From assembly GCA_026461395.1 (NCBI GenBank), contig JAPJNA010000005.1, positions 1 through 49,141 of the forward strand: DNA of 49,141 nt, written 5' to 3'. The notes under the pieces were generated by a model. The model did no database searches, was not told the origin of the DNA, and saw nothing but the letters and a program-made list of their open reading frames with translations. Shown piece by piece: positions 1 to 49,141 of this stretch. Both the position numbers and the translations under genes were made by a program. The DNA comes from Chthoniobacterales bacterium. Its GTDB lineage: Bacteria; Verrucomicrobiota; Verrucomicrobiia; Chthoniobacterales; UBA6821. The stretch's first letter is position 1; every line of letters begins with the position of its first letter.

Positions 1-117
1 ATCGGGCCTCAGAAACGTGCGCACCTTTTGAATATCTGTTCTTCATTGCTGATTAGGGACTTATACCCCATCAGCACCCCATCAACTACATAAGACCCTC
101 TGTTTTTATACAAATAT

Positions 118-153
118 CTCCGCGCCTCCGCGCCTCTACGCCTCTGCGGGAGA
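118..153 (+). repeat. Single arm of a dispersed GCGCAGAG-type repeat
   Basis: This stretch is a run of CGCCTC-rich units (CCGCGCCTC, then CGCCTCTGCGGG) just beyond the 3' end of ychF. It closely resembles the reverse complement of the left arm at 26761-26785 and the arms at 34762-34785 and 34921-34936. Only one arm is visible here. The remaining upstream 117 bases show no matching second arm, so the element may be truncated or may extend outside the window. Confidence 0.6.
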
Positions 154-162
154 TTTCCTCAG

Positions 163-1281
163 CTACACGTTGAAGCGGAACTCCATGACGTCGCCGTCCT
201 TGACCTCGTATTCTTTGCCCTCGATGCGGAGTTTGCCGGCTTCGCGGCACTTTGGAGCAGAACCGAGAGAGTCCAGGTCTACAAAGGCCATCGTCTCTGC
301 GGCGATGAAGCCGCGCTCAAAGTCGCTATGGATGACGCCCGCAGCCGCAGGGGCCTTGTCACCGGCGCGGATGGTCCAGGCACGAGTTTCCTTGGGGCCG
401 TAGGTGAAGTAGGTGCGCAGTCCAAGCAGGGCATAGGCTCCGCGGATGAGCTTGCCGACACCGCTGTCGGAGACACCTAGTCCCTCCAGATACTCCTTCG
501 CCTCTTCGGGCGGAAGTTCGGAAAGTTCGCTCTCGATCTGTGCGCTGACAACGACCGTGCCGGTGCCGTGATGGGTCGCGGCGTACTCGACGACGGCCTT
601 CACATGGGGATTGGTGGAATAGTCACCCAGCTCAAGCGGTGCGAGATCCTCCTCGCGAACATTCGTGGCAAACAGTACAGGCTTGGCGCTCAATAGGAAA
701 AAGCCGGCCATCAGCTTCTTCTCGTCATCAGTCAGCTGAGCCGTGTTGGCGGGCTTCCCTTCATTGAGGTGAGGGAGGAGCTTTTCACCGAGTTCGATCT
801 CGGCCTTGGCCACCTTGTCACCGGTGCGTGCGGCCTTGGTCTGGCGCTCGATCCGTTTCTGGACTGTGGCCATGTCAGCGAGGACAAGCTCCGTTGTGAT
901 GATCTCAATGTCGCGGACGGGATCGATCGATCCGGCCACGTGATGGATGTCCTCGTTCTCGAAGCAGCGGACCACCTGGACGATGGCATCAACCTCGCGG
1001 ATGTGGGCTAGGAATTTATTTCCCAATCCCTCTCCCTCGCTGGCACCCTTCACGAGACCGGCGATATCGACCACCTCGATGGCGGCCGGGATGACCTTCT
1101 CGGAGGAGGCAAGCTCCCGCAGACGCTCGAGCCGCGCATCGGGAACATTCACCACGCCGACGTTCGGCTCAATGGTGCAGAAGGGGAAGTTTGCCGCCTC
1201 GGCCTTACGGCTCCGGGTGAGGGCGTTGAAGAGAGTTGATTTACCCACGTTGGGGAGTCCGACGATTCCTGTTCTTAACAT
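163..1281 (-). CDS. ychF: Redox-regulated ATPase YchF (Obg/OLA1 family)
   Basis: A 372-residue P-loop protein of normal length for YchF. The G1 motif GLPNVGKS is at residues 8-15 and the G3 motif DIAGLV starts at 72. The base-recognition motif is NVRE (207-210) instead of NKxD, the change known to give YchF ATP rather than GTP preference. The C-terminal part (about 285-372, with GLRTYFTYG and the [15 protein letters not shown] segment) is the TGS domain. The family binds ribosomes and is linked to stress and peroxide responses. It acts in the cytosol. The gene is divergent from the NIF3-family gene, with a 69-base gap. The 3' end lies next to a dispersed repeat arm. Identity is certain; the physiological role is known only in outline. 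Confidence 0.97.
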
Positions 1282-1350
1282 CTAACCTTGCTACCTGAGG
1301 CCGGGCCGGGGAAAAACTTCTTTCACACAATAATGTAAAAAAACTTTTCT

Positions 1351-2130
1351 ATGAAAAAACCCCTCAAATCACTTTCTTCGCTTGTTTCGACGATGGACTG
1401 CCTCCTGCGAACAAGTGAAATCAACGATTATCCAGGAGCTGTGAATGGTCTCCAGATCGAAAACTCTGGTGCAGTCACAAGGATCGTTGCCGCTGTGGAT
1501 GCCTGTGAGGAGGTCATTCGCGAGTCATCCAGAGTCCCCGGCACTCTCTTGCTAGTCCATCATGGACTCTTCTGGAACGGAGTGCAGACTCTGACCGGTG
1601 CCCATTACCGCAAGATCAAGGCCGCCCTGGATGGAGACCTTGCCCTCTATAGCTCGCATCTCCCCCTAGATCTCCATCCAAGGCTTGGGAACAATATCCT
1701 CCTAGCCAAGGCTCTGGGTCTGACCGCTATCAAGCCTGCTCTGGAGATGAAGGGGCAAGCTGTCGGAGTGCTCGGAAAGGTGAGGGAAATGAAACGCGAG
1801 GCCTTTGCCAAATTGCTCTCCGATGCTGTAGGAGGTAACGTGAACCTAGCTCCCGGCGGTCCTAAGACCATCAAGACTGTTCTGGTTGTAACCGGTGGGG
1901 CGGGCAGCGAGGTGGCGCGTGCCGCTGAACTTGGCGTCGATGCCTTCGATGCCTTTGTAACAGGGGAGGGGCCTCACTGGAGCTACACGGCTGCCGAGGA
2001 ACTAGGCGTGAATCTTTTCTATGCTGGTCACTACGCCACGGAGACCTTCGGGGTGAAGGCGCTGGCTTCATTCGTTGCGAATCAGGCATGTCTTCCCTGG
2101 AGCTTCCTTGATCATCCCACGGGGCTCTGA
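1351..2130 (+). CDS. NIF3-family dinuclear metal-centre protein (YbgI-like)
   Basis: A 259-residue protein matching the short bacterial NIF3/YbgI family throughout. Expected metal ligands are visible: the His pair in LLVHHGLFW (H70, H71), SSHLPLD (H103, D107) and the C-terminal GHYATE motif (H227, E231). Family members form toroidal hexamers with a two-metal site; some are annotated as GTP cyclohydrolase 1 type 2, but the biochemical role is unsettled. The protein lacks the extra central domain of longer homologues. It is divergent from ychF and followed by a convergent small lipoprotein gene. The start is the first ATG, preceded by an A-rich stretch without a clear ribosome binding site. Confidence 0.92.
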   Translation: MKKPLKSLSSLVSTMDCLLRTSEINDYPGAVNGLQIENSGAVTRIVAAVDACEEVIRESSRVPGTLLLVHHGLFWNGVQTLTGAHYRKIKAALDGDLALYSSHLPLDLHPRLGNNILLAKALGLTAIKPALEMKGQAVGVLGKVREMKREAFAKLLSDAVGGNVNLAPGGPKTIKTVLVVTGGAGSEVARAAELGVDAFDAFVTGEGPHWSYTAAEELGVNLFYAGHYATETFGVKALASFVANQACLPWSFLDHPTGL

Positions 2131-2190
2131 AAGACCATGGGGTGGTGAATTTAGTGCCTAAGCCTCTGTTCGTGGAGATTCCTGATAATC

Positions 2191-2223
2191 AAAAAGACCG
2201 GATCGCCTGAAGCGACCCGGTCT
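2191..2223 (-). terminator. Rho-independent terminator of the small lipoprotein gene
   Basis: On the minus strand AGACCGGGTCGC, a short loop, then GCGATCCGGTCT folds into a stem of about 11 bp with one mismatch, followed by TTTTT (plus-strand A-run 2191-2195). The U-run is present only for minus-strand transcription, so it serves the lipoprotein gene at 2268-2381. On the plus strand it could at most be a stem-loop behind the NIF3 gene. Confidence 0.75.
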
Positions 2224-2267
2224 CTGAAAAAAAGGAACCTGTTGGGTCCCCACTAGCCGAAAGAGAA

Positions 2268-2381
2268 TTACTTGGTCTTCGATGGGCAGGGCATCTGGCA
2301 GCACTGCTTGTGGCAGCAGGCGCCGAGGCTAAGGGTGGTCGCTGCAAGTGCAACGATCGCCGCGATCTTGGTGATAGTCAT
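2268..2381 (-). CDS. Very small cysteine-rich lipoprotein (37 residues)
   Basis: Unrecognised family, but the signals for a real gene are strong. The protein begins MTITKIAAIVALAATT and has a lipobox LGAC (Cys22), so the mature form would be a lipidated peptide of only 16 residues. That peptide holds five cysteines (Cys22, 23, 27, 28 and 32) and ends PSKTK. A perfect Shine-Dalgarno sequence AAAGGAGG (plus-strand 2393-2400 reversed) lies about 10 bases before the ATG, which is unusual in this window. A U-tailed terminator follows 45 bases after the stop. The Cys/His-rich mature end (CCHKQCC) could bind metal or sulfur; that is only a guess. It is divergent from rpoN. Confidence 0.75.
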   Translation of the reverse strand: MTITKIAAIVALAATTLSLGACCHKQCCQMPCPSKTK

Positions 2382-2555
2382 GATATAATTCGCCTCCTTT
2401 GTGAGCTGGTTGCCTCTTCACTCAAGGTAGTTGCTCCCGTGTTTTTTCCAAGTGGTGGATATGCTTAGATATTTTAATTCATTAAAAATAAGGTTTTTAG
2501 GAATATTGGCCTAAAAGTTGCTTGCTTAAACAGTAGAAGGTTTGATCAATAAGGC

Positions 2556-4007
2556 ATGGTCGGAATGGATCTCATCGCTGGGGTTGCCCAGCAACAGGTG
2601 CTTTCCCCTCAAATGCAGCAGAGTCTCCAACTGCTTCAGACTCCTGTTGCAGAGCTTCGGCAGATGATCGCCGCTGAGTTGGCGAGTAATCCTGTTCTGG
2701 AAGAGGAAAACCTTCTGGGGAGTTCCACTGATTCAGATGAGGATCCCCATCCACATTCTCAGGCCCTTACCAAAGAAGAGAATGATCGAAGCGCGCGAGA
2801 TAATGAGTTTTCGTTACAGGATGAGTGGCGTGATTACCTGCCTCAGGCGTCCATTCGATCCCCCTTTTCTGCAGAGGATGAGGAACGGCGGAGGTTTCTT
2901 TTTGAATCGCAAGTCTCAAGACCGACGCTCAGGAATCTTGTGATGGATCAGGCGGTGGGTTTTCCTCCTGAAGAACGACGCCTTGTTGAACTCGTTGCCG
3001 GAAGCCTGGACGACGATGGCTATCTTAGAATGACCATTGCAGAACTGGCTTCAGCGGCCGGAGTTCCCGAGGTGCCCATGGAGGCTGTGTTGAGGAAAGT
3101 CCGTGAATTCGAACCTCCGGGAGTTGCGGCCTCGGATCTGGCGGATTGCCTTCTTCTCCAGTTATCGAGACGGGGCGAGGGGAATGGACTTGCTGCTCGG
3201 ATTCTCTGTCACCATCTCCCACAGTTGGCCCGTCACCGCTATGACGAGATCGCCCGAGATCTCCGTGTCCCCGTTGATGATGTCAGCGCAGCCGCCCGAC
3301 ATATCGCAACGCTGGAGCCTAAGCCCGGACGCCCCTTTGCATCGGCCGATGAGCAGGGTGTTATTCCAGACCTGATCGTTATTCCGCAAACGAATGCTGA
3401 GACTGAGGGAGGGGGTGATAGAGGAGGATTTTCGGTACGTCTGAATGAGGATGAACTCCCCCGCCTCAAGATCAGCAATGATTACAAGGAGCTGCTTGCA
3501 GATCGCGGGCAGAACGAGGAACTGCTGCTGTACCTTCGCGAAAAGATCAAGGGAGCGCGTTTTTTTATGCGCAGTCTTCAGCAGCGCCAGCAGACCCTAC
3601 TTGCCATCGGGAACCAGATTGTTTCCCGGCAGGAGGATTTCTTTCGCAGGGGTGCCTCTGCCCTCAAGCCCCTGATCATGGCTCAGATCGCGGAGGCCGT
3701 AGGCCTGCATGTCACCACGGTCAGCCGCGCCGTCTCCGGAAAATACATGGATACGCCTCAAGGACTCTTCGAGATGAGATATTTCTTCACTCCGGGATTT
3801 CAGAACTCGGATGGAAGCTCTGTCAGCAATGAGACGGTGAAGGGGGCAATCCGCGACATGGTGGACAAAGAATCGCCTCGAGCTACGCTGAGCGATCAGG
3901 AAATCGTTACAGAATTAGAAGCGAGAGGGCTGAAGGTTGCCCGAAGAACTATTGCCAAGTATCGGGAACAGCTTGGGATTTTACCGAGCCATCTAAGAAA
4001 AAACTGA
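2556..4007 (+). CDS. rpoN: RNA polymerase sigma-54 factor
   Basis: A 483-residue protein with the full sigma-54 architecture. Region I is Gln/Leu-rich (residues 12-51, with QQSLQLLQTP and LASNPVLEEE). An acidic linker follows, then the core-binding domain, a helix-turn-helix (VGLHVTTVSRAVSGKY) and the RpoN box ARRTIAKYRE at about 462-471, which reads the -24 promoter element. Sigma-54 directs transcription that depends on AAA+ enhancer-binding activators. No such activator is in this window. A second ATG three codons in is an equally good start. The usual neighbours lptB, hpf and ptsN are absent; mrp follows after 14 bases and is probably co-transcribed. Confidence 0.97.
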   Translation: MVGMDLIAGVAQQQVLSPQMQQSLQLLQTPVAELRQMIAAELASNPVLEEENLLGSSTDSDEDPHPHSQALTKEENDRSARDNEFSLQDEWRDYLPQASIRSPFSAEDEERRRFLFESQVSRPTLRNLVMDQAVGFPPEERRLVELVAGSLDDDGYLRMTIAELASAAGVPEVPMEAVLRKVREFEPPGVAASDLADCLLLQLSRRGEGNGLAARILCHHLPQLARHRYDEIARDLRVPVDDVSAAARHIATLEPKPGRPFASADEQGVIPDLIVIPQTNAETEGGGDRGGFSVRLNEDELPRLKISNDYKELLADRGQNEELLLYLREKIKGARFFMRSLQQRQQTLLAIGNQIVSRQEDFFRRGASALKPLIMAQIAEAVGLHVTTVSRAVSGKYMDTPQGLFEMRYFFTPGFQNSDGSSVSNETVKGAIRDMVDKESPRATLSDQEIVTELEARGLKVARRTIAKYREQLGILPSHLRKN

Positions 4008-4021
4008 TAAGTCTCTTAGAT

Positions 4022-5068
4022 ATGAAGCAATCTTCCATCACGGAACAGGAGGTCAGGACCATCCTTTCCACTATTCCCTATCCGGGCTTTACCCGTGATA
4101 TCGTTTCCTTCGGCGTGGTGAGGGGGATCACGGTGGGGGATGAGCTGATTATCCAGATGGTTCTCTCCACGAATGATACTGGCGTGGCTTCGGAGTTGAG
4201 AAACCGAGTGACTCAAGCTCTCGGCGCATCGTTTCCAGGGATTTCCTCGAAGGTTCTACTTGATGTCCAAGCGCCGGTTCAATCACCAGGGCAGGGGCCG
4301 GTCTCGATACCCATTCCCGGGGTGCGCCACGTAATTGCGGTAGCTAGTGGAAAAGGAGGGGTGGGGAAATCAACTCTCTCCGTAAATCTTGCCGCTGCCT
4401 TGGCTTCCACAGGCCTCAATGTTGGGCTCTGCGACTGCGATCTCTATGGTCCGAGTGTCGCACTCATGTGCGGTGCCAGTGAGCGTCCTTCTGCCGATGA
4501 GCAGGGAATGATTATTCCTCCGGAACATCACGGAATGAAGATCATGTCGATGGGACTTCTGCTTGAGTCCGATTCTCCTGCAGTCCTGAGAGGTCCCATG
4601 GTGACGCGGTACACCCAGCAGTTCCTGAGGAATGTCGCTTGGGGAGAACTCGATGTTCTCATCCTCGATCTCCCCCCGGGAACGGGTGACATCCAGTTGA
4701 CTATTGTCCAGACGATCCCCCTGACCGGCGCCTTGATCGTCACAACGCCTCAGGAAGTCGCGGTGATTGATGCGCGCAAGGCTGTCTCCATGTTTCAGAA
4801 AACGAATGTCCCTATCCTGGGTATTCTTGAAAACATGGCCTATTTCGTAGTACCGGGTGACACAGCACGGCACGAGATCTTCGGCAGCGGCGGGGGGATC
4901 GGGGAGGCAACCCGACTGGGAGTTCCATTTCTTGGTTCGCTACCTCTAGACCCCGAACTGAGGATCGCCTCTGACAGCGGTGTCCCGTTGGTGCTATCGC
5001 ATCCCGAACTCCCTGTTTCCAGCCTGATTCAGAAAGCTGCGGAATCCCTCTTGCCCGTGCTCCGTTGA
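4022..5068 (+). CDS. Mrp/ApbC-type iron-sulfur cluster carrier ATPase
   Basis: A 348-residue protein. Residues 1-85 form a MIP18/DUF59 domain, and from about 100 on a ParA-like ATPase with the deviant Walker A motif GKGGVGKST (110-118), then CDCDLYGPS and LILDLPPGTGD. The family binds [4Fe-4S] clusters and passes them to apoproteins. The C-terminal CxxC that holds the bridging cluster in many family members is missing: the segment after the conserved ENM reads AYFVVPGDTARHEIFG. Cluster binding may therefore differ. It sits 14 bases behind rpoN and converges on glk. Confidence 0.93.
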   Translation: MKQSSITEQEVRTILSTIPYPGFTRDIVSFGVVRGITVGDELIIQMVLSTNDTGVASELRNRVTQALGASFPGISSKVLLDVQAPVQSPGQGPVSIPIPGVRHVIAVASGKGGVGKSTLSVNLAAALASTGLNVGLCDCDLYGPSVALMCGASERPSADEQGMIIPPEHHGMKIMSMGLLLESDSPAVLRGPMVTRYTQQFLRNVAWGELDVLILDLPPGTGDIQLTIVQTIPLTGALIVTTPQEVAVIDARKAVSMFQKTNVPILGILENMAYFVVPGDTARHEIFGSGGGIGEATRLGVPFLGSLPLDPELRIASDSGVPLVLSHPELPVSSLIQKAAESLLPVLR

Positions 5069-5088
5069 ACTTGGGAGTTGGCTTAAGT

Positions 5089-6093
5089 CTATTGTTCCAG
5101 CATCCGTAGTGCGTTCCTTGCGGAGCCCAGAAGTGCGGTCTCGTCATTCAGGACGACATTAATCGGCATCGTCTCCAGAAGTGGCCTGAGTCGGCCTTTG
5201 TTCAGGAAGCTTTCCAGGAAGAGCGGACGTCGTAGGAGAGGCAGGATCTTGGGTGGGATGCCCCCTCCGAGGAAGACTCCGCCCGTGGCCATCGTCTTGA
5301 GTGCCAGATTAGAAGCCTCGGCGCCGAGCGTCCTCACAAAGAGATCCATCGTTGAGGTGCAGATTGGGCATGATCCGTCCGATGCATGCTTGTGGATGAC
5401 GGCTGCGGCATCTTGCTCCATGATCTCGCGGGCGACAGAGGTGTTTTCGACACCGCGCCCTGTGTCACGGAGAAAGCGGTAGATGTTGGCGACTCCCATA
5501 CCCGAGACAACCCGCTCGAAGCTGACGCTGCCGTATTCGCGCCGAAGGAAGTTGAGTAGGTCGTGTTGGAGATCATCGGTGGGTGCGAAGTCCGCATGGC
5601 CCCCTTCGCTAGCCCAGGGTGTATGGCGTGTACCGTCCCAGAAGAGACCTGCCTCACCCAGTCCTGTTCCGGGAGCGATGACGCACTGGTTCCCGGCATG
5701 AGAGCCGGAACCCGCCTGGAGTGGAGCAAGGTCTGTTTGACGCAGCGCCGCCAGCCCATAGGCCGTCGATTCGAGGTCGTTCAGCACCTCGACACGTGGG
5801 ATGCCGAGGATCTTCGGAAGGGCATTGATCTCGATTTTCCAGCCAAGATTACTAGCCGTAACGACGCCAGCAATGTTGGGGCCCGGCACACCAAAGCACG
5901 CTGTCCTGAGTGGGGATTCCAGTTTGAGATCTCTCAGAAAAAGGCCAACCATTTCCTGGAGGGAGGAGTGGTCTGCGCTATGGAATTTCGCGAAATGCAA
6001 GCGGGTCATCTCCGCGTCGTTGCGGAAGACGGCCACGCGGAAATTGGTCCCGCCCAGATCTCCTGCAAGAATCAGGGCGGGAAAATCTGACAT
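5089..6093 (-). CDS. glk: Glucokinase (bacterial Glk family)
   Basis: A 334-residue cytosolic sugar kinase of the Glk family rather than a ROK protein: it lacks the ROK Cys-rich zinc motif. The phosphate-1 motif AGDLGGTNFRVAVF is at about 10-23. VEVLNDLESTAYGL holds the catalytic Asp, followed by the nucleotide-binding GTGLGEAGL and the C-terminal GGVFLGGGIPPKI. It phosphorylates glucose with ATP at the head of glycolysis. The stop lies 13 bases before the next minus-strand gene upstream, serA, so the two probably share a transcript (serA then glk). The C-terminus converges with mrp over a 20-base gap. Confidence 0.93.
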   Translation of the reverse strand: MSDFPALILAGDLGGTNFRVAVFRNDAEMTRLHFAKFHSADHSSLQEMVGLFLRDLKLESPLRTACFGVPGPNIAGVVTASNLGWKIEINALPKILGIPRVEVLNDLESTAYGLAALRQTDLAPLQAGSGSHAGNQCVIAPGTGLGEAGLFWDGTRHTPWASEGGHADFAPTDDLQHDLLNFLRREYGSVSFERVVSGMGVANIYRFLRDTGRGVENTSVAREIMEQDAAAVIHKHASDGSCPICTSTMDLFVRTLGAEASNLALKTMATGGVFLGGGIPPKILPLLRRPLFLESFLNKGRLRPLLETMPINVVLNDETALLGSARNALRMLEQ

Positions 6094-6106
6094 ATACTCC
6101 AGAGAT

Positions 6107-7702
6107 TTAGAGACGGATGACCTTGGCGGTTGAGATATCAGCGTCAGATGTCACTTTGGCAAGCAGTGCCTCATCCGGTGCCGAGTCGAGGTTGAGTAGG
6201 GTCAGGGCCTGTCCGCCAACTTCATTTCGGCTCAGCGACATGCTAGCAATATTGACGCTGTTTTGGCCGAGGAGGGTACCAAGATGGCCAACGATTCCTG
6301 GACGATCCCGATTCTCAAGAAGGAGGATGATACCTGAGGGGACTCCCTCGACATAGCGACCGTTAATCGTGACGATGCGTGGTTTGGAGCCGTAAAGCGT
6401 GCCGCCGACGGATGCCGTGACGCCATCCTGGGTGATGGAGGCCTCGATAAGATCGGTGAATTCCCCCGCCTCGCTTTGGCGTGTTTCGATGACTTCAAGT
6501 CCCAGGTTTGCGAGAATGGCGGGAGCATTGACGGGATTGACATCGTTGCCATGGGTGTATCGAAGGAATCCGGTGATAAGTGCACGGGTGACGGCTGTCA
6601 GATCTTGCTCAACGAAGCGACCACTGAAGCGGATGGAAAGCTTCTCGGCGCGCTTGGGGGCGATCTGTGCCAAGAAGAGCCCGAGTTTGTCGCCCAATTC
6701 GATCCAGGGACCGAGGATGGAAATGGTCTTGGCGTCGATGTTCGGCATGTTGACGGAGTTGCGGATCTCACCCTGGAGGAGGGTAGCGCGTACAGCTTCG
6801 GCAATCTCGATGCCGACGAGTTCCTGAGCCTCTGCCGTGGAGGCACCGAGGTGAGGGGTGAGAACGAGATTCGGAACATCGCGGTGAGGCCATTCCGCAG
6901 GAATGGGCTCAACCTCGAAGACATCCAGGGCCGCGCCGCCGATCTGGCCGCTCTTGAGGCCCTCGGCGAGGACATCCTCGTCAATCAGTCCACCGCGGGC
7001 GCAATTGACAATGCGGACACCTTTCTTGAGTAGGGGAAGCTGCTTGCGGCCGATCATGTGCTTTGTTTCTTCGGTCAGGGGCATGTGGACGGTAATGAAA
7101 TCTGCTTGAGGCAGGATGTCGTCCACCTTGTCTACCACCTCGACTTGCAGGGACTTTGCCTTGCTGGCAGAGATGTAAGGGTCGTAGGCAAGTACCTTCA
7201 TGCCGAAGGCGATCGCCCGGCGGGCTACTTCGGTGCCGATACGGCCCATGCCGAGAATAGCGAGGGTCTTACCGTGAAGTTCGACACCCTCGAACTTTTT
7301 GCGGTCCCACTTGCCTGCCTTCATGCTGGCATCAGCCTGGGGAATGAAACGGGCGGTCGCCAGCATGAGTGAGAAGGCGTGTTCGGCCGTGGAGATGGTG
7401 TTGCCACCGGGGGCATTCATGACAATGACGCCGTGCTTAGTCGCGGCTTCCACGTCCACATTGTCGATGCCGACACCGGCGCGCCCGACAACCTTGAGGT
7501 TTTTTGCGGCCGCGAAAACGGCAGGAGTGACCTTGGTCTGGCTCCGGACCACCAATCCATGGAACTCGGGGATGATTGCGATAAGTTCCTCTTCTTTGAG
7601 GCCTGTTTTCACCACGACCTCGATGACACCTCCCTCGGCAAGGGCTTCCACTCCACGTTGGGAAACCGGGTCTGCGACGAAAACTTTTGGGATGCTGCTC
7701 AT
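6107..7702 (-). CDS. serA: D-3-phosphoglycerate dehydrogenase, long form
   Basis: A 531-residue enzyme for the first step of serine synthesis, NAD-dependent oxidation of 3-phosphoglycerate. The Rossmann motif GMGRIG is at 151-156. The catalytic set is visible as NCARGGLIDED (Arg), the downstream Glu and TPHLGAST (His). After the catalytic core, an ASB (intervening) domain runs from about 320 to 450, and a C-terminal ACT domain (about 455-531, RPGIVGHLGTLL) probably senses serine. This is the long form found in Bacillus and mycobacteria. It is divergent from the TPR-type gene with a 194-base gap that should hold both promoters; I could not call them with confidence. Confidence 0.96.
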   Translation of the reverse strand: MSSIPKVFVADPVSQRGVEALAEGGVIEVVVKTGLKEEELIAIIPEFHGLVVRSQTKVTPAVFAAAKNLKVVGRAGVGIDNVDVEAATKHGVIVMNAPGGNTISTAEHAFSLMLATARFIPQADASMKAGKWDRKKFEGVELHGKTLAILGMGRIGTEVARRAIAFGMKVLAYDPYISASKAKSLQVEVVDKVDDILPQADFITVHMPLTEETKHMIGRKQLPLLKKGVRIVNCARGGLIDEDVLAEGLKSGQIGGAALDVFEVEPIPAEWPHRDVPNLVLTPHLGASTAEAQELVGIEIAEAVRATLLQGEIRNSVNMPNIDAKTISILGPWIELGDKLGLFLAQIAPKRAEKLSIRFSGRFVEQDLTAVTRALITGFLRYTHGNDVNPVNAPAILANLGLEVIETRQSEAGEFTDLIEASITQDGVTASVGGTLYGSKPRIVTINGRYVEGVPSGIILLLENRDRPGIVGHLGTLLGQNSVNIASMSLSRNEVGGQALTLLNLDSAPDEALLAKVTSDADISTAKVIRL

Positions 7703-7896
7703 GATGAGATGGTGATGAATTGTTGTTGGTTTGATCCGTTCGGCGTCTCCTTGGACAAGCTGTTCAGAAGCATCTACTCACTACTAGGACTTGTCATTGT
7801 CCGCAAACCGGAAACAAAAAAATCGCACTCGGTGAAGCTTTTGTCTTTAAATCCCTCGGTCGGTTTCACAAAACCAAAATCTCTTTATTACTTTCC

Positions 7897-9000
7897 ATGA
7901 ACACCCTTGAACCGTCTGAAGAATCCAGTGATGAGTTGAGAACGGATGGAACACATGGTGAAGAAATCACTTCGGAGTTATCCCAAGTGGATCTTAAGCC
8001 TAGTCGCCGACGACGCTCAAATAGCAATTCCCGAAAAGGTCGCTCTGTGAAGACAGCTCCCCGTGACAGGGGTCGGTCTAGGGGTAAGGGAAGATCTTCG
8101 AAGCGATTTGATGCCGAGCGCTTCATGGTGATTAGCTGCTTTATCCTAATTATCGGATTAGCTTCTTTCGTCGGTTATTGGTTCGGCAAGAAATCATCAA
8201 CTTCGGCCAAGACCGATGTGTCGGCCACGAAATACGAAGAGGTTCTCCCTTCTGCAGAATCAGATGCCTTGGTGGATTCCGGTTTTGCTGAACTGAGTGG
8301 CGGAGATTCCCATAAAGCTTTCCTGCATTTTCAAAAAGTTCAGGAGGCCCAGGGTACGCTCCCGGGTATCGATTTTCTGGTAGGTAATTCCGCGCTACAA
8401 GCCGGAGAGGTGATTCTCGCCAAGGAATCCTTGGGGCATGCTATATCTAAGAATGAAATGGATGATGAGGCTCGAGTCTTGATGGCTCTCATCACTCTCG
8501 AAGAATCGGATAAAAATAAGGATCAGAGGGGAATTATGGCGGATCCTCTCGTGACGGCCGAATCTGAGCTGCGTCGGTATGCATCGACTCATCCGATGAA
8601 TTCTTCCATCTACCGCAAGTGGGCTGAGATTCATCGACAGAGGGGAAGTTATCGGACCGCCTCTGACCTCCTGCACAAGGCGGTGATCCGTGCAGATCTT
8701 GACAGCAATATCTCTCTTCTTTCCGCGAAGGAGATTCTGACGAAACTCCAGGATCAACCAGCAAAAGAGGTTCCTTCGCTTGCGATTATCACCTCGATGT
8801 CCGGAGAGCAGGCGATGGGGGCCGCCCTCAGTTCCCTGCAAAACAAATCGGGATCGGATGCCGTTTTTTTCCTCGAACGCGCAAGGGAGTATTATCCCCC
8901 GCGCGTTTTCAATGAGCTTATGAAGGATGCCGCTTTTGACGAGTACAGGGCGGATCCGAAATTGGAAAAGTTTCTGAAATCCGGATCGCCTCACTCCTAG
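7897..9000 (+). CDS. Membrane-anchored TPR-like protein of unknown function
   Basis: A 367-residue protein I do not recognise as a named family. The N-terminus is acidic (1-32), then very rich in Arg/Ser/Lys (36-70, SRRRRSNSNSRKGR). One membrane helix spans about 76-96 (FMVISCFILIIGLASFVGYW). The rest is helical with TPR-like spacing (AELSGGDSHKAFLHFQKV, LVGNSALQAGEVILAKESL). The positive-inside rule puts the basic tail in the cytoplasm and the helical part in the periplasm. It ends 112 bases before atpB, across a palindrome and a candidate promoter, so it is probably not part of the atp transcript. It may be a scaffold; the function is unknown. Confidence 0.7.
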   Translation: MNTLEPSEESSDELRTDGTHGEEITSELSQVDLKPSRRRRSNSNSRKGRSVKTAPRDRGRSRGKGRSSKRFDAERFMVISCFILIIGLASFVGYWFGKKSSTSAKTDVSATKYEEVLPSAESDALVDSGFAELSGGDSHKAFLHFQKVQEAQGTLPGIDFLVGNSALQAGEVILAKESLGHAISKNEMDDEARVLMALITLEESDKNKDQRGIMADPLVTAESELRRYASTHPMNSSIYRKWAEIHRQRGSYRTASDLLHKAVIRADLDSNISLLSAKEILTKLQDQPAKEVPSLAIITSMSGEQAMGAALSSLQNKSGSDAVFFLERAREYYPPRVFNELMKDAAFDEYRADPKLEKFLKSGSPHS

Positions 9001-9013
9001 GGTTTTCTGACTT

Positions 9014-9035
9014 GCTTGTGAAAAATTTCACAAGC
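9014..9035. promoter_or_regulatory. 22-bp perfect inverted repeat upstream of the atp operon
   Basis: GCTTGTGAAA, two bases, then TTTCACAAGC: ten perfect base pairs of dyad symmetry with a 2-base centre. No T-run follows in either direction, so it is a poor intrinsic terminator. It ends 13 bases before the candidate -35 element of the atp promoter. A dimeric regulator site is the simplest reading; which protein binds is unknown. Confidence 0.5.
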
Positions 9036-9048
9036 TCCCAAAAAGCAC

Positions 9049-9077
9049 TTGCCAGACGGGACTTGCTAGATTGTTAT
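9049..9077 (+). promoter_or_regulatory. Candidate sigma-70 promoter of the atp operon
   Basis: TTGCCA (9049-9054) and TGTTAT (9072-9077) are separated by exactly 17 bases and lie 36 bases before the chosen atpB ATG. Both hexamers are imperfect, so this is a pattern call only. Confidence 0.45.
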
Positions 9078-9112
9078 TCGAGTCTCTTTTTTTCTTACGC
9101 GAACTTCGATAC

Positions 9113-9943
9113 ATGGTCTTTTCACCTCTCCCGATTGCCAGCGCGGAACTTTCCGCGGAGACGCCTGAGTTCCTGACTCATTCTTTCTTGGCCTGGTTCA
9201 CCAATTCGATCCTCGTCACGGCGATCGTGCTCGGCGTGATCATGTGGATCGTTCGCTCCTGCACCCGCAAGATCGAAGTCATCCCGGGCGCGGGCCAAAA
9301 TTTTCTCGAGGCGGTTGTCGAGGGTTTTTACGGCGCCGTAGAGGGGATTCTTGGAGACAAGATGACACGAAAGTCTTTCGGCCTTCTTGGAACGCTCTTC
9401 ATTTTCATCCTGATCTCGAACTGGTTCGGCTTGCTGCCTGGCGTTGGTTCGATCGGTTGGCATGAGGGAGATAAATTCATACCTCTCCTTCGCCCTGGGA
9501 CTGCAGACATGAATATGACCATTGCCATGGCGACGGTGTCGATGGTTCTCTGGTTTTACTGGACGATGCAGGTCACTGGACCGGTTGCCTTTATTAAAGA
9601 GCTCTTCGGCGTGAAGGGTGGTATGTCTGGCCCGATCCTTTTTCTCCTAGTACCCCTCTTTCTCTTTGTGGGAGTCCTGGAGGTTGTTTCCATTCTGGTT
9701 CGCCCCGTCTCTCTCTCACTCCGACTCTATGGGAATATCTTTGCCGGTGAGAACATGCTCGCGACAATGATAAACATCGGCCAGATTTTCCATTTCCCAA
9801 ATTGGCTCTCCTCGGTCCTCAGTTGCATCGTCCCCATTCCTTTCTACTTCCTTGAATTGCTGATCGGATTTCTCCAGGCAATGGTCTTTACTCTCCTGAT
9901 TCTTGTGTACCTCCAACTCTCGACAGCGCACGAGGAACACTAA
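9113..9943 (+). CDS. atpB: ATP synthase Fo subunit a
   Basis: A 276-residue polytopic membrane protein forming the proton half-channels next to the c-ring. The essential stator Arg is R204 in LSLRLYGNIFAGE, and the conserved C-terminal helix reads FLELLIGFLQAMVFTLL. An upstream in-frame TTG at 9071 exists, but it lies inside the candidate promoter. The ATG at 9113 gives a normal N-terminus, so it is preferred. It is the first gene of atpB-E-F-H-A-G-D-C. No atpI is present upstream. Confidence 0.95.
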   Translation: MVFSPLPIASAELSAETPEFLTHSFLAWFTNSILVTAIVLGVIMWIVRSCTRKIEVIPGAGQNFLEAVVEGFYGAVEGILGDKMTRKSFGLLGTLFIFILISNWFGLLPGVGSIGWHEGDKFIPLLRPGTADMNMTIAMATVSMVLWFYWTMQVTGPVAFIKELFGVKGGMSGPILFLLVPLFLFVGVLEVVSILVRPVSLSLRLYGNIFAGENMLATMINIGQIFHFPNWLSSVLSCIVPIPFYFLELLIGFLQAMVFTLLILVYLQLSTAHEEH

Positions 9944-10031
9944 GCTTATCTTTCTAAGACTTTTGGTAGCCGGGACCATGCGAGACGTGGACGGTTGCCG
10001 GAAACAACACAACCACAAACCAACACATCAC

Positions 10032-10274
10032 ATGCTTATCAACATTCTTGCAGAGGCCCTGACTTCGGCCAATACGATCACAGGTAGTTTCACCCTCGGT
10101 GTTGCCGGAGCTGGATCCGCCATCGGCATCGGTCTGATCGGAGCTCGCATGGTCGAGGCGATCGGTCGTAATCCCGCCACCCTTCCCAAGGTGCTCATGA
10201 TCGGCATTCTGACCATCGCTCTGGCCGAGGCCATCGCGATCTTCGGTCTGATCTTCGCGTTCCAGGGCAAGTAA
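10032..10274 (+). CDS. atpE: ATP synthase Fo subunit c, proton type
   Basis: An 80-residue two-helix hairpin. The glycine-rich first helix (GVAGAGSAIGIG, 23-34), the polar loop RNP (46-48) and the ion-carrying carboxylate Glu66 in ALAEAIAIFG are all present. The Na+-binding ligands of Na+-dependent c subunits are absent: helix 1 has Ile33 where they have Gln, and the residue after Glu66 is Ala instead of Ser/Thr. H+ coupling is therefore expected. The start is the ATG that gives the normal length; the reading frame upstream of it is open but does not resemble the family. No Shine-Dalgarno sequence is present; the leader is A/C-rich. Confidence 0.96.
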   Translation: MLINILAEALTSANTITGSFTLGVAGAGSAIGIGLIGARMVEAIGRNPATLPKVLMIGILTIALAEAIAIFGLIFAFQGK

Positions 10275-10288
10275 TCCTTCTTGGGTGG

Positions 10289-10306
10289 TGCCCCGTGACC
10301 GGGGCA
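10289..10306 (+). promoter_or_regulatory. Stem-loop in the atpE-atpF gap
   Basis: TGCCCCG, loop TGAC, CGGGGCA: a 7-bp GC-rich hairpin 15 bases after the atpE stop. A short T-run follows only about 10 bases later, so it is not a classic terminator. Such a hairpin could protect the atpB-atpE part of the mRNA or cause partial termination. That would fit the need for many c subunits per complex; this is an inference. Confidence 0.45.
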
Positions 10307-10360
10307 TCGCTCAACCCTTTTTAACAAACAAAAAACATTATCGGGAGAATCTAACGGAAG

Positions 10361-10858
10361 ATGGAAATTTTAAAACAATTCGGAGTTGATTGGCCGCACT
10401 TCATTGCCCAGTTGATTCTTTTCCTTATCGTTTACTTTGTCCTGAACCGCTTTGCCTTCGCTCCGTTGCTGAAGGTTCTTGAAGAACGTCGCAAGCGTAT
10501 CGAAGAGGGGCAGCTCAATGCTGAGAAGATCAAGAAGCAGTTGGCCGAAGCGGAACTCCGGTATCAGGAGATTCTCCGGAAAGCCAATGATGATGCTCAG
10601 GTGATGATTGAGGAGTTACGCAAGACCAATGAGGCATTTTCCCAACGGGAGATGGAAAAGGCAGTCAAGGAATCAGCCGCTATTGTGGAGCGGGCTCGTC
10701 ATGAAATTACTTCCGAGCGCAACCGCATGGTCGACGAAGTAAGGCGCGAGATGGTTTCTCTTGTCGTCAAGACCACGGCCCAGGTGGCAGGAAAGGTTCT
10801 CTCACCCGAAGATCAGAAGCGCCTCAGCGAGGAAGCCTCCAAGGAACTCGCTTCCTAA
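10361..10858 (+). CDS. atpF: ATP synthase Fo subunit b
   Basis: A 165-residue protein with one N-terminal membrane helix (about 13-32, HFIAQLILFLIVYFVLNRF) and a long charged coiled coil (about 40-150). The coiled coil forms the peripheral stalk together with subunit delta. A purine-rich GGGAG lies 14 bases before the ATG, so this gene has a partial ribosome binding site. Only one b-type gene is present, so the stalk is expected to be a homodimer. Confidence 0.94.
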   Translation: MEILKQFGVDWPHFIAQLILFLIVYFVLNRFAFAPLLKVLEERRKRIEEGQLNAEKIKKQLAEAELRYQEILRKANDDAQVMIEELRKTNEAFSQREMEKAVKESAAIVERARHEITSERNRMVDEVRREMVSLVVKTTAQVAGKVLSPEDQKRLSEEASKELAS

Positions 10859-10905
10859 GGGAATCTTGATCCGCTTTACCAGAAACTTTCAACATACCAA
10901 CCACG

Positions 10906-11295
10906 ATGCAGATCCCCAAGGATGCCAAACTTAAGGCCAGGGAACTCTTCGAGTCGTCACTCGATGACTCTGGTCGCCCTGATAGTGCCAAGGCACTTTC
11001 CATCGCTGATCTCGTGGTGAAGGCCGCTCCGCGTCACTCCATTCAGATCCTCAGGGAGTTTGCGCGCCTGATCCGACTCGAGACAGCCAAGCATCATGTC
11101 GTGATAGAAAGCGCCACTATGCTCGAACAAGGAACCCGAGACTCGATTCTCAAGACCCTGCAAGATCGGGATGGGGGTGCCGTCACGGTCGAAGTGAAAG
11201 TCGATCCAGCACTCATAGGCGGCACTCGCATTCGTCTCGGAAGTGAAGTCTGGGACGCCTCGGTGCTTTCCCGTCTCTTAGCCCTGAACTCCTAA
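10906..11295 (+). CDS. atpH: ATP synthase F1 subunit delta, shortened
   Basis: Only 129 residues against the usual 175-185. The C-terminal signature VDPALIGGTRIRLGSEVWD (98-116) is intact and identifies the family. The start (AKLKARELFESSL) also fits, but about 50 residues from the middle of the N-terminal helical bundle, which binds the top of the alpha subunits, are missing or compressed. I found no usable upstream start: the gap to atpF is 47 bases, with no in-frame start near the ATG. It may be a real short variant of the lineage rather than a damaged gene, since the frame is clean and its neighbours are complete. Confidence 0.88.
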   Translation: MQIPKDAKLKARELFESSLDDSGRPDSAKALSIADLVVKAAPRHSIQILREFARLIRLETAKHHVVIESATMLEQGTRDSILKTLQDRDGGAVTVEVKVDPALIGGTRIRLGSEVWDASVLSRLLALNS

Positions 11296-11357
11296 TCATC
11301 ACTATTGCCTGTTAACCTTTCCTCTTTCTAAAACTCACCTTTCAACACCCACAAACC

Positions 11358-12893
11358 ATGAGCAACCTCCTGCAAGAACTTGAAGCAAAGATCAGCGGTC
11401 TTTCCAACGCAACCGCCGCAAAATCCAATGTCGGAATCGTCCGCGAGATCGGAGACGGTGTCGCCCGCATCGAGGGGCTCGGCGGCGTCATGCTCAACGA
11501 GATGCTCGAGTTCCCCGGCGGGATCTTTGGCATTGCGCTGAACCTCGAGGAGACCGAGGTCGGTGCCATTATTCTCGGTGATTACACGTCGATCTCTGAG
11601 GGAGACGAGGTGAAGTCTACCGGGCGCCTGCTTGAGGTGCCGGTCGGCAAAGAGCTTCTCGGTCGCGTGGTCGATTCACTCGGACAGCCGATCGATGGGA
11701 AGGGACCGATCCAGTCGAAGACCTTCTACCCCGTCGAAAAGACTGCTCCCGGTATCATCAAGCGTCAGAGCGTTAGTCAGCCTCTCTGCACCGGTATCAT
11801 GTCCATCGACGCGATGATTCCGATCGGCCGCGGTCAACGTGAGCTTATCATCGGCGATCGAGCCACTGGTAAGACCACGATTGCTATCGATACGATCATC
11901 AACCAGGCAAACATCAACCGCTCGGGTGAAGCCTCTGAAGATCCTTCCTTCCGTCCTATCTACAGCATCTACGTTGGTGTTGGTCAGAAGAATGCAAACA
12001 TTGCACGTGTGGTGGACACGCTCTCCTCCCACAATGCCCTCCAGTACACGATCATTGTTTCTGCTCCCGCATCGGACAGTGCTTCAAACCAGTACCTTGC
12101 CCCCTTTGCCGGCGCAGCGATGGGAGAGTGGTTCATGGATAATGGCATGGATGCCCTGATTGTTTTTGACGATCTCTCGAAGCATGCCGTGGCTTATCGT
12201 CAGATTTCTCTCCTTCTCAAGCGCCCGTCGGGACGTGAGGCCTATCCTGGTGATGTCTTCTACCTCCACAGCCGTTTGCTCGAGCGTTCAGCCCGTCTTA
12301 GTGAGAAGGCCGGCAACGGATCCCTCACAGCTCTTCCGATCATCGAGACCCAAGCTGGTGACGTGTCGGCCTACATCCCGACAAACGTCATCTCGATCAC
12401 GGACGGTCAGATCTACTTGGAGACCGATCTCTTCTATCAGGGTATCCGACCAGCCATTTCGGTCGGCCTCTCGGTTTCTCGTGTCGGCTCCGCAGCACAG
12501 ATCAAGGCGATGAAGCAGGTGGCTGGTAAGCTTAAGGGCGATCTTGCCCAGTTCCGCGAGCTAGCAGCGTTTTCCCAGTTCGGCAGTGATTTGGATGCCC
12601 GTACCAAATCTCAACTCGATCGCGGAGGTCGGATCGTGGAGCTCTTCAAACAGCACCAGTACCACCCTCTTGCCGTGGAGCTTCAGGTTGCCATCCTCTG
12701 GACCATGCAGAAGGGATACTTTGATGCGGTCGCGGTCGATCGGGTCAAGGACTTCCAAGATCAGCTTTCCCAATTCCTAAACTCCCGCAAGGAGGCCCTT
12801 CTCGCTCTCATCCTCAAGAAGGGTGCCGTTGATGCTGAAATTGAGAAGGAACTGACTGCGGCATTGGAAGAGTTTAAAGTCATTTTCCGCTAA
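11358..12893 (+). CDS. atpA: ATP synthase F1 subunit alpha
   Basis: A 511-residue protein of normal length. It has the Walker A motif GDRATGKT (166-173), the preceding beta-barrel domain (about 25-95) and the Arg finger in [14 protein letters not shown], which reaches into the beta-subunit site. The nucleotide site on alpha is non-catalytic. The leader ends CACCCACAAACC before the ATG, with no Shine-Dalgarno sequence. Confidence 0.98.
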
Positions 12894-12922
12894 AATAACC
12901 ATATAACGCACACTGGTAGCTT

Positions 12923-13807
12923 ATGGCTAATACCCGCGACATCCGCCGACGCATCAAGTCGGTCAAGAACACTGCCCAGATTACGAAGGCAATGCAGATG
13001 GTCGCCGCGTCCAAGATGCGCAAGGCTCAGCAGGCTGCCATGTCTGGACATCCCTACTCACTGGTTCTCAACAGGGTCCTTGTTTCCCTGCGGGACATGG
13101 TGAGTGCGGACTTCCATCCTCTTCTGGAGATCCGTCCTGTGAAGAAGACGCTGGTCCTATTAGTCACCTCGGACAAAGGACTCTGCGGTGCTCTTAATAC
13201 CAACGTGCTCAGAGAGGCGATGCTTCTCGATAAGGAAAAGACTCTCTTCGTTGCCTCCGGAAAAAAAGGAGCCTCTTTTTTGGCGAGAACAGGGCGCAAC
13301 ATGATTGCTGATTTCGCACTGCCCGACAATCCAACCTTCCTCCAGACCAAATCGATTTCTAAATTCTGCTTGGAGAAGTTTCTCTCTGGTGATGTTGACC
13401 GCGTCGAGGTGCTCTACCCGAAGTTCGTTAACACGCTGGTACAGAAGCCGCTCCTGGTTACTTTACTGCCCATTACGGATGATAAAGCCGCAGGAGTATC
13501 CCAATCGGTTAGTGAACAGGTGGCCAGTGAGGCAACGGTAACAACGGGTGCTCAGTTTCTGTTCGAACCGGGTGCGGATGAAGTCCTCAATTCCGTTCTT
13601 CCCTATTACTTTCACTTCGAGGTTTTCCAGATGATCCTCGATGCCCGAGCCTCGGAACAGAGCGCACGCATGGTTGCGATGAAGAGCGCAACTGACAATG
13701 CGAAGAGCCTCGTGAAGGATCTCACTCTTGAATACAACAAAGCCCGTCAGGCCAGCATCACTACTGAACTTCTCGAAATCACAACCGCCCAGATGGCTCT
13801 TGCGTAA
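12923..13807 (+). CDS. atpG: ATP synthase F1 subunit gamma
   Basis: A 294-residue central-stalk subunit. Both terminal helices are clear: the start (ANTRDIRRRIKSVKNTAQIT, then KAMQMVAASKMRKAQ) and the C-terminal ATDNAKSLVKDLTLEYNKAR. These form the rotating coiled coil inside the alpha3beta3 ring. No chloroplast-type regulatory Cys pair is seen. It is separated from atpA by 29 bases. Confidence 0.97.
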   Translation: MANTRDIRRRIKSVKNTAQITKAMQMVAASKMRKAQQAAMSGHPYSLVLNRVLVSLRDMVSADFHPLLEIRPVKKTLVLLVTSDKGLCGALNTNVLREAMLLDKEKTLFVASGKKGASFLARTGRNMIADFALPDNPTFLQTKSISKFCLEKFLSGDVDRVEVLYPKFVNTLVQKPLLVTLLPITDDKAAGVSQSVSEQVASEATVTTGAQFLFEPGADEVLNSVLPYYFHFEVFQMILDARASEQSARMVAMKSATDNAKSLVKDLTLEYNKARQASITTELLEITTAQMALA

Positions 13808-13821
13808 AGGCTAAAAAATAA

Positions 13822-15357
<1,536 letters not shown>

Positions 15358-15768
15358 ATGAGCTCTCTTCAACTCGAGATCGTCACTCCGGAGGCCCGTA
15401 TTTTCACGGGAAGCGCGCAGATGGTGATTGCTCCCGGGGTGGAGGGTGGACTCGGTATTCTGCCGGATCACATGCCGCTGATGACGGAAATCCTACCTGG
15501 GGAGGTCATTGTGACTACAGAGGACGACGAACTTTCCTTCGCCGTCGGCGGAGGATTCCTGGAGGTGTTACCGGATCGTGTTTCCATTCTAACAGACATG
15601 GCGATTGTCGAGGGGGAGATCGACGAGAAGGCCGCCGAAGAAGCGGTTGCCCGTGCCGAACAGGAAATGCGCGATAAGGTTCTCTCCGGTGAGGAACTTG
15701 CCACGGTGCAGGCCTCCCTGCTTAGGTCCTTGGCGCAGCTTCGCGTCAAACGTCGTTCTCACCGGTAA
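15358..15768 (+). CDS. atpC: ATP synthase F1 subunit epsilon
   Basis: A 136-residue protein with an N-terminal beta sandwich (LQLEIVTPEARIFTG, then GGLGILPDHMPLMTEI) and a C-terminal helical hairpin (about 85-133) that can inhibit ATP hydrolysis. The ATG follows the atpD stop directly (TAA-ATG), implying translational coupling. It is the last atp gene. Confidence 0.96.
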   Translation: MSSLQLEIVTPEARIFTGSAQMVIAPGVEGGLGILPDHMPLMTEILPGEVIVTTEDDELSFAVGGGFLEVLPDRVSILTDMAIVEGEIDEKAAEEAVARAEQEMRDKVLSGEELATVQASLLRSLAQLRVKRRSHR

Positions 15769-15790
15769 GGGATTCTTATCCCTTTTCCCT
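15767..15790 (+). terminator. Weak hairpin at the end of the atp operon
   Basis: AAGGGAT, loop TCTT, ATCCCTT followed by TTCCCTTATTTC. The 7-bp stem overlaps the atpC stop codon, and the T-tract is broken by CCC. It may end part of the transcripts; read-through into the next gene is likely. Confidence 0.35.
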
Positions 15791-15809
15791 TATTTCTTTT
15801 TAAGGGCAG

Positions 15810-16448
15810 ATGCCAGTGGCCCCCTCAACCTGTCGTGAGTTGCTGGTTCAGTGTCTGGAATCGAACCGCTTCCTGATCGGCCAGATTCTTCTGAGCTCCG
15901 ACTACACGTTGCGTCACGTCGAGGATGCTAATCGTGACGACCTTGATTTATTTAACTCTGCCACAGATGCCAGGCTTATTGCGCGGTATGATGCCCAAGA
16001 AGAGTTCCGTCCCCTGAAGACCGCACCGAATTTGAGGCGTGGCTGGCTACTCAAGCTTGGCTCACTCGAGGAGATGGAACGTGCGATCGAATATTTTTAT
16101 CCTGCAGCCCTTGGACTCTGGCTTTCTTATCTTAATGGGTCCCTTAAGCCTACGAGCCTTCGTCAGACCTTGGACCGTCAGACGGGAATGTACCGGATCA
16201 CGCAATTATTGAAGCCCGATCAAGCTCAGGAGCTTGTTGCGAAGAGCTGCACCTCCGACGGAGGATGCCTCCGAACCATTCTCTGGGATCTGACGCCCGG
16301 TGAACCCCTCTCAGGGCTTCCTGCCGAGAAGCTCTCTCTGGACACGCTTCCCACTGGCAGAATTCCGCTGATCTGCCGCGAACTCTGTAATCTGGTGATC
16401 GCGGCGGCACGTCCGATTGCCAAGGGAAACCTTCCTAAGAAGGACTGA
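15810..16448 (+). CDS. Unknown protein with four spaced cysteines, possible Fe-S protein
   Basis: A 212-residue soluble protein 41 bases after atpC. I cannot name it with confidence. Residues 65-115 are helical (LKTAPNLRRGWLLKLGSLEE). The C-terminal half holds four cysteines in two pairs: C147-x5-C153 (KSCTSDGGCLRTILWD) and C189-x3-C193 (ICRELCNLV). This is a plausible [4Fe-4S] ligand set. It recalls the C-terminal iron-sulfur region of DR2241-type CbiX-like proteins, from memory and unverified. No chelatase domain is attached. The start ATG follows AAGGGC closely. It may be carried on the atp transcript by read-through. Confidence 0.6.
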   Translation: MPVAPSTCRELLVQCLESNRFLIGQILLSSDYTLRHVEDANRDDLDLFNSATDARLIARYDAQEEFRPLKTAPNLRRGWLLKLGSLEEMERAIEYFYPAALGLWLSYLNGSLKPTSLRQTLDRQTGMYRITQLLKPDQAQELVAKSCTSDGGCLRTILWDLTPGEPLSGLPAEKLSLDTLPTGRIPLICRELCNLVIAAARPIAKGNLPKKD

Positions 16449-16506
16449 GGAGAGAGGTTTAAGGACTAAGGAAACCTAGGACGACAGGACTAGTCGCTCT
16501 CATGAC

Positions 16507-17748
16507 ATGCCAGCCTCCGAAGCAATAAGGCTCTACAGAGGAACAAGCGTGCTTCCGATGAGTTCGCCTGACATCTCGGATGGAGGGCTTGCCGTGAGGC
16601 GAGGGGAGATCCTTGCCGTGGGAACATGGAAGGAGCTGGTTCGGGAGTATCCTAGCGCCTCGAGGGAAGATCTCGGTGAGGTGATCTTAATGCCCGGGCT
16701 GATTAATGCGCATTGCCATTTAGACTACACGATGATGAGGGGCGCTCTCTTTGGAGGCGGCTCGTTTGCCGAGTGGATCCAGCGCCTCAATGCCATGCGT
16801 CGTTCCCTGGATCAGAGGGATTACGTCGATGCAATAGCAGTTGGATTGAAGGAGCTTCATCATTGGGGCTGTACTACGGTCCTGAATATCGAGTCCTTTC
16901 CAGAGTTACTGCCCTTTCTTCTGGAATCCCCGATCAGGGTTTGGTGGTTCCTCGAAGTCATGGATGTGAGGAGTCGCCTCCAATCAGCAGAGGCCTAGGC
17001 GGGGGCAATCTATTTTCTCGAGAAAGCTTCCGAGGGGTTAGGAGGGTTCGGAATCTCACCACACGCCCCCTATACCGTCTCCCGCAACCTCTACGAACTT
17101 TCCTCGACCTATGCTCTTAAATATCAGCTTCCTCTCTGCACACACCTGGCCGAGTCCGAGGAAGAAATGAGCATGTTTGCCAAGGGTGAGGGGCTTCTCT
17201 ACGAATTTTTACGCTCCATTGGGCGTCCGATGGAGGATTGTAAGGGGGTGACTCCGATTCAGGCTGTACTAGGGAGAGAACTTGTTCCCGAGGGATCGAT
17301 CCTTGTTCACATGAATCAACTCGATAGTAACGACCGAGAGTTGCTGAAACGCACTGCAGGACGCTATCCCGTGGTCCATTGTCCCAGGACTCATGCATTT
17401 TTCGAACGAACTCCCTTTGATCTGAATTTCTTCCGCGATAGCGGGATTCCTCTTCTCTTGGGAACTGACAGTCTGGCAAGTAATCAGGATCTCAATATGT
17501 TTGCTGAGATGAGGGCGTTAGCAGAGGCCTTCCCTTTTCTGGATCCCTACGAAATTCTCCGTATGGTTACGACAGCGCCGGCTGCCGCGATCGGTCGTGC
17601 CGGAAGACTGGGGCAGTTTTCACCGGGAGCTCTTGCGGATTTCATTGCCATTCCCGATCTAGCACCGAATGGAGGGTTAAAAGGAGTTGCGGAACGGGTG
17701 CTCGCCAACCGGATTCCTCCGGCTGTATGCATCTCTGCTCAATCATGA
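16507..17748 (+). pseudogene. Amidohydrolase-superfamily deaminase interrupted by one in-frame TAG
   Basis: Reading from the ATG at 16507, the frame stops at TAG 16996-16998 and then continues in the same frame with good family sequence (AGAIYFLEKASEGLGGFG, then SPHAPYTVS and CTHLAESEEE) to a stop at 17746-17748. The whole would be 413 codons. All metal-site motifs are intact on both sides of the stop: HCHLD (N-terminal HxH), CTHLAE, HMNQLD, HCPRTHAFF and LGTDSLASN (metal Asp). The family is the chlorohydrolase/MtaD/aminodeoxyfutalosine-deaminase group; the GTDSLASN motif is typical of the last, but no other futalosine-pathway gene is nearby. A single base change from a sense codon such as CAG, GAG, AAG or TGG would explain the stop. 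The end overlaps the next gene by ATGA. Confidence 0.8.
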
Positions 17749-19703
17749 GTGGACTGCGATCATTTCTTATTTGGATCTCTTCCAGGCCTTGGTTTTCAAG
17801 TCTTCTCCTTGGGCTTGTGCTCCTCACGGTGGCTTCCACCTACGCTCAAGTCCTGAGCTTCCATTTTCTGCCGTTCTGGGATGACGACACCAACATCCAT
17901 CGGAATCACCTCTATGCGCCGCTTTCGTGGGGAAGCGTGACCACTTTTTGGAAGGCTCCCTTCCAGCAGCTCTACATTCCCGTCACCTATTCCGTTTGGG
18001 CGGGACTTGTCGCCCTCTCACGTATCGTAGCCGGGACAAGTATCAGTTTCGGACCGATCAATGCCGCGCTTTTCCACGGCATGAATCTTAGTATCCACCT
18101 CCTCTCCACAGGTATGGTTTTTATCATTATTCGTAGAATGCTGGGGGCGCGGCTTTCTACTTTTTCTACGGATTCGATCACTTCACCACGCGTTCTGCTT
18201 GCATCCGCGGCTGGAGCTCTTGCTTTCGGTCTTCATCCGATCCAGGTCGAGGCGGTCGCCTGGGTCTCGGGATTGCGAGATCTTCTGGGCGGTGCGCTCT
18301 CTCTTGCCGCCCTGGCTCTATTCCTTTCATGGCTTGATAACTCCGGAAGAAATACCCGGCAGGCCTTCCGATACATTACTGCCACCCTTCTCCTGCTCTT
18401 GGCCTTCGGTTCCAAGCCGGGGAGCGTCGTTACCCCAGCACTGGCACTCCTTTGCGGCTTCTGGCTTTTATGGGTCAGGGGACGTTCGCCTAAGCCCCTT
18501 CTCTGGCTGATTCCATGGTTCATGATAGCTGTTCTGGAGGTGATGATGACGTCCAAGGCACAGCCGGCTGCGGAACTTGCACGTTCTTTGGTGCCATTGT
18601 GGGCGAGGCCTCTGGTGGCTTGTGACGCGATCGCTTTTTACCTCTGGAAGCTTCTCTGGCCTGCGGATCCCTGGGGGCTCTGTGCTGATTATGGGCGTTC
18701 CCCTAACTCCCTGATGCAGGCCGGCATTCTCTACTGGAGTTGGCTGATTCCAATGCTCCTCGCGGTCCTGCTGGCATTCTTCAAAAAACTCCGCCCGTAC
18801 ATGCTTCCGGCCACTCTGATGGTCATCGGAGTTCTTCCGACGCTGGGTCTTATCCCTTTCAACTTCCAGGTAGTATCAACGGTTAGCGACCGATATCTCT
18901 ATCTCGCCATGCTGGGCCCGGCACTGGCCTTTGCCATGCTGATCAGCGATGCACGTCCCCGGATTGCCATCATTCTGGCAGCTCTTTTTCTACCCTTCTG
19001 GACTGTCTTGACGCTACTTCAGATCCCGCAATGGGAGGCTGGAGAGTTTTTCTTTCCAGCGACGTTGGCCCGCAATCCCACTAGCTGGAAGTCGCGCCAT
19101 AATTATGCATGCACACTGGATGCCCAAGGAAAACTTCCCGAGGCTCTCAAGGAGTTTGTGGAGGCGATTCATCTGCGTCCCTCGAATGCCGAGGCTTACA
19201 ATGACATGGCCCTCACTCTCTTAAAGATGGGACGCCGTCAGGAGGCGATCCAGGAGTTCCAACAGTCCCTCCAGGTGAGGGCAACAACTGGGGCAGCACG
19301 CAACCTAGCAGCGGCGTTGCTGATGAATGGCGAACCTGCAAAGGCAGCTCAAGTTTTCCGACTTGCGATGCAGATTGACCCGGGTGACTTGCAGGACCAG
19401 CGCTCGTTGGCCTGGTTACTTGCAACACACCCCGATGGCACGGTTCGTAACGGCCAGGAAGCCGTTTCCCTTTCCAAACAGATCGTAGAAGCAACGAACG
19501 CGCAGGTTCCACTCTTTCTTCTCACGTATTCCGCAGCCTTAGCCGAATGTGGCATTTTTGATGAAGCATCTCGGGTGGCCACAATGGCGGCATCCGCCTA
19601 TGACCATTCCGGGGATCCCGCGATGGCACAGATGATTCAGACAAGGGTGCTTCCTGCACTTGGAGCACATCAACCGATCAGGGATAATCCTCTTCTGAAG
19701 TGA
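17745..19703 (+). CDS. TMTC-like polytopic membrane protein with C-terminal TPRs (putative GT-C glycosyltransferase)
   Basis: About 652 residues from the ATG that overlaps the previous stop (ATGA); an alternative ATG is at 17727. The N-terminal two thirds contain about ten membrane helices. The first large loop has an acidic motif WDDDTN (45-50), as in GT-C transferases. It is followed by the stretch GLHPIQVEAVAWVSGLRDLL, characteristic of eukaryotic TMTC proteins and their bacterial homologues. From about residue 440, TPR units follow (RHNYACTLDAQGKLPEALKEF, then AEAYNDMALTLLKMGRRQEA). Known TMTCs are protein O-mannosyltransferases using lipid-linked mannose. Whether this one is active is not known. 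Confidence 0.75.
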   Translation: MSGLRSFLIWISSRPWFSSLLLGLVLLTVASTYAQVLSFHFLPFWDDDTNIHRNHLYAPLSWGSVTTFWKAPFQQLYIPVTYSVWAGLVALSRIVAGTSISFGPINAALFHGMNLSIHLLSTGMVFIIIRRMLGARLSTFSTDSITSPRVLLASAAGALAFGLHPIQVEAVAWVSGLRDLLGGALSLAALALFLSWLDNSGRNTRQAFRYITATLLLLLAFGSKPGSVVTPALALLCGFWLLWVRGRSPKPLLWLIPWFMIAVLEVMMTSKAQPAAELARSLVPLWARPLVACDAIAFYLWKLLWPADPWGLCADYGRSPNSLMQAGILYWSWLIPMLLAVLLAFFKKLRPYMLPATLMVIGVLPTLGLIPFNFQVVSTVSDRYLYLAMLGPALAFAMLISDARPRIAIILAALFLPFWTVLTLLQIPQWEAGEFFFPATLARNPTSWKSRHNYACTLDAQGKLPEALKEFVEAIHLRPSNAEAYNDMALTLLKMGRRQEAIQEFQQSLQVRATTGAARNLAAALLMNGEPAKAAQVFRLAMQIDPGDLQDQRSLAWLLATHPDGTVRNGQEAVSLSKQIVEATNAQVPLFLLTYSAALAECGIFDEASRVATMAASAYDHSGDPAMAQMIQTRVLPALGAHQPIRDNPLLK

Positions 19704-19761
19704 CTTGATCCCGAGAGGATCTTCTTGCACTCCGAAGCGGTAGCAGTAACCCTGCGCCTCC

Positions 19762-20505
19762 ATGACTGCACGCTCACGCTCCAACAACAGAGCTTCCGAC
19801 AAACTCAGGGAAGTCACCTTTCAGACCGGTATTGCGCCCCAAGCTTCCGGTTCCGTGCTGATTTCTTTCGGGCGCACTCAGGTTCTGTGCGCCGCCAGCA
19901 TTGAGGAAGGTGTGCCCCGTTGGATGAAAGAGCAGGGTGTCACAGGTGGTTGGCTGACCGCTGAATACTCGATGCTTCCTTATTCCACCGCGCCTAGAAA
20001 GCAGCGCGACAGTTCCCGCGGCAAGATCGACGGAAGGTCCACGGAGATCCAGAGACTCATAGGCAGATCCCTTCGCGCTGGAATCGACCTTGAAGGCCTA
20101 GGTTCCAGAACTCTCTGGGTCGATTGCGATGTCCTTCAGGCCGATGGAGGGACACGTACGGCATCCATCACCGGTGCCAGCGTCGCCATTGCTCTTGCCT
20201 GCAACAAGTTGGTGAAGGAAGGGAAACTCGCCAAGAGTCCCGTGTCGCGCCAGATCGCTGCCGTAAGCGTGGGAGTTGTTGGTTCCGAGGTTCTTCTCAA
20301 TCTGGACTATCCCGAGGATAGGGATGCCGAAGTTGATCTCAACCTCGTAATGACAGGAGATCTAGAGTTTATTGAGTTACAGGCCTCGGGTGAGGAGAAT
20401 GTTTTCGGAGATTCCCAGTTGGCCACGATGCTGGATTATGGACGCCGAGGGATCTCCGAGTTGGTCGTCCGGCAGGAAGAAATACTCGCGGCGTCGCTTT
20501 GCTAA
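19762..20505 (+). CDS. rph: Ribonuclease PH
   Basis: A 247-residue phosphorolytic 3'-5' exoribonuclease that trims tRNA 3' ends. Family motifs are present: GSVLISFGRTQVLCAASIEE, GWLTAEYSMLPYST, RSLRAGIDLEGLGSRTL and QADGGTRTASITGA (phosphate and RNA contacts). The C-terminal QASGEENVFGDSQLATMLD is also typical. Length is normal. It lies 58 bases after the TMTC-like gene. The start fits the family N-terminus (RASDKLREVTFQTG). Confidence 0.96.
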   Translation: MTARSRSNNRASDKLREVTFQTGIAPQASGSVLISFGRTQVLCAASIEEGVPRWMKEQGVTGGWLTAEYSMLPYSTAPRKQRDSSRGKIDGRSTEIQRLIGRSLRAGIDLEGLGSRTLWVDCDVLQADGGTRTASITGASVAIALACNKLVKEGKLAKSPVSRQIAAVSVGVVGSEVLLNLDYPEDRDAEVDLNLVMTGDLEFIELQASGEENVFGDSQLATMLDYGRRGISELVVRQEEILAASLC

Positions 20506-20528
20506 AGCAAAAATCGCCTTAAAAATCC

Positions 20529-20558
20529 TTGACCCCGAGGGTGACAACTGACCATATC
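20529..20558 (+). promoter_or_regulatory. Candidate promoter of rpmB
   Basis: TTGACC (20529-20534) lies 18 bases before CATATC (20553-20558). The -35 match is good and the -10 is weak. It is 21 bases before the rpmB ATG, so the leader would be short. This is a pattern call only. Confidence 0.35.
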
Positions 20559-20579
20559 AACAACTCAACTATTTTCATT

Positions 20580-20843
20580 ATGTCCAGAAAGTGCTCCATT
20601 ACCGGTTCGCGTCCCGTGCGCGGCTCTAAAATTCATCGCAGAGGTCTCGCCAAGAAAAAAGGTGGTATCGGTATGCATGTCACTGCCGTCACTGCTCGTT
20701 ATTTCACCCCGAACCTTCGCAATAAGCGGATCTGGGTTCCCGAACTGAAGAAGTTTGTGTCGGTCAAGGTCACGGCCCGTGCCCTGAAAACCATTTCGAA
20801 GAATGGAGCCCACGCCACTCTATCCAAGGCCGGGCTTATCTAA
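20580..20843 (+). CDS. rpmB: 50S ribosomal protein L28
   Basis: An 87-residue protein matching L28: CSITGSRPVRGSKIHRRGLA at the start, then RYFTPNLRNKRIWVPE and the C-terminal ARALKTISKNGAHATLSKAG. It has a single Cys (Cys5), so it is the zinc-free type without CxxC pairs. The frame is open a little further upstream, but that part does not resemble L28, and the ATG at 20580 is the clear start. It is followed after 46 bases by a conserved small gene and a strong terminator. Confidence 0.96.
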   Translation: MSRKCSITGSRPVRGSKIHRRGLAKKKGGIGMHVTAVTARYFTPNLRNKRIWVPELKKFVSVKVTARALKTISKNGAHATLSKAGLI

Positions 20844-20889
20844 CTAATCACCATCAAACAACCCCCAACCAACGAAAGGACCCAATACC

Positions 20890-21093
20890 ATGTCATTCAG
20901 CGCAGTTAGCAAGAAAAGCGGCAAAACCTATTTCCTTCATCAACGCCTCCAGGAGCTTCGTGGCGGTCAGAAAGTAACCCTTTACTATTTCGGTGGTGAG
21001 GCCAAGGAAGGTGCTATCGATGCACTTCCCGCTGGTTATGAAATCTCCGAGAACGAGCGTACTGGCCTTCCTCTCCTGAAGAAGAAGAAATAA
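20890..21093 (+). CDS. Conserved 67-residue protein, rpmB companion
   Basis: A small basic protein with a good ribosome binding site (AAAGGACC before the ATG). It contains KSGKTYFLHQRLQELRGGQK, then VTLYYFGGEAKEGAIDALPA and ends NERTGLPLLKKKK. I recall this pattern (KTYYLH, then R-G-G-K, Y-F/Y-F, EGAIDxLPxGYEVxENxRTGLPxLKK) as a widespread uncharacterised family in several phyla; no function is known. Placement between rpmB and a terminator suggests expression with ribosomal protein L28. The Lys-rich tail is compatible with RNA binding, which is inference. Confidence 0.85.
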   Translation: MSFSAVSKKSGKTYFLHQRLQELRGGQKVTLYYFGGEAKEGAIDALPAGYEISENERTGLPLLKKKK

Positions 21094-21122
21094 GCTTTTT
21101 CATTAATTTCCTCCCCGAGGAT

Positions 21123-21158
21123 ACGGGCGCCGAAGAAATTCGGCGCCCGTTTTTGTTT
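21123..21158 (+). terminator. Strong intrinsic terminator after the rpmB pair
   Basis: A 12-bp perfect stem ACGGGCGCCGAA / TTCGGCGCCCGT with a GAAA tetraloop (21135-21138), followed by TTTTTGTTT. It ends the rpmB plus 67-residue-protein transcript and is the best terminator in the window. Confidence 0.92.
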
Positions 21159-21214
21159 CTTGCGGATGGAGGAGGGGGTTTGACCCCATCCTCGTAAGCG
21201 TTTAAAAAGATAAG

Positions 21215-22078
21215 ATGAGTATAGATAGCAATTACGCGCACCCCGATGCACTCGTCACAACGTCATGGATGGCCGATCATCTGAAGGACCCCGGTATCCG
21301 GATTATTGAGAGCAACGAGGATATCCTGCTTTATGATATGGGGCATGTTCCGGGAGCTGTTCATATCGATTGGCAACGCGATCTGCAGGATCATACGATT
21401 CGTGATTACATCCAGCCCGAAGCCTTTGCGGCTCTCTGCTCGAAGAATGGGATTACCCCTGAAACAACCTGCATATTCTACGGAGATAAATCCAACTGGT
21501 GGTCCTGCTACGCGCTCTGGGTTTTTCGCCTTTTCGGTCATGAGAAGGTCAAGATCATGGACGGAGGACGCGACAAGTGGATTGAAGAGGGCAGACCTCT
21601 GACCCGTGAAGTTCCCCACTATGAGAAGACCGCCTATCCAGTTCCCTCAAAGCGACGTGATGCCGAAATTCGTGCCTTCTATGACGACGCCCTTGCCCAG
21701 AGCCGTGGCAAACTTCCTCTGATCGATGTCCGCTCCCCGGGCGAGTTTAAGGGACTGGTGACCCACATGCCAGAATACCCTCAGGAGGGGGTGCTGCGAG
21801 GAGGTCATATTCCTGGAGCGCATGGCATTCCCTGGAAGCAAGCCGTGAATAACGATGCGACTTTCAAGACTGCCGAGGAGCTTCGCAAGATTTACCAGAC
21901 CGATCTTGGTCTCAAGCCCGATGACCAGATTATCGCGTATTGCAGGATTGGAGAGAGATCCAGTCACACGTGGTTCGTACTGAACTATCTCTTGGGTTTT
22001 GATAAAGTGCGAAACTATGACGGCTCCTGGACGGAGTGGGGAAACCGTGTCGGCGCGCCAATCGAAAAGTCTCTCTAG
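21215..22078 (+). CDS. Thiosulfate/3-mercaptopyruvate sulfurtransferase (tandem rhodanese)
   Basis: A 287-residue protein with two rhodanese domains: an inactive N-terminal one (about 10-130) and a catalytic C-terminal one (about 150-285). The active Cys243 lies in the loop CRIGERS, the pattern of thiosulfate-type rhodaneses (CRxGxR). It moves sulfane sulfur from thiosulfate or mercaptopyruvate to an acceptor. The next gene, 11 bases later, is SufE-like, so the acceptor may be SufE. The start is the first ATG, after a GATAAG leader. Confidence 0.93.
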
Positions 22079-22089
22079 GGATCCTTGCG

Positions 22090-22557
22090 ATGTCTTATCC
22101 CGCGAAGCTGTCCGCGATCATTGAGCTTTTCTCGGGTCTTCCCGACGCGGAGAAACGCGAGACCTTGATAGCCTATGCCGATCAGGCAAAGTCCCAGGAA
22201 CCGAGGGAGGGTGAGTCGTTTGATCTTGAGGATGTGCGCAAGGACGAGGAGTGCACCGACACCGTGGCGATCTATCTCCGGCTCGACGAGCAGGGAGGTG
22301 CCCACTTCAGGATATCTCTTGGTCCCCAAGTCCAGACGCTGACGCGGGCCATGAGTTCGATCCTCTGCAAGGGGCTTGAGGGAATATCCCCGGCGGACAT
22401 CCTGGAAATTCCTGCGGATTTTGTTCCAAAGATCGTCGGCGCTGAGCTTGTCCGCCTGAGAAGTCAGACCGTTTATTATCTGCTCACGCGCATTAAAAGC
22501 GTCTCCAAGGTCTGGTTGCAGCGCCAACGCAACGAGACTCAAGACAACAACGGTTAA
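22090..22557 (+). CDS. SufE-family sulfur acceptor
   Basis: A 155-residue protein with the SufE fold signature. The sulfur-accepting Cys55 lies in DEECTDTVAIYL. Downstream come the conserved KGLEGISPADILEIPADF and VRLRSQTVYYLLTRIKS. The usual GCQS motif around the Cys is replaced by EECT, but the position fits. SufE passes persulfide sulfur from SufS to the Fe-S scaffold. No suf or isc genes are nearby; the partner here is the upstream rhodanese. The frame is open further upstream, but the ATG at 22090 gives the family start. Confidence 0.88.
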   Translation: MSYPAKLSAIIELFSGLPDAEKRETLIAYADQAKSQEPREGESFDLEDVRKDEECTDTVAIYLRLDEQGGAHFRISLGPQVQTLTRAMSSILCKGLEGISPADILEIPADFVPKIVGAELVRLRSQTVYYLLTRIKSVSKVWLQRQRNETQDNNG

Positions 22558-22573
22558 TCGCCTTTCGCTGAAG

Positions 22574-23656
22574 GTGCCTCGCTGTTTTATCTTCAAGCCT
22601 GACGGGATCGGAGACTTCTTTCTGGCCTCGGGAGTGGTGCGTCTCATGGCGCGGGAGTTTGGTGAGGAGAATCTGACCATAGCTGTCCTCCCGCTCCTGG
22701 AGTCGGTTGTGAGAGGTCAATTTCCCAAGGCAGAGATCGTCATTCTTCCCATCCGGAAGCAACGGGTCATTCTGAATGTTTTTGTTGCCAACTGCCTTCG
22801 CTGTTTCCCCTCGTGGCTTCAGCTCCTTCGGACACGAGTAGATACAGCGATTTCCCTGCGTCATATGCGTGACTATCTGCAGAGCTTTCTCTTCTACAGC
22901 GTGTGGGCTGGAAGGAGGCTCATGGCCTCGAATTTGCTTTTAGGTAATGGACGCAGGGTCCGGCGCTGGACGGAGCAATCCATGAATGCCATTTTTTCCA
23001 CGGAGATCGCATATTATCCCGAGGCAAGACTCGGGATTCCGAGTGAGTTAGAAGCACATCGTCTGCTTGTTTCGGCGGTTCTTGGCCGAAACGTTGATCC
23101 CAGTGAGATCTGGCCTGAACTGAAAGCGGTGAATCCTTCCCCGATCGACTCTCTTTACTCCCCCTACTTTGTCTGTGCTCCGTACTCCAGTGACATCTGG
23201 AAAAACTTTCCAGAGCATCGCTGGATCGAGCTCTTTGTACTGCTCAATACTCAAGAAAGGGGCTCCAGACTTAGGAATCTCGTGCTGACAGGCTCGTCGG
23301 ATCAGCGGCAATCCTTGGAAGCCTTTGGGGCCATGATCCGAAAGGCCCTTCCTGAGACGAGGATCAAGACCACTGTTCTGATTCCCGAGGATCTGCAGGG
23401 ATTCATCGATCTCTTGGCCGGAGCTGATTGTGTATTCACCGTCGATACTGCTGCAGCCCATGGTGCGACAGCGCTTGATTGCCGAACCTTGATTCTGTTT
23501 TCAGGCCTCCATCAGGGGATGTTCGCTCCATGGACCAAGAGCAATCGTCAGCACTGGATCCTTCCCAAGGAATCATCAAGCGATATGCAATGGCATGAGG
23601 CCCATGCGACATCCGAAATCATGGAATGTCTTGAGAACATACTGTCAGCTCCCTGA
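22574..23656 (+). CDS. Family 9 glycosyltransferase (heptosyltransferase-like)
   Basis: A 360-residue GT-B enzyme. The N-terminal FKPDGIGDFFLASGVVRLM is the GT9 donor-side motif (IGDxxL). The C-terminal DLLAGADCVFTVDTAAAHGA with the following LILFSG holds the nucleotide-sugar site of this family. It probably adds heptose or a similar sugar to the LPS core at the inner face of the membrane. The start is GTG, 16 bases after sufE and in the same direction. The exact sugar cannot be read from sequence. Confidence 0.88.
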   Translation: MPRCFIFKPDGIGDFFLASGVVRLMAREFGEENLTIAVLPLLESVVRGQFPKAEIVILPIRKQRVILNVFVANCLRCFPSWLQLLRTRVDTAISLRHMRDYLQSFLFYSVWAGRRLMASNLLLGNGRRVRRWTEQSMNAIFSTEIAYYPEARLGIPSELEAHRLLVSAVLGRNVDPSEIWPELKAVNPSPIDSLYSPYFVCAPYSSDIWKNFPEHRWIELFVLLNTQERGSRLRNLVLTGSSDQRQSLEAFGAMIRKALPETRIKTTVLIPEDLQGFIDLLAGADCVFTVDTAAAHGATALDCRTLILFSGLHQGMFAPWTKSNRQHWILPKESSSDMQWHEAHATSEIMECLENILSAP

Positions 23657-23739
23657 CGAGGCTCCGTTTTTTACTCTCTACGGGATGTTTTTTGATTGCA
23701 GTAGGGGATGTGTCGGTGTTTGATTTTTTGTTCCATTGA

Positions 23740-23814
23740 TCCAGCGTAGCTCAGTGGTAGAGCGGTCGGCTGTTAACCGATTGGTCGTAGGTTCAAATCC
23801 TACCGCTGGAGCCA
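23740..23814 (+). tRNA. tRNA-Asn (GUU), CCA encoded
   Basis: A full cloverleaf: acceptor TCCAGCG/CGCTGGA, D arm GCTC/GAGC, anticodon stem GTCGG/CCGAT with loop CTGTTAA (anticodon GTT), and T arm GTAGG/CCTAC with TTCAAAT. The discriminator is G and CCA is in the DNA (23812-23814). It stands alone, 15 bases before rpoZ. Confidence 0.97.
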
Positions 23815-23829
23815 TTTCTCACACTTTCC

Positions 23830-24051
23830 ATGAACACCCACTACATCGAAGAGGCCTCCAAGGTCATTACAAACAAGCAGCAACTCGTCAATATGGTGAG
23901 CAAGCGTCTGCGCGAGCTATCCGCTGGAAGCCGCCCAATGATCGAAGTGGACCTTCAGATGGGACTTGCAGACATCGCCCTGGCCGAAATTGCAGCAGGT
24001 AAGCTCTCCACAGAGTTTACTCCGGATACGGAAACCTTACAGGCAGCCTAA
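23830..24051 (+). CDS. rpoZ: RNA polymerase subunit omega
   Basis: A 73-residue protein with the omega core: NKQQLVNMVSKRLRELSAG, then DIALAEIAAGKLS. It promotes assembly of the beta' subunit. The usual partners gmk and spoT are absent; a tRNA gene precedes it and smpB follows. Confidence 0.9.
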   Translation: MNTHYIEEASKVITNKQQLVNMVSKRLRELSAGSRPMIEVDLQMGLADIALAEIAAGKLSTEFTPDTETLQAA

Positions 24052-24063
24052 AGCATCACACAC

Positions 24064-24088
24064 TGGCATTCGGTGTTATCGAATGCCA
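24064..24088 (+). other. 9-bp hairpin between rpoZ and smpB
   Basis: TGGCATTCG, 7-base loop, CGAATGCCA, starting 12 bases after the rpoZ stop. No T-run follows, so it is not a normal terminator. It may be an RNA processing or stability element. Confidence 0.4.
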
Positions 24089-24127
24089 CATGATGGGCTG
24101 TGAAACAGATGTTTGCACACTCCACGC

Positions 24128-24586
24128 ATGGGTTCTGACATCGTCACCAACCGCAAGGCTCTCAGGGATTACCAGATCCTTGAGAGATTTGAAGCTGGCA
24201 TTTCTCTTGTCGGGACAGAAGTCAAATCGCTTCGAGCGGGTAGGGCTGATCTTTTGGGATGCTATGCAAAAGTTGAGAAAGGTGGGGTATTTCTCTATGA
24301 GGCCACGATCCAAGTTTATGAGAAGGCCAGTCACTCAACCCATGATCCCAAGCGCCCTAGGCAGCTTTTGCTTAATAAGGTCGAGATTCTCAGGATGCTT
24401 GAGCAGACTGCTCGCAAAGGGCTGGCTCTGCCCGTGCTGCGTCTCTATTGGAAGAAGGGACGGGTGAAGGTCGAAATTGGTCTGGCTAAGGGAAAACATG
24501 CCGCTGATCAGCGCCAAGATCTCAAAAAGAAAGCCGAGCAGCGAGAGACAGACCGTGAGGTCGCTCAATTCAAGCGGGGTAAATAG
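24128..24586 (+). CDS. smpB: SsrA-binding protein SmpB
   Basis: A 152-residue partner of tmRNA in rescue of stalled ribosomes. Signature parts are NRKALRDYQILERFEAGISL, GTEVKSLRAGRADL, KRPRQLLLNKVEI and the C-terminal basic tail (GLAKGKHAADQRQDLKKKAE) that enters the mRNA channel. The ATG at 24128 is preferred over an in-frame TTG five codons earlier. The ssrA gene itself is not in this window. Confidence 0.96.
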   Translation: MGSDIVTNRKALRDYQILERFEAGISLVGTEVKSLRAGRADLLGCYAKVEKGGVFLYEATIQVYEKASHSTHDPKRPRQLLLNKVEILRMLEQTARKGLALPVLRLYWKKGRVKVEIGLAKGKHAADQRQDLKKKAEQRETDREVAQFKRGK

Positions 24587-24636
24587 CAGTATTTCCTCAT
24601 TGCACGCCCACTCCGTCGACAGCACCCTTTTTTCAA

Positions 24637-26169
24637 ATGAAGACAGACCGGAAGAATGTTGTTCCAGCCCTTAAGGGAGTGTTTCCGTCCGCTGAGGAGT
24701 TTGCCGCGGAGGCTGCGACTCATTCGGTTGTCCCTGTGTGGATCGAACTGATTGCCGATTGTGAAACCCCTCTTTCCATTCTCTCAAAGCTTGCCTCCGA
24801 GGAATCATCCTTTCTTCTGGAATCTGCTGAGAAGAGCGATTTGGTGGGACGCTATTCCTTTGTAGGTTCCGGTGCCCGTGCGGTGATCTCCTCTCGTGGA
24901 GAGACAATCACCCTGACCGATCACAAGGGGACGCGGTCTTGGAAGGCTCCTGATCCCCTCAAGGAACTCGAGACCTTAATGTCGGCATACAGATGCGCTG
25001 TTCACCCGCAGCTTCCGGGATTCACCGGTGGAGCCGTCGGCTATTTGGGATACGAGGCCGTACGGAGATTCGAACCTTCCGTTCCTACTGCACCGCAGGA
25101 TGATCTTGGGGTTCCCGAGATGCTTTTTATGATTGCCGACACCGTGGTGGCTTTTGACCACAAAGCGAGGAGGATCAAGGTGGTTGCGTGTGCCTTTCCG
25201 GGTGAACTTGGGGTCGAAGAATCTCGTCGCGAAGCTCTGGACCGGATTTCCGCACTCCTTGCAAAACTTGCTTTGCCGCTCGCGATGTTACCCTTTCCCG
25301 CCGGGGGGGATGCGGAATGCCTGCCCGTTTCGAGCAATATGAGCAGGGAGACTTTTGAAAAGGCGGTCGAGGACGCCAAGGAGTTCATCCGTGCGGGAGA
25401 TATCTTTCAGATTGTCCTCTCTCAGCGCTTTGCGATCGCTTATGAGGGTGACCCTCTACATCTCTACAGGGCACTCCGATTCATCAATCCTTCGCCTTAT
25501 ATGTTTTGCCTACGACTGCCCGGCGGATTTTCACTCGTGGGAAGTTCTCCAGAAGTTCATGTCAAGGTCACCGACGGAAGTGTCCAGATCCGACCGATTG
25601 CCGGGACACGCAAGCGCGGCGCCACGCCGGAAGCCGATGAAGCACTCTGTCTCGATCTACTTGAGGACCCCAAGGAGCGGGCCGAGCATCTCATGCTTGT
25701 CGATCTTGCCCGAAACGATGTCGGACGTATTTCGGAGTTTGGCAGCGTGTCGCTTACCGATTTCATGACAGTCGAGCGTTACAGTCATGTGATGCATATT
25801 GTCTCCAATGTAGTCGGCAAGCTCTCCGGAAACCATTCCCCATTGGATGTTTTGCGGGCTACTTTTCCTGCCGGCACAGTCAGCGGATCTCCGAAGGTGC
25901 GCGCCATGCAGATCATTGCGACGATGGAGCCGACTGCGCGCGGTAGTTATGCCGGAGCAGTGGGATACCTTGGATTCAATGGGGAGCTGGATTCCTGTAT
26001 TGCCCTAAGAACTGTTCTGCTGAAAGAAGGCATTGCCTATGTCCAGGCTGGGGCTGGTATTGTAGCAGACTCGAAGGCACCGGCCGAGTTCGATGAAACC
26101 GTCAATAAGGCAATGGGAGTCATTCGGGCTATAGATTTGGCAACATCGACTCTTCCCAACCACTCATAG
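24637..26169 (+). CDS. trpE: Anthranilate synthase component I
   Basis: A 510-residue enzyme that makes anthranilate from chorismate with TrpG. The N-terminal LLES motif (in [12 protein letters not shown]) is part of the tryptophan feedback site, so this is TrpE rather than PabB. The C-terminal chorismate-binding half has [27 protein letters not shown] and [18 protein letters not shown]. The stop is two bases before trpG. No trp leader peptide or attenuator is obvious in the 50 bases upstream. Confidence 0.95.
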
Positions 26170-26171
26170 TC

Positions 26172-26741
26172 ATGATCCTTGTCATCGATAACTACGATTC
26201 CTTCACCTACAACCTTGTCCAGTACTTCGGGGAACTCGGCGCGGAGCCCGTGGTTCGCCGCAACGATCAGATCACGATTTCGGAAATTGAAACACTCGCC
26301 CCCGCCCGGATCTGCATCTCCCCCGGTCCCTGCACACCGAAGGAAGCCGGTATCAGTACCGAGGTAATAAGGACTCTGGCGGGTCGGTATCCCATTCTCG
26401 GAGTTTGCCTAGGGCACCAGTGCATGGGTGATGTCTATGGGGGTGAAGTGGTGAGGGCAGAACGCCTGATGCATGGTAAGACCTCTCCGATCCTACACAA
26501 CGGACAGGATCTCTTCGCCGGGCTTCCGAATCCCTTCGAGGCGACGCGCTACCACAGCCTGCTAGTGAAGAGGGAGACATTCCCGGATTGTCTCGAGATC
26601 ACGGCTGAAACCGCCGAAGGCGAGATCATGGGACTACGTCACAAGGAGCTTCCCGTCTGGGGTGTCCAGTTCCATCCGGAGTCCATCCTGACAACCCACG
26701 GCAAGGAACTTCTCGGTAATTTCCTCAAGCTGAAGGCCTGA
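26172..26741 (+). CDS. trpG: Anthranilate synthase component II (glutamine amidotransferase)
   Basis: A 189-residue class I amidotransferase supplying ammonia to TrpE. Nucleophile Cys is in [11 protein letters not shown], and the His-Glu pair in GVQFHPES. The N-terminal [16 protein letters not shown] is typical. It is coupled to trpE with a 2-base gap. It may also serve p-aminobenzoate synthesis, as PabA does in species with a shared subunit. Confidence 0.95.
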
Positions 26742-26760
26742 GAAACCAGGAGATGGATCT

Positions 26761-26947
26761 CCCGCGGAGGCGCGGAGGCGCAGAGAAGTAATTAATGAAA
26801 CAATCAGTGTGCAAATCTATGGTGATCCGCAGCTATGTACTTGAAACAGAGGGTGAGTGATGATGGATATCCACCTGTGGCAAAATTATTGAGCAGACTT
26901 CCTTGAATTTATCTTTGATCCCCTCTGCGCCTCTGCGCGAAACTCTC
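26761..26947. repeat. Dispersed inverted-repeat element, copy 2
   Basis: The left arm GCGCGGAGGCGCAGAG (26770-26785) and right arm CTCTGCGCCTCTGCGC (26923-26938) are complementary at 15 of 16 positions and enclose about 137 bases. After the left arm comes AGAAGTAATTAATGAAAC, very like the same place in copy 3. The right arm lies inside the 3' end of lipB and encodes its last residues. No gene is seen inside the element. Confidence 0.7.
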
Positions 26948-27572
26948 CCTTTTGCAGTAAATCATTGAAGATTTCGACGACTTCACGGGCGCAGGATTCT
27001 ACTGTCACGCCGGTTGCTCCTTCCTCTTCTAATGATGTCATCATGACCCCGGGAAGACCGCACGGGGTGATGTGACTGAAGGCGCTTAGATCGCCGCAGA
27101 TGTTGATCGCAAATCCATGCATCGAGACCCATCGCCGAACACCCACTCCAAGCGATGCGATCTTGCGATCACTCACCCAGACCCCGGTTTTTCCCTCAAG
27201 TCGTCCAGCAGTTATGCTGTGGAGTGAAAGGAGAGTGATGAGAACCTCTTCGAGAAATCTCAGGTAGGCATGCAGGTCCCGGTCAAAGAGACCCAGATCA
27301 AGCACGGGATAGCCTACCAACTGGCCTGGACCGTGATAGGTGGCCTGGCCACCCCGGTTTGTACGATGGATCGGGTAGGGGAGAGTGATTTCCTCTCTGA
27401 GGCTCGATTCATCACGTGTGCGCCCCATGGTGTAGACGGGCTCATGTTCCAAGAGAAGCAGGTGGTCCGTGACACTTCCCTCTATCTTTTCCTGAACCAA
27501 CGATTCCTGAAGAGAGAGTCCTTCCTCATAGGAGAGCCTTCCAAGCCAGCGCGGTTCGATCCTCAAGCCCAT
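26886..27572 (-). CDS. lipB: Octanoyl-[ACP]:protein N-octanoyltransferase
   Basis: A 228-residue enzyme that moves octanoate from ACP to lipoyl domains, the first step of lipoate attachment. The substrate motif RGGQATYHGPGQLVGYPVLD and the catalytic Cys/Lys region (GVRRWVSMHGFAINIC, HITPCGLPGVMMTSL) are complete. The last roughly 20 residues (KGEFRAEAQRGSKINSRKSA) have no family similarity and are encoded by a dispersed repeat arm. The original stop was probably lost to that insertion. It starts 3 bases after ruvC. No lipA is nearby. Confidence 0.94.
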   Translation of the reverse strand: MGLRIEPRWLGRLSYEEGLSLQESLVQEKIEGSVTDHLLLLEHEPVYTMGRTRDESSLREEITLPYPIHRTNRGGQATYHGPGQLVGYPVLDLGLFDRDLHAYLRFLEEVLITLLSLHSITAGRLEGKTGVWVSDRKIASLGVGVRRWVSMHGFAINICGDLSAFSHITPCGLPGVMMTSLEEEGATGVTVESCAREVVEIFNDLLQKGEFRAEAQRGSKINSRKSAQ

Positions 27573-27575
27573 TTC

Positions 27576-28106
27576 CTATTTTCGCTTAGGTGATGTGGTC
27601 AGTCCTGCTAGGGCAGCCAGATTGCCCTTCGATACAGGTGAAGCAGCTGTCCGGAGGTGAGTCAGTCCGATGGCGATTGCGTCCGCAGCATCACTGGGGG
27701 GCGTTTCCGTGAGGCCAAGTAGTGCCCGGATCATAAAGGCCACCTGTTCTTTCGCAGCAGCTCCCTTACCCACGACCGCTTGTTTTACGCGCTTGGGAGG
27801 ATATTCATGGACCGAGAGGCCTCGCTGAGCGGCAGCTAGAACAGCCACTCCACGAGCAGCACCTAGAATAATCGCCGTGGCGTAACTCTGGACAAAGATG
27901 ACTTTCTCGATCGCAAGCGCTGTGGGAGAGTGGCGCTCAATAACGCTCCCAAGTTTCTCATAAATAGAAACAAGACATCCTTCCTGTGAAAGGGAGGGAT
28001 GATTTTTGATCACGGAATACTCAAGGCAACGGGTTTTACTCCCGGACTCCTCTAGGATAGCAAAGCCGGTGCCGCGAAGAGATGGATCGACTGCTAAAAT
28101 ACGCAT
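27576..28106 (-). CDS. ruvC: Holliday junction resolvase RuvC
   Basis: A 176-residue endonuclease that cuts Holliday junctions with RuvAB. The acidic site is intact: D7 (AVDPSLRGTGFA), E67 (LAIEKVIFVQS), and D139/D142 (PPSDAADAIAIGLTH). Length is normal. ruvA and ruvB are not linked; lipB follows directly in a two-gene operon. Confidence 0.95.
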   Translation of the reverse strand: MRILAVDPSLRGTGFAILEESGSKTRCLEYSVIKNHPSLSQEGCLVSIYEKLGSVIERHSPTALAIEKVIFVQSYATAIILGAARGVAVLAAAQRGLSVHEYPPKRVKQAVVGKGAAAKEQVAFMIRALLGLTETPPSDAADAIAIGLTHLRTAASPVSKGNLAALAGLTTSPKRK

Positions 28107-28207
28107 GGTTCGTGATCTGCGATGAGCCCAGTCTGAACTGTCCGCTTCAACTATTAAAAGAAGTACCCTGCTTGCAGAAAAAGGGCAGTGGAGTCTGTAG
28201 GGTTAAA

Positions 28208-28390
28208 TCAACGACCGCCCTGAGGCATAAAGCCACCCAAGGCGCCCGACCCTTCCCAGCTTGCCGGCTTGTTCCAAGGGATAGAGCTCACTGCTAAACT
28301 TTCGGGCGTCGTGATATCAGTACTCGGGGTCGTCGCACATCCAGCAAAAAGCAATGTGAAAAGAATCAGGAAAGCCCCAAGTTGTTTCAT
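28208..28390 (-). CDS. Small lipoprotein of unknown function
   Basis: A 60-residue protein with a clear lipoprotein signal: MKQLGAFLILFTLLFAGC, lipobox FAGC with Cys18, then TTPSTDITTPESLAV. The mature part is about 43 residues, Gly/Pro/Ser-rich (WNKPASWEGSGALGGFMPQG), and looks unstructured. It overlaps the end of the upstream coiled-coil gene by ATGA, so the two are translationally coupled. No family recognised. Confidence 0.75.
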   Translation of the reverse strand: MKQLGAFLILFTLLFAGCATTPSTDITTPESLAVSSIPWNKPASWEGSGALGGFMPQGGR

Positions 28391-29205
28391 AGATTTGACT
28401 TATTGTCAGAGGAATCGTCACTTGGGCCTGAGTAGATAACAGTATCACCGGGTTGAACGCTCAATCCGGCACGGACGCTGTTAACGACGATGTCGGCGAT
28501 TGAGGTGGAGGGCTCTACGGAGGTAATTCGCACCTTGCCTATCAACTGTGATCCGCGCTTGATGAGCATCTCGGCATTGTTCACCACACCATTGCGGTCC
28601 CCGAGGCTCAGCACCACAAAATTCCAGGAGGGATTCACAGCCAGAATGCGTCCTTCCAGACCACTGCGCATCGACTTACTGCGGCGCTGGGCTTCCCTCT
28701 CCTTGAGAGCAGCTAGTTGGCTCTCCTGATCCTTAAGTCTTGTCTGAAGGCTGGTAGTTAGAATGTCCTTCTCTTGAAGCTGCCTCTTGAGATCATCGGA
28801 AGGATCAGCGGGCGGTTTTGCCGTGGAATTCGCTTTCGCCTCGAGTTCTGCAATATGGGTATCTTTGGCCCCCATGTCCGATTTCATCTGGGCTAGGGAA
28901 GCATCTCTGTCGGCTACCTGCTTTTGGACATCAGCCATCAAGGAAGAGGATTTTGCAACCTGCGACTTGAGGTCGGTGTTTTCTGTCGCAAGTTTTTCTT
29001 GGTCGCTGCTGACTAGGGCAAGTTTTTCGGTTTTGCTTTTGGCATCAGCTGTCGCCGCAGCCTCTCTCTTGTTAACGGTGGCGACCTCTAAAGACGCAGC
29101 AGTGAGAGCAGACTTTGTTGTAACGAGATTAGCTCGGTTGAGGTAACCTAAAGCTGCTGCAGCCAAAGAAAGAACTGCAGCCAGAATAAGTAGGATTTTT
29201 TGCAT
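28387..29205 (-). CDS. Membrane-anchored coiled-coil protein with a C-terminal beta domain
   Basis: About 272 residues from the ATG at 29205, chosen because it gives a normal signal anchor (MQKILLILAAVLSLAAAALGY). An upstream ATG at 29280 adds 25 residues that do not look like a signal. A long coiled coil runs from about 30 to 180 (Lys/Ala/Gln/Glu-rich heptads). A compact C-terminal domain follows, with GRILAVNPSWNFVVLSLGDR and the downstream GVVNNAEMLIKRG, an SH3- or barrel-like pattern. It is probably exported and held in the inner membrane. The coupled lipoprotein gene suggests a joint envelope role. The function is unknown. Confidence 0.72.
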   Translation of the reverse strand: MQKILLILAAVLSLAAAALGYLNRANLVTTKSALTAASLEVATVNKREAAATADAKSKTEKLALVSSDQEKLATENTDLKSQVAKSSSLMADVQKQVADRDASLAQMKSDMGAKDTHIAELEAKANSTAKPPADPSDDLKRQLQEKDILTTSLQTRLKDQESQLAALKEREAQRRSKSMRSGLEGRILAVNPSWNFVVLSLGDRNGVVNNAEMLIKRGSQLIGKVRITSVEPSTSIADIVVNSVRAGLSVQPGDTVIYSGPSDDSSDNKSNL

Positions 29206-29315
29206 TACGGGGGACAAAGAGGAGCGAATACCATTAAGGGGTTTGAATTCATATCTCAAGGAGCAAAAAGATGTTTCCATGATTGTTTTACCTTCTTCCT
29301 TAGAGTAGCTTGCAG

Positions 29316-29416
29316 GCGTCAGGGGCTATGGATGAAAGACCGGCAAACCCCGCCAGGGCAGGAATGCAGCAACGGCAGCCAGCTCTCTCTTGCCGTAGTT
29401 CCCTGACACTTTTTTT
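29316..29416 (+). ncRNA. ffs: Signal recognition particle RNA, small bacterial (4.5S) type
   Basis: Conserved domain IV is recognisable: ACCCCGCCAGGGC, AGGAAT, then GCAGCAACGGC, with the GGAA tetraloop and the asymmetric GCAGCAA loop that binds Ffh. The outer stem pairs GTCAGGG (29318-29324) with CCCTGAC (29401-29407), giving an RNA of about 93 nt. A T-run (29410-29416) follows as terminator. The pair closing the GGAA loop is A-U rather than the common C-G. It lies 63 bases before argH on the same strand. Confidence 0.88.
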
Positions 29417-29479
29417 GTACCTTTTAGCGTTACTGGGATTCTTGCTTTCGATCTCATCAAAAACAGTTAGAAAGAGGAG

Positions 29480-30844
29480 ATGCGCCACGGTCGTTTCGAA
29501 GAATCCATGTCCAACCTCCTCAGGGATTACGGTGAATCTGTCTCTTTTGACTGGAGGCTTTATGCCCACGATATTTTGGGAAGCATTGCCCATGCGCGGG
29601 CCCTGGTGAAGGCGGGATATCTTACTGAAGATGAGTTTAAATCTATTGAGAAGGGATTGAAAACAATCGGGGAGGAGATCTCGGCGGGCAAGTTCGCCTT
29701 TTCCGTTGATCTCGAGGATATTCATATGAATATCGAGAAGGAGTTGACGAACCGCATCGGGGATGCTGGCGCTAAGCTCCACACGGCCCGCAGCCGCAAT
29801 GACCAGGTCGCCACTGACATCCGTCTCTACCTCAAGGACGAGATTGCCGCTCTACGAAAAGGAGTCTGTGGTTTACAGAAAGCCCTGGTCGGCCTTGCCT
29901 CGGCGAATGAGTCGGTACTCATTCCTGGCTATACCCATCTCCAGCGCGCCCAGCCGATACCTCTGGCTCATCATCTTCTTGCCTATGTTGAGATGCTTGA
30001 CCGCGATCATGGCCGTCTCACGGATACGGCCGCTCGCATGGATGAACTACCGCTCGGTTCCGGGGCCCTTGCCGCCTCCACACTCCACCTTGACCGTGAA
30101 GCCATCGCGCAAGAGCTCGGTTTCTCGGGGGTTACTCAGAACAGCCTCGACGGCGTGAGCGATCGGGACTTCGCTCTCGAGTTGCTCTCGGCTCTCGCGA
30201 TTCTTGGTATGCATCTTTCGAGGCTTTCGGAAGATGTCGTCCTCTGGACCACGACGGAGTTTGGATTTGCCAAACTCAGCGATCGTCATTCCACAGGCTC
30301 GAGCCTGATGCCTCAAAAGAAGAATCCCGATATTGCCGAGTTGACCCGAGGCAAGACAGGTCGCCTGTACGGCAACCTTTTCACCCTTCTAACCGTTCTG
30401 AAAGGGCTTCCGATGGCCTACAATCGCGACCTCCAGGAGGACAAGGAAGCGATCTTTGATTCCGTGGACACAGCCAAGATGGCCCTGGCCGTCACAGCTG
30501 AGATGATGGGCGCTCTGATCATCAATAAGGAGACTGCGACTACTGCTGCCAGTGATCCGGCATTGCTTGCCACAGATCTGGCTGATGAGCTGGTGCGCAA
30601 GAACATGCCATTTCGCAAGGCTCACGATCTTGTTGGTCAACTTGCTGCTGAATCCGCCAAGACCGGTATTCCTCTCGATAGGCTTCCTAAGGAATTCATC
30701 AGGGAAATCTGTCCCGAGCTCATCGGTGAATGGGAGGGGTTATTTGACCCGATTAGGTCTTTGAAGGCTCGTTCTGCAACGGGTGGCCCCTCTCCGAATA
30801 ATGTTTCCATACGCCTTGCCTACTGGAAAAACATTCTCGTTTAG
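29480..30844 (+). CDS. argH: Argininosuccinate lyase
   Basis: A 454-residue enzyme that splits argininosuccinate into arginine and fumarate. The N-terminal HGRFEE corresponds to the family GGRF, so the start is right although GAGGAG touches the ATG. Fumarase-superfamily motifs follow: TARSRNDQVATDIRL, PGYTHLQRAQPI (His) and the signature GSSLMPQKKNPD with its mobile catalytic Ser. No other arg gene is in the window. Confidence 0.96.
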   Translation: MRHGRFEESMSNLLRDYGESVSFDWRLYAHDILGSIAHARALVKAGYLTEDEFKSIEKGLKTIGEEISAGKFAFSVDLEDIHMNIEKELTNRIGDAGAKLHTARSRNDQVATDIRLYLKDEIAALRKGVCGLQKALVGLASANESVLIPGYTHLQRAQPIPLAHHLLAYVEMLDRDHGRLTDTAARMDELPLGSGALAASTLHLDREAIAQELGFSGVTQNSLDGVSDRDFALELLSALAILGMHLSRLSEDVVLWTTTEFGFAKLSDRHSTGSSLMPQKKNPDIAELTRGKTGRLYGNLFTLLTVLKGLPMAYNRDLQEDKEAIFDSVDTAKMALAVTAEMMGALIINKETATTAASDPALLATDLADELVRKNMPFRKAHDLVGQLAAESAKTGIPLDRLPKEFIREICPELIGEWEGLFDPIRSLKARSATGGPSPNNVSIRLAYWKNILV

Positions 30845-30877
30845 GCTCGGTCGAGATAACCGAGAGAAATTGTATTT

Positions 30878-31654
30878 ATGGAACTGAAGAACCTCTTCTC
30901 TTTCCGGGAGCAGAGTGACGAGGCGCTTCCGTTCATGGACCATCTCGGTGATCTGCGCGTTATGATCATCCGGATTGCCGTGACGCTTGTACTGGCCATG
31001 GTAGGCGCATTTTTCTTCAGGGGTATCCTTGCCACCGTTGTTCAGCGACCGTTGATTGCCGTTGATCCAATAAGGGCCAGTTCCCTGCAGTCCCTCGGAG
31101 TAGCCGACTCCATGACCATCTCGCTGGAACTCTCCTTCTACGCAGGACTCATTATTTCTTTTCCAATTATCCTAATCTTTATTGCACAGTTTCTTTTTCC
31201 CGCACTCAAGCCCACTGAACGGAAGATCCTACTTCCTGTGGCAGCCTTTGGTATGGCTCTTTTTGTTACTGGAATTCTCTTTGCCTACGTTGTGGTGTTG
31301 CCGGGCACGCTCGATTTCTTCTTTAAGGATGCCAAGTCCATGCACTGGACACCGACCTGGACCGTGCGCGAGTACTATTCTTTCACCACCCAGTTCATGA
31401 TTGCCTTCGGGGTAGCCTTTGAGATGCCGATGGTAGTTCTGGCCTTGGTAAAGATAGGTATTCTGAATACTGAGAAGCTACGCAAGGCCCGATCAGTTGC
31501 GATCATTACCATCTTTACCGTGGCGGCCTTCATCACACCCTCACCCGATTTCGTGACCTATCTTCTGATGGGTGGACCTATGGTGGTACTGTACGAGTTT
31601 TGTATTGTGCTGGCCAAGTGGGTTGAGCCAAAGACTACGATTGCAGTCGAATAA
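30878..31654 (+). CDS. tatC: Twin-arginine translocase subunit TatC
   Basis: A 258-residue protein with six membrane helices. The cytoplasmic start has MDHLGDLR (usually HLxELR), and the mid-protein AFGVAFEMPMVV holds the conserved Glu that contacts Arg-Arg signal peptides. It exports folded proteins across the inner membrane. tatA/tatB genes are not adjacent. It starts 33 bases after argH. Confidence 0.95.
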   Translation: MELKNLFSFREQSDEALPFMDHLGDLRVMIIRIAVTLVLAMVGAFFFRGILATVVQRPLIAVDPIRASSLQSLGVADSMTISLELSFYAGLIISFPIILIFIAQFLFPALKPTERKILLPVAAFGMALFVTGILFAYVVVLPGTLDFFFKDAKSMHWTPTWTVREYYSFTTQFMIAFGVAFEMPMVVLALVKIGILNTEKLRKARSVAIITIFTVAAFITPSPDFVTYLLMGGPMVVLYEFCIVLAKWVEPKTTIAVE

Positions 31655-31703
31655 AAAGGTTTTCACGTAAGCTTTCGCTTGGCCCCACAGGAAGGCTCAA
31701 CTG

Positions 31704-32978
31704 CTATGTTACCAAACCGGAATTTCTTTTTCGGGGAAGTCCGGAAATTATAAGAAACAGTGTCGTGACGGCGGGAGTAAGCCAGGGAAAGAGGATTCCA
31801 TGACTCAGTGAGCTTGCAATGGCCGCAAGCGTTCCAAGCATCAGAAATAGGGCAATGATCAGTGAAGTAATCCCATTGCAATATTGTCCGGTGACAAGCA
31901 GACCGATACACGCCGTGCAGAGGAGGAGTTGAGTGGACCAAGGTAAGTGTTTCCAAGCGAGTTTTGATGCAAGTTTCTGAAGTATTGAGAGGAAAGGCTG
32001 ATCCGATTTCTTTCCGAGGATCACGAGTGCATCGTTCCACGCTGTATCATAGGAAGAAGTGGGCTCACCACGCTCCTTCTGCTCCGCGTGAAGGAGGAAG
32101 TCCTCTAACGAAGAGGAATTGATAGGACTCGAAGCCTTCGTTCTGAGAGACCCATCGGCGGTCAGAACAAGGGGGGAGCGATTTGGAATGAGCAGAAGCC
32201 TCCCGCCAAGCAGCCACAAGATCTCTTGTTTTTTCGTTGAGGGACTTTCAATCCCAACCCCAGTTTCTTTCCCCGCCACTTCCTCCTCGATGACATGCCA
32301 CCAGGTTGATCCCACTACCTCGCCTTGTGCTGTTTTAGCAAAGAGCTGCAGACTCTCTGGCGTGAACTGAGACGTTCCTGACGAATGAAGGTCGAAGGGT
32401 AGAAAGCATCCCTGCTCCTTATCTGAAATGCTGCCCGGCAAGGTCACCCAATGAGTGCCAAGATGAAAAAAGTTTGGGGGATCGTAACGGCAAAGCGGTA
32501 TACAATGATAACGTGCAGCCTCTGTGGGGGCCTGAGACTTAATGACGTTGATTCCTTCTGCCCTGAGGGTTGATAAGACTCCTAGGAGGAGTTGCTCCGA
32601 TTCCTTATCCGAGGTCACTTTCCCCGCGATCATAATCCGTGATGGGTGGAGCTTACCAAGACCACGCAGAGCCATGGCGACATCCATTGCGGGAAAGGCT
32701 TCCTCACCAGGCGACATCTCCAGAAGTGCAATCTTAGGTCCGAAATTCTCTACACCATGAACTTTCGTGATCCAGGTGGCTGGGAGGACTTTCAGGAGTC
32801 GCTCTTCCAGCGGCCACGTCAGCCCGAGTAGCTGAACGAAGGTGGCGAGCAGAATGATCGTGCCAAAGGCGATGCTCAGAATAGGGGAGCTGACGTTCTT
32901 GGGTTTGACTAATGCAGTGGGAGCCGCAGGCGTCCCTCCATCATCTGATTCCTTGAGATAATAAAGTGCCATGACCAA
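31704..32978 (-). CDS. Orphan membrane protein, possibly a degenerate CHASE2-like sensor
   Basis: A 424-residue protein not recognised. One membrane helix lies near 33-54 (SIAFGTIILLATFVQLLGL). A large loop follows (about 60-345), then three closely spaced helices near the C-terminus (about 347-418). Topology and the sequence KIALLEMSPGEEAFPAMDVA, then GLGKLHPSRIMIAG recall CHASE2 extracytoplasmic sensors, but no kinase, cyclase or GGDEF domain follows. Confidence in that link is low. It is convergent with tatC, and recN is upstream on the same strand with a gap of 33 bases. Confidence 0.65.
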   Translation of the reverse strand: MVMALYYLKESDDGGTPAAPTALVKPKNVSSPILSIAFGTIILLATFVQLLGLTWPLEERLLKVLPATWITKVHGVENFGPKIALLEMSPGEEAFPAMDVAMALRGLGKLHPSRIMIAGKVTSDKESEQLLLGVLSTLRAEGINVIKSQAPTEAARYHCIPLCRYDPPNFFHLGTHWVTLPGSISDKEQGCFLPFDLHSSGTSQFTPESLQLFAKTAQGEVVGSTWWHVIEEEVAGKETGVGIESPSTKKQEILWLLGGRLLLIPNRSPLVLTADGSLRTKASSPINSSSLEDFLLHAEQKERGEPTSSYDTAWNDALVILGKKSDQPFLSILQKLASKLAWKHLPWSTQLLLCTACIGLLVTGQYCNGITSLIIALFLMLGTLAAIASSLSHGILFPWLTPAVTTLFLIISGLPRKRNSGLVT

Positions 32979-33011
32979 TACGGTGCTTAGTGCTATCCGC
33001 TGAAATGCATG

Positions 33012-34682
33012 TTAGCCACGGGATACTTTGATCAGAGCCTCCGCATGGGCCTTTGCGGATTCGCTTACCCCTCCCAGCATTCTGGCAATTTCAGAAATAC
33101 GTTCGGATCCATCGACTGAAGAAAGAGTTGTTTCTGTACGTCCTTCCTGAACGCTTTTCATTACCATGAACTGTGATGATGCGGCCGCCGCTACTTGAGG
33201 CAGGTGAGTGATACAGAGGACCTGGTGTCCGGAACCGAGCTCTCTCATCTTGGCCGCGACCTTTGTCGCGATCTCGCCTCCGACATTGGCATCGATCTCG
33301 TCAAAGACCAGAAGCGGAATCTTATCCTGTGCGGCAAGCGCCGACTTGAGCGCCAGCATCACACGGGAGATTTCTCCGCTGGAGGCGATGGATCGGAGGT
33401 TCTGTACGGGCTCACCCGGATTCGGAGCAAAAAGGAACTCAGCAACCTCACCTCCATCAAGGCCGTACTCTGCCTGCTTCTCAAGAGTGATTTCAAATCC
33501 AGCCTGCTTGAACCCTAGGTCGGCCAGTTCCCTAGCCACGAGCTTTGCAAGCTTGCCTGCTCCCTGTGCGCGTTTCGCTCCAAGCTTTTCGGCTGCTGAT
33601 TGGAGTTTGCTCAGCGCTTCGGAGAGATGCTGTTCGGCGGCGGATTTCAGTTCCGCGTACCCCGAGAGTTTATCGAGTAGAGCGGCTGAGGCCTCACCCC
33701 TGGCAATCACGTCGGAAAGCGCCGGGCCATACTTTCGGCGCAACGTAGAGATTAGGTTTAGACGCTCCTCGAGCTGATGGAGTTCACCGGCATCGACCTC
33801 GATGGTCTCCGCATAATCACGAAGATCCGAGATCAGGGAATCGAGATCGCTCGTGATCCTCTCCAGTGTCTCCAGATGCGGGGCGGAGCGCTCATCCAAT
33901 CGACCGAGTTCCCTGAGAAGTCGGGCTGACTCCGAGAGCGCCAGACTCGCTCCCCGTTCCTCGTCATCGAGACGCGCAATCGAGGAGGCTGAGAGTTCGA
34001 TCAGGCGGCGACTATTCGAGGCGGCTTTGTATCGGGCGTTCAGCGTCTCTTCTTCCTCTTCGACCAGATTGGCGGAGTTGATTTCCTCGATTTCGAGCCG
34101 CAGTTGTTCGATGCGATCCCCACTACCGGCCGAGGCCTCGAGTTCATCCAGATGACGTTTGGTTGAGGCCACATCAGCGCGCCGTTCGAGATAGACTTCT
34201 CTCAGCGGCAGTGCCTCGCAGTAACGGTCCAGTAGCAGGGTTTGCTCACGTCGTGAGAACAGGGATTGGTGATCATGGGGCCCGTGCAGATCGACGAGAC
34301 GAGTTCCGAGTTCCTTGAGGACTGAGAGATTGCAGGGACTGCCGTTGATGAACTGCCTACCCGTGGTGTTGCTCCCCTCAGCGGCGATGGTTCTTTTCAG
34401 AATCAGTTCTCCCTCCTGACAGGGATCGATGCCGGATTCTTCTAGTAGTGAATCGATCTCACGAGTCTCCTCCAGTGAGAAAAGCGCCTCGATCCCAGCA
34501 GACGATGCACCGGCTCTGACTACTCCTCGGTCCGCCCTCTCGCCTAGAAGGAATTTGAGTGCTCCAAGGATAATCGATTTTCCAGCGCCGGTCTCGCCGG
34601 TCACGGCTGTGAAACCTGCAGGAAGATCCCATTCCAGCTCCTCAACAAGGGCAAGATTACGGATTCGGAGAGATCGGAGCAT
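33012..34682 (-). CDS. recN: DNA repair protein RecN
   Basis: A 556-residue SMC-like ATPase acting in double-strand break repair. Walker A GETGAGKS is at 29-36, a central coiled coil spans about 150-370, and the C-terminal half has the Walker B region LLVFDEIDANVGGE. The frame is open upstream to 34817, but that part encodes SAPLRLCASLF, the translation of a dispersed repeat, so it is excluded. The start at 34682 gives the family beginning MLRSLRIRNLALVEELEW; 34691 is a possible alternative. The true length matches E. coli RecN (553). Confidence 0.95.
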   Translation of the reverse strand: MLRSLRIRNLALVEELEWDLPAGFTAVTGETGAGKSIILGALKFLLGERADRGVVRAGASSAGIEALFSLEETREIDSLLEESGIDPCQEGELILKRTIAAEGSNTTGRQFINGSPCNLSVLKELGTRLVDLHGPHDHQSLFSRREQTLLLDRYCEALPLREVYLERRADVASTKRHLDELEASAGSGDRIEQLRLEIEEINSANLVEEEEETLNARYKAASNSRRLIELSASSIARLDDEERGASLALSESARLLRELGRLDERSAPHLETLERITSDLDSLISDLRDYAETIEVDAGELHQLEERLNLISTLRRKYGPALSDVIARGEASAALLDKLSGYAELKSAAEQHLSEALSKLQSAAEKLGAKRAQGAGKLAKLVARELADLGFKQAGFEITLEKQAEYGLDGGEVAEFLFAPNPGEPVQNLRSIASSGEISRVMLALKSALAAQDKIPLLVFDEIDANVGGEIATKVAAKMRELGSGHQVLCITHLPQVAAAASSQFMVMKSVQEGRTETTLSSVDGSERISEIARMLGGVSESAKAHAEALIKVSRG

Positions 34683-34761
34683 GGCCGACATGGCGGATAC
34701 TATGCCACTGGGGGGAAGGAAGTTGAAGCGCTCATTTGGTGCCCCGAAAGAAAACAGACTC

Positions 34762-34936
34762 GCGCAGAGGCGCAGAGGCGCAGAGAATAAATAAATGAAA
34801 CGGAATGTGTTTCGCATTCAATTGTTTGAATCTGTCATCACTCAGTTCACGAAAACAGAGTGCGTCTCAAAAACCGAATTGCCGTCTGCATCCACGGAAT
34901 TGAAGGATTATACTCAGTGTCTCTGCGCCTCTGCGG
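34762..34936. repeat. Dispersed inverted-repeat element, copy 3
   Basis: The left arm is three exact tandem GCGCAGAG octamers (34762-34785). The right arm is CTCTGCGC plus CTCTGCGG (34921-34936). Arms enclose about 135 bases, the same size as in copy 2. After the left arm the sequence AGAATAAATAAATGAAAC resembles copy 2. It fills the gap between recN and the MBL-fold gene and must contain or displace both promoters. Confidence 0.72.
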
Positions 34937-34947
34937 GATAAAGTCCC

Positions 34948-35748
34948 ATGGCTTCATTGGAAATCACCTTTCTTGGCACAGGTACCTCCCAGGGTGTTCC
35001 CATCATTGGCTGCGACTGCCCCGTCTGTTGTTCTACTGATCCTAGGGATCAACGCAGTCGCACTTCTCTCTTGGTGAAGGCTCCTGACTTGCATTTCGTG
35101 ATCGATACCGCCCCTGAGTTCCGGATGCAGTGCCTTCGGGAGGGGGTCACCAGTCTGGATGCGGCCCTGATCACTCATGCCCATACGGATCACATCATGG
35201 GATTCGACGACATGAGACGCTTCTGCGAAATGGATAATAAGGAAATGCCTATTTATGCCTCCGCAGAGACGATGGAGGGGCTCAGAAATACTTTCCGTTA
35301 TGCCTTTGATGAACCTCAGCCTTGGAAAAATTATCTCCGCCTTGCCCCGAATCTTATCCGGGGTCCTTTTCAACTGGGCGAGACGACCGTGGTCCCCGTC
35401 GACCTACCCCACGGGAAATTCACCACCACAGGCTATGTTTTTCATAGGAATGGTCGAAAGTTGCTAGCCTACTTCACCGACTGTTCAGAACTGCCGACTA
35501 CGGCTGTCGAGGCCGCCCGGGGCGCCGAGCTACTCGTGCTGGACGCCCTAAGAGATCGACCTCATCCTACACACATGAATTTCGATCAGGCCATTGCCGC
35601 CAGTCGGTTAGTTAGGCCTGCAAGCACCCGATTTATTCATCTGTGTCATGAGGTTTTCCATAAGGAGAAGGAGTTGGAACTGCCGCTGGGATTCCATCTG
35701 GCTTATGATGGTCTGAAGTTGAGTTTGGGGGAGCCAATACAGCTATGA
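34948..35748 (+). CDS. MBL-fold metal-dependent hydrolase (PhnP-like)
   Basis: A 266-residue metallo-beta-lactamase-fold enzyme. The N-terminus FLGTGTSQGVPIIGCDCPVC is typical of the PhnP/tRNase Z-like group, with a Cys cluster that may bind zinc. The metal site HAHTDHIMGFDD is complete, with further His/Asp in PVDLPHGKF, YFTDCSEL and FIHLCHEVF. PhnP cleaves cyclic phosphodiesters, but no phn genes are here, so the substrate is open. Its stop overlaps the next start by ATGA. Repeat copy 3 ends 11 bases before its ATG. Confidence 0.88.
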   Translation: MASLEITFLGTGTSQGVPIIGCDCPVCCSTDPRDQRSRTSLLVKAPDLHFVIDTAPEFRMQCLREGVTSLDAALITHAHTDHIMGFDDMRRFCEMDNKEMPIYASAETMEGLRNTFRYAFDEPQPWKNYLRLAPNLIRGPFQLGETTVVPVDLPHGKFTTTGYVFHRNGRKLLAYFTDCSELPTTAVEAARGAELLVLDALRDRPHPTHMNFDQAIAASRLVRPASTRFIHLCHEVFHKEKELELPLGFHLAYDGLKLSLGEPIQL

Positions 35749-37355
35749 GTCAGAGACGGATTTTTCTACTAGTCTCCTGCTTCTTCGTTCTTGCAGCCTT
35801 GCTGAACGCAGCCCACCTCTCTGCTGCAACTCCTCAGGAGGATGCGGCCGCCACTGTGGTGATCTATAATGCGAATGATCCCAACTCCAAGGGGTTGGCC
35901 GACTTCTACTGTTCAGCACGAGCGATTGATCCTTCGCATGAGATCGCTCTTTCAACAACAAATGTTGAGGAGATCTCTCGGAACGATTACGACATCTCCA
36001 TCGCCACTCCGCTCCGACGGGAGCTAGTGAATCGTGGATATTGGAGCGTTACCCAGGACATGATGAACCGTCCCATCCTGATAGCCTCGAGCATTCGTTA
36101 CGCTGCAGTGATCCGAGGTATCCCGTTGAAGATCAAGGAATGCGGCGACTATCCCGGCGATTCACAGTGCCAGCCTGCTCCAGTAGGCACCGTGAATGCT
36201 GCATCCGTCGACTCGGAGCTTTCCACCCTGGGACTCTTTTCGCCTCAGATCTCGGGGGTACTCAAGAACCCCGTTTGCAACAACGCTTCCTACTCGGTCT
36301 TCAACCCACAGGTTCCTCCCGCGCTGCTTTTCGTGGCACGGCTCGACGCTCCGAGTGTGGAAGCTGTCAGATCCATGGTCGTGAACGGACTCCGTGCAGA
36401 GAAAGAGGGCCTTTGGGGATGGGGATATATTGATCTTCGCTCCATCACCTCTGCCGGATATGTGCAGGGGGACAACTGGATCAGGGCAGCTGGCGCTGCA
36501 ATGCGGCGTTACGGCATCCCGGTGATCACGGATGACCTGCCCGATACTTACCAATCAGGATTTCCAGTCACTGATGCCTCCGCCTACTATGGCTGGTATT
36601 CCGAGAACATCGATGGCCCGTTCGCGGATATTTTCTTCCAGTTTGTACCAGGAGCCGTCTCCGCGCATCTGCATTCCTTCAGCGCTACCACACTGCATGA
36701 TCCGATTAAGGGATGGACTGGACCTCTCATTCAACACGGAGCCAGCGCCTCCGTAGGGAATGTCTACGAGCCCTACCTGGCTTTCACTACCGACTTCGGT
36801 ATTTTATGTTCCAGCCTGCTTGCCGGATCTAATCTGGCCGACAGCTACTATGCTGCCCAGCCCGTACTCTCCTGGATGAGTATCCTGGTGGGTGATCCCC
36901 TCTACCGTCCTTATGCTTGCTTTGCTCAGGCCGACAGTACCTCTGCCTCCAAGAGTGTCTGGACAGATTATCGCAGGATCATTCTTTCCCATGATGGAGA
37001 TGTCCTCAAGTCGGCACAGGATCTAGTCGCACGCGCCAAGCAGGGGGGTGAGAGTCTTTATCTTGAGGCGCTGGGGGCTGCCCAGATGGATGCGGGAGCT
37101 CTTCCGGCGGCGGAGGCAAGCTTTGCCATGGCATTTAAGATGGCAAAAGAAAACACGGTGCAGTTTCGCTTGCTGCTTGAGAATGCTCGATGCTTTGAGA
37201 AGAAGGGAAATCCCGCCCAGGGAGCATCACTTCTGCGCTGGGGATTGCTTCATTATACAACAGCCTCCCAGCGGGGGATTCTTCTGGAATGGATCGCTAG
37301 GATGGATCCGATCAAGCCAGCTCCAGCGTCATCTGCGGTACCATCCATCAGATAA
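35745..37355 (+). CDS. TIGR03790-family exported protein
   Basis: A 536-residue protein with a signal peptide (1-28, IFLLVSCFFVLAALLNAAHL, cleavage near SAA). The body matches my recollection of the TIGR03790 family: VVIYNANDPNSKGLADFYCS, ISRNDYDISIATPLRREL, AAVIRGIPLKIKEC and a late GDPLYRPY. The last 110 residues look TPR-like (YLEALGAAQMDAGALPAAEA). The family is uncharacterised and occurs sporadically in Planctomycetes/Verrucomicrobia-type genomes. The N-terminal pattern and GDPLY motif faintly recall caspase-like C25 peptidases; this is speculation. It is coupled to the MBL gene and 5 bases from ecotin. Confidence 0.8.
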   Translation: MSQRRIFLLVSCFFVLAALLNAAHLSAATPQEDAAATVVIYNANDPNSKGLADFYCSARAIDPSHEIALSTTNVEEISRNDYDISIATPLRRELVNRGYWSVTQDMMNRPILIASSIRYAAVIRGIPLKIKECGDYPGDSQCQPAPVGTVNAASVDSELSTLGLFSPQISGVLKNPVCNNASYSVFNPQVPPALLFVARLDAPSVEAVRSMVVNGLRAEKEGLWGWGYIDLRSITSAGYVQGDNWIRAAGAAMRRYGIPVITDDLPDTYQSGFPVTDASAYYGWYSENIDGPFADIFFQFVPGAVSAHLHSFSATTLHDPIKGWTGPLIQHGASASVGNVYEPYLAFTTDFGILCSSLLAGSNLADSYYAAQPVLSWMSILVGDPLYRPYACFAQADSTSASKSVWTDYRRIILSHDGDVLKSAQDLVARAKQGGESLYLEALGAAQMDAGALPAAEASFAMAFKMAKENTVQFRLLLENARCFEKKGNPAQGASLLRWGLLHYTTASQRGILLEWIARMDPIKPAPASSAVPSIR

Positions 37356-37360
37356 GAAAA

Positions 37361-37936
37361 ATGGAACTCAGATGCAACGGATGCGAAGCAACGGCCAAGC
37401 AAGCAAACTCAGGAAAGGTTTCAAGAATTGCTTCCTTAAGATCGAGCGGCATTCACTGCCTCCTCTGGCTTTTAGTATCCACTGCTTCATGCCTCACGCC
37501 GGAAGATGGCGGTTCAAATGCAGGCAAGGAACTTAAAGCGTTTCCTCCAGCAGGTGAGGGGATGTCTCGTTATGTGATTTTCCTGCCGGCAGAGAAGGAT
37601 GAGGAACTTCTGAAAATCCAACTGATGGTCGGTAGGAGTATGCAACTCGATTCGAAGAACCGATACTTCTTCGGAGGACGACTCGAGACGGTTCCCATTC
37701 CAGGGTGGGGGTATAATCGGTACGTCCTGAAATCCCTTGGTCCCATGGCGGGAACTCTCATGGCAGTCGATCCCAATGCGCAAAAAATCGAACGCTTCAT
37801 CACCCTCGGAGGGGAGCCTGAACTCTTTCGCTACAACAGCCGTCTGCCGCTGGTGGTTTATCTCCCAGAGGGCGTCGAGGTTCGTTACCGCATCTGGAGA
37901 GCGGATAAGAGGGTGGAGAATGCTCTCAATCAGTAG
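37361..37936 (+). CDS. eco: Ecotin-family serine protease inhibitor, disulfide-less
   Basis: A 191-residue protein whose last 130 residues match ecotin: FPPAGEGMSRYVIFLPAEKD, GGRLETVPIPGWGYNRYV, RYNSRLPLVVYLPEGVEVRY and IWRADKRVENAL. Ecotin dimers in the periplasm block trypsin-fold proteases. In alignment with E. coli ecotin, P1 is Leu133 and P1' Met134 (TLMAV). The two cysteines that brace the loop (Cys50 and Cys87 in E. coli) are Ser98 and Val136 here. The N-terminus has a long polar stretch, then a hydrophobic run ending in VSTASC (Cys44), a weak lipobox. It is the third gene of the MBL/TIGR03790 operon. Confidence 0.9.
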   Translation: MELRCNGCEATAKQANSGKVSRIASLRSSGIHCLLWLLVSTASCLTPEDGGSNAGKELKAFPPAGEGMSRYVIFLPAEKDEELLKIQLMVGRSMQLDSKNRYFFGGRLETVPIPGWGYNRYVLKSLGPMAGTLMAVDPNAQKIERFITLGGEPELFRYNSRLPLVVYLPEGVEVRYRIWRADKRVENALNQ

Positions 37937-38067
37937 GCTGCATTCATCCTGCCGGAGGCCAAATCCCAAAAAATGTCCCTTCTCTCTCGAGAGGGTGCAC
38001 GGGGGCTTTTTTTGAATATCTGAGCAGTATTTATTTTAATGCAGCAATATTTATATATATTTGAGGT

Positions 38068-38289
38068 ATGAAAACGACCATCGATCTTCCGGAGGAGATG
38101 CTGCACCGGGCAAAGGTGTTAGCGGCACGGCAGCATTCCACACTCAAGGAACTTGTGATTGCAGGGCTTGATCATGTTCTGGGAACGAGTGCAAGCACAT
38201 CACTCGACGCCCCTCTAGGCAGGTTGAGACAGGGACTTCACCTCGGTAACAAAGCGATGTCCCGCGACGAGATCCATGCACGCCGTTAG
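38068..38289 (+). CDS. VapB-type antitoxin (ribbon-helix-helix)
   Basis: A 73-residue protein starting MKTTIDLPEEMLHRAKVLAA, the ribbon-helix-helix DNA-binding pattern of type II antitoxins. The C-terminal part (about 45-73) should wrap the toxin. It overlaps the PIN-domain toxin gene by 14 bases. The upstream 90 bases are strikingly AT-rich (TATTTATATATATTTGAGG) and probably hold the self-regulated promoter. Confidence 0.88.
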   Translation: MKTTIDLPEEMLHRAKVLAARQHSTLKELVIAGLDHVLGTSASTSLDAPLGRLRQGLHLGNKAMSRDEIHARR

Positions 38290-38689
38290 ATTCCTCGACA
38301 CCAACATCCTGCTCTACGCCTACGATCTGGATGCCGTCGGCAAGAGGGATCGTGCACTAGAACTGGTGGAGGAGGGGTGGAACCGGCTCGGCGAGACCGC
38401 GATCAGCGTGCAGGTTCTTCAGGAACTTCATGTCAACTTGGAACGCCGGAGTGTCACTAGGGAGAAAATCCACCAGATCGTGCGCGACTATTCCAGTTGG
38501 CCGGTTGTGGAGAACACCCTCTCCCTGATGCAGGCGGGTCTTGCCGAGCAGGCCCGTTGGCAACTTTCGCTCTGGGATTCGATGATCCTGGCCGCCGCCC
38601 GCGTATCCGGAGCATCCGAGCTGATTACAGAGGATTTTAGCCACGGACAGGACTACGGGGGAATCAAGGTAATCAATCCCTTTGTGTGA
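38276..38689 (+). CDS. VapC-type PIN-domain toxin RNase
   Basis: A 137-residue PIN protein. All four acidic residues of the Mg2+ site are visible: D8 (FLDTNILLYA), E50 (VLQELHVNL), D101 (LSLWDSMILAAA) and D120 (ITEDFSHG). The toxin should cleave specific RNAs, often tRNA, when the antitoxin is lost. It appears intact. Confidence 0.9.
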   Translation: MHAVRFLDTNILLYAYDLDAVGKRDRALELVEEGWNRLGETAISVQVLQELHVNLERRSVTREKIHQIVRDYSSWPVVENTLSLMQAGLAEQARWQLSLWDSMILAAARVSGASELITEDFSHGQDYGGIKVINPFV

Positions 38690-38724
38690 TCACGATCATG
38701 CTCAAGGGCTGATGTCCCGGAGTA

Positions 38725-39275
38725 TCAGTCGTGCTTTTTGCGCCTGAGCCAGATATTGAGCTTGATGATCAGTGAAATGGCCACGATCGACTCGGCCCAG
38801 AAGAATCCGAGATAGCCGCTCAGCACACCCATGGTGGGTGCAAAGGGTTGGGCATTGCGGATGGCGGGGAATGCAAAGAGCAGGGCCGCGCAGAAAGCCA
38901 TCTCTCCCATCTCGGGAGCCTCCAGGGTGGGGGAGTTGTCCGGCATCGGGATCATGGTGACGTTGTATCCTTCGAAGGTCGGTATGTTGAAATCAAAGGT
39001 GAAGGGTTGGCGTTTCAGTTCGGGTCTGCTGCCGGAACCTATTCCTTCCTCGCGATCGACAAAGAGCCTGATCCTGGCGCGATGCGTGTCGAAGGGATAG
39101 AAGAACTGGGACCCTGTATCTTCGACCTGATAGATACTCGTCAGGAAGTTGTTATAAACGGAGCAGGGGGCCTGTCGTCGATGTCCTGATCCTTGGCGGA
39201 AAGCGCAAATACAGGGAGACAAAGAAGAACAACTGCAAGGGGGATACTGGATTTCAGACGGCGTGAGCTATGCAC
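38725..39275 (-). pseudogene. Decayed DUF4436-like membrane protein (frameshift plus internal loss)
   Basis: From a GTG at 39275 a good signal peptide is read (SSRRLKSSIPLAVVLLCLPV, then FALSAKDQDID), ending at a stop at 39141-39143. In another frame the sequence continues as NNFLTSIYQVEDTGSQFFYP, then PFDTHRARIRLFVD, and ends with two to three membrane segments (FCAALLFAFPAIRN, FFWAESIVAISLIIKLNIWL). The G-x-x-YPFDxY-like motif and the C-terminal pattern resemble DUF4436, but the domain's first half is missing. The simplest reading is a deletion with frameshift. A short intact 165-residue product starting inside is possible but would lack a signal. Confidence 0.5.
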
Positions 39276-39405
39276 GACACTCTGCAAATAAACGAGGTAT
39301 CGTGAAACCCGAAACTTGCGGCAAATCACCCCCAGATCTTGATGATTCCGTTTTCGGATTTCGATTGGAAAAACCTCGGGAAAAGGCAAGTTACAAGCTT
39401 CCAGC

Positions 39406-40305
39406 ATGACCAGTCTTCTTGCTCTCCTTGATGATATCGCCACCCAGTTGGACGACGTGGCGTTTTTGAGCAAAGTGGCTGCTCAAAAGACCGTAGGTGT
39501 TCTCGGGGACGATCTGGCGCTCAATGCCCAGCAGGTCAGCGGGGTTTCGGCGGACAGGGAACTTCCCGTGGTCTTTGCTGTCTTCAAAGGATCGCTGGTG
39601 AACAAGGCCATCCTTGTTCCCTCGGCACTGATTGTCAGTGCGGTGACTCCCTGGCTGATCACTCCGTTGCTGATGGCGGGTGGGGCCTATCTCTGCTTCG
39701 AGGGAGTTGAGAAGCTGGCCCACAAGTTTCTTCACCGTGGGCATATCGCCCGGGAGGCTGAGGCCGAGATGCTCCGAGCCGTGAAGGATCTCGCCCTCGA
39801 CCTCCCGGCACTGGAAAGGGAAAAGGTCAAGGGAGCCATCCGGACCGACTTCATCCTTTCTGCTGAAATCGTCACCATCGCGCTTGGCATGGCACAGGGG
39901 AGTCCTTTGCTCAGCCAGATTCTGGTGCTGTCTGGAGTGTCGCTGCTGATGACATTCGGTGTCTACGGTCTGGTGGCTGGCATTGTCAAAATCGACGATC
40001 TTGGCCTCTACCTTTCCCGATTACCGTCCACGAATGGACTAGGCTGTGGATTGCAGGCGGTCGGCCGCAGCCTGCTGCAGTTGACTCCCTGGCTGATGAA
40101 GGCCCTGTCGGCGGCGGGCACGGCGGCGATGTTCTTGGTGGGAGGGGGCATCCTAGTGCATGGCGCACCCTTCCTCCACAAGCTCACGGCCCACATGCCG
40201 CTACCGATACTCTGGGATGCCCTGGTCGGAATAGGTGCCGGCACCCTGGTGCTGGCCGTCGTGCTGCTGGTGAAAAAACTCCTCCCTAACTCCTCAAAGC
40301 ACTAA
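39406..40305 (+). CDS. DUF808 (YedI-like) membrane protein
   Basis: A 299-residue integral membrane protein matching the YedI/DUF808 family: SLLALLDDIATQLDDVA, KVAAQKTVGVLGDDLALNAQ, VSADRELPVVFAVFKGSL and KAILVPSALIVSAVTPWLI. Several membrane helices are spread over the length. The family's function is not known; homologues are single genes in many proteobacteria. It is divergent from the decayed DUF4436-like gene. Confidence 0.88.
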   Translation: MTSLLALLDDIATQLDDVAFLSKVAAQKTVGVLGDDLALNAQQVSGVSADRELPVVFAVFKGSLVNKAILVPSALIVSAVTPWLITPLLMAGGAYLCFEGVEKLAHKFLHRGHIAREAEAEMLRAVKDLALDLPALEREKVKGAIRTDFILSAEIVTIALGMAQGSPLLSQILVLSGVSLLMTFGVYGLVAGIVKIDDLGLYLSRLPSTNGLGCGLQAVGRSLLQLTPWLMKALSAAGTAAMFLVGGGILVHGAPFLHKLTAHMPLPILWDALVGIGAGTLVLAVVLLVKKLLPNSSKH

Positions 40306-40410
40306 TCTAATCAAATTAGCCCAGGAGTTTTGGATGCGGAGCTAGTCTACCAAGCGAGCGCAGACAAACGCCGCCAGGACTCAAAATTGCGAGCCTTTGA
40401 AAACCAATCT

Positions 40411-42204
40411 TTAATTGGTTTTCAAAACCTCGATGAAGGCTTCTTGGGGAATATTCACCTGCCCGATCGCTTTCATCCGCTTCTTGCCCTCTTTCTGCTT
40501 CTCGAGGAGCTTGCGCTTGCGGGTGATGTCGCCTCCGTAGCACTTGGCGGTCACGTTCTTGCGCATGGCACCGATACTTTCCCTGGCCACAATCTTGCCG
40601 CCGACGGCGGCCTGGATGGCGACCTGATACATCTGAACGGGAATGACATCCTTGAGCTTTGCAGCAAGTGAACGGCCGCGGGCTTCGGCCTTGTCACGAT
40701 GCACGATGCTGGAGAAGGCATCCACGGGTTCTCCATTGACGAGCATCTCGAGCTTGACCATGCGGTCTGGTCTGTAGCCTGCAGGCTCGTAGTCGAGGGA
40801 ACCATAGCCGCGGGTGACGGATTTGATCTTATCGTGGAAGTCGACCAGGATCTCGTTCAGCGGCAGGACTGCGGTGATCATGACGCGCCGGGTGTCGATC
40901 GAGTCGGTGCTCTCCACGATGCCACGCTTCTCCATCATGATTTGCATGATGTCGCCGATGTTTTCGTTCGGGATCATGACAAAGCATTTCACGACCGGTT
41001 CGCGGATCTCCTCGACGACACTCATGTCGGGAAGGTTGGCGGGGTTGTCGACCATGAGGAGATCCCCATTGGTCTTGATCACTTCGTAGACGACGCTCGG
41101 ATAGGTCGCGATGATATCCATGTCGTACTCACGACGCAGGCGCTCGACGATGATCTCCATGTGAAGGAGTCCTAGGAAGCCGCAGCGGAAGCCAAAGCCC
41201 AGAGCGACGGAACTCTCAGGCATGTAGTTAAAGGCGGCGTCGTTGATCTGGAGCTTGCCCATGGCCGTCTTGAGTGGCTCAAAGTCGGCTGTGTTGATCG
41301 GGTAGATGCCGCTGAAGACCATCGGCTGGACTTTCTTGAATCCGGGGAGGGGTTCTGAGGCCGGTTTCTTGGAATCGGTCAGGGTGTCACCGATCTTGAT
41401 TTCGGCAGTGCTCTTGATGTTCCCGATGAAGTAGCCGACATCGCCCGGGCTCATTGCACCCGTGGCAGTCATCTTCGGGGTGAAGATGCCGACCTCCTTG
41501 ACCTCATAGGACTGGTTGGTCGACATGAGCTTCACCTGGGTTCCAGCCTTGAGATTTCCCGAAAAGACACGGATATAGCTGACAACTCCCCGGTAGGTAT
41601 CGAAGAGGGAATCAAAGACAAGGGCTCTCAGGGTACCATCTCCCTCAGGGGGTGGGGGGACGCGCTGAACAACGGCCTCCAGGATCTCGACGATTCCGAT
41701 GCCTGCCTTGGCACTGGCGGGAATCGCCTCCTCGGCTGGGATGGCCAGGAGGTCCTCAAGCTGTTTTTTGACTGCTGGAAGATCCGCGTTAGGCAGATCG
41801 ATTTTGTTAATGACCGGGATAATCGTCAGGCCCTGTTTATGGGCCAGATGGATATTGGCCATGGTCTGTGCCTCGACACCCTGAGCCGCGTCAACAACAA
41901 GGATGGCACCCTCGCAGGCGGCGAGGCTGCGGGAGACCTCGTAGGCGAAATCCACATGGCCGGGAGTGTCCATGAGATTGAGAGTGTACTCCTGACCATT
42001 CTTGGCCAGGTACTGCATGGAGACTGGGTGAGACTTGATCGTGATGCCGCGCTCGCGCTCCAGATCCATGGAGTCCAGAACCTGCTCCTGCTTGTCACGG
42101 TTGGCGATCGTGTTGGTGACCTCCAGAAGACGGTCAGACAGGGTGGTCTTCCCGTGATCGATATGGGCGATGATGCAGAAGTTGCGGATATTCTGAACAG
42201 ACAT
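40411..42204 (-). CDS. lepA: Elongation factor 4 (LepA)
   Basis: A 597-residue ribosome-bound GTPase, same size as E. coli LepA. G1 AHIDHGKTT starts at 13, then [16 protein letters not shown] (G3) and NKIDLPNAD (G4). The C-terminal LepA-specific domain is complete ([21 protein letters not shown]). The frame is open 28 codons further upstream, but the ATG at 42204 matches the family start. The stop lies in an inverted repeat (GAAAACCAAT/ATTGGTTTTC, 40398-40422) with no T-run. Confidence 0.97.
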
Positions 42205-42345
42205 GGGCAGTCGGTGAATATCGTGCACTGGGGGAACAGGGTCAATGTTCTTGGAAGATTCAGGAAGGATCACTGTACGATTTTTCAAGATAGCTTTATT
42301 CTTTGAACTTGATTCCTAAATCCGCGGATCGCAGGGTTCTGTGAG

Positions 42346-42927
42346 ATGAGCGGCAACGATGATTCCTCCGGTCGTTCCAAGTCCTGGATCTGGATAGGGT
42401 TGTTGGTGGGGATTCTGATTGTTTTGCTGACGGTTCCCTTCATGGCTATGGGAGTGGCGTTGACGAAGGCCTGTTTCATGCCCCTATATGATCGGGAAAA
42501 GAATCATCCATCATCGCTTGTAACGACGAATTCTTCGGTGCGTGGAGACGCATCTGACCCGATGGGGAGTTTGCGGGCCAGCTTGGAGAAAGCTGCATCA
42601 AACGTCATCAGGTTGCCGCAGTTAAACTCCAAGATGAAAGAAGTACAGATTTTGGCGCCTCCTGCTTCCATGACCAAAGCTACCAATCAGATTCATCACA
42701 TGTTATCTGACCGCAATCTCCAGTATGTGGAAGCTGTTGAAAATGACCGTATCCGTATTGTCGTCATTATTAAGAGCAAAGAATGGTCTGAACTTTCTGG
42801 GAGTCTCCAGACAGCTATTCAGAAGGATGGTTTCATCTATCGAGGGCCTAGTCAGACAGCTACCGCCGGTGATCAAGCTGACACAATGGTCGCCGAGATT
42901 GAGATTATTAGGAGATCGTCTGACTAG
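42346..42927 (+). CDS. Unknown single-pass membrane protein
   Basis: A 193-residue protein with a short cytoplasmic start, one membrane helix (about 14-38, IWIGLLVGILIVLLTVPFMAMG) and a soluble domain of about 150 residues outside. The soluble part has a beta-alpha pattern (VQILAPPASMTKATNQIHHM, YVEAVENDRIRIVVIIKSKE). No family recognised. It is divergent from lepA. The 133-base gap to trpA is AT-rich with no called signal. Confidence 0.65.
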   Translation: MSGNDDSSGRSKSWIWIGLLVGILIVLLTVPFMAMGVALTKACFMPLYDREKNHPSSLVTTNSSVRGDASDPMGSLRASLEKAASNVIRLPQLNSKMKEVQILAPPASMTKATNQIHHMLSDRNLQYVEAVENDRIRIVVIIKSKEWSELSGSLQTAIQKDGFIYRGPSQTATAGDQADTMVAEIEIIRRSSD

Positions 42928-43060
42928 AGTAAGCAATCCTTCTCCTCCTTCAATCCATTATTCATGACATATATTATCTGTAGTTATTGAATGGAGAAGA
43001 TAATAGGGCCTGCAGGATTGTTTTCTGACGCATTTGGCCTTTTGATCTGCTGCTTACAGA

Positions 43061-43897
43061 ATGACCGCTAGCACTCTCAAAACTCTCCATACAAATCGAA
43101 TCGACGCACTCTTTGCTCGCCTGAAGGCGGAAGGAAGGACTGCCATGATTGCCTACATCACTGGCGGCGATCCTACTCTCAGCGCCTCGGCTCAAATCGC
43201 CATCGAGATGGAAAAGGCCGGAGTCGATCTCCTTGAACTCGGTATTCCCTTCTCCGACCCTCTGGCGGATGGAGCTACCATTCAGATGGCTGCTGGTCGC
43301 GCCCTGGCCGCAGGAGCCTCAGTCCCGGGGATCATCGATCTCGTCCGCGAGATCCGCAAGACCAGCCAGATCCCGATCGTCCTCTTTGCCTACCTGAATC
43401 CGGTCTATATCTACGGATTTGAGAAGTTTCAGGAGGATGCCATTGCCGCTGGAGCAGATGGCTTGCTGCTCCTTGACCTACCTCCTCAGGAGGCAGCTAG
43501 GAATAACGAACTCTCATCAGACCAAGGACTCAAGGCAATCCGTCTGATAGCCCCGACCACTCCACCCAAGCGACTCAAGGAGATCACGGATGCTTCCGAG
43601 GGCTTTATCTATTATGTCTCCCGTGAAGGAGTCACCGGAGAACAGACTAGTCTCTCGACCGATATTGCCGAACGAGTCGCCGCCATCCGTGCCCTCACGA
43701 AGGTGCCAGTCGCCGTCGGATTCGGCATTTCAAATCCTGAACAGGCAGCAACGGTCGCAGGACTAGCCGATGGCGTGGTCGTGGGCAGTGCCATTGTCCG
43801 CAGGATTGCTGAGATCGGTGATACGCCGGAACTGCCCGCTAAGATCGCTGACTTTGTCCGTCCGATTGCCGAGGCAGTGCACGGCACGAAACACTAA
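43061..43897 (+). CDS. trpA: Tryptophan synthase alpha chain
   Basis: A 278-residue TIM barrel that releases indole from indole-3-glycerol phosphate. Catalytic E59 (LLELGIPFSDP) and D70 (LADGATIQ) are present, as are the FIYYVSREGVTG loop and the phosphate-binding VGFGISNPEQA. trpB is not adjacent, and trpE/trpG are 17 kb away, so trp genes are scattered in this genome. Confidence 0.96.
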   Translation: MTASTLKTLHTNRIDALFARLKAEGRTAMIAYITGGDPTLSASAQIAIEMEKAGVDLLELGIPFSDPLADGATIQMAAGRALAAGASVPGIIDLVREIRKTSQIPIVLFAYLNPVYIYGFEKFQEDAIAAGADGLLLLDLPPQEAARNNELSSDQGLKAIRLIAPTTPPKRLKEITDASEGFIYYVSREGVTGEQTSLSTDIAERVAAIRALTKVPVAVGFGISNPEQAATVAGLADGVVVGSAIVRRIAEIGDTPELPAKIADFVRPIAEAVHGTKH

Positions 43898-43903
43898 AGT
43901 TTT

Positions 43904-44141
43904 CCCGCAAAAGGGCAGAGATGAATTTCAATATGGAACTCAAGAGCTCAGGAATGAATGTGGTTGGTAAGGTTAAGCAGGTATAGGGCCGGCGAGCCAC
44001 CGAGTGCCGGGATTCACGGCCAGACCTACAACCTTCGATTCTGGGATTTTTCTCTCAGGTTCACCTCTTCTTTTTTCATGAGTTCATGAGTTCCATATTA
44101 ATCCTTTATTCGTCAGTTGCTCTGCGTCTGCAGGAGAATGC
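43904..44141. repeat. Inverted-repeat element, related or degenerate copy
   Basis: Between trpA and dapF, ATATGGAACTCAAGAGCTCA (43931-43950) and TGAGTTCATGAGTTCCATAT (44079-44098) are inverted repeats matching at 18 of 20 positions. Outside them are degenerate outer arms: CCCGCAAAAGGGCAGAGATGAA on the left and TTGCTCTGCGTCTGCAGGAG on the right. These recall the GCAGAG/CTCTGCG arms of the other copies. The centre (43986-44022) is GC-rich with GGCCGGCGAG and GTGCCGGGA. No gene is seen in the 289-base gap before dapF. Confidence 0.6.
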
Positions 44142-44186
44142 CCCTTCATCCTTTCCATTATGATCATTGCGAATGATACTTACGGG

Positions 44187-44993
44187 ATGATTTTGGAGTT
44201 CACCAAGATGAATGGTGCCGGAAATGACTTTGTCATGGTGGACAACCGTGATGGTTCACGGAGTCTTTCCCGCGAGCAGATTGCGCGTCTCTGCGACCGT
44301 CACCGTGGCATCGGAGCCGATGGTCTGATCGCCCTCGAAGGATCTCCGGAGCTGCCCCGGATGCGCTATTACAATGCAGACGGCGGTGAGGCCGATATGT
44401 GCGGCAATGGAGCCCGCTGTTTTTCCCGCTTTACGGCAAGACTGCTGGGCCTGACAGCCGGGAGTCTTTCCTTCCAGACTGAGGTCGGGATACTTGTGGC
44501 TGAACTCCTCCCCGATGACCGTGTCCGTTTACGCATGAGCGAGCCTCACAGTCTTCAGTTGGCCCACTCGCTGCGTGTGTTGGACCGCGACCTGGAGGTG
44601 CATTCTCTGAATACCGGGGTTCCCCATGCCGTCACCTTCGTACAGAAACTCGAGGAGACCCCGGTCATTGAGCTAGGCCGCGCCCTCCGCCAGCACCAGC
44701 GCTTTGCCCCAGCCGGAACGAATGCCAATTTCATCCAAATTTTGGCTCCTGGCTCTCTGTCCATCCGCACCTACGAGCGCGGGGTTGAGGATGAGACTCT
44801 AGCCTGCGGTACCGGCGTGGTTGCGTCTGCCTTGATTCATCACCATCTGTCTAAGGCCCCCTCTCCCATCACTGTTCAGGTTCGTGGCGGAGAGACTCTG
44901 GAGGTTGGCTTTTTAGAGGAAAGTGGACAACTTGTCGCTGTAACTCTCTCGGGTCCTGCTGACTTTGTCTTTACTGGGAATGTGACCATCTAA
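44187..44993 (+). CDS. dapF: Diaminopimelate epimerase
   Basis: A 268-residue enzyme converting LL- to meso-diaminopimelate for lysine and peptidoglycan. The two active cysteines are Cys72 (ADMCGNGARC) and Cys207 (ETLACGTGVVAS). The ATG at 44187 gives the family start MILEFTKMNGAGNDF; an in-frame ATG at 44160 would add nine residues. It is the first gene of a dap/fol/pan cluster. Confidence 0.95.
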   Translation: MILEFTKMNGAGNDFVMVDNRDGSRSLSREQIARLCDRHRGIGADGLIALEGSPELPRMRYYNADGGEADMCGNGARCFSRFTARLLGLTAGSLSFQTEVGILVAELLPDDRVRLRMSEPHSLQLAHSLRVLDRDLEVHSLNTGVPHAVTFVQKLEETPVIELGRALRQHQRFAPAGTNANFIQILAPGSLSIRTYERGVEDETLACGTGVVASALIHHHLSKAPSPITVQVRGGETLEVGFLEESGQLVAVTLSGPADFVFTGNVTI

Positions 44994-45033
44994 GAAGACA
45001 AAGAGCCCATTGCTTCGTTTCAAAGCTCTAACC

Positions 45034-45061
45034 TTTCACTTTTCACTTTTCAACTTTCACT
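45034..45061 (+). repeat. Four tandem heptamers (TTTCACT) before dapA
   Basis: TTTCACT, TTTCACT, TTTCAAC, TTTCACT run head to tail and end nine bases before the dapA ATG. The tract replaces a Shine-Dalgarno region. Unit number could vary between strains by slippage and alter dapA leader length. Confidence 0.75.
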
Positions 45062-45070
45062 TCAGCTTCC

Positions 45071-45958
45071 ATGTCTAAGATTTCCTTTGCTGGTGCCCAT
45101 ACTGCGCTTGTTACCCCGTTCAAGGATGGCGCCCTTGACGAAGCTGCCCTCACGGCCCTTATTGAGACTCAAATCCAAGGAGGTATCTCCGGCATCGTGC
45201 CCGTCGGTACAACTGGTGAATCCCCCACCCTCAGTCACGAGGAGCACCGCAGGGTGATCGAGATAGCTGTTAAGGCGGCTGACAAGAGAGTGCTGGTCAT
45301 TGCAGGCACGGGATCAAATGCCACCTCAGAGGCTGTTGAGTTGACTATCGAGGCCGAGAAGCTTGGAGCTGATGCCGTCCTGCTGGTAGCTCCCTACTAC
45401 AATAAGCCCTCCCCAGAGGGCCTTTACCGACATTTCAAGAAGGTTGCCGACTCAGTCTCTATTCCGATCGTCCTCTATAGTATCCCGGGACGTTGCGGTA
45501 TTGAGATCCCCGTATCGGTCGTAGTCCGCCTGGTAGGGGATTGTCTGAATGTGGTGGCGATCAAGGAGGCTGGTGGTAATGTCGAGCGGGTCCATCAGCT
45601 ACGCGCTGCCCTTCCGGTTAGCTTCCAGATCCTCTCCGGTGACGATGCCCTAACATTTCCTTTTATGGTCGCCGGAGGCGTCGGCGTTATCAGCGTGGCC
45701 TCCAATATTATTCCCGCTGAGGTAACAGAACTTGTTCAGAGCTTCCTGAGGAGAGATCGTGCCACGTCAGAGGAGATTCATACCCGCTATGCGCAACTCT
45801 TCCACGATCTCTTCATCGAACCCAATCCCGTACCCATCAAGACGGCACTAGCTACCATGGGAATTTGTGCAGATGATGTCCGTCTTCCTCTTTGTGAGAT
45901 GACTTTAAGCAACAGAGCCATCCTCCTCCAGACCCTTGAATTGGCTAAGATTATCTAG
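45071..45958 (+). CDS. dapA: 4-hydroxy-tetrahydrodipicolinate synthase
   Basis: A 295-residue TIM-barrel lyase condensing pyruvate with aspartate semialdehyde. Schiff-base Lys165 is in VVAIKEAGGN. Tyr136 (VLYSIPGR), the GTTGES motif (46-51) and the APYYNKP segment are all as in the family. The usual GTGE form is GTTGE here, which is also common. It starts 77 bases after dapF and is followed by dapB after 15 bases. Confidence 0.97.
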   Translation: MSKISFAGAHTALVTPFKDGALDEAALTALIETQIQGGISGIVPVGTTGESPTLSHEEHRRVIEIAVKAADKRVLVIAGTGSNATSEAVELTIEAEKLGADAVLLVAPYYNKPSPEGLYRHFKKVADSVSIPIVLYSIPGRCGIEIPVSVVVRLVGDCLNVVAIKEAGGNVERVHQLRAALPVSFQILSGDDALTFPFMVAGGVGVISVASNIIPAEVTELVQSFLRRDRATSEEIHTRYAQLFHDLFIEPNPVPIKTALATMGICADDVRLPLCEMTLSNRAILLQTLELAKII

Positions 45959-45973
45959 TTTTAAACTATTACT

Positions 45974-46720
45974 ATGAATCCACTTAAGATTGTTATTTAC
46001 GGATGCAAAGGAAGAATGGGGCAGGCACTGATTGCTCTTACCAAAGAGAATTCAGCACTGGATTTGGTAGGAATGATCGATGCAGGGGAGTCTTTGGAGC
46101 CGATTACGCGATGTGACGCAGTGATCGACTTCACTCATGCCGATGCAACACTCCCTGCCCTCGAAAAATGTGTCGAATTAGGCAAGATTATTGTCATCGG
46201 AACTACCGGACATTCGAACGATGTTCGTAAGGCGATTACCGAGGCCTCAGCAAAGATCCCTGTCATCTTCTCGCCGAATTACAGCGTCGGAGTGAATACC
46301 CTCTTCTGGCTAACCAAGAAGGCCGCCGAGATTCTCGGGTCTGACTACGACGCCGAGGTGATTGAGGTTCACCATCGACTCAAGAAAGATGCTCCCAGCG
46401 GCACTGCCCGACGCCTAGTCGAAGTGCTGGATGAAGTCTATCACCTTGATTACGAGAAGGATACCCGTCACGGGCGTTCCGGTATGACGGGCGAGCGTAC
46501 TCGGAACGAAGTTGGCGTCCATGCCGTGCGCGGGGGGGATGTCGTTGGTGACCATACAGTTATGCTGGCAGCTCCGGGGGATCGTCTTGAACTGATCCAT
46601 CGGGCATCCAGTCGCGAGACCTTTGCGAGAGGAGCTCTCCGAGCCGCACTCTGGTCTCGTGATACTAAGAAAAACCAGCCAGGCCTGTACGATATGCAGG
46701 ATGTGCTCGGATTGCGCTGA
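45974..46720 (+). CDS. dapB: 4-hydroxy-tetrahydrodipicolinate reductase
   Basis: A 248-residue NAD(P)H reductase acting after DapA. The Rossmann motif GCKGRMG starts at 10, and the active-site helix EVHHRLKKDAPSGTA is complete. The C-terminal GGDVVGDHTVMLAAPGDRLE is typical. It is shorter than the E. coli enzyme (273), within the family range. Confidence 0.96.
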   Translation: MNPLKIVIYGCKGRMGQALIALTKENSALDLVGMIDAGESLEPITRCDAVIDFTHADATLPALEKCVELGKIIVIGTTGHSNDVRKAITEASAKIPVIFSPNYSVGVNTLFWLTKKAAEILGSDYDAEVIEVHHRLKKDAPSGTARRLVEVLDEVYHLDYEKDTRHGRSGMTGERTRNEVGVHAVRGGDVVGDHTVMLAAPGDRLELIHRASSRETFARGALRAALWSRDTKKNQPGLYDMQDVLGLR

Positions 46721-46739
46721 TTTCACCTCTATTAAGACC

Positions 46740-47207
46740 ATGCGCGCCGGCATCGCCCTCGGCTCTAATCTTGGCGATAGAAATGCCATTTTAACAGAAG
46801 CAATCGGGCATCTCAGAGATCTTCATGAGGAGGGTGAATTCCTTGTTTCTGGCCTGCATGAAACTTGGCCAATGAATTGCCCTCCCGGATCACCTCTCTT
46901 TCTGAATGCCGTTGTGGAACTAGAGACCTCACTCGAGCCATTGATTTTTTTCCGGCAATTGCAGTCTCTTGAGATGGCATCCGGTCGACCTGAATATCGC
47001 GGAATCAATGAGCCACGCACGCTTGATTTGGACCTGCTTTATTGCGACGGGATAACTTTGTGTCTCCCGGAGTTGGAGTTGCCTCATCCTCGCATCACGG
47101 AGCGTTCCTTTGTTCTGGTTCCTTTAGCTGAGATTCGCCCTGATCTTCAGCTTCCCGGCTGGTCGTATACTTGCCAAGACTATTTATTACGTATTGGTAC
47201 TAAATAG
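46740..47207 (+). CDS. folK: HPPK, 6-hydroxymethyl-7,8-dihydropterin pyrophosphokinase
   Basis: A 155-residue folate-pathway kinase. ALGSNLGDR is at the start, MASGRPEYRGINEPRTLDLD holds the substrate and metal site (RxxRxxDLDLL type), and PHPRITERSFVLVPL closes the fold. The ATG at 46740 gives MRAGIALGSNLG; the open frame upstream overlaps dapB and is rejected. The gap to dapB is 19 bases. Confidence 0.93.
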   Translation: MRAGIALGSNLGDRNAILTEAIGHLRDLHEEGEFLVSGLHETWPMNCPPGSPLFLNAVVELETSLEPLIFFRQLQSLEMASGRPEYRGINEPRTLDLDLLYCDGITLCLPELELPHPRITERSFVLVPLAEIRPDLQLPGWSYTCQDYLLRIGTK

Positions 47208-47234
47208 TCTCATCTAACTATCGATAAGGTCATA

Positions 47235-48014
47235 ATGAATATTAAAGAAAATTTAATTACAGCCAAAACCTTGGGTCGTCGCCAGGCGTGGTTGACCGCC
47301 TATGACTACCCCTCGGCGCGTCTCCTAGAGGAGTCTGGAATCGATCTGATCCTTGTGGGGGATTCGCTGGGCATGGTCGTTCTAGGTCAAAAAGACACGA
47401 TTGATGTCACTTTGGACGAGATTATCCATCACCTGAAGGCTGTCCGCCGAGGGGTAAAGCTTGTTCCTGTAGCAGCAGATCTCCCATTCAATACCTATCA
47501 GACTCCCGAACAAGCACTTAACAGTGCAAGACTGCTCGTAGAAGCCGGTGCTGATGCCGTTAAGCTGGAGGGCCCCCTGCCTGATCAGATCGCCCTGCTT
47601 GTTTCTAATGGTATTGAAGTGATTGGACATCTCGGGATGCTCCCCCAGCATGTTCGTGAAGAGGGAGGTTACCATCGTAAGGGGAAGACCGAGTCAGAAG
47701 CCGAAGCTATCCTTCAGGCCTCCCTTGATCTTCAGGCGGCTGGATGCTGCGCCCTGGTTCTGGAGATTGTCGAAGAGACACTATCTGAAGAGATAAGTAG
47801 ACAACTGGACATTCCGACGATTGGTATCGGGAGTGGTTCCAAATGTGATGGGCAGATTCTGGTTACTCCGGATCTTCTTGGGCTCCAGCCTTGGTTCCGT
47901 CCTGCTTTCGTTAAGTCTAAGACCGATCTAGCCACTCCGTTCCAAGCGGCCGTCCGGGAGTACATTCGCGAGACTAAAGAAGGGTCTCCAAAACTAAATA
48001 ACGGACATGATTAG
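47235..48014 (+). CDS. panB: 3-methyl-2-oxobutanoate hydroxymethyltransferase
   Basis: A 259-residue enzyme of pantothenate synthesis (ketopantoate formation with methylene-tetrahydrofolate). Motifs: LTAYDYPSARLLEESGID, LVGDSLGMVVLGQKDTI, AGADAVKLEG and GHLGMLPQHV. The stop overlaps the next gene by 8 bases. Its folate cofactor gives a loose link to the adjacent folK. panC is not in the window. Confidence 0.96.
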   Translation: MNIKENLITAKTLGRRQAWLTAYDYPSARLLEESGIDLILVGDSLGMVVLGQKDTIDVTLDEIIHHLKAVRRGVKLVPVAADLPFNTYQTPEQALNSARLLVEAGADAVKLEGPLPDQIALLVSNGIEVIGHLGMLPQHVREEGGYHRKGKTESEAEAILQASLDLQAAGCCALVLEIVEETLSEEISRQLDIPTIGIGSGSKCDGQILVTPDLLGLQPWFRPAFVKSKTDLATPFQAAVREYIRETKEGSPKLNNGHD

Positions 48015-48909
48015 CGATATTCAGCGCAAGTCAGCCGAGGGTCAGAAGGTGATACTCACCGGCCTTCTGCTCAACCTGCTGCTCTCGATAGGCAAAATCG
48101 CCGGAGGAATTCTCGGGAGATCGAATGCCCTTGTAGCCGATGGTATCGAGTCACTTCTCGACCTCTTTAGTTCCCTGCTGATGTGGGCGGCCCTGAAATA
48201 TGCTGCCAAGCCCCCCGACGAGGACCACCCCTACGGTCACGGGAAGGCAGAGTCTCTTTCCTCTCTGATTGGATCCCTTGTTCTAGCCGTCGCTGGAGCC
48301 CTAATCGCACACAATAGCATCATCCAATTGATCGCCGCTGCACATGGTGCACCGGTTCATCTCCCCTCACCTTGGACCTTGCTCATCCTGATTGGGGTGA
48401 TTGCCCTCAAGGAGACTCTCTATCAATTCATGGCCCGGCGCGCCCGCAAGATCGGAAGTAATGCCCTCCTGGCGGATGCTTGGCACCACCGCTCTGATGC
48501 CGTGACCTCAATTGCGGCCTTCATCGGTATCTCGATTAGCCTACTCGGAGGCCATGGTTACGAAGTGGCAGACGACTGGGCCGCCATTTTTGCCTGCGTC
48601 GTGATCTTTTACAGCTCCTACAATATGTTGAAGCTCTCCCTTGGAGACGTGATGGATGCCCGGGTTTCTCCCGACGCTGAGAAGAAGGTCATGAATATCA
48701 CCTGTGCCGTTCCCGGAGTCATCAGCGCCGAGAAATGCCGTATCCGCAAAAGCGGCCTCTCCTACATAGCTGATCTCCACATCCGGGTTGGTGGCGACAT
48801 CTCCGTCCGCGAAGGACATGCCATCTCCCATCAAGTCAAGGACAAGCTAATGACTTCGGAACTACCTCTAGAAGATGTGACGGTGCATGTTGAACCCGAG
48901 GAAGGCTAG
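48007..48909 (+). CDS. Cation diffusion facilitator family metal exporter
   Basis: A 300-residue CDF transporter with six membrane helices (about 15-210) and a cytoplasmic C-terminal metal-sensing domain (about 215-300, ISAEKCRIRKSGLSYIADLH). Metal-site motifs: ALVADGIESLLDLFSSL in helix 2, HPYGHGKAES in the loop and ADAWHHRSDAVTS in helix 5. The HxxxD form suggests Zn/Fe/Mn-type export; the metal cannot be fixed from sequence. It is translationally coupled to panB. Confidence 0.93.
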   Translation: MISDIQRKSAEGQKVILTGLLLNLLLSIGKIAGGILGRSNALVADGIESLLDLFSSLLMWAALKYAAKPPDEDHPYGHGKAESLSSLIGSLVLAVAGALIAHNSIIQLIAAAHGAPVHLPSPWTLLILIGVIALKETLYQFMARRARKIGSNALLADAWHHRSDAVTSIAAFIGISISLLGGHGYEVADDWAAIFACVVIFYSSYNMLKLSLGDVMDARVSPDAEKKVMNITCAVPGVISAEKCRIRKSGLSYIADLHIRVGGDISVREGHAISHQVKDKLMTSELPLEDVTVHVEPEEG

Positions 48910-49098
48910 CTCTCCCTCTTAATCGACTTGTGTGGAGGCTCGCGTTCACCCGTGAGATGAACGCCTTGAAAGGGATCCTCGGAAAGGATCTCCATCTCTG
49001 TGCCTCGGTTATCGAGTGGTCAGGCATCATGAATGCTGCCGAAAGGGAGCAGAATGCGGGTGACGTGACCTCGCAGATTTGAGCCAGTTGGTGTGTTA

Positions 49099-49126
49099 GT
49101 CTTTGGGTTCAACCAACCCCAAAGAC
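49099..49126 (+). other. 9-bp hairpin just before a possible start codon at the window edge
   Basis: GTCTTTGGG, 10-base loop, CCCAAAGAC, directly followed by CATGAAAGGAAATG. An ATG at 49128 could start a gene that runs out of the window; only four complete codons are visible, so no protein call is made. The rest of 48910-49098 shows nothing I can name. Confidence 0.35.
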
Positions 49127-49141
49127 CATGAAAGGAAATGA

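Follow-up and report, generated by a model that had tools for sequence, protein, structure and literature searches.

The window, by which we mean the whole 49,141-nucleotide stretch of DNA that was analyzed, carries an amidohydrolase gene on the plus strand that is interrupted by a single in-frame TAG. This TAG probably arose recently as a nonsense mutation of one base; the gene is single-copy and otherwise under normal purifying selection. We infer that the base is real in living cells. The initial annotation had offered three options for the codon, namely a recent nonsense mutation, a sequencing or assembly error, and a recoded or suppressed stop. The first two survive our analysis, and the third is without support. 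The draft genome to which the window belongs, as contig C56, comprises 2.03 Mb in 80 contigs (95.16% complete, 0.06% contamination).

An in-frame TAG in a single-copy amidohydrolase gene

Translation of positions 16507–17748 (plus strand) gave one 413-codon amidohydrolase frame followed by a terminal TGA, and its sole interior stop is the TAG at codon 164 (16996–16998). The 5′ part of this aminofutalosine-deaminase-like gene (16507–16995) comprises 163 codons and holds H69 and H71. The 3′ part (16999–17748) comprises 249 codons plus the TGA and holds H186, H213, and D321. We take these five residues to be metal ligands by reference to the amidohydrolase superfamily. The Pfam Amidohydro_1 match covers residues 60–382 of the read-through frame (1.1e-35) and spans the TAG. 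When the gene is split at the TAG, the two halves match profile positions 1–58 and 113–318 of 345, which are complementary parts. Both the amidohydrolase domain and the His and Asp residues conserved in the superfamily are therefore present in the read-through frame.

The gene is single-copy, as no second copy was found in the 80 contigs of the window genome. The changed base of the TAG does not lie inside a homopolymer, and a run of five G starts at 17001. The TAG creates one CTAG, a motif that is under-represented in a 449 kb sample of the genome (607 seen vs 1710 expected from base composition); no inference is drawn from this count. The 58-base stretch before the deaminase start was considered as a genome repeat and rejected, the 449 kb sample holding no other full copy and one chance-like 17-base match.

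The TAG site is a leucine codon in the family

The deaminase was found in 33 of the 38 genomes searched, the window genome included; in the family search, it was found in 20 of 22 genomes, that is, in 19 of 21 relatives. Among named genome contigs, 13 loci match it (nine Spartobacteria, one Verrucomicrobia, one Verrucomicrobiales, one Proteobacteria, and one Chloroflexi, the last at 29% identity), and all of them are MAGs. Four near relatives with 81–89% identity carry the same frame of 412–413 codons uninterrupted, and therefore the frame spanning the TAG is not a product of chance. The sole length difference among these four genes and the window gene is one codon at the 3′ end.

Of the 32 relatives in which the gene was matched, 29 were aligned, consisting of 19 family members and ten order-level sequences. 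Comparison of the codon in relatives, which the initial annotation had proposed, gave leucine in all 19 family orthologs (TTG in seven, CTT in six, CTG and CTA in two each, CTC and TTA in one each), with no stop at the site in any of the 19 and no TAG among the 29 aligned relatives. The order-level sequences have valine in six cases, isoleucine, methionine, and alanine in one case each, and a gap in one. As leucine occurs in all 19 family members, it is the ancestral residue, and one substitution gives TAG. The four closest relatives all have TTG at the site, one substitution from TAG, and there is no further damage in the window gene. It keeps all 49 columns that are invariant in the 29 aligned relatives, and of the 90 columns invariant in the 19 family orthologs it differs at residue 164 only; the conserved columns that are kept include H69, H71, H186, H213, and D321. 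The earlier claim that the frame, the family sequence, and the ligand residues run on past the TAG is thus borne out by the single frame, the Amidohydro_1 match, and the 49 columns, and so is the claim that the TAG is the only damage over 413 codons.

Some relatives gave no match. The contig of G006 stops two bases beyond a partial match to the neighboring gene, and since it ends there, the deaminase of this genome may simply be unassembled. G017, a sister-genus genome that is 96% complete, has no match to the deaminase or to the neighboring gene; the latter is also missing from G016, though G016 has the deaminase. A TAA counted in G019 was rejected, as it came from an alignment running 15 bases past one that ends at 8163, and there is no stop inside the latter.

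Selection before and after the TAG

We calculated dN/dS by the Nei–Gojobori method with the gene split at the TAG, comparing the window gene with G002, G004, G010, and the more distant G001. Against G002, G004, and G010, the window gene gave 0.126, 0.159, and 0.155 before the TAG and 0.128, 0.123, and 0.139 after it. Comparisons among these three relatives gave 0.149, 0.155, and 0.173 before the site and 0.126, 0.156, and 0.129 after it. Against G001, the values for the window gene were 0.082 before and 0.144 after the TAG, and those for the other three were 0.077–0.100 and 0.125–0.154. The 3′ part is thus constrained as it is between intact relatives. Non-synonymous private changes after the TAG are somewhat commoner in the window gene than in the three relatives pooled (8 non-synonymous to 20 synonymous vs 10 to 44), and this difference is not significant (Fisher p = 0.40). 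A rough Poisson bound, which assumes a neutral ratio of 3.5 and two constrained ratios that are likewise assumed, puts the unconstrained share of the window's own branch after the TAG at about 9–15% at most.

Apart from the TAG, the gene is under normal purifying selection. As dN/dS on either side of the TAG is like that between intact relatives, the stop is young, unreal, or read through. Unchanged constraint would be equally expected from a consensus error or from full read-through, which counts against a nonsense mutation.

Probable function and neighboring genes

Judged by its sequence matches, the enzyme most resembles the aminofutalosine (aminodeoxyfutalosine) deaminases of the futalosine route to menaquinone, a substrate assignment that is plausible though unproven. 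The best PDB match is 2imr, DR_0824 (5.6e-30), and 3v7p, 4m51, and 7lkj (aminofutalosine deaminase) are among the 19 matches. We take 2imr, 3v7p, and 4m51 to be enzymes that deaminate aminodeoxyfutalosine. Besides this likeness to 2imr, 3v7p/4m51, and 7lkj, the window genome contains both MqnE (465.5 bits, cut-off 434.55) and MqnC (487.3 bits, cut-off 428.1). The window gene differs from the aminofutalosine deaminases in its score against its best NCBIfam match, the aminofutalosine deaminase model PRK08418, which is 140 bits and below the cut-off of 320 (the intact G002 ortholog scores 132), and other deaminases of the superfamily are also found among the 19 PDB matches.

The pathway context is uneven in the sister genus, where G017 has MqnE over the cut-off and no deaminase match, and G016 has the deaminase and no MqnE over the cut-off. 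The futalosine hydrolase model scored 66.8 of the required 124.7 bits in the window genome and was over its cut-off in none of the eight genomes searched. A review covering Helicobacter names mqnF as the aminodeoxyfutalosine deaminase, together with mqnE and mtnN, a nucleosidase (PMC13280913). The deaminase step might be bypassed by way of a nucleosidase. Our literature search for work joining aminofutalosine deaminase with amidohydrolase found none.

The next gene encodes a TPR-repeat protein (17745–19703, plus strand), and its start overlaps the deaminase stop as ATGA (17745–17748). The same overlap is present in the four closest relatives, so the coupling to the next gene is indeed intact, as first noted. 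Upstream, a gene with DR2241 and Fer4_23 domains (15810–16448, plus strand) lies outside the interruption; it matches only positions 308–471 of 486 of the NCBIfam model PRK02395.

Several other genes of the window were observed in passing. An SMC/AAA-type ATPase ORF lies at 33012–34817 on the minus strand, its best match in the defense library being mad3 (4.7e-27). It adjoins an ORF of 424 codons (31704–32978) with no Pfam or PADLOC match. A PIN-domain protein, possibly the toxin of a toxin–antitoxin pair, is encoded at 38276–38689, and most of this gene is covered by a stretch (37949–38679) with no DNA match to the G002 region compared.

Nonsense mutation or consensus error

If the nonsense mutation is real, RF1 would terminate translation at codon 164 in the sampled strain. 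The resulting product of 163 residues would keep the N-terminal HxH pair but not the conserved metal-site residues that follow, and the enzyme would thus presumably be inactive. Translation of the downstream coupled gene may also be lowered by a polar effect.

There is a lesser, though still considerable, chance that the population carries an intact gene and that the TAG arose as an error of consensus or assembly, or reflects a minority strain variant in the draft consensus. Both the draft state of the genome, with its 80 contigs, and the fact that the named relatives are MAGs fit this reading. Such an error would also fit the constraint, which shows no clear relaxation, and the orthologs found in relatives, none of which has a stop at the site. 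The run of five G lies just 3′ of the TAG. The pathway context speaks against loss as well: with MqnE and MqnC present, loss could be harmful if the gene serves menaquinone synthesis, which favors an error or a bypass. Against an error, the changed base is outside any homopolymer, and a search for other interrupted genes gave no second case.

For this search, the 49 kb window was compared with the predicted genes of four relatives, and the deaminase was the only conserved gene with a stop well inside. By our reading of the flagged rows, the other stops (1336, 22457, 24101, 24556, and 24580) are TAA or TGA upstream of a start that the window has in common with the relatives, and these were rejected; the remaining rows either fall right at the edge of a match or belong to frames lying antisense to a larger gene. 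Over 400 kb beyond the window, same-frame tandem ORFs with downstream pieces of at least 40 codons were ranked by codon usage, and the best 25, including the deaminase, were retained. Ten of the 24 other candidates were scanned, among them all four TAG candidates outside the window. Eight of the ten have different families on either side of the stop and are therefore two neighboring genes each; the other two were uninformative. No second interrupted gene was thus found in the window or among the ten scanned candidates, and nothing in the genes examined points to amber-specific interruption beyond the deaminase. Since other interior stops are lacking within these limits, the consensus is not generally poor.

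Recoding, read-through, and decay

TAG is an ordinary terminator in the window genome. It ends 107 of the 410 mechanical ORF calls in 449 kb and 17 of the 50 such calls in the window, the deaminase included. For each of the other 16 window ORFs, the matching frame of at least one relative ends at the same position or no more than about ten codons away, and in seven cases TAA or TGA takes the place of TAG in a relative. One of the 16 (22075–22680, minus strand) overlaps a gene on the plus strand and is possibly an antisense ORF.

The window genome also encodes RF1 (463 bits, cut-off 423.25). Its two matches to pyrrolysyl-tRNA synthetase (PylS, TIGR02367), at 40.1 and 18.9 bits, are far below the cut-off of 178.15; with the same model, 13 of 14 control genomes gave a match, one of them above the cut-off. 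Searching for tRNAs gave 42 distinct genes (42 matches in the tRNA family search and 46 rows in ARAGORN, of which four are repeats from overlapping loci). No CUA anticodon was found among these 42 tRNAs of a genome about 95% complete. Ala(TGC) and Ile(GAT) tRNAs are not among them either, and therefore the tRNA set is incomplete. Neither pyl genes nor an amber suppressor tRNA, both of which the initial annotation had suggested as checks, thus came to light. The absence of TAG at the site in the 29 aligned relatives indicates that there is no conserved recoding, and the fold after the TAG is unremarkable (z −1.32, 24 of 200 shuffles as good), on which ground we rejected a structured read-through signal. 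The likeness to pyrrolysine systems lies in an in-frame TAG within a conserved enzyme. The window genome differs from them in its sub-cut-off PylS, the lack of a CUA tRNA among those found, the common use of TAG as a terminator, and the leucine at this site in the family. All the above leave the recoding of amber, whether by pyrrolysine or through a suppressor tRNA, without support, and we rejected it, a judgment that is not absolute as the tRNA set is incomplete.

A 73-base tRNA of this genome with the anticodon UAA (G000:C20:16153-16225, L079:101-173) was called as tRNA-Leu and does not have the long variable arm that is usual in leucine tRNAs. No other tRNA among the 42 has a UAA anticodon, and 11 of 15 relatives in the same genus have this tRNA at 99–100% identity along its entire length. 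In G004, the first 38 bases of this tRNA recur in the same direction (G004:C19:23169-23206), some 7.6 kb upstream of the complete gene (30744–30816), and similar half copies are present in G001 and G013 on other contigs. The half copy in G004 could mark the attachment site of an integrated element.

We consider it improbable that the TAG is read through by a near-cognate tRNA or an unseen suppressor, with the enzyme kept working, perhaps at a reduced dose. In favor of this idea, the part beyond the TAG is constrained much as it is in intact relatives, and a survey proposes read-through for many in-frame bacterial stops with dN/dS below 1 (PMC7918605). The same survey describes the vast majority of such stops as short-lived (PMC7918605), and RF1, the lack of a CUA anticodon among the 42 tRNAs of an incomplete set, the relatives' codons, and the unremarkable fold all argue against it. 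More doubtful still is a real amber fixed in the species and partly read through, which would reduce the dose of a menaquinone step while TAG otherwise serves as a normal stop.

An older pseudogene undergoing ordinary decay is a very unlikely reading: the lack of a match in the sister-genus G017 (96% complete) suggests that the gene may be dispensable, but the frame has neither a further interior stop nor a frameshift, the 90 family-invariant positions are unchanged apart from residue 164, and constraint shows no clear relaxation (unconstrained share at most about 9–15%), so the several further disabling changes by which the initial annotation would have recognized plain decay are not there.

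Implications for the Spartobacteria

In-frame nonsense codons are widespread in bacterial protein-coding genes and mostly short-lived, according to the survey of Belinky et al. (2021, PMC7918605). The stops it covers resemble the window TAG in being single in-frame stops in genes kept under purifying selection. The survey centers on stops common to two or more species, whereas the window TAG occurs in one genome only; it calls the dN/dS of its cases fairly high, whereas the window gene has 0.12–0.16 against its three nearest relatives. A literature search on stop codons in Spartobacteria returned nothing relevant. Given how widespread single nonsense codons appear to be in bacterial genes (PMC7918605), the TAG matters little in itself. 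If the base is real, the preferred nonsense mutation would mean that a possible menaquinone gene was lost very recently, and it would test whether this step can be bypassed in these Spartobacteria.
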